A DNA stretch of 32,210 nucleotides from Actinomycetota bacterium. GTDB taxonomy: Bacteria > Actinomycetota > Rubrobacteria > Rubrobacterales > Rubrobacteraceae. How positions within the stretch are numbered: position 1 is the stretch's first letter; the number at the start of each line of letters is the position of its first letter. The position numbers and the translations under genes were made by a program. The stretch spans positions 1 through 32,210 of the forward strand of contig JAIVIG010000290.1 in the NCBI GenBank assembly GCA_020200675.1. The letters are read 5' to 3'. A model generated the notes under the pieces. It was given only the letters and a program-made list of their open reading frames with translations. It was not told the origin of the DNA and searched no databases. This document shows positions 1 through 32,210 of this stretch, in pieces.

Positions 1-132
1 GGAGGCGAGATGTTCACGTACCTCGCGTTCCTGGCCGGTCTCCAGGCTTCCTTCGGCGAGCTCGAAGACCTTTTTGGGATCGCAGGCGCCCCGGCAGGGG
101 CCGGAGGCGTTCGTACCACCAGACGAACTCAT
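1..132 (-). CDS. Anti-sigma factor, N-terminal part (runs off the window)
   Basis: This reading frame is too short for the ORF track. It starts at an ATG on the minus strand (132-130) that overlaps the sigma gene stop as ATGA, so the two genes are translationally coupled. The visible 44 residues begin MSSSGGTNASGPC and end EREVREHLAS at the window edge. A His placed like this, about four residues before an expected CxxC, is the start of the HxxxCxxC zinc motif of ZAS-type anti-sigma factors, but the cysteines would lie outside the window. The role (binding and holding the ECF sigma factor inactive) is inferred from gene order and this partial motif. Confidence 0.6.
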   Translation of the reverse strand, partial: MSSSGGTNASGPCRGACDPKKVFELAEGSLETGQEREVREHLAS

Positions 133-665
133 CCGGTGGTCTCGCCTCTCTCTTCGAGCTTACCGGCGAGCATGTTCCTGGCGCGGAAGAGCCGACTCTT
201 CAAAGCCGGTACGGTTATGCCAATGATCTCGGCTATCTCCGCGTAGGTCAGGCCCTCCGCGTAGCGCAACACGATCGGGACGCTGTAGGTCTCGGGTAGA
301 GACAGCACGGAGTCCCGGACGCTCCTCGCCCGTTCGGCCTCGACGGCGACGGCCTCGGGTCCGCGCGTGACCGGGGCGTGCGTCTCCGGGTTGAACTCGA
401 TCACGTCCCGACGACGCCTCAAAGTGTCGATGCCGAGGTTGTTCGCGATAGCCAGGAGCCACGTCTTGAAGCGATACTCGGGATTAAAGGTCGAGAGACG
501 GTCGTAGGCGCGCAAAAAGGTCTCCTGCACCAGGTCTTCCACGGCGGCGTCGCTGCCAGCGTACGGGTAGATCACACGCCCCACCAACCGCTCGTAGCGG
601 TGGACCAACTCCTCGTAGGAGCGCAGGTCCCCCGCCCGGGTCCGTTCGACCAGCTCGTTGTCCAT
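129..665 (-). CDS. ECF-type RNA polymerase sigma factor
   Basis: This is a group 4 (extracytoplasmic function) sigma factor of about 178 residues that directs RNA polymerase to stress promoters. The sigma-2 region is seen in SYEELVHRYERLVGRV and in DLVQETFLRAYDRL followed by FKTWLLAIANN. The sigma-4 helix-turn-helix is LTYAEIAEIIGITVPALKSR near the C terminus. The track starts the ORF at 743, which adds 26 Arg-rich residues with no family counterpart. The internal ATG at 665 (MDNELVERTRAGD) gives the usual start, though no strong Shine-Dalgarno precedes either. The gene overlaps the downstream anti-sigma gene by ATGA. An ECF-type promoter lies just upstream, suggesting autoregulation. Confidence 0.92.
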   Translation of the reverse strand: MDNELVERTRAGDLRSYEELVHRYERLVGRVIYPYAGSDAAVEDLVQETFLRAYDRLSTFNPEYRFKTWLLAIANNLGIDTLRRRRDVIEFNPETHAPVTRGPEAVAVEAERARSVRDSVLSLPETYSVPIVLRYAEGLTYAEIAEIIGITVPALKSRLFRARNMLAGKLEERGETTG

Positions 666-754
666 GAGGCGCGCGCGGGGGACGGGGAGACGCTTGATCC
701 TCGCCCGCCAACCCCTCAACGCCACCGGTGCCGAATACTCCATACCACTAGTTA

Positions 755-780
755 TACGCCCTTTCGGACGAAAAAGTTTC
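755..780 (-). promoter_or_regulatory. Probable ECF sigma-dependent promoter of the sigma/anti-sigma operon
   Basis: Reading the minus strand, GAAAC (780-776) is followed by exactly 17 bases and then CGTA (758-755). GAAAC-N16/17-CGTA is the promoter type known for SigW-like ECF factors. It ends 12 bases before the upstream in-frame ATG and about 90 bases before the preferred start at 665. It probably lets the sigma factor transcribe its own operon. Confidence 0.55.
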
Positions 781-1014
781 GGAGCCCGGCCGAAACGGAA
801 AACGCACGCCCCGTCCGGCCCCCATATGCGGGAAGAGCACCTACATCCCCACCAGCCTCTCCCTTCTCCGTACCCGCGTTCTCACGCCCGCTACGGCATT
901 CCTGAACTCCGCCGTAACCCGGCCTTACACGCCCCGAGCCGCGAAGTCCAAGACAGAGCCGATGATCGTTTGGGATGTCCGACGACGGACCAGAGGAAAG
1001 GAGGCGCTTCGCTG

Positions 1015-1218
1015 ATGGCCGGCAAATCTCCCGAGGAGTGGCTAGATCAGGTCGTGCTGGTAGAGGACGAAGCGGAGCCGGGAGGGGGAGCCGTGCTCTA
1101 CCCGTGGCGCGCCTCGTCGTGGCCATGCGGCTTGCGCGAGAGGAGGACCTGGCCTCTCCTCCCGGCTAACCCGACCCGTTGGATCCCGCAGGCTGAGGAG
1201 GTTGGAAGGCGGGCCTAG
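1015..1218 (+). CDS. Possible small hypothetical protein
   Basis: This is a 67-codon frame starting at an ATG preceded by AAAGGAGG with a 10-base gap, the best ribosome binding site in the otherwise gene-free stretch 744-1214. The first 28 residues (MAGKSPEEWLDQVVLVEDEA and on to ALYPW) look like real protein, acidic and with high-GC third positions. The rest (Arg, Trp and Pro rich) looks like out-of-frame translation. A different frame over 1115-1169 reads VARLVVAMRLAREEDLASPPG, so a frameshift in a gene of about 50 residues is possible. I do not recognise it. It runs convergent to the Crp-family gene. Confidence 0.3.
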   Translation: MAGKSPEEWLDQVVLVEDEAEPGGGAVLYPWRASSWPCGLRERRTWPLLPANPTRWIPQAEEVGRRA

Positions 1219-2042
1219 ATCGGCATTTGGCCGTCTACGGAGAGGCCCGAGAGACCGGAGGCGCGTTCTGCCAGGGCTTCCCTGTTGACGAGCACTATCT
1301 TGCGATTCTGGACCTCTATGGTGCCGTCGCGCTGGAACTCGCTCATGACCTTCGAGACCGCTTCGCGGGTCGAGGCGATCATGTTCGCCAGGTCCTGGTG
1401 TGTCAGGCGCATGTCGAGGGTGGTGCCGACTCCATTACCTTCCCCGAAGCGCTCGCTGAGGTTCAAAAGCAGGGTTGCGAGACGCGTCGAGACTTCTCGG
1501 TGCAAGAGGCTCTCTATGACCTCGTCGGACTGCCGCAGACGCTCGGAGAAGGAAGCGAAGAGCTTCATGGCGAAGTCCGGGCGGCGCTTTATGACCTCGG
1601 TGAGGGCGGCCTTCTGCACGCTGGCGACGCGAACGTCGGTAATGGTTTCGGCGAAGACGTCCTGCCAACGCCCCTCGACGAGGCTCAGTTTGCCGAAGAC
1701 GCCCTGGTCCTTGAGGAGCGCGGTGGTCGCCTCCTTGTAGTCGCCGTAGATCTTGTACAGGCGCACCGTGCCGTCGAGCAAGAAGTAGAGCTGGTCGTCG
1801 GGATCCCCCGGGGTGAAGATGACGTCTTTGGGTTTGAAGCGCCGCTCGACTACCCGGATGCCCGCCCTCTCGAAATCCTCGAGGTCGAAGTCCGGGGGAG
1901 CCGTGGTGGCCGCGAAGCTCCCGGTATCCCTAAGCAATTGCCCTACCCACCTCTCCTCAAAGCCTAAAATACCCTCGTAGCCCGACCGTGATGCGTGACC
2001 CGAACGGGTGCGTTCATTATACCCAAGTTTCTCGTTATTCAT
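1215..2042 (-). CDS. Crp/Fnr-family transcriptional regulator
   Basis: This is a 275-residue regulator with an N-terminal cyclic-nucleotide-binding-like beta barrel (VIFTPGDPDDQLYFLLDGTV through GVFGKLSLVEG) and a C-terminal winged helix (MRLTHQDLANMIASTREAVS). The recognition helix follows the Crp/Fnr pattern of S/T-R-E-x-V-S-K. The GVFGKLSLVEG segment and the overall look resemble the NtcA/cyanobacterial-like branch more than E. coli Crp, but the effector cannot be told. No Fnr-type cysteine cluster is present. About the first 50 residues before the barrel are extra. The start at 2042 has only a weak ribosome binding site. It lies 56 bases downstream of the unrecognised gene on the same strand. 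Confidence 0.9.
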   Translation of the reverse strand: MNNEKLGYNERTRSGHASRSGYEGILGFEERWVGQLLRDTGSFAATTAPPDFDLEDFERAGIRVVERRFKPKDVIFTPGDPDDQLYFLLDGTVRLYKIYGDYKEATTALLKDQGVFGKLSLVEGRWQDVFAETITDVRVASVQKAALTEVIKRRPDFAMKLFASFSERLRQSDEVIESLLHREVSTRLATLLLNLSERFGEGNGVGTTLDMRLTHQDLANMIASTREAVSKVMSEFQRDGTIEVQNRKIVLVNREALAERASGLSGLSVDGQMPI

Positions 2043-2098
2043 TCTTGATATTTCTCGTGGTTGTGCCGTTTTTCGTACGCGCCCTCGGGGACTGGTCG

Positions 2099-2722
2099 TC
2101 AGGCGGCGGTACGGCGCCAGCGGAGCTTCACACCCTGGCGCTTGGCGACGAAGAGCAAGTCGTCGCGGATCTCTTTGATGTCTTTATCGAAGAGGGTGAG
2201 CAGGCAGAACTCGCAGTGCTTGTAAGCCCAGACGAAGGGCGCCAGATCCCCGGCTACCGGGGCCGCGGTGGAGAGGCCCCAGGCGTCGACGAGCTCGAGG
2301 CGTTTTTCCGCGAGATCTACCAAAAGCCTCCACCCCTCGTCGGTCGGTACCTCGAAGTACCCGGGCAGGTTTCCCGCAGGCAGCATGGTGGCTTGGAGGT
2401 CGTGGGCGTAAGCCCTTTTGTGGGCTTCGACCCCGGCCAGATACTCGGAGTCGTCGACGAGCTTCGGGGGCGCGGGCGTGTAGAGGCGGTTCTCGGTCAC
2501 CTTGACGCCTTCCGGCGCGTAGAACCCGACGAAGGGAACCGGCGAGCGCCAAAGGTGCTGTATCACCCCGAGCGTCACGTTGCGCCGTCCTCGCGCGTCG
2601 CCCAGGGACTCGGCGTAACGGATGTTCGCCAACCGCATGTGCCTGGGTTCCCACGGGTGCGGCTCCCCTATCGTGCGCAGCCTCCGGCGGCGCTGTTTAC
2701 CTATGCGCTTTACGTCTTCCAC
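2099..2722 (-). CDS. Hypothetical protein, unrecognised family
   Basis: This 207-residue soluble protein starts at GTG. It is basic at the N terminus (VKRIGKQRRRRLRTIGEPHP), followed by a mixed alpha/beta composition with PVPFVGFYAPEGVKVTEN and LPGYFEVPTDEGWRLLVDLA. A late segment, YKHCEFCLLTLFDKD, holds an HCxxC arrangement that could bind a metal, but this is a guess. There is no signal peptide or membrane segment. The coding frame is clean with strong GC bias at third positions, so it is very likely a real gene. A TAGAAT hexamer on the minus strand lies about 8 bases before the GTG, so a leaderless or near-leaderless transcript is possible. Confidence 0.75.
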   Translation of the reverse strand: MEDVKRIGKQRRRRLRTIGEPHPWEPRHMRLANIRYAESLGDARGRRNVTLGVIQHLWRSPVPFVGFYAPEGVKVTENRLYTPAPPKLVDDSEYLAGVEAHKRAYAHDLQATMLPAGNLPGYFEVPTDEGWRLLVDLAEKRLELVDAWGLSTAAPVAGDLAPFVWAYKHCEFCLLTLFDKDIKEIRDDLLFVAKRQGVKLRWRRTAA

Positions 2723-2784
2723 GACCGCGCCATTCTACAACTTGCGCCCGCCGAATGCCCAAGAGCAACGGAGGCGAACCGCGG

Positions 2785-2818
2785 CCAAGAGAAAGGGCGG
2801 AGACCGAAGTCCCCGCCC
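2785..2818 (-). terminator. Rho-independent terminator after the yugP-like gene
   Basis: On the minus strand, GGGCGGGGAC and GTCTCCGCCC form a 10-bp stem with one G-U pair, closed by a TTCG tetraloop, and followed by TTTCTCTT. It begins about 28 bases after the metallopeptidase stop codon. The stable UUCG loop and T-rich tail make this a convincing intrinsic terminator. Confidence 0.8.
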
Positions 2819-2845
2819 CAAAGCCTCTCCGTCTAACCCGACCAG

Positions 2846-3535
2846 CTACTCGCTCTGGCTCAAGAAGAACAGGTACAGGAGCGTCAGGAGCGCGGTCAGC
2901 GCGGCCGCTATGTAGGTGAAGGCCGCCGCCGTCAAGACGCGCTTCGTACCGCCCGCCTCGTTGTGCGAGAGGATGCCGTAGCGGGTCAGGAGCCCGTAGG
3001 CGCGGGTGGAGGCGTTGATCTCCACGGGCAGCGTCACCACGTGAAACGCCAGAATCCCCAGGAAGGCGATCGCGGCGAGCTGGACGAAGAACTGGCCCGT
3101 GGCCGTCCCGATGCCCATGATGAACGCCAGGAAGAACAGCGGGAACCAGAGCTGGCCGGCGAAGTTGACGACCGGGAAGAGCCCCGACCGCAGCTTCATC
3201 GGCACGTAGCCCGTCGCGTCCTGGATCGCGTGCCCCACCTCGTGGGCCGCCACGCTCACCGCCGCTATGGAATTCTGGCCGAAGTTGCCCTCAGAGAGCC
3301 TAACGGTCTTGCTACGCGGGTCGTAGTGGTCCGTTAGCTGTCCGGCCACCGGCTCGACCCGGACGTTGGAGAGGTTGTTGCGGTCGAGGATCATGCGCGC
3401 CGTCTGGGCGCCCGTCAGGCCGCTCGCGCTCATCTGCTTGGAGTACTTCTTGTAAGAACTCCTCACCCAGAACGCCGCGGCCCCCGAGATGATCATCCCC
3501 ACGACCATCAAAACTATGTAACCGAAAAAGCCCAA
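2846..3535 (-). CDS. yugP: YugP-type membrane zinc metallopeptidase
   Basis: This 229-residue protein has an N-terminal membrane helix (about residues 4-23), a zinc motif HEVGH at 98-102, and three to four further membrane helices in the C-terminal half. The segment LPVEINAS supplies the conserved Glu expected as the third zinc ligand in this neutral zinc metallopeptidase family (Zn_peptidase_2, B. subtilis YugP). The substrate of the family is not established. The start codon is TTG at 3535, chosen because AAGGAGG precedes it with an 8-base gap. The nearby ATG is in another frame. An AT-rich stretch upstream (3560-3600) probably holds the promoter. The gene appears monocistronic, with its own terminator. 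Confidence 0.88.
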   Translation of the reverse strand: MGFFGYIVLMVVGMIISGAAAFWVRSSYKKYSKQMSASGLTGAQTARMILDRNNLSNVRVEPVAGQLTDHYDPRSKTVRLSEGNFGQNSIAAVSVAAHEVGHAIQDATGYVPMKLRSGLFPVVNFAGQLWFPLFFLAFIMGIGTATGQFFVQLAAIAFLGILAFHVVTLPVEINASTRAYGLLTRYGILSHNEAGGTKRVLTAAAFTYIAAALTALLTLLYLFFLSQSE

Positions 3536-3667
3536 CGGTCATTCCTCCTTGGAAAGAACCTATTCTGTAACGCCTATATTTTACTACACCCTTATACGAA
3601 CGGAGGCGCCGAAAGTTGCTTATGGAACGCCCTTTCGCGTCGTACGCGGTCTTCCCGTCTTCGGGAG

Positions 3668-4384
3668 TTACTCCCTCCTGAGGGCCAGTAGTATGTAGAG
3701 TACATAGTAGAACATCAGGGCGACGGCGGCGAAGAGCGAGAGGGAAGCCGCGACGTACTGGTCGGTGCGGTAGTAGTGGATTATGTTCGAGGTGGAGTAG
3801 AGGATGGCCACCGCCGCGAGCCCGACCATCGCGACCGCGAAGATCACGCCGAGCTGAAAGCCGAAGATTAGGCTCGCTACTATCAGCCCCAGGGCAACGA
3901 ACCCGCCGATGATCAGCACGCCGCGCAAGAACGAGAAGTCGGCCCTCGTGGTGAAGGCCACGACCGTGAGACCCGCGAAGAGCAGGCCGGTGATGAGCCC
4001 CGCCGCCGGGATCACCGTCGGATCGTTGCTGATGAAGACGGCGACGAACATGAGGGGCAAAAAGAGGATGGCGTCGGCCACGACGTACAGCGCGAGCCCG
4101 GCGTACTGCACACTCCGCGAAGTCGAGGACCTGGCCCAGCGATCCGCGATCCAGCCAACCACGGTGAACAGCCCGATCACGAGTAGCCAGTTGAAGCCGG
4201 TGGTCATGAGCTGCGCGACCTGTCCGATGCCCGGCAAGTTGAGCAGCACGAACTCCAGCAGGAGGAACCCAAGCACGGCGAACGCCAGGTGCGCGTAGGT
4301 CCTGCGGATGAACCCGGCCCGAGCGTCGGCCGGCGCGTAGGCGACAGCATCCCCGCGGGTAGCGTATTGCGTGTTCAGCGCCAT
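3668..4384 (-). CDS. Bax inhibitor-1/YccA-family membrane protein
   Basis: This 238-residue integral membrane protein has about seven hydrophobic helices after a polar N terminus of about 28 residues. Family features are FIRRTYAHLAFAVLGFLLLE at the first helix, the FLRGVLIIGGFVALGLIVAS helix, and the end region LYSTSNIIHYYRTDQYVAAS, where BI-1 proteins carry the Asp-containing pore segment. Family members act as pH-sensitive cation leak channels or modulators of the FtsH protease, but the role here is unknown. The ribosome binding site is GGAAGGG, 7 bases before the ATG. A perfect TATAAT sits about 35 bases upstream, just past the hairpin that ends acsA, giving a short leader. Confidence 0.85.
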   Translation of the reverse strand: MALNTQYATRGDAVAYAPADARAGFIRRTYAHLAFAVLGFLLLEFVLLNLPGIGQVAQLMTTGFNWLLVIGLFTVVGWIADRWARSSTSRSVQYAGLALYVVADAILFLPLMFVAVFISNDPTVIPAAGLITGLLFAGLTVVAFTTRADFSFLRGVLIIGGFVALGLIVASLIFGFQLGVIFAVAMVGLAAVAILYSTSNIIHYYRTDQYVAASLSLFAAVALMFYYVLYILLALRRE

Positions 4385-4419
4385 CGAATACCCTTCCGTA
4401 GCGACGTTGCGACACCCGG

Positions 4420-4425
4420 ATTATA
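4420..4425 (-). promoter_or_regulatory. -10 box for the BI-1-like gene
   Basis: A perfect TATAAT on the minus strand lies 35 bases before the ATG at 4384. The matching -35 position falls inside the acsA terminator hairpin and does not resemble TTGACA, so only the -10 element is supported. Confidence 0.45.
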
Positions 4426-4436
4426 CGACGCCACGC

Positions 4437-4467
4437 AGAAGGGGCGGGGTAGTGCCCCGCCCCTTCT
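4437..4467 (-). terminator. Terminator hairpin downstream of acsA
   Basis: A perfect 13-bp inverted repeat, AGAAGGGGCGGGG and CCCCGCCCCTTCT, with a 5-base loop lies 24 bases after the acetyl-CoA synthetase stop. The stem is very stable, but on the minus strand the tail is not T-rich, so termination may be partial or Rho-assisted. It separates acsA from the BI-1-like gene. Confidence 0.7.
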
Positions 4468-4491
4468 CTCTGCTTGCTCTCTAGTGTTTTG

Positions 4492-6465
4492 CTACTGCAT
4501 CTGCTCCTGGGCCTGCTGCTGGATTGTCTCCGCCACATCCGGGTTGGACAGGGTGGAGGTGTCGCCCAGTTCCTCGCCTTCGGCAATGTTCTCCAGTAAG
4601 CGCCGCATGATTTTGCCGGAGTTAGTCTTTGGCAGGTCGTCGACGGCTATGACCTGGCCCGGCTTGGCGATGTCCCCCGCCTCGTTGCCGACGTGATCGC
4701 GCAGCTCGCTCATAAAGTCCTCGGAGTACTCGACGCCCTGTGCGAGGATCACGAAGCCCACCGGCTCCTCGCCCTTCGTATCGTGGCTCCTGCCGATGAC
4801 CGCCGCCTCTGCCACGCCTTCGGCTCCTTGGAGGGCGTTCTCGATCTCGATCGTGGAGAGCCTGTGCCCAGAGACGTTGAGCACGTCGTCGATCCTGCCC
4901 GTTATGGTGTACGAGCCCGTCTCGTCACACTTGGCGCCGTCCTCGACGTAGTACGTCTCATCATCTATCTCGGAGAAGTACTCCTCCTTGTAGCGGTCGG
5001 GATTCCCGTACAGGCTCCTGAGCTGGGAGGGCCAGGGCTTGGGGATGATCAAAGCGCCGCTGGCGGGACAATCGATCATCTCCTGGTTCTCCTCGTCCCA
5101 GAGCGCCATCTCTATCCCCGGGAAAGGATAAGTGGTGCTACCGGGCACCATGTCGGTGATGCCTGGCAGGGGCGTGCTCATGACGGCGCCCGTCTCGGTC
5201 TGCCACCATTGGTCAACGATCGGGCAGCGGCTCTGGCCTACGTTCTCGTAGTACCACAACCAGGCATTTGGGTTGATCGGCTCGCCGACGGTCCCCAGAA
5301 GCCTCAAGGAGGACAGGTCGCGGTCACGTATCGCCTCGTCGGCCCCGGCCTGCTGGAACGCTCTTATGGCGGTGGGAGCTGTGTAGAGGGTGGTGACCTT
5401 TTGCTCTTCTATGATCTGGAACCAGCGGTCGTTGTCCGGGTAGGTGGGCGTCCCCTCGAACTGGACGGTAGTACCGCCTACGACCAACGGCCCGTAGACG
5501 AGGTAGGAGTGGCCGGTGATCCAGCCAATGTCCGCCGTACACCAGAAGATGTCGTCGTCCTTGTGGTCCAGCCCCCACATCATGGTGGCGTACAGCTGGG
5601 TAAGGTAGCCGCCTATGGTGTGCAGGATGCCCTTGGGCGCGCCCGTCGAGCCCGACGAGTAGAGCACGAAGAACTCGTCCTCGGCGTCCATCTGCTCGGC
5701 CTCGCACTCGTCGCTCGCGTCCTCCATCAGCTCGTCCCAGTACTGGTCGCGCCCATCTTCCATGGGCACGTCGTCGCCCGTGCGCCTGACCACGACCACG
5801 TTCTCTATGGTGGAGGTATCTTCCAGGGCCTGGTCGGAGTTCTCCTTCAGGGGCGTCTTCTGCCCGCCGCGCGGCGCCTGGTCGGCGGTGACCAGGACCG
5901 TGGCCCCGATGTCGTTTATGCGCTCGGCGAGCTGTCCCGGCTGGAAGGCCGAGAAGACCACCGAATGCACGGCTCCTATCCTCGCGCAGGCGAGCATGGC
6001 TATGGGCAGCTCGGGGATCATCGGCAGGTAGATGCTGACCGTGTCGCCCTTGCCCACCCCGAGGTCCTTGAGGACGTTGGCGAACTTGTTGACCTCGGTG
6101 AGGAGTTCGCTGTAGGTATAGGTCTGCTGGTGGTCAGGCTCGTCCCCGACCCAGATCAGGGCGTTCTTGTCGCCCCTGCCGTCCTCGATGTGACGGTCCA
6201 GGCAGTTGTAGGAAGCGTTGATCTTGCCGCCGACGAACCACTGGACGAAGGGCGGCTCCCAGTTGCAGACCTGGTCCCACTCCTGGGACCAGTGCAGCTC
6301 ACGGGCCCAACTCTCCCAGTAGCCCTCCCGGTCCTCAGCGGCCTTTTGCCAGATCTCGGGGTCCTGGATATTGGCGTTCTTGACGAACTCTTCGGGGGGC
6401 GAGTAAACTTGGGACTCTGGGTCTCCGCCGCCATTCTGCTGGCTGTTCTGCTGCTCTTCGCTCAT
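4492..6465 (-). CDS. acsA: Acetyl-CoA synthetase (AMP-forming)
   Basis: This enzyme makes acetyl-CoA from acetate, ATP and CoA through acetyl-AMP in the cytoplasm. It has the full family length (about 657 residues). The P-loop is YSSGSTGAPKG, the adenylate motif is WWQTETGA including the Trp that limits the pocket to small acids, the hinge region is YTITGRIDDVLNVSGHRLST, and the catalytic Lys is in PKTNSGKIMRR near the C terminus, the site that is acetylated in Acs enzymes. I prefer the ATG at 6465 (MSEEQQNSQQ) because GGAGAGGAG precedes it closely. The track start at 6492 has a worse site. The termini are unusually Gln/Asn-rich and the protein is acidic. It is transcribed alone, with a strong hairpin after it. 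Confidence 0.95.
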   Translation of the reverse strand: MSEEQQNSQQNGGGDPESQVYSPPEEFVKNANIQDPEIWQKAAEDREGYWESWARELHWSQEWDQVCNWEPPFVQWFVGGKINASYNCLDRHIEDGRGDKNALIWVGDEPDHQQTYTYSELLTEVNKFANVLKDLGVGKGDTVSIYLPMIPELPIAMLACARIGAVHSVVFSAFQPGQLAERINDIGATVLVTADQAPRGGQKTPLKENSDQALEDTSTIENVVVVRRTGDDVPMEDGRDQYWDELMEDASDECEAEQMDAEDEFFVLYSSGSTGAPKGILHTIGGYLTQLYATMMWGLDHKDDDIFWCTADIGWITGHSYLVYGPLVVGGTTVQFEGTPTYPDNDRWFQIIEEQKVTTLYTAPTAIRAFQQAGADEAIRDRDLSSLRLLGTVGEPINPNAWLWYYENVGQSRCPIVDQWWQTETGAVMSTPLPGITDMVPGSTTYPFPGIEMALWDEENQEMIDCPASGALIIPKPWPSQLRSLYGNPDRYKEEYFSEIDDETYYVEDGAKCDETGSYTITGRIDDVLNVSGHRLSTIEIENALQGAEGVAEAAVIGRSHDTKGEEPVGFVILAQGVEYSEDFMSELRDHVGNEAGDIAKPGQVIAVDDLPKTNSGKIMRRLLENIAEGEELGDTSTLSNPDVAETIQQQAQEQMQ

Positions 6466-6492
6466 CTGTCTCCTCTCCCTACTCTTTTCCAT

Positions 6493-6800
6493 GCCTTCCC
6501 GGCGGACAACTATAACGTAGCCTTCGGGCTATTCCTATCCCTCTACGAATCGTACGTGTACCCAGGAGTAGAAAAGGCTTAAACCGCTCCTCGACCAGAT
6601 CTGGAGCACTCCCTATCTCCATCGCACCACCGAACCCGAAACAGAACAGTCAAGAAGCTCGCTGGAGGCGTTGGGCTACTTATAATGAGAGCCGGTCGAG
6701 ATGACCTTGAAACCTGGCGACACGGCCGGATCTGGCGGGGTCGGGGCGCTTCCCCTAGACTGTGCCGGGCTGTGAGCTAGCGTGCTTTGGAGGAGGATGG
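6493..6800. other. Intergenic region between divergent acsA and fabI
   Basis: I see no gene in these roughly 300 bases. On the plus strand a perfect TATAAT at 6681-6686 is a likely fabI -10 box, with no recognisable -35; it would give a leader of about 105 bases. On the minus strand TATAGT near 6511-6516 may be the acsA -10 box. Just upstream of it lies the inverted repeat TAGCC-cgaa-GGCTA, which could be an operator. Confidence 0.45.
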
Positions 6801-7583
6801 ATGGCGGGGCTTCTGGAGGGCAAGAAGGTGCTGGTGACGGGTGTTCTGGATCGGCGTTCCATCGCCTTCTCCGCGGCGCGTCTCGCCCAAGAGCAGGGAG
6901 CCGAGATCGCCCTTACGGGCTTCGGGAGGGCGATGAGCCTGACCGAACGTACCGCCAGGCGCCTGGGAGATACCGAGCCGCCCGTCCTCGAGCTCGACGT
7001 GAACAAACCCGAGGACATACGGGCCGTTGCCGAAGACCTGCGGGAGCGTTGGGGCGAGCTGCACGGTATCGTCCACGCCGTCGCCTTCGCCCCGGAGGAC
7101 GCCCTCGGGGGCAACTTCCTCTCCGCCGAGTGGCCCTCCGTCGCCACCGCCCTCCAGACCTCGGCCTACTCGCTAAAAGCCCTCTCCGTCGGTCTCGTGG
7201 AGCTCATGAAGCCCGGCGCCTCCATCGTCGGCCTCGACTTCGACGCCCGCGTCGCCTGGCCGGCCTACGACTGGATGGGTGTCGCCAAGGCGGCCCTGGA
7301 GTCCGCATCCCGCTACCTCGCCCGCGACCTGGGAGACCGGGGCATCCGGGTCAACCTCGTCTCCGCGGGCCCCTTGAGGACCCTGGCCGCCAAAGGCATC
7401 TCGGGCTTCGAGGGTATCGAGGGCGAGTGGGAACGCCAGGCACCCTTAGGCTGGAGCACCGCCGACCCCGAGCCGGTAGGCCGGGCCGTCGTGAGCCTCT
7501 TAAGCGACTGGTGGCCGGCGACGACCGGAGAGCTCATACACGTCGACGGCGGCTACCACGCGATGGGAGCCCCGATCAAGTAG
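6801..7583 (+). CDS. fabI: Enoyl-[acyl-carrier-protein] reductase, FabI/InhA type
   Basis: This NADH-dependent enzyme of the last reductive step of fatty acid elongation is 260 residues long. The glycine-rich N terminus LVTGVLDRRSIAFSAARLAQ has the long loop typical of enoyl reductases rather than ketoreductases. The catalytic pair lies in PAYDWMGVAKAALES (Tyr then Lys, spaced as in InhA Y158/K165). SIVGLDFDARVAWPAY and GPLRTLAAKGI also match mycobacterial InhA, so this is the InhA-like actinobacterial branch. The start at 6801 is preferred over 6762 because GGAGGAGG lies directly upstream. It now ends next to the dnaB-tail remnant; before the island came in, fabI and dnaB would have been tail to tail. 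Confidence 0.88.
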   Translation: MAGLLEGKKVLVTGVLDRRSIAFSAARLAQEQGAEIALTGFGRAMSLTERTARRLGDTEPPVLELDVNKPEDIRAVAEDLRERWGELHGIVHAVAFAPEDALGGNFLSAEWPSVATALQTSAYSLKALSVGLVELMKPGASIVGLDFDARVAWPAYDWMGVAKAALESASRYLARDLGDRGIRVNLVSAGPLRTLAAKGISGFEGIEGEWERQAPLGWSTADPEPVGRAVVSLLSDWWPATTGELIHVDGGYHAMGAPIK

Positions 7584-7817
7584 GCGCCCCTCGAACGAGG
7601 GACCGCCGCAGAGACCGTTCCTACCGCGGCACCACTCCTCAGCACACACGGGGAAAGTTCTAGCGGCGGGCCAGGGAGGCGAACTTAGTATATTGCTCGA
7701 GCCAGGCAAGCTGCACCTTGCCCGTGGGGCCGTTACGATGCTTGCCCACGACTCTGGAGAACCGACGCTCGGTTTCTGTTCGCGCCCGGGTAACCACTCA
7801 CACGTAGCTCGCTACGA
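7584..7817. other. Spacer after fabI holding the dnaB-tail remnant
   Basis: No complete gene is visible. Just after fabI is CCCTC-GAAC-GAGGG, a weak hairpin without a T-run. Positions 7660-7752 hold the dnaB 3'-end copy described separately. CGTAGC-tc-GCTACG at 7803-7816 is a perfect small palindrome right after the end of the split gene. Confidence 0.5.
7660..7752 (-). pseudogene. Displaced copy of the dnaB 3' end
   Basis: On the minus strand this stretch encodes VVGKHRNGPTGKVQLAW and then LEQYTKFASLARR followed by a stop, the same protein end as the real dnaB at 9492, which has one more Gly. By my codon-by-codon count about ten bases differ over roughly 87, and all of the differences up to VGKHR are synonymous. 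There is no start or helicase domain attached. This is what is left when an insertion that brings its own dnaB end displaces the original end, or the reverse. Together with the end of dnaB it brackets the 7.75-9.49 kb island as imperfect direct repeats. Confidence 0.88.
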
Positions 7818-9419
7818 CTACTCTTGTTCCAGCCGCCACTCGCGCATACCTTCGAGAAACAGGATCGTACGCTCCAGGAGCGCTATGACTGCGGCCCGCC
7901 CGCGCAGAGCACCCAGTATGCGATCTAGGGTCTTTTCGTAGTCGGAGCCCTTGCGATGCGCCGCTGCCTTCGACCGCAGCGCTTGGATGTCACGCAACAA
8001 CTTGATGTCACGCTCGACGTGTTCGTAGCCTTCTTGCCGTAACCAGCGTTCGAACGGTAATGCTCTTCTCGTCTTTGACCCGAGGTTGCAAGCGTCGTTG
8101 GATCTCCCTGTCGTTCAGCCCGTCGCTCAGCAGTTTGGCCAGGATGTCCAGGCTGCCCTCGAACTCCGTCTGCGATTCCGTCAGGGGAACTCTCAACTGC
8201 TGGAGCAGGTTGGTGTCCGGACCCGTTGGCTCACGGAACAACGCCCACCCTTCCTGCTTCTGCCAGTCATCGACGAAGCGGCGGTACTTAGCTCGGAACT
8301 TAAGGTCGGGTGTTTGCGCTTCGGCCCATTCGCCCAGAAACGCTCGGCGCACGCCCGTCTGACTCATCGCTCCTTCGGGCGCCACGTTGAAGCTTCGCCA
8401 GTAATCGCGCTCACTCTTGGGTAAATCGCGACCGAGGTCGCCAAGGAACACCACGACGTGGTCGGGGCCATCGTTGTCCATCCTCAAGATCCACGAGCCC
8501 GAGCACCTGATCAAACCGTCTTCCACGTTGTACTTCTCGGGTTGTCATAGTACTTGTGGAGCACGTCCCTTCTAAAAAAGACGGGCGTCAGGTAGTCTGG
8601 CGCTTCCGGATTGGCTCCAAAGTAATTCGCCAATGCATCCGGGTTGCACGAGTGCCGCAACTCCTCCCCCTCGTCGTCGTAGCCGATAACGAAGTCCGGG
8701 AAGTGGTCGTCGACCTCCTCGTACGACCAAATACCTGACCGCTCCACAGGCGGAGGCGGGATTACCCGCGTGGCGAGATACCTGGTCATCGGTTGCGACA
8801 GGATGGTGTTTGAATAGCGCGTGGCGCAGAGTTCGTCGCTCTTCCACGTCTCCTCCGCAGGCAGCGTGACGCCTGCCGAACTGGCGTACCTAACCGAGTC
8901 AGTGAACAGCAGCAGGTCAAGTTGGCGGGCCGCCTGATACTGGCGCAGGAGTTTCGTCTTCACGCGGACCTCATCATCGGACACCTCGACCGCGACCTCC
9001 GCGGTACCGTCCTCGTGTGCCTTCATGAGGACGTGCCGTTCGTTGTCACACCAGAGGTTGTGGAAAAGCCGGAACTCCTGAATGATCTCAAGGTAGCTTG
9101 GGCTAGCGCCGTGAAACTCGCGAAGGAGCACGAGGGGCTCGACCTCGCGGTCGTCGCCCTCCCGATGGTACGTCGTGACCAGCTCGCCGTTCTCGCCCGG
9201 TCCCTGAGAGAATCCTGGCCTGCCGTCGGTCACCATCAGATCCCAGCCAGGATCGCCCAGCGCCCGCTCCCGGTAAGTCGGTGGCGCGAAGGCACAATAC
9301 ACGCCGCCGTTGTCCTGCTTACTGGTGGACCACGACCTGTACACAACCGTCCACGGACCCCGGCCTAGCGCCAAAAAGTCCTCTTGTACGTCCTCTTGGG
9401 TAAGCCACTCATCGTTCAC
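7818..9419 (-). pseudogene. Split gene of about 530 codons, unknown family, two frameshifts
   Basis: Three track ORFs (9419-8511, 8526-8008 and 8000-7818) read as one protein. The first frame ends HKYYDNP then goes off frame, while the next frame continues EKYNVEDGLIRCSGSWILRM; restoring one base near 8540 joins them. A second slip near 8048 joins KDEKSITVRT to WLRQEGYEHVERDIKLLRDI. The protein is acidic and soluble, with no signal or membrane segment. The C-terminal part, LLRDIQALRSKAAAHRKGSD, is helical and contains R-x5-H, like the RNase motif of HEPN domains; this is only a hint. I know no named family for it. It is the only gene between the dnaB-tail repeats and uses more A/T at third positions than its neighbours. 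Sequencing error is an alternative cause of the shifts. Confidence 0.7.
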
Positions 9420-9439
9420 GAAACTATTTTAAGCGATGG

Positions 9440-9493
9440 CCGCCCCGCTCAAAACATTCAGCTTGCTCTTCTTGGAGGGGCGGACGGCAAGCT
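9440..9493 (-). repeat. Two interleaved inverted repeats just after dnaB
   Basis: CCGCCCC (9440-9446) pairs with GGGGCGG (9477-9483), and AGCTTGC (9460-9466) pairs with GCAAGCT (9487-9493). The arms alternate, so the two stems exclude each other or form an H-type pseudoknot. The second repeat overlaps the dnaB stop. It may act in termination or mark the island junction. Confidence 0.4.
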
Positions 9494-10883
9494 AACCGCG
9501 GCGCGCCAGGGAGGCGAACTTGGTGTACTGCTCGAGCCAGGCAAGCTGCACCTTGCCGGTTGGTCCGTTGCGGTGCTTGCCGACGATGACCTCGGCGATG
9601 CCCTTGTCGTCGGAGTCCGAATTATAATATTCATCTCGATACAAGAACATTACCATGTCTGCGTCCTGTTCGATAGCTCCGCTGTCGCGAAGGTCGGAGA
9701 GAAGCGGGCGCTTGTCGTGACGGGCTTCGACGGCTCGGGAGAGCTGGGCTATGGCGAGGACCGGCACGTCTAGGTCACGGGCGAGGACTTTGAGGCCGCG
9801 ACTGATCTCGGAGATCTCCTGCTGGCGGTTCTCGCGGCTGTTCCCGACCATGAGCTGCAGGTAGTCCACGACGACGAGCGAGAGGGGTAGCCCATCCTGG
9901 GCGTTGAGACGGCTCACGAGGCGCCGAACCTTGGCGCGCATCTCCATGAGGGTTATGCCAGCGGTGTCGTCGATCCAGATCGGGGCCTTAGCGACCTCCG
10001 CGACCCCGCGCACGAGCTTAGGCCAGTCCTCGGCCTTGACGTTGCCGCTCCTCAAGTCCTGTGTCCTTATGCGCGTGGTCTGGCTTATGAGGCGCTGGAC
10101 GAGCTGCTCCTTGCTCATCTCCAAGGAGAAAATCGCCACCGGCAGCCCCTTGTCCCCCGCAGCATGCCAGATCGCATTTAGAGCCATGGCTGTTTTTCCC
10201 ATAGCAGGCCTCGCTGCCAGTACCACGAGATCGCTCTTGTGGAAGCCGGTGGTGAGGCGGTCGAGGTCTTCGAAGCCAGACTCTACACCCGTGACCTCGC
10301 CCTCTTGCTCGTAGAGGCGCTGTATCATCTCCAAAGCACTCGGGGCGAGCTCGGAGACGGGGGCGAGGTGATCTTTTAGCTGTCGGTTGGAGACGCCGTA
10401 GATGAGTTGCTCGGCGGCGTCGAGGGCCTGGGTGACGTCGTCGGGCTCGGAGAAGGCCTCCTGCTGGATGCGGCTTCCGGCGTCGATCACGGCGCGCAGG
10501 AGCGCCTTGCCGCGCACTATCTCGGCGTAACGGGCGGCGTTGGCGGCCGTCGGCACGCTCTCGACGAGCCGGAAGACGTACTGCCGCCCCCCGATGCGGT
10601 CGAACTCGCCCACGCTTCTCAGCTCGTCCGAGAGCGTGAGCTGGTCTATGGGCTCCCCGCGCGAGTACAGGCGCATCATCGTTCCGTACAGAACCCGGTG
10701 CGTCTCAGAGTAGAAGTCCTCCGCGGCGAGCGTCTCCCCGATCACCGAGACCGCCGTCTCGGAGACGAGCATCGCGCCGATCACCGCCCGCTCGGCATCC
10801 AAGTCGTGCGGGGGCACGACGGCGCCGGCCTCGTTGGCCGCCCCCGACGGTATGCCCCGTAGATTCCTCCCCCTGTTTTCCAT
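9492..10883 (-). CDS. dnaB: Replicative DNA helicase DnaB
   Basis: This hexameric 5'-3' helicase of the replication fork is 463 residues, normal length. The N-terminal domain is about residues 25-165 (PHDLDAERAVIGAMLVSE). The RecA-like ATPase has Walker A ARPAMGKT at 224-231, Walker B region LVVVDYLQLM, and the arginine-rich DLRDSGAIEQDADMVMFLYR near the end. No intein is present. The start ATG at 10883 has no obvious Shine-Dalgarno. It lies downstream of rpsF-rpsR-rplI as in many bacteria, but a strong terminator separates it from rplI. Its last 29 codons have a second, synonymously diverged copy at 7660, so the tail, or more of the gene, may have been exchanged. Confidence 0.97.
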   Translation of the reverse strand: MENRGRNLRGIPSGAANEAGAVVPPHDLDAERAVIGAMLVSETAVSVIGETLAAEDFYSETHRVLYGTMMRLYSRGEPIDQLTLSDELRSVGEFDRIGGRQYVFRLVESVPTAANAARYAEIVRGKALLRAVIDAGSRIQQEAFSEPDDVTQALDAAEQLIYGVSNRQLKDHLAPVSELAPSALEMIQRLYEQEGEVTGVESGFEDLDRLTTGFHKSDLVVLAARPAMGKTAMALNAIWHAAGDKGLPVAIFSLEMSKEQLVQRLISQTTRIRTQDLRSGNVKAEDWPKLVRGVAEVAKAPIWIDDTAGITLMEMRAKVRRLVSRLNAQDGLPLSLVVVDYLQLMVGNSRENRQQEISEISRGLKVLARDLDVPVLAIAQLSRAVEARHDKRPLLSDLRDSGAIEQDADMVMFLYRDEYYNSDSDDKGIAEVIVGKHRNGPTGKVQLAWLEQYTKFASLARRG

Positions 10884-10901
10884 AGTAGGACAGCATGCAA
10901 C

Positions 10902-10932
10902 AAAAAGGACTCCGTTACAAGACGGAGTCCTT
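10902..10932 (-). terminator. Rho-independent terminator of the rpsF-rpsR-rplI operon
   Basis: A perfect 11-bp inverted repeat, AAGGACTCCGT and ACGGAGTCCTT, has a 6-base loop, and on the minus strand is followed by TTTTTGTTG. It lies 40 bases after the rplI stop and before the dnaB start, so dnaB needs read-through or its own promoter. Confidence 0.92.
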
Positions 10933-10971
10933 GAGGTTCTGGTTTAGGTTACGCCTGAAGCTGTGCTTTAG

Positions 10972-11421
10972 CTACAGCTTCGGAACGACGATGACTTTGA
11001 CACTGGCTTCGACGTCGCCATGGACCTGGATGGGAACCTGGTGGGTGCCCAGGGACTTTATAGGCTCGTCGAGCCTGACGCGGCGCCGGTCGATCCGGAC
11101 GTCGCGGGCTCTCTCGATGGCGGAGGCGATGTTCGCGGCGGTGACGGAGCCGAAGAGACGCTCGTCCTCGCCGGTGCGGGCCTCTATCGTGATCACGCTC
11201 TTGTTCAGGATCCCGGCGATCTCGGTCGCCCTCTCGGCCATGCGCCGGTCGCGCTCCTCGGCCTCTTCCATCTCGTGACGGACTTCCTCCAGCTTGCCCG
11301 GCGTGGCCATCTCGGCCAGACCGCGCGGCACGAGGAAGTTGCGGACGTAGCCGCGGCTCACCTCGATGATTTCGCCGCGACGCCCGATCTTGTCGACGTC
11401 CTGCTTGAGGATTACCTGCAT
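10972..11421 (-). CDS. rplI: 50S ribosomal protein L9
   Basis: L9 binds 23S rRNA domain V near the L1 stalk. It is 149 residues, normal size. The N-terminal domain MQVILKQDVDKIGRRGEIIE with RGYVRNFLVPRGLA is the family signature, followed by the long connecting helix (LEEVRHEMEEAEERDRRMAE) and the C-terminal domain with LFGSVTAANIASAI. The ribosome binding site is GGGGAGGAG, 6 bases before the ATG. It starts 13 bases after the rpsR stop and is the last gene before the operon terminator. Confidence 0.98.
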   Translation of the reverse strand: MQVILKQDVDKIGRRGEIIEVSRGYVRNFLVPRGLAEMATPGKLEEVRHEMEEAEERDRRMAERATEIAGILNKSVITIEARTGEDERLFGSVTAANIASAIERARDVRIDRRRVRLDEPIKSLGTHQVPIQVHGDVEASVKVIVVPKL

Positions 11422-11434
11422 AGAAGCTCCTCCC

Positions 11435-11689
11435 CTATCGTCCGACCACGTACGGCAATAGCGCCATCTCGCGGGCGCGCTTTATCGCCACCGCCGCCTC
11501 GCGCTGGTGCTGGGGGCACAGGCCCGTGACCCTGCGCGCCCGGATCTTGCCGCGATCCGAGACGAACTTGCGCAGCATGTTGTAGTCCTTGTAGTCCACG
11601 TACGCTATGTTCTCCTTGTGGAACACGCACGGCTTGCTCTTGACAGGCCGCTCCCTGCGCGATGGACCGCTCCTTCTTCTACCACCCAT
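11435..11689 (-). CDS. rpsR: 30S ribosomal protein S18
   Basis: S18 binds 16S rRNA as a heterodimer with S6. It is 84 residues with a basic N-terminal tail and the conserved core [20 protein letters not shown] and MALLPYV. Potential metal ligands are C21-x2-H24 and C58-x2-H61. Zinc-binding (C+) S18 proteins of actinobacteria usually have CxxC plus CxxH, so this one has one Cys replaced by His but still a full set of four ligands. It lies 20 bases downstream of rpsF. The ssb gene often found between rpsF and rpsR is absent here. Confidence 0.98.
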
Positions 11690-11709
11690 AGACTATCTCC
11701 TCTCTCAAA

Positions 11710-12048
11710 TTAGCCCGAGACCTCGGCCGTCTCCGGCTCGGGCAGCGGCCTGTTCGCGTACGTCGGCGGAAGCTTTACGATTATGTGCCGCAAGACGTCG
11801 TCCGAGACGCGCAGGATGCGCTTGAGCTCTGGCAGCGTCCGCTCGCCCACGGTGAACTCCATAACGTAGTAAAAGCCGTCGGCGCGGTGGTCGATCTCGT
11901 ACGCCAGCTTGCGCCGGCCCCAGTTGTTCACCTCGCCGATCTCGCCGCCCGTGCGCTCGATCACGGTCCGAAAACGCCCGACGGTGTTCTCGACCTGCTC
12001 CTCGTCGAGCTCGGGTATGACTATGAGCATGACTTCGTAAGTATCTAT
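11710..12048 (-). CDS. rpsF: 30S ribosomal protein S6, probable AUA start
   Basis: S6 pairs with S18 in the small subunit platform. The track begins at an ATG at 12030 (MLIVIPELDEEQ), which would cut off the first part of strand beta-1, normally M-x-x-YEVM. In frame upstream the DNA reads ATA GAT ACT TAC GAA GTC ATG, giving (M)DTYEVMLIVIPELDEE, an ideal S6 start. GGAGGAGG (12064-12057) is exactly 8 bases before that ATA but 26 bases before the ATG, and no NTG codon lies in frame between. I therefore place the start at the non-standard AUA codon at 12048, giving 112 residues. First gene of the operon, with a clear promoter about 90 bases upstream. Confidence 0.9.
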   Translation of the reverse strand: MDTYEVMLIVIPELDEEQVENTVGRFRTVIERTGGEIGEVNNWGRRKLAYEIDHRADGFYYVMEFTVGERTLPELKRILRVSDDVLRHIIVKLPPTYANRPLPEPETAEVSG

Positions 12049-12134
12049 CTTGCTCGCCTCCTCCGGTCTAGTACGGCTTCCCGAAAGCGAAAGGCTCCGC
12101 CCGGAAAGCAGGGGCTATGTTTGATTACTGTGGC

Positions 12135-12163
12135 AGTGTACCAATGATATCGATTTGTTACAA
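12135..12163 (-). promoter_or_regulatory. Promoter of the rpsF-rpsR-rplI operon
   Basis: On the minus strand, TTGTAA (12163-12158), a 17-base spacer, and TACACT (12140-12135) form a good housekeeping promoter. The leader of about 80 bases contains GCTTTCC pairing with GGAAGC around a loop that holds CCGGGC. This could be an S6:S18 autoregulatory site, but I cannot confirm the structure. Confidence 0.65.
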
Positions 12164-12205
12164 GCTTCGCCCGTGCTCCGGCCGGATCTTCGTTTTAGTT
12201 TTGGC

Positions 12206-13402
12206 TCAGGTGCATTCGAGGACCGCGCATTTGAGGTATCGGGTCTCGGGTATGGTGAGGATTTCGGGGTGATCCAGGGCCTGGCCGCGCCACTCGCGAA
12301 CCCTCACCGTTCGCCCGGCGTCGGCGGCCGCGGAGCGCAAGGTGTCCTCCATGAGCTCGCGCGAGAAATGATAGGAGCAGGAGCAGGTGACGAGGGCGCC
12401 GCCGGGGGCGAGCAGCTTCATCGCTCGCAGGTTGATCTCCTTGTAGGCGCGCCGCGCCCCGGAGAGCTCACGCTTCGCCTTGGCGAAGGCGGGGGGATCC
12501 AGGATCACGGCGTCATACCGGCCCCCCGCGTCGGAACGCTCGCGCAGCACGTCGAACGCGTTGGCCCGGGTGAAGGCGATGTTGGAGAGGCCGTTGAGCT
12601 CCGCGTTCTCGCGGGCGGCCCGCAGCGCCAGCCCGCTCGCGTCCACGGCCTCCACGGTCTCCGCCACGCGCGCGGCATGCAACGCAAAACCGCCGGTGTA
12701 GGAGAAGACGTCGAGGACGCGTGCCCCCGAGTAACGCTCCACGTAGCGGGCGGCGGCGAGGTGGTTCTCCCGCTGGTCCAGAAAGCCGCCGGTCTTCTGT
12801 CCGCCGCGCAGCTCCGCCCGGTACCGTACCGGCCCCTCGTGGACGACGACCGAATCGGGGACCTCGCCGGAGAGCGCCTCCACCTTCGTAGCGAGCCCCT
12901 CCCTCTTGCGGGCTGCCAAGTCTCCTCGCAGCAGTATGCCCGTGGGAGAGAAGAGGTCTTCGAGCGTGGAGACGACGCAACTCAAGCGCCGCTCGACCGA
13001 CGCCGAACCTACCTGGAGGACGAAGTAATCTCCGTAGCGGTCGGCGACGAGGCCGGGGATGCCGTCGGCCTCGGAGTGGAGGAGGCGGTAGGCGCCAGCG
13101 TCTATGTGCAGGGATTCGCGGTAGGCTCGGGCTCTCTCGATGCGGTTCCGGAACCAGGCTTCGTCTATCTCCTCGTCTTCGCGGGTGGCGATGCGCAGCG
13201 TGATCTCGCTCTTCGGGTTGTAGAAGGCGTGACCGAGAAAGCGTCCGCCTCGGTCCGTGACGCGTACTATATCGCCCGCGTCTCCCGCGGCGTCGGCTAT
13301 GTCGGAGCGGTAGATCCAGGGGTGCCCGGACCGGGCCCGCGCGGCACCCCTGTTCGTCAGCACGGCCGTCCTCGTCGCCCTCGTGGTCGTAGCTCTCGCC
13401 AT
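12206..13402 (-). CDS. Class I SAM-dependent rRNA methyltransferase (RlmI-like, COG1092)
   Basis: This is a probable 23S rRNA cytosine-C5 methyltransferase of about 398 residues. A PUA-like RNA-binding domain comes first (RSGHPWIYRSDIADAAGD, then VRVTDRGGRFLGHAFYNPKS), followed by an EEHEA-type linker and the Rossmann domain. The SAM-binding motif is VLDVFSYTGGFALHAA, the acidic ribose contact is EAVDASGLAL, motif IV is VILDPPAFAK, and the catalytic Cys is probably in TCSCSYHFS. GGQKTGGFLDQRENH is a strong signature of the RlmI/YwbD group. The track ORF starts far upstream at 13648 over crtI. MARATTTRATR at 13402 fits the family start; an in-frame ATG at 13450 is the alternative. Confidence 0.88.
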   Translation of the reverse strand: MARATTTRATRTAVLTNRGAARARSGHPWIYRSDIADAAGDAGDIVRVTDRGGRFLGHAFYNPKSEITLRIATREDEEIDEAWFRNRIERARAYRESLHIDAGAYRLLHSEADGIPGLVADRYGDYFVLQVGSASVERRLSCVVSTLEDLFSPTGILLRGDLAARKREGLATKVEALSGEVPDSVVVHEGPVRYRAELRGGQKTGGFLDQRENHLAAARYVERYSGARVLDVFSYTGGFALHAARVAETVEAVDASGLALRAARENAELNGLSNIAFTRANAFDVLRERSDAGGRYDAVILDPPAFAKAKRELSGARRAYKEINLRAMKLLAPGGALVTCSCSYHFSRELMEDTLRSAAADAGRTVRVREWRGQALDHPEILTIPETRYLKCAVLECT

Positions 13403-13513
13403 CCTCGTGTAAGCCCCTTTACCCGGTCTTTCGATGAACCCTGCTAACATCGCTCCCGTATACTCAAATATACCTTCCGAAGAGACGGAAGAGGCACAGG
13501 AGAGGCGAGAAGC

Positions 13514-15061
13514 TTGGCCAAGCGAGTGGCGATTATCGGGGCCGGAATGGGCGGGCTCGCGGCGGCGATCCGGCTGAGGCTTATGGGATTCGAGGTTGAG
13601 GTCTTCGAGAAGAACGGGCAGGCGGGCGGCCGCGTGGGCCGTTTGCAAGAGAACGGTTTCACCTTCGACACCGGCCCGACGCTCCTCCTCATGACCGACG
13701 TCTACCGGTCTCTCTTCGCCGCCGCCGGCAGGGATCTGGACGAGGAGATAGACCTTGTCAACCTAGATCCGAACTACCGGGTCCACTTCGGGGACGGCGA
13801 CTCGATACAGGTCTCCTCCTCCCTGCCGGCCCTGATCCCCGAGCTCGAACGCATAGAGCCCGGCGTCACCCCGCGCTTCTATCGCTTCATGCAGGACGCC
13901 TGCCTCAAGTACCGTCTGGGCCGCAGCGAGTTCGTCGAGCGCGACTTCGAGAAAGCGCGCGACTTCTTCGGCCCGCGCAACCTCAGGCTACTCCTCAAGA
14001 CGAGGGCCGTAAACAACTACTACCGCTCCGTTTCGAAGTTCTTCAAGACGGAGAAGCTGCGGCAGACGTTCTCGTTCCAGACGATGTATCTCGGGCTCTC
14101 ACCCTTCGAGGCGCCGGCGGTCTACGCCCTGCTGCCGTACACCGAGCTGGCCGAGGACGGCCTCTGGTTCCCCCGCGGCGGCATGTACGAGCTCGTCGAG
14201 GCGATGGTCAGACTAGCCCGCGACTTCGGGGTGAACATCAACCTAAACAGCCCCGTGGAAGAGATAGTGGTCGCGGAAGGTAGGGCGCGCGGGGTGCGCG
14301 TGAACGGCGAGGAGGTCGGGGCCGACGCCGTGCTCGCGAACGCCGACCTGCCGTATGTATACCGGAAGCTCCTGCCCCGCTCGGCGGGGGAGGGAGACTT
14401 CAGGTGGAAGCTGCGCAAACGGGAGAAGCTCCTGTACACCGCCTCCTCGTTCATGCTCTACCTGGGCCTCGACAGGCAGTTGGACCACATGTCGCACCAT
14501 AACGTCTACCTCTCGGCGCGCTACAGGGAGAACTTCGAGCAGATCTTCTCCGAACGCAGGCTCCCCGACGACCCGTCGTTCTACACCAACGTCCCCTCGC
14601 GTACGGACAAGAATGCAGCGCCGCCGGGCATGGAGGCGCTCTACGTGCTCGTCCCGACGCCGCATCTGGGCGAGAACGTGGACTGGGAACGCGAGAGCGG
14701 GCCGTTCAAGGAGCGCGTCTACGACCTGCTGGAGAAGAAGGCGAACATACCAAACATACGCCGGCACGTCGTCTACGAGAAGGTCAAGACTCCCGTAGAC
14801 TGGCTCGCCGACTACAACCTGGAGGAGGGCGCGGCGTTCGGGATCGGGCACGGCATCTTCCAGGTCGGCTACTTCCGGCCGCCGCTTGCCTCGAAGACGG
14901 TCCGGGGCGTGTACTTCGTCGGGGCGAGCACCCGCCCCGGTACGGGCGTACCGCTCGTCACCATCGGGGCGAAACTCGCGGCGGAGCGCATCGGACGGGA
15001 CCTCGGGCGCTCCCCCGTCACCCGAAAGGTTGCCGGGACGAACAACGCCGGGGTCTCCTAG
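13514..15061 (+). CDS. crtI: Phytoene desaturase CrtI family
   Basis: This FAD-dependent carotenoid desaturase works on phytoene made by the next gene. It is 515 residues. The dinucleotide-binding motif is IIGAGMGGLAAAIRLRLMG at the N terminus, followed by QAGGRVGRLQENGFTFDTGPTLL. The C-terminal FAD motif is YFVGASTRPGTGVPLVTIGA, as in CrtI enzymes. It could be a later-acting CrtI paralogue, as the number of desaturation steps cannot be read from sequence. The start codon is TTG at 13514, preceded by AGGAGAGG with an 8-base gap. A TATACT box lies at 13459-13464. The stop overlaps the crtB start as TAGTG, so the pair is translationally coupled. The gene is divergent from the rRNA methyltransferase. 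Confidence 0.93.
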   Translation: MAKRVAIIGAGMGGLAAAIRLRLMGFEVEVFEKNGQAGGRVGRLQENGFTFDTGPTLLLMTDVYRSLFAAAGRDLDEEIDLVNLDPNYRVHFGDGDSIQVSSSLPALIPELERIEPGVTPRFYRFMQDACLKYRLGRSEFVERDFEKARDFFGPRNLRLLLKTRAVNNYYRSVSKFFKTEKLRQTFSFQTMYLGLSPFEAPAVYALLPYTELAEDGLWFPRGGMYELVEAMVRLARDFGVNINLNSPVEEIVVAEGRARGVRVNGEEVGADAVLANADLPYVYRKLLPRSAGEGDFRWKLRKREKLLYTASSFMLYLGLDRQLDHMSHHNVYLSARYRENFEQIFSERRLPDDPSFYTNVPSRTDKNAAPPGMEALYVLVPTPHLGENVDWERESGPFKERVYDLLEKKANIPNIRRHVVYEKVKTPVDWLADYNLEEGAAFGIGHGIFQVGYFRPPLASKTVRGVYFVGASTRPGTGVPLVTIGAKLAAERIGRDLGRSPVTRKVAGTNNAGVS

Positions 15062-16020
15062 TGCGCCTGGACCCGGCAGGCGAGGGGCCGCTGGCCGGCG
15101 AGGGGCTGGATCTCGCGGGGTGCTACGAGCTGTGCCGGTGGGTGCAGAAGGGGCACAGCAGGACCTACTATTTTTCGACGAGCCTCTTCCCGGCGGAGGT
15201 CCGGCCGCACGTACACGCGCTCTACGCCTTTATGCGCTACGCCGACGAGATCGTGGACAACCCGGGCGCTACGACCCTCGACGAGCAGCTCACGGGTCTG
15301 AGATACTTCGAGGAGGAGACCCTGGCGGCGGTGGCCGGGGAGCCGGTCGCGAACCCCGTTTTGCGGGCGTTCGCGAACACCGTGCTCCTGCGCGGGATCG
15401 GCCCGGACCTCATAGAGGCGTTCATGAGAAGCATGAAGATGGATACCGGCATCTTCCGCTACCCGACCTACGAGAACCTGGAGGAGTACACCTACGGGAG
15501 CGCCGCGGTCGTGGGGCTCATGATGTGCCGCGTGATCGGGGCGACGGACGAGGCAGCGAACCCGCACGCCGAAGCCTTGGGCGTCGCGATGCAGCTCACG
15601 AACTTCCTGCGCGACGTACGGGAGGACTGGGCGCGAGGAAGGGTCTACCTGCCGCTCGAAGACCTGGAGCGCTTCGGGTACGCGGAGGAGGAGTTGGGAC
15701 GCGGCGTCGTGGACGAGAGGTTCGTGGAGTTGATGCGGTTAGAGATCTCGCGCGCCCGGGGGCTCTACCGCGTGGCCGGTGAGGGGATGCGATACATTCC
15801 CCGGGGACGCCGCTATCCGGTCGTCGTGGCGGGGCGGCTCTACGAGGCGATTCTGGACCGTATCGAGGCGCAGGGCTACGACGTGTTCACGAAGAGAGCG
15901 CAGACCTCTCTCCCGCACAAGCTGCGGGTCGCCGGGGCGTGCGCGTGGGGAGATCCGAAAGAGCTCGTGGCGCGGGTCCGCGCCAGCGGCAAGCCCGGTG
16001 GTGTTGCAATTCACGGGTAA
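15061..16020 (+). CDS. crtB: Phytoene synthase CrtB
   Basis: This enzyme condenses two geranylgeranyl diphosphates to phytoene, the first committed step of C40 carotenoids. It is 319 residues. The two Asp-rich metal motifs are DEIVD at 62-66 and DVRED at 185-189 (in QLTNFLRDVREDWARGRVYLP). YALYAFMRYADE-type residues (LYAFMRYADE) and GIFRYPTYENLEEYTYGSA are also family signatures. The start is GTG at 15061, overlapping the crtI stop. The promoter for the following metH leader lies inside the last codons of this gene, so the carotenoid pair probably has no long downstream extension. Confidence 0.95.
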   Translation: MRLDPAGEGPLAGEGLDLAGCYELCRWVQKGHSRTYYFSTSLFPAEVRPHVHALYAFMRYADEIVDNPGATTLDEQLTGLRYFEEETLAAVAGEPVANPVLRAFANTVLLRGIGPDLIEAFMRSMKMDTGIFRYPTYENLEEYTYGSAAVVGLMMCRVIGATDEAANPHAEALGVAMQLTNFLRDVREDWARGRVYLPLEDLERFGYAEEELGRGVVDERFVELMRLEISRARGLYRVAGEGMRYIPRGRRYPVVVAGRLYEAILDRIEAQGYDVFTKRAQTSLPHKLRVAGACAWGDPKELVARVRASGKPGGVAIHG

Positions 16021-16032
16021 TCGTGTTGTAAT
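16004..16032 (+). promoter_or_regulatory. Promoter of the SAM riboswitch-metH transcript
   Basis: TTGCAA (16004-16009), a 17-base spacer and TGTAAT (16027-16032) form a good housekeeping promoter, overlapping the end of crtB. Transcription would start near 16040, about 25 bases before the riboswitch P1 helix. Confidence 0.65.
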
Positions 16033-16060
16033 CTCTTGATCGTCTCGGGATTTCCCGGAC

Positions 16061-16192
16061 GGTGCTCATCGAGAGCGGTGGAGGGACGGGCCCTTTGAAG
16101 CCGCGGCAACCGATGGTTCGAAGGAATACGATGTTCTCGAGGACTGTGGCAGGTGCCAACTCCTGCGGAGGGGACTCCGAGAGATGAGGCGC
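16061..16192 (+). ncRNA. SAM-I (S-box) riboswitch
   Basis: The aptamer is recognised from its conserved blocks in order: GAGAGCGGTGGAGGGACGGG with CCCTTTGAAGCC, CGGCAACC, CAGGTGCCAACTCCTGCGG and GAGAGATGAGG. P1 is closed by CTCATC (16065-16070) and GATGAG (16184-16189). SAM-I riboswitches turn off methionine genes when SAM is abundant, which fits the metH gene 290 bases downstream. No classical terminator with a T-run follows. Instead a hairpin covers a ribosome binding site, suggesting control of translation. Confidence 0.96.
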
Positions 16193-16212
16193 AACGGGCT
16201 TTTTCGTTCGCA

Positions 16213-16255
16213 CCTCTCTCGCTCCTGTCCCGGGCGGTTCGCGCCTAGAGAGAGG
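16213..16255 (+). promoter_or_regulatory. Riboswitch expression platform: hairpin hiding a Shine-Dalgarno
   Basis: CCTCTCTC (16213-16220) pairs perfectly with GAGAGAGG (16248-16255), the ribosome binding site of the small ORF that follows. The aptamer's 3' side carries GAGAGA (16180-16185), which could pair instead with TCTCTC. That gives two exclusive states: site free without SAM, site hidden with SAM. This is inferred from pairing by eye. Confidence 0.6.
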
Positions 16256-16260
16256 AAGAT

Positions 16261-16398
16261 TTGCTTTTGTTGGATCACAGGGAGAAGCTCTACGAAGGCA
16301 TACTCGTCGGAGCCATAGGTACGCTCCTGGACGACCACGGGCCGCCCCCGGCCTTGGTGTCACATCTGGCGGGGAACGTGGCAGAAGCGGTTAGCTAG
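16261..16398 (+). CDS. Small 45-residue ORF between the SAM riboswitch and metH
   Basis: This gene is missing from the ORF track because of its length and TTG start. It begins TTG at 16261 (or TTG at 16267), preceded by GAGAGAGGAAG, and ends TAG at 16396-16398. The product is (M)LLLDHREKLYEGILVGA, then IGTLLDDHGPPPALVSHLAG, then NVAEAVS. The composition and third-position GC look like coding sequence. It is likely helical and soluble. I do not recognise it. It is either a small protein under direct SAM control or a leader peptide coupling riboswitch state to metH, whose start is 83 bases beyond. Confidence 0.6.
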   Translation: MLLLDHREKLYEGILVGAIGTLLDDHGPPPALVSHLAGNVAEAVS

Positions 16399-16481
16399 AA
16401 CACGGTCGAGAGCACCCGGTCCGGCGAGACGACGCTCGACGGTTCGGATAGGTAAACAAGGCATAGCACAGGGAAGGGTTT

Positions 16482-19400
16482 ATGGTTCTCAAACGCACGG
16501 TAGGTGAGGAGAGAGAGGCCCGGGCAGAAGAATTCCGGGCCCAGTTAAAGCAGCGCATCATGCTTCTCGACTGCGCGATGGGCACCATGATCCAGCAGTA
16601 CGAGCTCTCCGAGGAGGACTACCGGGGGGAGCGCTTTAAGGACCACCCGGGGGATATCAAGGGCAACAACGACCTGCTCTCTATAACCCAGCCCCAGATC
16701 ATCCGCGACATCCACGAGGCCGTGCTGGAGGCCGGCGCGGATATCGTAGAGACCAACACCTTCAGCTCGACCTCCATCGCCCAGGCGGACTACAAGATGG
16801 AGGACCTCGCCTACGAGCTGAACTACGAGTCGGCGCGCGTCGCCCGCGAGGCGGTGGACGGCATCACCGAGAGGACGCCGGACAGGCCGCGCTTCGTGGC
16901 GGGCGCCACCGGTCCGACCAACCGCACGGCCTCCCTCTCTCCGGACGTGAACAACCCCGGCTTCCGCAACGTCACCTTCGACGAGCTCAAGGAGGCGTAT
17001 AAGGAAGCGACGCGGGGGCTCGTGGAGGGCGGCGTGGATCTGCTGCTCGTCGAGACCATCTTCGACACGCTGAACGCGAAGACGGCGATCTTCGCGATCA
17101 AGGAGTACCTCGACGATGAGGGTCTGGACGTTCCTATCATGATCTCCGGCACCATCACCGACGCGAGCGGACGCACGCTCTCCGGGCAGGTGACGGAGGC
17201 GTTCTGGAACTCCGTGCGCCACGCCGATCCCATAAGCGTCGGCCTGAACTGCGCGCTGGGGTCGAGCGAGCTGCGGCAGTACATCGAGGAGCTCTCGGGG
17301 ATCGCGGAGACGCACGTCAGCGCCTACCCGAACGCCGGTCTCCCCAACGAGTTCGGCGAGTACGACGAGACCCCCGAACACATGGCCGCGGAGATAGGGG
17401 AGTGGGCCGCGAACGGCTGGCTTAACATCGTCGGGGGGTGCTGCGGCACCACGCCGGAGCACATAAAGGCGATGGCGGACGCGGTCGCGGGGCATCCGCC
17501 GCGCGAGGTGCCGGAGCTTTCGCGCAAGCTGCGCCTGAGCGGGCTCGAGGCGGTCAACATCGGGCCGGACTCGCTGTTCGTGAACGTTGGGGAGCGGACG
17601 AACGTTACGGGATCGGCGCGGTTCAAGGACCTGATCCTGAACGCGGACTACGACACGGCGCTGGAGGTAGCGGCCGAGCAGGTCGAGAACGGCGCCCAGA
17701 TCATCGACGTCAACATGGACGAGGGGATGCTCGAGGGCGTGGAGGCGATGATCGACTTCCTGAACCTCACCGCCGCGGAGCCGGACATCTCGCGCGTGCC
17801 CGTGATGATCGACTCGTCCAAGTGGTCCATCATCGAGGCGGGCCTGAAGCGCGTGCAGGGCAAGGCGGTCGTCAACTCCATCAGCATGAAAGAGGGCGAG
17901 GAGGAGTTCGTCCGCCAGGCGCGACTGCTGAAGAGGTACGGGGCAGCCGTGATCGTGATGGCCTTCGACGAAGAGGGCCAGGCGGACACCAAGGAGCAGA
18001 AGGTCGAGATCTGCACCCGCGCTTATAAGATCCTCACAGAAGAGGTCGGTTTCCCGCCGGAGGACGTAATCTTCGACCCGAACGTCTTCGCCATCGCCAC
18101 CGGCATCGAGGAGCACAACAACTACGGCGTGGATTTCATCGAGGCGGTGCGTGAGATAACTCAGACCCTCCCCCACGCCAAGACTTCGGGCGGCATCTCG
18201 AACGTCTCGTTCTCGTTCCGCGGCAACAGCCCGGTGCGCGAGGCAATACACGCGGTCTTCCTCTACCACGCGATAAACGCCGGCCTGACGATGGGCATAG
18301 TGAACGCCGGCCAGCTCGCCGTCTACGACGACATAGACGAGGAGCTGCGCGAGGCCGTCGAAGACGTGGTGCTCAACCGCAGAGACGATTCGACCGAGCG
18401 TCTGCTGGAGCTGGCGGAGAAGTACCGGGACCAGGGCGAAGAGGTGGAAGCCGAGGCCCAGGAGTGGCGGTCGTGGCCGGTCGCAAAGCGGTTGGAGCAC
18501 GCCCTGGTCAAGGGCATCGCCGAGTTCGCCGAGGACGACGCCGAAGAGGCCAACGGCACGGTCATAATGGCGACCGTGAAGGGCGACGTGCATGACATCG
18601 GCAAGAACATCGTCGGGGTGGTCCTGCAGTGCAACAACTTCGAGGTCATAGACCTCGGGGTGATGGTACCCGCGGCGAAGATCCTGGAGACCGCTAAAGA
18701 GAAGGGCGCGGACATCATCGGGCTCTCGGGGCTCATCACGCCTTCGTTGGACGAGATGGTCCACGTTGCCTCCGAGATGCAGCGCGAGGGTTTCAACATA
18801 CCGCTGCTCATCGGTGGGGCGACGACCTCGCAGACGCACACGGCGGTCAAGATCGCGCCTGGTTACGAGCAACCCACGATCCACGTGAAGGACGCCTCGC
18901 GCGCCGTGGGCGTGGCCCAGAACCTGGTGAGCGAGGGCCGTCGTGAAAGCTACGCCGAGCAGATCGCCGCCGAGTACGAAGAGGTGCGCGTCAAGCACGC
19001 CGGGCGCAGGTCCAAGACCAGGCTGGCCACGCTGGAGCGTGCGCGGGCCAACAGGACGAAGATAGAGTGGGAGGGGTACGCCCCGCCAAGGCCGAACGTC
19101 TTGGGGGTCAGGACGTTCGACGACTACCCGCTGGAGGAGGTCCGGGACTACATCGACTGGACTCCCTTCTTCCACTCCTGGCAGATGAAGGCCAGCTACC
19201 CCAAGATTTTGGACGACCCCGAGAAGGGCGAGGAAGCCCGCAAGCTCTTCGAGGACGCCCAGAACCTCCTGGACCGCGCCATCGAGGAAGGTTGGCTAAA
19301 GGCGCGCGCGGTCATCGGCCTCTTCCCGGCCAACGCGCTACCGAACGACGACGTGGAGGTCTACACCGACGAGTCGCGCAGCGAGGTGCTGACGGAGCTC

Positions 19401-20066
19401 CACTTCCTGCGCCAGCAGAAGCAGAAGCCGCCGGGGCGTCCCAACCAGTCTCTGGTCGACTTCGTCGCGCCGAAGGAGACGGGGCTCGAGGACTACGTCG
19501 GTCTCTTCGCCGTGACGGCCGGGGTCGGAGCGGACGAGATAGCGCGACGCTTCGAGGAGGACAACGACGACTACAACGCCATCATGATCAAAGCGCTCGC
19601 CGACCGCCTGGCCGAGGCGTTCGCCGAGCTGATGCACAAGAAGGTCCGCAAGGAGTTCTGGGGCTACGCGGCGGACGAGGGCCTGGACGCCGAGGACCTC
19701 ATCCGGGAGGAGTACCGCGGCATCCGCCCCGCCCCCGGCTACCCGGCCTGCCCCGAACACACCGAGAAGCGCACCCTCTGGGAGCTTCTAGACGTGGAAG
19801 AGAACGCCGGCATCACGCTCACCGAGAGCTGCGCGATGTCGCCGGGCGCGGCGGTCAGCGGCTACTACTTCTCCCACCCGGACTCCCGCTACTTCGGCGT
19901 CGCCGAGATCGGCCGCGACCAGGTATCAGACTACGCCGAGCGCAAGGGCATGGCCCTCGAAGTGGCAGAGAAGTGGCTCGCCCCGAACCTCGCCTACGAC
20001 CCGGATCAGCCGAGCGGCTCCGGGGAGACGGAGGTCCCCCAAGCCCAGAGCAAGTCCGCGGGGTAA
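16482..20066 (+). CDS. metH: Cobalamin-dependent methionine synthase
   Basis: This enzyme transfers the methyl group of methyltetrahydrofolate to homocysteine through cobalamin. At 1194 residues it is full length with all modules. The homocysteine-binding barrel has zinc Cys in LNCALG (about residue 256) and [10 protein letters not shown] (about 320). The pterin-binding domain begins [13 protein letters not shown]. The cobalamin cap and B12 domain follow, with DVHDIGKN holding the axial His (about residue 704). The SAM-binding reactivation domain contains [15 protein letters not shown] near the C terminus. The ribosome binding site is AGGGAAGGG just before the ATG. It is controlled by the SAM-I riboswitch upstream and ends convergent to a Uma2-family gene 27 bases away. 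Confidence 0.97.
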
Positions 20067-20093
20067 GGATACGGGCGGCTCGCCCTGAACCCT

Positions 20094-20663
20094 CTACCCC
20101 TCGGGCGGCAGGGCCTCGGCAGCGTCGAAGGCTAGGTCCGGCAAGGTGGCCGAGACGATTCGCTCGTCGCGCCTTATGCGAACGAGCCTCCTGTAGCCTC
20201 CCGGCCCCGGTTCCGAATACACCTCGATCGCGTCCGTGGTCAGGTCCACGAGCCACGCCTCGGGGATGCCGGCCTCGGCGTACAGGGGGAGTTTCGTCTC
20301 GCGGTCGTAGGCGAGGGAGATGTAGGCGACCTCAACAACCAGCAGCAACTCCTCGGGGATAGGTATGCCCGAGCGGTCCCCTCGCCTTCGCACGAGTGTG
20401 AGGTCGGGCTGCGGCTCGCCGTGCTCGCCGAGGGCGAGAGGATTTTGCACGCTCACGAAGAGTCCGGTCTCGCGCGTGTCGAGGGCCCAGCGGGAGATCA
20501 GGCGGGTCAGGCGCATTACGCTCTCGATATGACGGTCCCCTATCGGCGCCATCTCCAGCACCTCCCCGTCTATGAGCTCTACCCGGTCGTCCTCCGAGAA
20601 GATCCTGGCCTCACCCATCCTCCGATACTCTTCGACGGTGAAGCGATGCCTTACGGCGCCCAT
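20094..20663 (-). CDS. Uma2-family (DUF820) PD-(D/E)xK nuclease-like protein
   Basis: This 189-residue protein has the Uma2 pattern. FTVEEYRRMGEARIFSEDDR and VELIDGEVLEMAPIGDRH occupy the N-terminal half, then PQPDLTLVRRR (the Asp), ELLLVVEVA (the Glu) and YDRETKLPLYAEAGIPEAWL (the Lys), giving a complete nuclease-fold active site. The family expands strongly in cyanobacteria and some actinobacteria, often next to mobile DNA, and has no firm physiological role. The start ATG has GGGGAGAG upstream and TAGAAT as a possible -10 box. It stands alone between metH and the molybdenum hydroxylase operon. Confidence 0.85.
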   Translation of the reverse strand: MGAVRHRFTVEEYRRMGEARIFSEDDRVELIDGEVLEMAPIGDRHIESVMRLTRLISRWALDTRETGLFVSVQNPLALGEHGEPQPDLTLVRRRGDRSGIPIPEELLLVVEVAYISLAYDRETKLPLYAEAGIPEAWLVDLTTDAIEVYSEPGPGGYRRLVRIRRDERIVSATLPDLAFDAAEALPPEG

Positions 20664-20800
20664 CTGAACTCTCCCCGTGTCTCGCGTCTTCCTACCGGCA
20701 TTCTACGAGACGCCGCATCGGCGGAAAATAGCGTTCTCAGTGGTAGCACGCCAGAGCAAGATCTAAGCGCGACCGCTTTCGGGTACGGAAACCCCTCGGA

Positions 20801-22961
20801 TCAGCCCGAGGACGAAGCAGCTCTAACTATGGCAGAATCTGCTTCCTTCGACTCGCGCAGAAGGGCGCGTATCTTGCTGGGGCTCACGGGGAGAGCCGTT
20901 ATAGAGCCCGGCATTCCGAGCGCGTCCTCTACCGCGCTGACTACGGCTGCCCCGCACCCTACGGTCCCCCCTTCGCCGGCTCCCTTGAGCCCCAGAGGGT
21001 TGTCGGGTGACGGCGCGTCTTCGCACACGAGCGTCTCCACACGGGGGACTTCGGCCGCCGTCGGTTCCATGTAGTCGATAAAGGTCGCGGCGAGGGGTTG
21101 CCCCGAATCGTCGTAGCGGAACTCCTCGAGCAAAGCTCCCCCGAGACCCTGCGCCGCCCCACCGATAAGCTGACCCTCGACGAGCGTGGGGTTGACCGCG
21201 CGGCCGACCTCGTAGGCAATAAAATAGCGTTTGATCTCTACTCCTCCGGTCTCCGGGTCGATCTCTACCTGGGCCAGGTGCACCCCATAGGGGTAGGTCA
21301 TGTGGTCCACGGAGAAGGTGCGGCGGGCGCCGAGGCCCGGCTCCTCTCCGTCGGCCAGACCGCTGTGGGGCTCGCAGGCGACCGCTATCTCCCCCAGGGA
21401 GGGGCAACAGGTCCGTCTCCGTGTGTACCACCTCTATCTCCTCGGGAGGGACGCTCAGTTGCTCCGCGGCGATCTGGGCGAGTACCGTCTCTATCCCCTG
21501 CCCCAGCGAGGCGCCGCCGGTGATCACGCGGACAGAACCGGTAGGGTCGACCTCGACGATGGCCTCCTCATAAGGTCCCGTGCCGCTCTTCTCGAGGAAG
21601 TAACCGACGCCCGTGCCGACCAACCGCTCCCCGGCTCGCAGCTCTCGCGCCTCCTTCTCCCACTCGTCGAAGCCGGAGCGCGCGATCGCCTTGTCTAACA
21701 ACCCCTCGTAGTCTCCGGCGTCGAGCACGACGTCGGTGTCCAAAGTGGACAAGGGCCTGGTGTGCGGCAGCTCGGAGGTTTCGAGCAGGTTTATCCTCCG
21801 TAGTTCCAGCCGGTCGATGCCGAGCCGCGCGGCCGCCACGTCGAGCAGGTGCTCGCGGGCGAAAGTGGACTCGTAGCGACCCGGCCCACGATAGGTGCCG
21901 CACGGGGTCTTATTGGTGAGCGCGACGTGTGCCGTGCCCTCGTACGCCGGGACCCTGTAAGGTCCGGGCAGCATGGCCAGCGTCAGGTCGGGGACGATGA
22001 CGCCGTGGGTTCGGATGTAGGCGCCGTTGTCGTGCCACACCTCGTCGCGCAAGCCCAACAGCCGGTGTTCCTCGTCAAAGGCCGCCCCGATCCGGTGTAC
22101 CTGCTCGCGGGAGTGGTTCGCCGCCACCAGGTTCTCGGCACGGTCTTCGATCCACTTCACCGGGCGTCCGGTCTCGCGAGCGAGGTAAGGCACCAAAAAG
22201 TCCTCCGGGTAGAACTCGCCCCGGACGCCGAAGCCGCCCCCCGCGTCGGATTTCTTCATGCTGATCCGGTTGAGGGGCATTCCCAGCATCTGCGAGAGAA
22301 CCCGCCGGTTGAAGTGCGGCACCTTGGTGGCGCCCCAAATCGTGAGGTGGTCGCTCCCGGCGTCGTACTCGGCCACGAGCCCCCGTGTCTCCAGCGGAAC
22401 CCCCGAATGCCGCCCGATCTTCACCTCGATCTCGACCACACAAGCGGCGTCGTGAAATGCCGTTTCGACGTCCCCGTAGCCCATACGCAATGTCGCTGCC
22501 TCGCTCTCGAAGCCGTCCACCGGCGAGGCATCGGCTTCGATGGCGCTTCGGGCATCCAGGACGACCGGTAGCTCTTCGTACTCTACCCTGATGAGCTCGA
22601 CGGCGTCTTCGGCGAGGTACGGGTCCTCGGCGAGCACGACGGCGATGGGTTCTCCTACATAGCGCACCCTGTCGCGCGCCAGCACGGGTTGCAGGAAGTC
22701 GTCGAGCTGGTGTTTGGTGCGCGTGCGGATCGGGATGGGCCTCGTCCAGGCGAGGTCCTCCCCGGTGAGTACCGCTTCAACTCCCGGAAGGGCGAGCACT
22801 TCGTCCGTCCGCACGTTCTTTATCCGGGCGTGAGCGTGCGGGGATCTGAACACCCTCATCCACAGCTGCCCGACGCGATTGACGTCGTCGACGAAGTGGC
22901 CGAGGCCGCGCAGCAGGCGGCGGTCTTCGAGCCGCCCAATTCGCCGCCCAACGACGCTCAC
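20801..22961 (-). pseudogene. Molybdenum hydroxylase large subunit (CoxL/XdhA type), deleted and frameshifted
   Basis: The reading frame opens normally at GTG (22961, overlapping the 2Fe-2S gene stop as GTGA) and carries the family domains: RRIGRLEDRRLLRGLGHFVD, the GGGFGVRGEFYPEDF region, CGTYRGPGRYEST (form-II-like active-site loop) and EVVHTETDLLP. Near 21400 it jumps frame. The true C-terminal part continues in the 21310-20801 ORF (SLGEIAVACEP, MTYPYGVHLAQVEID, GAGEGGTVG with the catalytic Glu). Between DLLP and SLGEIA about 75-80 residues that the family normally has are missing, including the GTFGSRS-like molybdopterin loop. The tail of the 712-residue track ORF past this point is out of frame. 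Protein function is very likely lost. Confidence 0.85.
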
Positions 22962-23527
22962 TGCGCGTGATCTCCCGCCTCACGCAGGGGCGACACACCC
23001 TCCACCCGGTCTTCGGAGGTCTCCTGTGAGACCGCGCTATCGACCGCCTCCGTCCCCCCGTTTTTGCCCGCTGCGGCCAGTACCGCCTCGACGATGCCCT
23101 GGTAGCCCGTACACCGGCACAGGTTGGACGACATCACCTCCCTCACTTCTTCCTCCGTGGGATCCAGCTTCTCCCTCAGTAGCGCCGTCGCCAGCATCAG
23201 GAACCCGGGCGTGCAGAACCCGCACTGCAGCGCGTGGTGGGCCGAGAAGGCCTCCTGCAAGGGGTTGAGCTGCCCATTCGATTCGAGACCCTCGACGGTC
23301 TCGATCTCGCGCCCGTCGGCCTGGACACCGAAGGCGAGGCAGGACCTGACCGCGAGGCCGTCGACGAGGACGGTACACGCGCCGCAGATCCCGTGCTCGC
23401 ACCCCAGGTGCGTACCCGTGTAGCCGAGATCGTGGCGCAGCACGTCGGCGAGGGTCCGCCGTGACTCGACGTCTACCTCGTGAAGCCGGCCGTTTACGGT
23501 GATCCTAACCGAGTGAATGTCTTTCAT
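22958..23527 (-). CDS. coxS: Molybdenum hydroxylase 2Fe-2S subunit (CoxS type)
   Basis: This small subunit carries two 2Fe-2S clusters from the molybdenum centre to FAD. It is 189 residues. The plant-ferredoxin-type cluster uses C43, C48, C51 and C63 (GCEHGICGACTV). The second, helical-bundle cluster uses C102, C105, C137 and C139 (CGFCTPG and LCRCTGY). All eight ligands are present. About 35 C-terminal residues rich in Glu, Ser and Asp go beyond the family core. Start and stop overlap both neighbours by four bases (ATGA and GTGA), showing a coupled operon. The symbol names the family only; CO as substrate is not implied. Confidence 0.93.
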   Translation of the reverse strand: MKDIHSVRITVNGRLHEVDVESRRTLADVLRHDLGYTGTHLGCEHGICGACTVLVDGLAVRSCLAFGVQADGREIETVEGLESNGQLNPLQEAFSAHHALQCGFCTPGFLMLATALLREKLDPTEEEVREVMSSNLCRCTGYQGIVEAVLAAAGKNGGTEAVDSAVSQETSEDRVEGVSPLREAGDHAQ

Positions 23528-25797
23528 GAAAGATTCCCTTCGCGCGCTCGTGAGTCTCTGATCGCGGCCCGCAGGAGGTCCGGGGTTATAGGGAGCCGGT
23601 CGATCTTGACGTCGAGGTGCGAGAGGGCGTCAGCTACCGCGCTGGCGACGGCGGCGGGGGCCCCCATTGTGCCGCCCTCCCCCACTCCCTTCGCCCCCGT
23701 CTCGGTGTACTCGCAGGGCGTCTCCAGGTGTAGGATCTCGACGGGGGGAATCTCCATCGCCGTCGGGACGAGGTAGTCCATCAGCGTGGAGGTGACGAGT
23801 TGTCCCTCGTCGTCGTAGATGAGCTGCTCGTACAACGCCGCGGCGATCCCCTGCGCCACGCCTCCCCGCACCTGTCCCTCGACGATCATCGGGTTGATCA
23901 TAACCCCGCAGTCCTCCGCAACCACGTAACGCTCTATGCGCACGTTCCCCGTCTCCGGGTCGATCTCCACCACTACCCCGTGCGTCGCGTTCGAGAACGT
24001 GCCCGGCGGATCGAAGCCGGCACTCGCTTCGAGGCTCCCCGCCTCCCCCTCCGGTAGCCGTTGTGCTTCCAGGTAGGCTGCGCGCGCCACCTCGGGCACC
24101 CCGACGTAGCGCTCGGGAGAGCCGCTGACGGAGACCCTGCCGTCCTCTATCTCAAGGTCCCCAGGAGCTGCCTCGAGCAGGTGGCTCGCCACCTCCTTGA
24201 TGCGTTCCGCGAGGAGCGCGGCCGCCTTCTTCAACTCGTCGGCGACGATCTGGGCCAGGGTCGTCTGGTGTCCCTGCCCATGCCCGCAGGTGCCGACCGC
24301 GACGGCGACGTTCCCGGAGGGGTCCATCCTCACGTGGGCGTTGTCCAGCCCCGGTGTGATCGCCATCTTCCTCAGGGCGAACGCTCGCGTCCCGTAACCC
24401 GTCCGCTCCGCGAAACAGGAGAATCCCAGGCCGATCAAACGCCCCTCGCGCCTCGCCTCTTCCTGCCGCTCCTTCCACGCGGGGAAGTCCAGCGCCCCGG
24501 CACACTTCTCCAGCGACTCGATGTAGCTGCCGGGATCGTAGACGACCCCCGTCGGGCTCTCGTAGGGGAACTCGTCGGCGGAGATCAAATTGCGCCTGCG
24601 TATCTCCACCGCGTCCATACCCAGACGCTTCGCGGCCTTCTGCATCAGACGCTCCATCGCGAAGGTGAACTGTGGCCTCGACACCCCGCGATACGGCGCC
24701 ATGGGAACCTTGTTCGTGGCCACCGCGCGCGCCCGCGACCGGTAACGCTCCAGGCGATAGGGACCCGGCATCTCCGTCGCCGCCATGAGCGGCTCGACCC
24801 CGCACGTAAACGGGTAGCACGAGTAGGCGCCCACGTCGCACAGGATGTCCGCCTCCAGGGCCAGCAGCTTCCCTTCCTCGTCGAAGGCGGCCGAGGTCTC
24901 GTACCTCTGCTCGTGGCCGTGGAAGGAGGCCGTGAGGTTCTCCTGCCTGTCTTCGGTCCACTTCACCGGCCGCTCCAGGCGCTGGGCAGCTATCGCCACG
25001 AGCAACTCCTCGCGGCTGACGACGCACTTCTGCCCGAAGCCCCCGCCGACGTCGGGCGCTACGACGCGGATTCGCTGTTGCGGGATCTCCAATACCTCCG
25101 CGAGCGCGGTGCGCACGATGTGCGGCACCTGCGTGGAGGTGTGCAGGACCAGCTTGTCCTCCCGGCCGTCCCACTCGGCCAGGCACCCCCGCCCCTCCAT
25201 CGGGACCGCCGCCAGCCGCCCCGTCTCGAACGTCGCCTCGACGACGACCGCGGCCCGCTCGAAGGCCTCGTCTACCCCGGAATCGTCAGACGAACGCACG
25301 TCGACCATCACGTTGTCTTGCATGTCCTCGTGTACGGTCCTTGCGCCTTCGGCTAGGGCCGCGTCCAGCGAGACCACTGTCTCCTGGCGCTCGTACTCGA
25401 CCGCCATGGCGTCCGCGCCGTCCTCCGCGGCATGAGGAGAGTCCGCCAGGACCAGCGCAACCGGTTCGCCGGCGTGGCGAACCCTCTCGCCCGAGAGCAG
25501 GGGCATGTCGACCCCGACGAACTCCGGGCGGTGGAGCACCGGACGCAGCCCGGGTACGTCCTCCAGGTCGGAGCGGGTGATGACCCTCTCCACGCCGGGG
25601 ACCTCAAGGGCGTCCTCGACGGAGACCCTCTCCACGCACGCGGCGCCGAACGACGACCGGGCGAAGGCGGCGTAGAGCATCCTCGGACGCTCGATGTCGT
25701 CCACGAACATCCCCCGGCCGGTGAGGTGCCGCGCGTCCTCGACCCTGGGGACCGACCTGCCGACCCAGGACCTGCCGGAGGAGCCGTCACCCGGCAT
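23524..25797 (-). CDS. Molybdenum hydroxylase large subunit (CoxL/XdhA type) with internal deletion
   Basis: This 757-residue molybdopterin-cytosine-dinucleotide subunit has an open frame. Family regions are VGRSVPRVEDARHLTGRGMF at the start, APDVGGGFGQKCVVSREELL, MAPYRGVSRPQFTFAMERLM (active-site loop, not the AYxCSFR of true CO dehydrogenase), GHGQGHQTTLAQIVADEL, and the catalytic Glu in GVGEGGTMG. After VADEL the sequence goes straight to KKAAALLAERIKEVASHLLE. The roughly 40 residues normally between them (VVHGDTD through GTFGSRS to GGSAV) are absent, in frame. That segment contacts the cofactor, so activity is doubtful. It overlaps the FAD subunit gene by 11 bases. The substrate is unknown. 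Confidence 0.85.
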   Translation of the reverse strand: MPGDGSSGRSWVGRSVPRVEDARHLTGRGMFVDDIERPRMLYAAFARSSFGAACVERVSVEDALEVPGVERVITRSDLEDVPGLRPVLHRPEFVGVDMPLLSGERVRHAGEPVALVLADSPHAAEDGADAMAVEYERQETVVSLDAALAEGARTVHEDMQDNVMVDVRSSDDSGVDEAFERAAVVVEATFETGRLAAVPMEGRGCLAEWDGREDKLVLHTSTQVPHIVRTALAEVLEIPQQRIRVVAPDVGGGFGQKCVVSREELLVAIAAQRLERPVKWTEDRQENLTASFHGHEQRYETSAAFDEEGKLLALEADILCDVGAYSCYPFTCGVEPLMAATEMPGPYRLERYRSRARAVATNKVPMAPYRGVSRPQFTFAMERLMQKAAKRLGMDAVEIRRRNLISADEFPYESPTGVVYDPGSYIESLEKCAGALDFPAWKERQEEARREGRLIGLGFSCFAERTGYGTRAFALRKMAITPGLDNAHVRMDPSGNVAVAVGTCGHGQGHQTTLAQIVADELKKAAALLAERIKEVASHLLEAAPGDLEIEDGRVSVSGSPERYVGVPEVARAAYLEAQRLPEGEAGSLEASAGFDPPGTFSNATHGVVVEIDPETGNVRIERYVVAEDCGVMINPMIVEGQVRGGVAQGIAAALYEQLIYDDEGQLVTSTLMDYLVPTAMEIPPVEILHLETPCEYTETGAKGVGEGGTMGAPAAVASAVADALSHLDVKIDRLPITPDLLRAAIRDSRAREGNLS

Positions 25798-26653
25798 CGC
25801 CGGCCGCCTCCTCCAGTGCCCTCCGTACCATCACCGCCGAGAGATCTCTCCTGTACTCCGCGGTCCCCTGGACGTCGGATGGCGGGTCGATTACCTTCGC
25901 CGCCTCCCGCCCCGCCTCTTCGAAGGCCTCCCGGCCAACCTCCGCCCCCTCCAGCACCTGCTCCGCTTCGGAGACGCGCAGGGGGATGTCCGCCACGCCC
26001 CCGAGCACCACGCGGGCGGAGCGGCATTTTCCATCGTCGATGTCCAGGGTGACCGCTGCGGCCACGATCGCGTAGTCCCCCGCGCGCCTGGCGAACTCCT
26101 GCAGCGCGGCGTTCGGGGCTGGCTGGGGGAAACGGACCTCCACGATCATCTCGTCCGGCTCCAGCGCGGTCATGAAGAAGCCGTGGAAGAAGTCGGAGGC
26201 CAGGACCACGCGCTCTCCTCCCGGACCGACCGCCACGACCTCGGCGTTCAGCAGTGCCGCGAGCATGCACCACTCCGCCGAAGGGTCCCCGTGCGCGATG
26301 CTGCCGCCGAACGTGCCCAAAGTGCGAATAGGATAGTGCCCCACCCAACGAGCCGCGCGCTTTAGTACCGAGAAGCCCTCTAAAAGTTCAGGGTCCTCCA
26401 TCTCCTCGACCCAGCGGTGCGGCGTCAGCGCCCCGATCTTGAGCCCACGACCGTCGTGGGGCTCCAGATACTGCAGGTCGGGGATCCCGGCGACGTCAAC
26501 GAGGGCGGAGGGACGAACCAGCCTGAAGTTCATCATCGGAACCAGACTCTGGCCGCCGGCCAGCAACTTGGCCTCGTCGCCCAGCTCGGTCAACTGATCG
26601 ACGGCGTCCTCCACCGCAGTCGCCCGACGATACTCGAAGGCGGCTGGTTTCAC
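25787..26653 (-). CDS. coxM: Molybdenum hydroxylase FAD subunit (CoxM type)
   Basis: This subunit passes electrons from the iron-sulfur clusters to the final acceptor through FAD. It is 288 residues, a normal size. The two FAD-binding motifs are AGGQSLVP at 32-39 and TFGGSIAHGDPSAE at 114-127, followed by the C-terminal CO_deh_flav_C domain. The start codon is GTG at 26653, chosen because AAAGGGGG lies about 8 bases upstream; the neighbouring ATG is out of frame. It is the first gene of the leftward operon and reads from a promoter whose -10 (TATAAT) overlaps a palindrome shared with the rightward operon. Confidence 0.93.
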   Translation of the reverse strand: MKPAAFEYRRATAVEDAVDQLTELGDEAKLLAGGQSLVPMMNFRLVRPSALVDVAGIPDLQYLEPHDGRGLKIGALTPHRWVEEMEDPELLEGFSVLKRAARWVGHYPIRTLGTFGGSIAHGDPSAEWCMLAALLNAEVVAVGPGGERVVLASDFFHGFFMTALEPDEMIVEVRFPQPAPNAALQEFARRAGDYAIVAAAVTLDIDDGKCRSARVVLGGVADIPLRVSEAEQVLEGAEVGREAFEEAGREAAKVIDPPSDVQGTAEYRRDLSAVMVRRALEEAAGDAG

Positions 26654-26693
26654 TACTCATCCCCCTTTCCCCGCGAGGCACTTGCTTTACAAG

Positions 26694-26715
26694 TATTGGA
26701 TACAATATTATATTG
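26694..26715. promoter_or_regulatory. Divergent promoter with overlapping palindromic operators
   Basis: TATTG-gata-CAATA (26694-26707) and CAATAT-t-ATATTG (26703-26715) are perfect inverted repeats sharing one arm, so three half-sites alternate. On the minus strand TATAAT (with TTTGCG 16 bases before it) lies in the palindrome and faces coxM. On the plus strand TATTAT (with TTGCTT 18 bases before) faces the cyclase gene. A dimeric regulator bound here would control both operons. No regulator gene is in the window. Confidence 0.6.
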
Positions 26716-26757
26716 CAGGGGAACGAGGCGCAAATGCTGTGGGGTGAGGTGTACAAA

Positions 26758-27408
26758 ATGGGTAGGAACATGGACTTGACCATGCCATTCTCCGAGAGGA
26801 CCATCCCGGTTCCGGGGCATCCCCGGCCGCGGTTCGAGCCGCTGACCTCGTTGGAGCAGGACGGGGTGCGCAACACCACCATGACCTGCAGCATACACAC
26901 GGGGACGCACGTGGACGCACCCTCCCACTTTATCGAGGACGGGGCGACCATCGACGAGATCCCGATAGAGAGGTTCCACCGTCCCGGGGTGCGCCTGGAT
27001 CTAAGGGAGATGGCCCAGCCTGGAGAGCCCATTACTTTGGAGCACTTGAACGAAGCAGGGTTCGATCCTTCGGAGTCGAGGGACGCTATCCTGATGCTGG
27101 CGACGGGTTGGACGGATCGGGCGTGGGAGAGTGAGAAGCTCTACGAGATGAACCCGTATCTCGCCCAGGACGCCGCCGAAGCAATAGCGGAGGTATCACC
27201 GTCGGCGATCGGGTTGGACTTCGCGGTGGACGATACCAAACCTTGGCCCAACCACACGATATTGCTGGGTACCGGCGTTCTCCTGATCGAGAACCTGATG
27301 CGTCTGCCCGAGCTTCCCAGAGACGGTTTCGAAGTCATGGCCTTTCCCCTGCGGCTCGTCGGCGAGAACGGGGGGCCGGCGCGCGTCGTCGTGGAGTTGG
27401 GCCGGTGA
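26758..27408 (+). CDS. Cyclase/kynurenine-formamidase-like metal hydrolase
   Basis: This 216-residue metal-dependent hydrolase of the cyclase family (PF04199) includes kynurenine formamidase and isatin hydrolase among its relatives. The signature HTGTHVDAPSHF lies at 47-58 and supplies the His and Asp metal ligands. DLTMPFSERTIPVPGHP is the typical start and LLLGTGVLLIENL a conserved late segment. These enzymes open amides, lactams or similar bonds, which suits a ring-opening step after hydroxylation by the divergent molybdenum enzyme. I place the start at 26758, after GGTGAGGTG; 26734 and 26770 are alternatives. It overlaps the next gene by GTGA. Confidence 0.85.
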   Translation: MGRNMDLTMPFSERTIPVPGHPRPRFEPLTSLEQDGVRNTTMTCSIHTGTHVDAPSHFIEDGATIDEIPIERFHRPGVRLDLREMAQPGEPITLEHLNEAGFDPSESRDAILMLATGWTDRAWESEKLYEMNPYLAQDAAEAIAEVSPSAIGLDFAVDDTKPWPNHTILLGTGVLLIENLMRLPELPRDGFEVMAFPLRLVGENGGPARVVVELGR

Positions 27409-27809
27409 AGATCAAACGCGTGGACCACCTGGGCCTCATCGTGGGTGACCTCGACGAGGCTGTGCAAAGTTTTTCCAAACATCTCGGGTTGGAGTTGGAC
27501 CACACTGAGCGGTACGGGGACGAGCTCGACATCGCGTTCTTGCCCTGCGGCGAGACACTGGTCGAGCTGATCACGCCGCGCACCGAAGAGGGGTCGAATG
27601 CCGATTACTTGAAACAGTACGGGCCGGGCATACAGCACGTCGCCTTCGAGGTGGACGACCTCGACGCGGCGCTGGCAGAGCTCTCCGAACGAGGCGTGAG
27701 CCCTCTGGGCGAAGCGCCGATGCCGGGAGCAGGAGGCATGCGGATCGCCTTCCTGGATCCAGAGTCGTTCGGCGGGATACTGGTCGAACTCTGCGAGCCT
27801 ATCTCCTGA
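27405..27809 (+). CDS. VOC-family protein, methylmalonyl-CoA epimerase-like
   Basis: This 134-residue protein is made of two glyoxalase-type beta-alpha-beta-beta-beta units. The metal ligands line up as H8 (VDHLGLIVGDLDEA), E54 (ETLVELI), H78 (GIQHVAFEVDDLDAALAEL) and E128 (GGILVELCE). The GxGIQHVAFEVDD and PMPGAGGMRIAFLDP-type stretches are close to methylmalonyl-CoA epimerase, which interconverts the R and S forms, although other VOC enzymes are possible. The start is GTG at 27405, inside a GTGA overlap with the cyclase gene, and the stop overlaps the next ATG as TGATG. The pairing with a MatB-like ligase supports a methylmalonyl-CoA step. Confidence 0.8.
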   Translation: MKIKRVDHLGLIVGDLDEAVQSFSKHLGLELDHTERYGDELDIAFLPCGETLVELITPRTEEGSNADYLKQYGPGIQHVAFEVDDLDAALAELSERGVSPLGEAPMPGAGGMRIAFLDPESFGGILVELCEPIS

Positions 27810-28531
27810 TGAACGGATCTGAAGAGTTGCTGATAGACCGTCCGACAGGGGACGTTTTGCGCCTCCGGCTCAACCGCCCCGACCGCCTGAACGCCATCGA
27901 CATGCCCCTCGTGAACGCACTCACCGGGGCCTTCGACGATGTCGACTCGCGAGCCGTCGTCCTCGGCTCTTCCACCCCGAAGGCGTTCTGCTCTGGCGCG
28001 GATCTAGACCTCGAAGACGAGGAACGGACGAGGGTGAGCGACCTGCTGTACGAGCTCTACGAGAAGATGGTGGGGCTGCCGATCCCGATAGTCGTGGCGC
28101 TCGACGGGCACGCGGTCGGCGGTGGAGCGCAGCTCGCCGTGGCCGGGGACCTCCGGGTCGCCGGTCCGGAGACGAAGATTCGTGTCTCTGGGCCAGGGCA
28201 CGGCCTCGCGGTAGCGGCCTGGGGGCTACCTTCTCTCATCGGGAGGGGGCGTGCGTTGGATCTCTGCCTCACGATGCGCGCCGTGGGCGCGGAGGAAGCG
28301 CTCGCCATAGGACTGGTGGACCGCGTCGAAGAGGACCCGGGAAAGGCCGCCGTCGACCTCGCCTCCGAGCTCGCCCGCCTGGATCCCGCTGCCGCCGGCC
28401 GGGTAAAACGCGTCGTATCTTTAGCTTCGGGACCTCTGGACGCGCTGCGCGAGGAGAGGTCGGGCAACCGGGAGTCCTGGTCCGGCTCCGTCGGGGCAGC
28501 GTCCCTCAGACGCGGGAAGGGAGGCGGATGA
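27809..28531 (+). CDS. Enoyl-CoA hydratase/isomerase (crotonase) family protein
   Basis: This 240-residue crotonase-fold protein acts on an acyl-CoA. The oxyanion-hole residues are in AFCSGADLDL (about 59-68) and GHAVGGGAQLAVAGDLRVAG (about 100-119). The two Glu that catalyse hydration in classic enoyl-CoA hydratase are not seen: the usual PE-x-x-x-G segment is VSGPGHGLAVAAWGLPS. So decarboxylase, hydrolase or isomerase activity is as likely as hydration. The C-terminal end is Ser/Gly/Arg-rich and shorter than usual. It starts in a TGATG overlap and ends in an ATGA overlap, tightly coupled in the operon. Confidence 0.85.
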   Translation: MNGSEELLIDRPTGDVLRLRLNRPDRLNAIDMPLVNALTGAFDDVDSRAVVLGSSTPKAFCSGADLDLEDEERTRVSDLLYELYEKMVGLPIPIVVALDGHAVGGGAQLAVAGDLRVAGPETKIRVSGPGHGLAVAAWGLPSLIGRGRALDLCLTMRAVGAEEALAIGLVDRVEEDPGKAAVDLASELARLDPAAAGRVKRVVSLASGPLDALREERSGNRESWSGSVGAASLRRGKGGG

Positions 28532-30165
28532 CCCGGCTAACGGGCACCGACCGGATAGCGCCGGGGACACTCGATGCCTGGCAGCGCCACCTGGGAAGAG
28601 AGGTCGACGCCGACGCGTTACAGGCAGAGCTGGTAGAGGGCTCCCTACCCCAAGCATTCCACAAAGCCTCGACGCACCGCTCGGCACAAACCGCCCTGAC
28701 CATCGACGGCGAAGAGATCACCCACGAGGAGCTAGACGGCCTCGCCGCCAGGGTGGGAGGCTGGCTCCGTGTGCAGGGGCTCGCCCCGCAAGAGCGGGTC
28801 ATACTCTGCGGCGGCAACTCCCTCGATTTCGTCGTCGCTTACCTCAGTATCCTCCGGGCAGGGGGCGTCGTGGTGCCGGCCGGCGCCGACCTTACCCCGT
28901 CCGAGCTGCGCCACCTCGCGCAAGACAGCAGCGCCGCGTACGCGCTGGCACAGGGCGACGCAATCGACCGGCTCACGTCGATCGCCCAAGAAGACACCTC
29001 GCTCCGGGAAGTCGTAGCAGTTGGGGGAGAAGCAAGCTCTAGCGCCCTTTCCCTGCAAGAAGCTCTCTCCGAGGGCGAGCCTCTGGAGCCGGGGGACGCG
29101 AACGGTGGCGACGTGGCGATGCTCGCCTACACCTCCGGCACCACGGGGCAGCCCAAAGGGGTGCCGCTGACCCACGCCAACCTGCTCTCGTCGATCCGCG
29201 CCGCGATGTGGTCGTGGCGATGGGACGCGAACGACGTCCTCGTACACGCGCTGCCGTTCACCCACCAGCACGGTCTCGGCGGCGTCCACATGACGCTTCT
29301 CGCGGGCTCACGCGCCGTGGTCCACAGCAGGTTCGAGCCGGCGAGGCTCTGCGCCACGATAGAGTCCGAGAAGGCTACGGTCCTCTTCGCCGTGCCCGCC
29401 ATCTACGAGAAGCTAGCCGCGTGGGAGGGCGTCGAGGAGGCCAACTTCTCCTCGCTCCGACTCCCCATTGCCGGTTCCTCGGCCCTCTCTCCCGCGCTGG
29501 CCCGCAGGGTATCGTCGCTTCTGAGCCGGGACATCCTGGAGCGTTACGGGAGCACCGAGAGCGGGCTGAGCGTCTCCAACCCGTACGACGGCCTCCGGAA
29601 GTTCGGCTCCGTGGGGTTCCCCCTTCCGGGTACCGAGCTGTCGATAGTCGACGAGGAGGGACGCGCCCTCGAACCGGGTGAGGACGGCGAGATAGCGCTG
29701 CGCGGGCCCCAGGTGTTCTCGGGCTACTGGAACCTTCCGGATGCCACCGAAGAGAACTTCTACCCGGGGGGGTGGTTCCGGACCGGCGACGTGGGGCGGG
29801 TGGACCCGGAGGATGGGTACCTGACGATAACAGGACGCTTGAAAGAGATGATCATCTCGGGAGGCTTGAATATTTATCCCAGGGAGGTCGAGCTCGTCCT
29901 GGAAGATCACGCGGCGGTCGAAGGGGCGGCGGTCGTTGGTATCCCTTCGGAACGGTGGGGAGAAGAGGTCGTCGCTTTCGTCGTTCCGGCCGGGAACGAA
30001 GCAATAGACGAAGAGGATCTATCGGTCCACGCTCGCGAGACCCTCAGCGCCTACAAGTGTCCGAAGAGGTTCTTTGTGGTCGACGAGCTTCCGCGCAACG
30101 AGATGGGGAAGGTGTTGAAGGACGAGTTGGTGCGGATGACCGGGGAGGAGCGCGAGGCCGGATAG
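28528..30165 (+). CDS. Acyl-CoA synthetase, malonyl/methylmalonyl-CoA synthetase (MatB)-like
   Basis: This 545-residue AMP-forming ligase activates a carboxylic acid as a CoA thioester. The P-loop is YTSGTTGQPKG at 201-211, the adenylate motif is ERYGSTESG, the hinge region is YLTITGRLKEMIISGGLNIY, and the catalytic Lys is in RNEMGKVLK. HALPFTHQHGLGG, FAVPAIY, the SNPYDG after the TES motif and GSVGFPLPG all resemble MatB enzymes, which use malonate or methylmalonate. The substrate remains an inference. About 40 extra N-terminal residues precede the domain. It begins in an ATGA overlap with the crotonase gene, and 52 bases separate it from the next gene. Confidence 0.88.
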   Translation: MTRLTGTDRIAPGTLDAWQRHLGREVDADALQAELVEGSLPQAFHKASTHRSAQTALTIDGEEITHEELDGLAARVGGWLRVQGLAPQERVILCGGNSLDFVVAYLSILRAGGVVVPAGADLTPSELRHLAQDSSAAYALAQGDAIDRLTSIAQEDTSLREVVAVGGEASSSALSLQEALSEGEPLEPGDANGGDVAMLAYTSGTTGQPKGVPLTHANLLSSIRAAMWSWRWDANDVLVHALPFTHQHGLGGVHMTLLAGSRAVVHSRFEPARLCATIESEKATVLFAVPAIYEKLAAWEGVEEANFSSLRLPIAGSSALSPALARRVSSLLSRDILERYGSTESGLSVSNPYDGLRKFGSVGFPLPGTELSIVDEEGRALEPGEDGEIALRGPQVFSGYWNLPDATEENFYPGGWFRTGDVGRVDPEDGYLTITGRLKEMIISGGLNIYPREVELVLEDHAAVEGAAVVGIPSERWGEEVVAFVVPAGNEAIDEEDLSVHARETLSAYKCPKRFFVVDELPRNEMGKVLKDELVRMTGEEREAG

Positions 30166-30217
30166 ACCGCGGTAGTTGTTTCTGTCGGAGCGGGAGAGTC
30201 GGAAGGAGGAGGACGGG

Positions 30218-31015
30218 ATGAACCTGGAGCTCGAAGGCTCGGTGGCTTTCATCACGGGGGCCAGCAAGGGTATCGGCAGGGAATGCGCGCGGGTGCTAGC
30301 CGAAGAGGGTTGTACGGTGGTCGTCACCGCGCGGGGGAAGGAGTCGCTCGAAGAGACGGCGCGAGAGCTCTCCGAAAGAACGGGCCAGAAAATAATGCCG
30401 ATAGCGGGCGACATGAGCAGACCCGAAGACATCGAACGCGCGGTCGCCGAGACGGTCGACTCCTTCGGCAGAATCGACATCCTCATAACCTGCGCCGGGA
30501 GCTCGCCCGGAGGACTTCTCGAGAACCTGACGGAAGACGAGTGGTTCAGCAGCCTCAACTTGAAGTTCATGGGCTACGTGCGGGCCTGCCGGGCGGTGCT
30601 TCCGCGCATGAGGGAGCAGGGCAGCGGGAGCGTGGTCCTCGTGGTCGGCAACGACGGCCTCAAACCGACCCCCTGGGAGACGACCGCGGGGGTCGCCAAC
30701 GCCGCCGACATCAACTTCGCTTCGGCGATGGCGGAGCAGTACGGCAAGTCCGGCGTGCGTATCAACACCGTCAACCCCGGCCCCGTCAACACCGACCGGT
30801 GGGAGGGGCTCGAGGAAGCGTTCGCCCGGGACAAGGGGGTCTCCCGCGAGAGGGCCCACGACCTGGCGGTGGGGAGCATCCCGTTCGGCCGGATCTGCGA
30901 ACCCGAGGAGGTCGCCGACGTGGTCGCCTTCCTCGCCTCCCCCAAGGCCAGCTTCGTTCACGGCGCGCACGTGCCGATAGATGGAGGCCAGCGCAAGGCC
31001 CTGATGGACATATGA
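30218..31015 (+). CDS. SDR-family protein lacking the catalytic Tyr-x3-Lys
   Basis: This 265-residue Rossmann-fold protein has the nucleotide motif TGASKGIG at 13-20, a CAG in place of NAG, and the usual C-terminal end SPKASFVHGAHVPIDGG. At the active site the usual S...YxxxK is absent. The Ser strand reads VVLVVGNDG and the YSASKA position reads AGVANA, so Tyr and Lys are replaced by Ala and Asn. It may still bind NAD(P) and a ligand but should not be a standard oxidoreductase. The start at 30218 follows GGAGGAGG with a 6-base gap; the track start at 30176 has no such site. It lies between the ligase and the CoxG-like gene. Confidence 0.87.
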   Translation: MNLELEGSVAFITGASKGIGRECARVLAEEGCTVVVTARGKESLEETARELSERTGQKIMPIAGDMSRPEDIERAVAETVDSFGRIDILITCAGSSPGGLLENLTEDEWFSSLNLKFMGYVRACRAVLPRMREQGSGSVVLVVGNDGLKPTPWETTAGVANAADINFASAMAEQYGKSGVRINTVNPGPVNTDRWEGLEEAFARDKGVSRERAHDLAVGSIPFGRICEPEEVADVVAFLASPKASFVHGAHVPIDGGQRKALMDI

Positions 31016-31016
31016 A

Positions 31017-31068
31017 GGGAGTAGGGAGTAGTTAGTAGGGAGTCGAGAAAAATACTACTCTTCACCCC
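31017..31068 (+). repeat. GGGAGTAG short tandem repeat and hairpin
   Basis: After the SDR stop, GGGAGTAG-type units repeat three to four times (31019-31041). GAGTAGT within them can pair with ACTACTC about 20 bases downstream, giving a 7-bp stem. This could be a weak terminator or RNA-processing site splitting the operon, or simply repeat slippage. Confidence 0.45.
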
Positions 31069-31112
31069 CGGGAGCCCCCGGCATCCTGCTGGAGGACTGA
31101 AAGGAGGCCAAA

Positions 31113-31910
31113 TTGAAGATCCAGAACGAGATCGAGGTGGCCGCGCCGCCCGACGAGCTCTTCGACGTCCTCGCCGACGTGGAACGGGTGGCGCCGCTGT
31201 TGCCGGGGGCGAACCTGGAAGAGAAGAGAGACGACGACTCCTACGCGGGCACCGTCAAGGTGAAGGTCGGCCCGATCACCGCCTCCTACCGCGGCACCCT
31301 CCGCTTTCTCGAACTCGACCACGACGACCACCGGGCGGTGATGGCGGCCTCCGCGGACGAAACCAAGGGCCAGGGTAACCTGGAGGCGAAGATCACTGCC
31401 TCCGTCTCGGGCTCGGACTCCCAGAGCCTCCTGAGCCTGGACACCGACCTGGACGTGCGCGGAAAGGCCGCGCAGTTCGGCCGCGGCGCCCTGGGCAACG
31501 TCTCACAACGCATCCTCCAACAGTTCGCCCGCAACCTCGAGTCCGAGGTCCTCTCCGGAGGAGAGCAAAGGGAAGAGACGCCATCGGAAGAGCCCACCCC
31601 AACCGGAGAGGCGGAGACGGGCGAAGATACCATCCCTCCGGGGGAAACGGGGGCAGGTCATCCTTCCCCGCCCAGGCCGGCCGCAGCCCCGGCCGGAGAA
31701 GAATCCCTCGACCTTTTATCGGCCGTAGGGGCGCCGATGCTGCGCCAGGCCGCGCCCGCGGTAGCCGGGCTCGCGTTGGGTATTTTGATCGGCAACTACG
31801 TCTCCACCCGAAAGACGTTGCGCGCCTACCAGGAAGCCATGAGGCTGATGAGCTATGGGCAGTTCTACGGCCCCCCTACTGGCAAGTGGTGGCGAAGGCC
31901 CAGGAATTGA
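31113..31910 (+). CDS. coxG: CoxG-like SRPBCC protein with C-terminal membrane anchor
   Basis: This protein is 265 residues. The N-terminal SRPBCC/CoxG domain (about 1-148) shows MKIQNEIEVAAPPDELFDVL, VERVAPLLPGANLEE and the typical GKAAQFGRGALGNVSQRILQ. A linker rich in Pro, Glu and Thr follows (about 150-200), then a hydrophobic segment AAPAVAGLALGILIGNYVS that probably sits in the membrane. CoxG tethers CO dehydrogenase to the membrane in Oligotropha, and CoxG-like proteins also accompany other molybdenum hydroxylases, so it probably serves the enzyme encoded divergently. The start is TTG at 31113, after AAAGGAGG with a 6-base gap. Confidence 0.87.
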   Translation: MKIQNEIEVAAPPDELFDVLADVERVAPLLPGANLEEKRDDDSYAGTVKVKVGPITASYRGTLRFLELDHDDHRAVMAASADETKGQGNLEAKITASVSGSDSQSLLSLDTDLDVRGKAAQFGRGALGNVSQRILQQFARNLESEVLSGGEQREETPSEEPTPTGEAETGEDTIPPGETGAGHPSPPRPAAAPAGEESLDLLSAVGAPMLRQAAPAVAGLALGILIGNYVSTRKTLRAYQEAMRLMSYGQFYGPPTGKWWRRPRN

Positions 31911-31923
31911 AGGGAGGACAACT

Positions 31924-32210
31924 GTGGCTACCACGAGAGCGATGACCGTCCAGGAGGCCGTTGACCGGATCGGCTTCGGGCGGTTCCAGAAGCGGATGCT
32001 GGGCGTGTGTGGGGTGACGTGGGCGGCGGACGGTGCGGAGGTGCTCCTGCTTGGGTTCGCCCTGCCGTCGATAATCGGCGAGTTCGGGATAACGACAGCT
32101 CAAGGTGGCCTGGTCGCTACGGCGACCTTCGCGGGAATGCTGGTCGGCGCCTGGTTCTGGGGAACCATCTCGGACTACATAGGCCGGCGGGTGGGCTTTC
32201 AGGTTACGGT
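31924..32210 (+). CDS. MFS transporter, N-terminal part (runs off the window)
   Basis: This frame is not in the track because it is open at the window end. It starts GTG at 31924 behind GGGAGGACAACT. The 95 visible residues read (M)ATTRAMTVQEAVDRIGFGRF, then a membrane helix near CGVTWAADGAEVLLLGFALP, and a second helix ending in GTISDYIGRRVGF. GxxSDxxGRR is the loop motif between helices 2 and 3 of the major facilitator superfamily. The RIGFGRFQ start and the Asp and Glu in helix 1 fit the aromatic-acid:H+ symporter/SV2-like group. It is the likely uptake system for the substrate of this cluster. Confidence 0.88.
   Translation, partial: MATTRAMTVQEAVDRIGFGRFQKRMLGVCGVTWAADGAEVLLLGFALPSIIGEFGITTAQGGLVATATFAGMLVGAWFWGTISDYIGRRVGFQVT

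Follow-up and report, generated by a model that had tools for sequence, protein, structure and literature searches.

A lone gene in the dnaB-fabI gap of a Rubrobacteraceae genome and its predicted role as a defence protein with a HEPN-like RNase domain

The window, which is the whole 32,210-nucleotide stretch of DNA that was analysed, comes from an Actinomycetota bacterium of the Rubrobacteraceae (GenBank assembly GCA_020200675.1, contig JAIVIG010000290.1) and carries a single foreign gene between dnaB and fabI. Judging from its sequence and that of its relatives, this cargo gene probably specifies a standalone defence protein with a HEPN-type RNase tail; we assign a probability of about 70% to this joint claim of an RNase tail and a defence role. 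Our model predicts that the uncharacterised N-terminal region of ~360 residues, a probable infection sensor, would release the C-terminal HEPN-type RNase when triggered. A conserved acid, R and H would then cut RNA (tRNA, rRNA or mRNA; cellular or phage), and phage multiplication would stop because the infected cell turns dormant or dies. The gene would have arrived in the dnaB-fabI gap horizontally, in this case leaving a second dnaB 3′ end behind. Four elements of this model are steps that we infer, namely the HEPN fold, the RNase activity, the infection trigger and integration at the dnaB 3′ end. The activity of the HEPN superfamily is that of a metal-independent RNase. If the protein were indeed a one-gene HEPN defence, it would add to phage defence a class missed by annotation pipelines.

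Table 1. Features of the cargo gene and its surroundings (window coordinates).
Feature	Position	Strand	Remarks
fabI-like enoyl-ACP reductase	6801..7583	+	Other flank; convergent with dnaB in relatives
Second copy of dnaB 3′ end	7663..7751	-	Remnant; reads VGKHRNGPTGKVQLAWLEQYTKFASLARR
Whole cargo gene	7818..9419	-	GTG start at 9419, stop at 7818-7820; ~535 aa/codons, broken mid-gene; homologues are single ORFs
C-terminal piece	7818..8054	-	In the frame of the start again; end of HEPN-like domain; 69% identical to L001
Predicted HEPN catalytic motif Rx5H, R-S-K-A-A-A-H	7956..7976	-	R and H invariant in 20 members
Second break	8055..8060	-	Two bases fewer than L001
Middle piece	8061..8544	-	Shifted frame; conserved acidic residue is codon 8122-8124; 91% identical to L001
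First break	8541..8546	-	One base fewer than L001
N-terminal piece	8547..9419	-	Correct frame; no known family, possible sensor; 91% identical to L001
dnaB, replicative helicase	9492..10883	-	Intact
dnaB's own 3′ end	9498..9586	-	Other arm of the direct repeat

The cargo gene is read in three pieces, the outer two (8547-9419 and 7818-8054) sharing one minus-strand frame and the middle one (8061-8544) lying in another. In the nearest relative, a contig of a Rubrobacter MAG (L001; the same DNA as G319:C448), the gene spans 546 codons in one frame, and the homologues from Pseudomonas, E. coli, Rhodococcus, Fusobacteria and Halobacterium are single ORFs of 526-594 aa. In each of the three pieces, substitutions relative to L001 fell mainly in third codon positions (positions 1/2/3: 16/8/74 in the N-terminal, 10/4/38 in the middle and 10/5/25 in the C-terminal piece), and thus the protein sequence was maintained by selection until recently. 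From these sequence comparisons we conclude that the three pieces are one gene. An earlier note, made from the letters alone, had joined the three ORFs into one protein; the single-ORF homologues and the third-position pattern bear this out. Since the homologues are single ORFs, a reading of the three ORFs as separate proteins was ruled out.

That note had also attributed the interruptions to two single-base shifts. Both junctions are where it placed them; in the alignment with L001 the window is short of one base near 8541 and of two near 8056, so that the second break is a two-base difference rather than a shift by one base or an altered base. Because the net loss relative to L001 is three bases, the start and end of the gene share a frame. 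We considered the possibility that both breaks are genuine and that this strain carries the gene as a pseudogene in decay, whatever its intact protein does, and rate this just short of an even prospect. Consistent with decay, there are two indels within 1.6 kb of the cargo gene, as opposed to zero frame breaks in six other gene matches between this genome and one relative (2,938 aa, a small sample). However, the substitutions in every piece bear the mark of purifying selection, and the contig also contains a broken XDH-like gene (near 21310). Moreover, the copies from the MAGs L001 and L002, with coverage near 1.5 (1.53 for L001), are frame-broken too, whereas the complete-genome and plasmid copies that were inspected in full are mostly open. 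The break in L001 is its own; that copy is one base short within its last ~20 codons, beyond the catalytic motif, where L002 supports the reading of the window. The breaks may therefore be assembly errors, and inactivation in the strain does not follow from them. As intact relatives are also common, the suggestion that the gene is inactivated here and hence costly lacks support.

The C-terminal LRDIQALRSKAAAHRKG contains an R-x5-H, exactly as the earlier note stated. An HEPN RNase site consists of Rx4-6H at the end of helix 3 together with an upstream acid (Anantharaman et al. 2013, PMC3710099). We aligned 20 members of the family, which are 14-58% identical to the first member, and numbered the residues according to L027. 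Within the C-terminal ~180 residues only three polar positions were conserved in chemistry, D/E429, R479 and H485. R479 and H485 were invariant (20/20) and spaced as R-x4-H or R-x5-H, while column 429 was acidic (D or E) in all 20 members; its helix assignment is uncertain, the supporting acid of HEPN proteins lying upstream of the motif, typically in helix 2. The residue directly after R, which in HEPN proteins is polar and mostly N, D or H, was S, N, H, Q, T or K in 15 of the 20 and V, L or G in the other five. An AlphaFold model of the domain (mean pLDDT 63.4, pTM 0.61) was all-helical and placed R479 in the last turns of a helix and H485 just after it, followed by a final helix of 30 residues. 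The full-length model was too poor to use (mean pLDDT 42.8).

The comparison with a predicted fold and HEPN profiles that the earlier note proposed gave a weak model and no significant matches. Foldseek with the C-terminal model (pLDDT 63.4) found no significant match, the weak match to 2q00_B, an HEPN protein according to PMC3710099, being merely a hint (E 4.5, TM 0.34/0.44). None of the members matched a Pfam HEPN profile, and hhalign comparisons with samples of RiboL-PSP, Apea and Abi_C, each set holding only three sequences, were negative. The suggestion that R-x5-H hints at HEPN is strongly backed by the sequence pattern (invariant R and H, the acid in 20/20, the spacing of 4 or 5), with no profile match. 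Because the profile tests were negative, and HEPN families share little sequence beyond the motif, we call the domain HEPN-like rather than filing it as a proven member; it is probably an HEPN domain. Alternatively, the conserved R and H could be structural or belong to another helical domain, in a protein that is an accessory gene product of mobile elements with some other function. This interpretation would account for the lack of profile and fold support, as well as for the central positions W336, P343 and N340, which are about as conserved as R and H, such that the centre may be the active part. It is improbable in our judgement, since the acid, R and H fit the HEPN pattern down to the 4/5 spacing and the position at a helix end, and since defence genes occur as neighbours.

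The family set comprises ~20 representatives, mostly intact single ORFs, from five phyla of bacteria and from haloarchaea. The taxa with homologues are Propionibacteriales, Rhodococcus, Streptomyces, Pseudomonas, E. coli, Agrobacterium, Rhizobium, Shinella, Cupriavidus, Acinetobacter, Fusobacteria, Nostoc and haloarchaea. The gene often sits on plasmids, prophages or islands of Actinomycetota, Pseudomonadota, Fusobacteriota, Cyanobacteriota and haloarchaea. Occurrence is sporadic: three of 397 genomes of the phylum carry the cargo family, and two E. coli subfamilies were detected at the DNA level in 11 and 13 of 5,426 genomes. Phage records yielded no homologue, and the sole hit in scans of viral contigs was a prophage that is identical to the E. 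coli copy. When the members and alignments were scanned, there was no significant match in Pfam, NCBIfam, PHROGs or PADLOC, and no solved structure in the PDB was significantly similar by sequence; against PADLOC-DB 2.0.0, 0 of 20 members matched any catalogued system. The existing annotation is 'hypothetical protein' only. Our literature search found neither a paper naming the E. coli protein accession nor a phage test of any family member. The family is spread on mobile elements yet is matched by none of the libraries scanned. We put at even odds the broader proposal that its members form a large, uncatalogued group of single-gene anti-phage systems of bacteria and archaea in which an N-terminal sensor of a new type would directly control a C-terminal HEPN RNase. 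The intact E. coli copy from the P2-like prophage, WP_052318713.1, makes the model directly testable in laboratory strains, and intact relatives are also available on plasmids and in archaea.

Known defence genes or defence hotspots recur beside the family in many of the loci inspected. On a P. aeruginosa plasmid (L014) the neighbours are a SAVED effector, a CD-NTase and E1-E2, that is, a type II CBASS; on a Fusobacteria plasmid (L023) type I R and M genes flank the family gene on both sides; and on a P. syringae plasmid (L010) the gene lies directly behind GmtY, a VPA1269-family gene and GmtX (gamma-mobile-trio). In E. coli (L021) it stands alone and reversed among the structural genes of a P2-like prophage, which also bears, beside the portal gene, a DUF262 gene matching NsnA/PD-T4-2_A, and the second E. 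coli subfamily resides in an island next to ssrA with intA. Further neighbours are an AAA ATPase matching mad3/LmuB in Rhodococcus (L015), multiubiquitin and ThiF genes in Nostoc (L155), a restriction endonuclease and FRG genes (L150) and, by eye, a DNA methyltransferase and a SIR2-like protein (G306 contig). The neighbours are ordinary plasmid genes in Agrobacterium (L149) and Acinetobacter (L151). A DUF4238 gene, which may itself be defence-related, recurs near the family on unrelated plasmids (L011, 9311-10324; L013, 8891-9901; L153, 3874-4755; L025, 12395-12528).

No constant partner gene, small ones included, accompanied the family gene in the loci inspected, and it is therefore likely that sensor and effector are combined in one chain. 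The same finding bears on whether the HEPN-type RNase serves plasmid or island maintenance, as a toxin-antitoxin or addiction module, rather than phage defence. Most of the relatives retrieved are plasmid-borne, albeit from the collection most searched, and toxin-antitoxin pairs commonly hold HEPN domains (PMC3710099). However, besides the absence of a constant small partner in these loci, the protein, at 526-594 aa, would be large for a type II toxin, and the gene stands alone at dnaB/fabI; we regard a maintenance toxin as quite unlikely. A variant of this explanation is that an antitoxin function may be fused in the N-terminal region.

Among known systems, the HEPN superfamily RNases (RloC, PrrC, RNase LS/LsoA, Csm6/Csx1 and Abi proteins; PMC3710099) share with the cargo family the R-x4-6-H, the upstream acid and the position of the motif at a helix end, along with an all-helical domain and the company of defence systems. 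Unlike them, the cargo family gave no significant profile or fold match, and its N-terminal region of ~360 residues is uncatalogued, with no ATPase, CARF or RT domain detected. DS-11 of DefensePredictor (PMC13092281) and the HEPN systems of Vassallo et al. 2022 (PMC9519451), as their main texts describe them, likewise combine a regulatory region and an HEPN effector in one gene and are carried by prophages; DS-11 is described as having a CBS domain, whereas none was found in the cargo family. As this comparison drew on main-text descriptions, the cargo family may be identical to a system from one of these two screens. P2-like prophages are described as established reservoirs of defence genes (PMC9122126, PMC9519451). 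The E. coli member resembles the P2-like prophage accessory genes in the text of Rousset et al. 2022 (PMC9122126) in standing alone in the opposite orientation, in a P2-like prophage with a DUF262 gene. It sits between the baseplate V and virion morphogenesis genes, in contrast to the A-Q hotspot of that text, which does not list it among the tested systems.

At the DNA level, the N-terminal and middle pieces of the cargo gene were 88.6-89.2% identical to L001, compared with 80.0% for dnaB, 82.4% for fabI and 82.0% for rplI. This excess over the core genes of two Rubrobacter lineages (89% versus 80-82%) points to horizontal movement, and the gene most likely reached the dnaB-fabI gap of both lineages in this way. 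The order in L001 is dnaB > gene < fabI, with the cargo gene ~73 bp behind dnaB, the same distance as in the window. The dnaB and fabI genes converge across a gap of 10-82 bp in at least seven relatives; in others, small native proteins occupy the gap.

In the window the 3′ end of dnaB is present as a direct repeat on both sides of the cargo gene (89 bp, 89% identical, E 6e-28), and we confirmed the earlier description of the gene as the only one between the two tails. An element that integrated at the dnaB 3′ end and restored dnaB would yield such a repeat. Diverged 3′ ends on either side of a foreign gene are the usual trace of a target-restoring element. Alternatively, the tails could be a recombination scar rather than the attachment sites of an integrating element, an issue that is independent of what the gene does. 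The 1.7-kb insert has no integrase gene, the cargo gene being the only gene between the repeats, and in L001 the cargo gene is likewise ~73 bp away from dnaB yet there is no second tail, which is absent from all the relatives' loci inspected. These features would suit a scar, whereas two diverged (89%) 3′ ends around one foreign gene fit an element restoring its target; we consider a scar credible but somewhat doubtful.

The two tails share an identical 29-bp core that holds GGCAAGGTGCAGCTTGCC (minus strand; window 9540-9557 and the copy within 7663-7751). Tyrosine-recombinase cores are often inverted repeats with a spacer. GGCAAGGTGCAGCTTGCC is an inverted repeat with a 6-bp spacer and resembles such a core, but it may also simply stem from coding constraint.

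Many Rubrobacteraceae relatives (L047-L058) have long, intein-like in-frame insertions in DnaB near residues 229 and 401, giving frames of 833-1390 aa; the DnaB of the window is without them. An origin of the insert as a dnaB intein remnant was rejected, as the relatives' insertions lie near those two residues and the cargo gene lies outside the dnaB frame. In six relatives (L033, L036, L042, L046, L053 and L056) the dnaB/fabI gap holds a small predicted secreted protein, and these gap proteins share a conserved C-terminal motif (VTLCHKDKVTISVGAPAxPAHLRHGD-like). Elsewhere in the window, the frame-broken XDH-like gene, a molybdenum hydroxylase gene at 20801-22961 (minus strand), has an intact relative with an 811-aa frame (G174). 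The adjoining XDH-like protein (23524-25797, minus strand; 757 aa) by eye seems to be missing an in-frame stretch after VADELKKA that is present in other family members.

Follow-up and report, generated by a model that had tools for sequence, protein, structure and literature searches.

The SAM-I riboswitch that precedes metH in the window (the whole analysed stretch of 32,210 nucleotides, from a Rubrobacteraceae genome that we call G000) is very probably a translational OFF-type switch, which in this family serves an operon of a bifunctional homocysteine S-methyltransferase/methylenetetrahydrofolate reductase (HMT/MTHFR) gene and metH. In the window the bifunctional gene has been deleted down to a remnant, the short open reading frame (ORF) that now stands behind the switch, and we infer that metH is reached from there by polarity.

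The leader and its two predicted folds

A cmscan search of the window returned the SAM-I aptamer RF00162 as the sole RNA-family match, at 16063-16190 on the forward strand (77.3 bits, E 1e-16, against a gathering score of 44.4 bits). The match is full-length (model positions 1-108), carries a variable insert of 35 nt at one model position and includes a P1 helix in which CUCAUC (16065-16070) pairs with GAUGAG (16183-16188). Binding of SAM by this aptamer is predicted from the covariance-model match. The features of the locus, all on the forward strand, are the following.

16004-16009 and 16027-16032 (+): promoter-like words TTGCAA and TGTAAT, 17 nt apart, read from the sequence
16039-16063 (+): 5' leader hairpin directly before P1, predicted fold, -14.2 kcal/mol
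16063-16190 (+): SAM-I aptamer, RF00162 by cmscan
16181-16189 (+): 5' arm of the predicted anti-sequestor, GAGA.GAGG, overlapping the P1 3' strand, from the unconstrained minimum-energy fold
16213-16220 (+): anti-Shine-Dalgarno (anti-SD) arm, the 5' arm of the sequestor, CCTCTCTC, from compensatory changes across the family leaders
16248-16255 (+): 3' arm of the sequestor, the Shine-Dalgarno sequence (SD) GAGAGAGG, from complementarity, conservation and folds
16261-16398 (+): small ORF, by BLASTP an in-frame deletion remnant of the bifunctional HMT/MTHFR gene
About 16267-16341 (+): N-terminal part of the remnant, by BLASTP
About 16345-16395 (+): C-terminal part of the remnant, by BLASTP, with the stop codon at 16396-16398
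16482-20066 (+): metH, cobalamin-dependent methionine synthase, full, by Pfam and NCBIfam

The promoter-like words recur with equal spacing in G000, G003 and G007, and TATAAT stands as the -10 word in G002, G006 and G008; the consensus promoter scanner skipped 16004-16032, since it accepts a second hexamer only with A as its second base. A hairpin at the site of 16039-16063 was seen in all nine genus leaders examined (the window, G001-G004 and G006-G009), each time with a differing sequence, and this pre-P1 hairpin of the HMT/MTHFR-type leaders lies outside the RF00162 model. The upstream neighbour of the riboswitch is a gene of the phytoene/squalene synthase type that ends at 16020. Elsewhere in the window, molybdopterin-dependent aldehyde oxidase/xanthine dehydrogenase genes occupy 20823-25797 on the reverse strand, where two large-subunit-like genes (20823-22961 and 23524-25797) enclose a [2Fe-2S] subunit gene (22958-23527).

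The segment 16063-16290 was folded without constraint and with the six P1 pairs forced, the latter as a mimic of bound SAM, using a folding model that holds neither aptamer tertiary contacts nor the ligand. In the unconstrained fold (-88.4 kcal/mol) GAGA 16181-16184 and GAGG 16186-16189 pair with the entire anti-SD arm, and the SD bases 16250-16255 are open at 37-85%. When P1 is forced (-82.5 kcal/mol), the 8-bp sequestor appears unasked and openness of the SD bases falls to 0-23%, all except one being at 0-1%. The gap of 5.9 kcal/mol between the two folds is one that ligand binding could pay. In a transcript that reaches only 16240, before the SD has been made, the anti-sequestor state is the lower one (-75.3 vs -62.7 kcal/mol). 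The P1 3' strand is part of the anti-sequestor, which therefore cannot coexist with P1 or with the sequestor, and in the model this mutual exclusion is as expected for a translational OFF switch. With SAM bound, P1 would form and leave the arm at 16213-16220 free to pair with the SD arm at 16248-16255, so that the ribosome is excluded; without SAM, the P1 3' strand and adjoining bases would capture the anti-SD arm and the SD would open.

The original prediction, made from the sequence of the window, is well borne out on these points. It had named an S-box aptamer, a perfect 8-bp helix whose 3' arm serves as SD for the ORF (confirmed as CCTCTCTC with GAGAGAGG) and a purine competitor derived from the aptamer, which in the unconstrained fold pairs the whole of CCTCTCTC; it had also called for folds with and without an aptamer constraint, and these reproduced two states, with the SD closed in the presence of P1 and largely open in its absence. 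State separation is weak across the relatives: when the shortened family leaders were folded with an equilibrium model, a shift in SD openness above 0.3 was seen in just 5 of 35, and under a similar energy model the anti-sequestor exceeded a probability of 0.5 in 13 of 35. Switching may depend on kinetics, or lineages may differ in their anti-sequestor.

Conservation of the sequestor in Rubrobacteraceae

The search for SAM-I aptamers in 61 related genomes found them in all 37 Rubrobacteraceae genomes (13 genera), and 35 leaders were of the window type. All of these have a broadly equal platform, which runs from the P1 3' strand through a variable hairpin, a CCTCTC-like arm, a loop and a GAGAGG-like SD arm to the start codon. 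The SD-sequestering arms could be placed in register in 33 of the 35 homologous leaders, the two in which they could not being those of G011 and G024. In the 33 leaders 75.6% of the cells were paired, compared with 46.7-62.1% when the arms were slid against each other, and cells with a change on both sides numbered 27, compared with 5-19 in the slid controls. Own arms also paired better than arms swapped between leaders (0.756 vs 0.714 of cells, with none of 1000 swaps as high), a test that is inflated by relatedness; the slide control retains relatedness. Compensatory arm pairs include CCTCTCTT/AAGAGAGG in G023, CCTCTCCC/GGGAGAGG in G012 and AAACCCCT/AGGGGTTT in G019. By this comparison the sequestor is more than chance pairing and is conserved with compensatory changes. 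The platform would be of the translational, SD-sequestering kind, as the SD-occluding helix forms in the model when P1 forms.

Conservation in related genomes was the check that the original prediction had proposed for both the sequester arm and the small ORF, and the two fared differently. The arm was retained, as just described. At the equivalent SD the relatives carry an HMT/MTHFR gene of about 617 codons instead of the ORF, so that the SD and start which had been assigned to a small gene in its own right serve a much longer one; its start codon lies 7-11 nt past the equivalent SD in most of the relatives scored.

A translational mechanism is in itself of an ordinary, known kind, and outside Firmicutes it is the usual one for riboswitches. 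The original prediction had contrasted the locus with the terminating SAM-I switches of Firmicutes, a contrast that loses its force here, since the genome belongs to Rubrobacteraceae (Actinomycetota), where translational control is expected. Action on translation outside Firmicutes is already known for riboswitches, SAM-I included (PMC2258182, PMC7270179), and for a SAM-I switch it has been proven in Xanthomonas (PMC7270179). The SAM-IXcc switch of the met operon of Xanthomonas campestris resembles the window in its SAM-I aptamer, its anti-SD hairpin that closes the SD with SAM and its mainly translational repression, but differs in that it sequesters the AUG as well, has a hairpin which is opened by uncharged initiator tRNA, and controls an intact gene (PMC7270179). 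The yitJ-type S-box leaders share with the relatives of the window both the aptamer class and the HMT/MTHFR target. The Bacillus yitJ-type switch acts by transcription termination, whereas the platform of the window sequesters the SD and its gene has, by the homology described below, been deleted in the window lineage.

Two further SAM-I leaders of G000, which belong to metX (G000:C157 and G000:C436), are ordered like the leader in the window, with aptamer-derived purines followed by a matching pyrimidine arm and an SD arm, and likewise look translational; they differ in their arms (GCCTCTTCTAC/GTAGAAGGAGGC) and in the intact target gene. In the metX-type leaders (L001 = G000:C436, L002 = G000:C157, and relatives) an SD, GGAGG, stands 4 nt before a near-invariant ATTACT (ATC in two), and the metX ATG follows 17-18 nt from the SD. 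A 13-codon frame started by ATT or ATC (like ITTEYDTRPGGRG*) overlaps the metX start, and G003 has ACG in place of ATG; this may point to a rare start codon or to a very short ORF overlapping metX. Other SAM-I matches, the majority of them weaker, fall outside the two leader types (G005:C645, G005:C315, G007:C50, G008:C78, G013:C67, G013:C143, G019:C21, G026:C125 and G027:C1:2295936).

The small ORF as a remnant of the bifunctional gene

The ORF has TTG candidates at 16261, 16267 and 16270 and ends at a TAG (16396-16398). The original prediction was right in placing an open frame behind the SD; its 45 codons count from 16261, and homology favours TTG 16267, with 43 codons, as the likely start. 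That the switch controls translation of the ORF also stands in part: the sequestor covers its SD and both folds were obtained, but what is controlled appears to be the remains of a gene. The first matches of the small-ORF sequence were weak (13-21 bits), with residues 2-28 and about 22-45 falling at opposite ends of a frame. In G002, G005, G006 and G008 two pieces of the ORF (one of residues 2-28 or 1-27, the other reaching to residue 44 or 45) match, in order, both ends of one frame of 620-690 codons that lies directly behind the riboswitch. The intact gene of G002 (L064:640-2490) has 617 codons, matches NF006396 (648.9 bits), the family of the bifunctional HMT/MTHFR, and is followed after 50 nt by metH. 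BLASTP aligned the small ORF with its residues 1-27 at 56% and 600-616 at 71% identity and gave nothing credible between residues 27 and 600. Because both ends of one long gene match and nothing between them does, we read the window ORF as an internal-deletion remnant; on this homology it consists of about 26 codons from the start and about 17 from the end of the HMT/MTHFR gene, some 570 codons having been lost in frame from the interior. The 45 residues gave no match to a Pfam or NCBIfam domain. The ORF is thus homologous to NF006396 but, as far as domain searches can tell, without the S-methyltransferase and MTHFR domains, a remnant and not a member. A small conserved protein family had been entertained for the ORF and was dropped, as there was no match in Pfam or NCBIfam and its sequence corresponds to the ends of a larger gene.

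Two other genomes of the genus carry remnants of their own. That of G007 is a 56-codon in-frame fusion with breakpoints other than those of the window, and that of G003 is a frameshifted pseudogene with about 75 N-terminal codons in frame, a last stretch NVIEPIV and a C-terminal end equal to that of the window. In MTHFR searches of the 37 genomes, canonical MetF as a stand-alone gene (about 290-300 bits) was confined to G000 (C14:3599-4417) and, as orthologues of it, to G002, G003, G006 and G007; G002 and G006 have MetF and the bifunctional gene together, and every other genome in which MTHFR matched strongly has just the bifunctional gene. Since a separate MetF is present in all three remnant genomes and absent in most of the family, the bifunctional gene would have become dispensable.

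In a MetH tree G000 pairs with G003 (91/93), and G007 stands apart with weak support. A weakly supported fork separates the MetF-bearing genomes, together with G008, from G001, G004 and G009, where the bifunctional gene occurs without MetF; G008 and several other relatives are incomplete assemblies. The closest named MetH is 77% identical and comes from an uncultured Rubrobacteraceae bacterium (L081), other MetH proteins of named genomes being distant. The simplest order of events would be that MetF was gained in the ancestor of the group and the bifunctional gene was then deleted in G000/G003 and in G007. There may have been one deletion, or two or more, since the tree separates G007 from G000/G003 with weak support. 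In the family the switch governs an operon of the bifunctional gene and then metH; in the window lineage, with MetF present, the gene was deleted internally and its ends persist, fused as an ORF of 43-45 codons that kept the riboswitch-controlled start.

Fate of the switch and proposed control of metH

The intact metH (NF007024, 2043.6 bits; TIGR02082) has an SD of its own, AGGGAAGGG at 16470-16478, and begins after a gap of 83 nt (16399-16481) from the stop of the remnant. These facts, and the decay of the remnant at the protein level, would suit a switch that is a relic with no target left, metH being transcribed and translated independently. We consider this unlikely, as the promoter-like words, the aptamer, the anti-SD arm and the SD arm are intact in three gene-loss lineages while the remnants changed. 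The anti-SD arm is CCTCTCTC in each of G000, G003 and G007, the SD arm retains the family form in each, and the three aptamers score far over the cut-off; in the remnants, by contrast, roughly one in five of the first and second codon positions is altered. If the arms had drifted at even half the rate of remnant positions 1 and 2, the approximately 48 unchanged arm positions would have a probability of about 0.006, a rough estimate by hand that takes no account of shared descent. It thus seems that the switch was preserved after its target gene had disappeared, a survival that is unusual.

The ORF might also be a genuine small gene or a regulatory leader peptide whose sequence is important, which we hold to be improbable. 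Its frame is open behind a good SD and start, and in-frame remnants occur in G000 and G007 alike; an open frame of this length is unsurprising in DNA of 65% G+C. Both of its halves are ends of the HMT/MTHFR protein, no protein family matches it, the version of G003 is frameshifted, and neither in-frame remnant retains the GDGA motif of the intact proteins. Changes at codon positions 1 and 2 are about as frequent as those at position 3: between the N-terminal part of the remnant and G008, positions 1/2/3 differ 7/5/5 times, against 0/0/8 between intact G002 and G008 in the same part. The remnant appears to be under relaxed codon constraint, with no sign of selection as a protein.

Intrinsic termination upstream of metH, the mode of most described SAM-I switches in Firmicutes, is very improbable. 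Its absence had been part of the original prediction, and a scan of 15900-16600 indeed found no terminator-like site; there is a T5 at 16200-16204, but this run falls within the loop of the hairpin formed by the anti-sequestor, and the relatives do not conserve it. An artefact of this metagenome-derived assembly (543 contigs, 87% complete, 5.6% contamination), with HMT/MTHFR intact in the organism, is hardly credible and a split of the gene by assembly was dropped: G003 and G007 carry their own remnants, no fragment with the missing middle occurs elsewhere in G000 (no intact copy or closely matching fragment, the best other match having 33-34% identity), and the remnant is diverged from every intact relative and shows no clean cut, so that the loss of the gene is taken as real.

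The direct output of a maintained translational switch would be initiation at the remnant, and its intactness suggests that the metH transcript is still controlled through remnant translation. Most likely, translation of the remnant would determine if the mRNA survives and is continued into metH; our better guess is that, when the stretch 16256-16481 is left untranslated, the transcript would be lost by Rho or RNA decay. The original prediction had suggested coupling, read-through or Rho as routes to metH, and these stay conjectural. Such polarity seems to us likelier than close coupling in view of the separate SD of metH and its start 83 nt past the remnant stop. The B12 riboswitches of Mycobacterium tuberculosis (metE, ppe2; PMC11260477) are alike in being actinobacterial translational OFF switches whose effect passes through a short ORF. 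The ppe2 upstream ORF (uORF) overlaps the downstream start (AUGA) (PMC11260477), an overlap that is absent in the window, where the ORF comes from a deleted gene; given the 83-nt gap and the separate SD of metH, tight termination-reinitiation of the ppe2 type is unlikely. We put forward, tentatively, that a former operon gene now acts as a uORF: its SAM-gated translation, into a peptide without meaning, would control metH by polarity, in at least one lineage of the genus and perhaps in several.

The interest of the locus lies in what became of a riboswitch once its gene was deleted, and in a comparative series of natural deletions. A riboswitch-controlled small ORF can be a fossil, which annotation pipelines and searches for small proteins would class as a leader peptide or as a new small protein. 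The family offers a natural polarity experiment, in which one switch and metH are found with a gene of 617 codons, 56 codons, 43-45 codons or a frameshifted version between them, and this deletion series allows a direct test of the dependence of metH on upstream translation.
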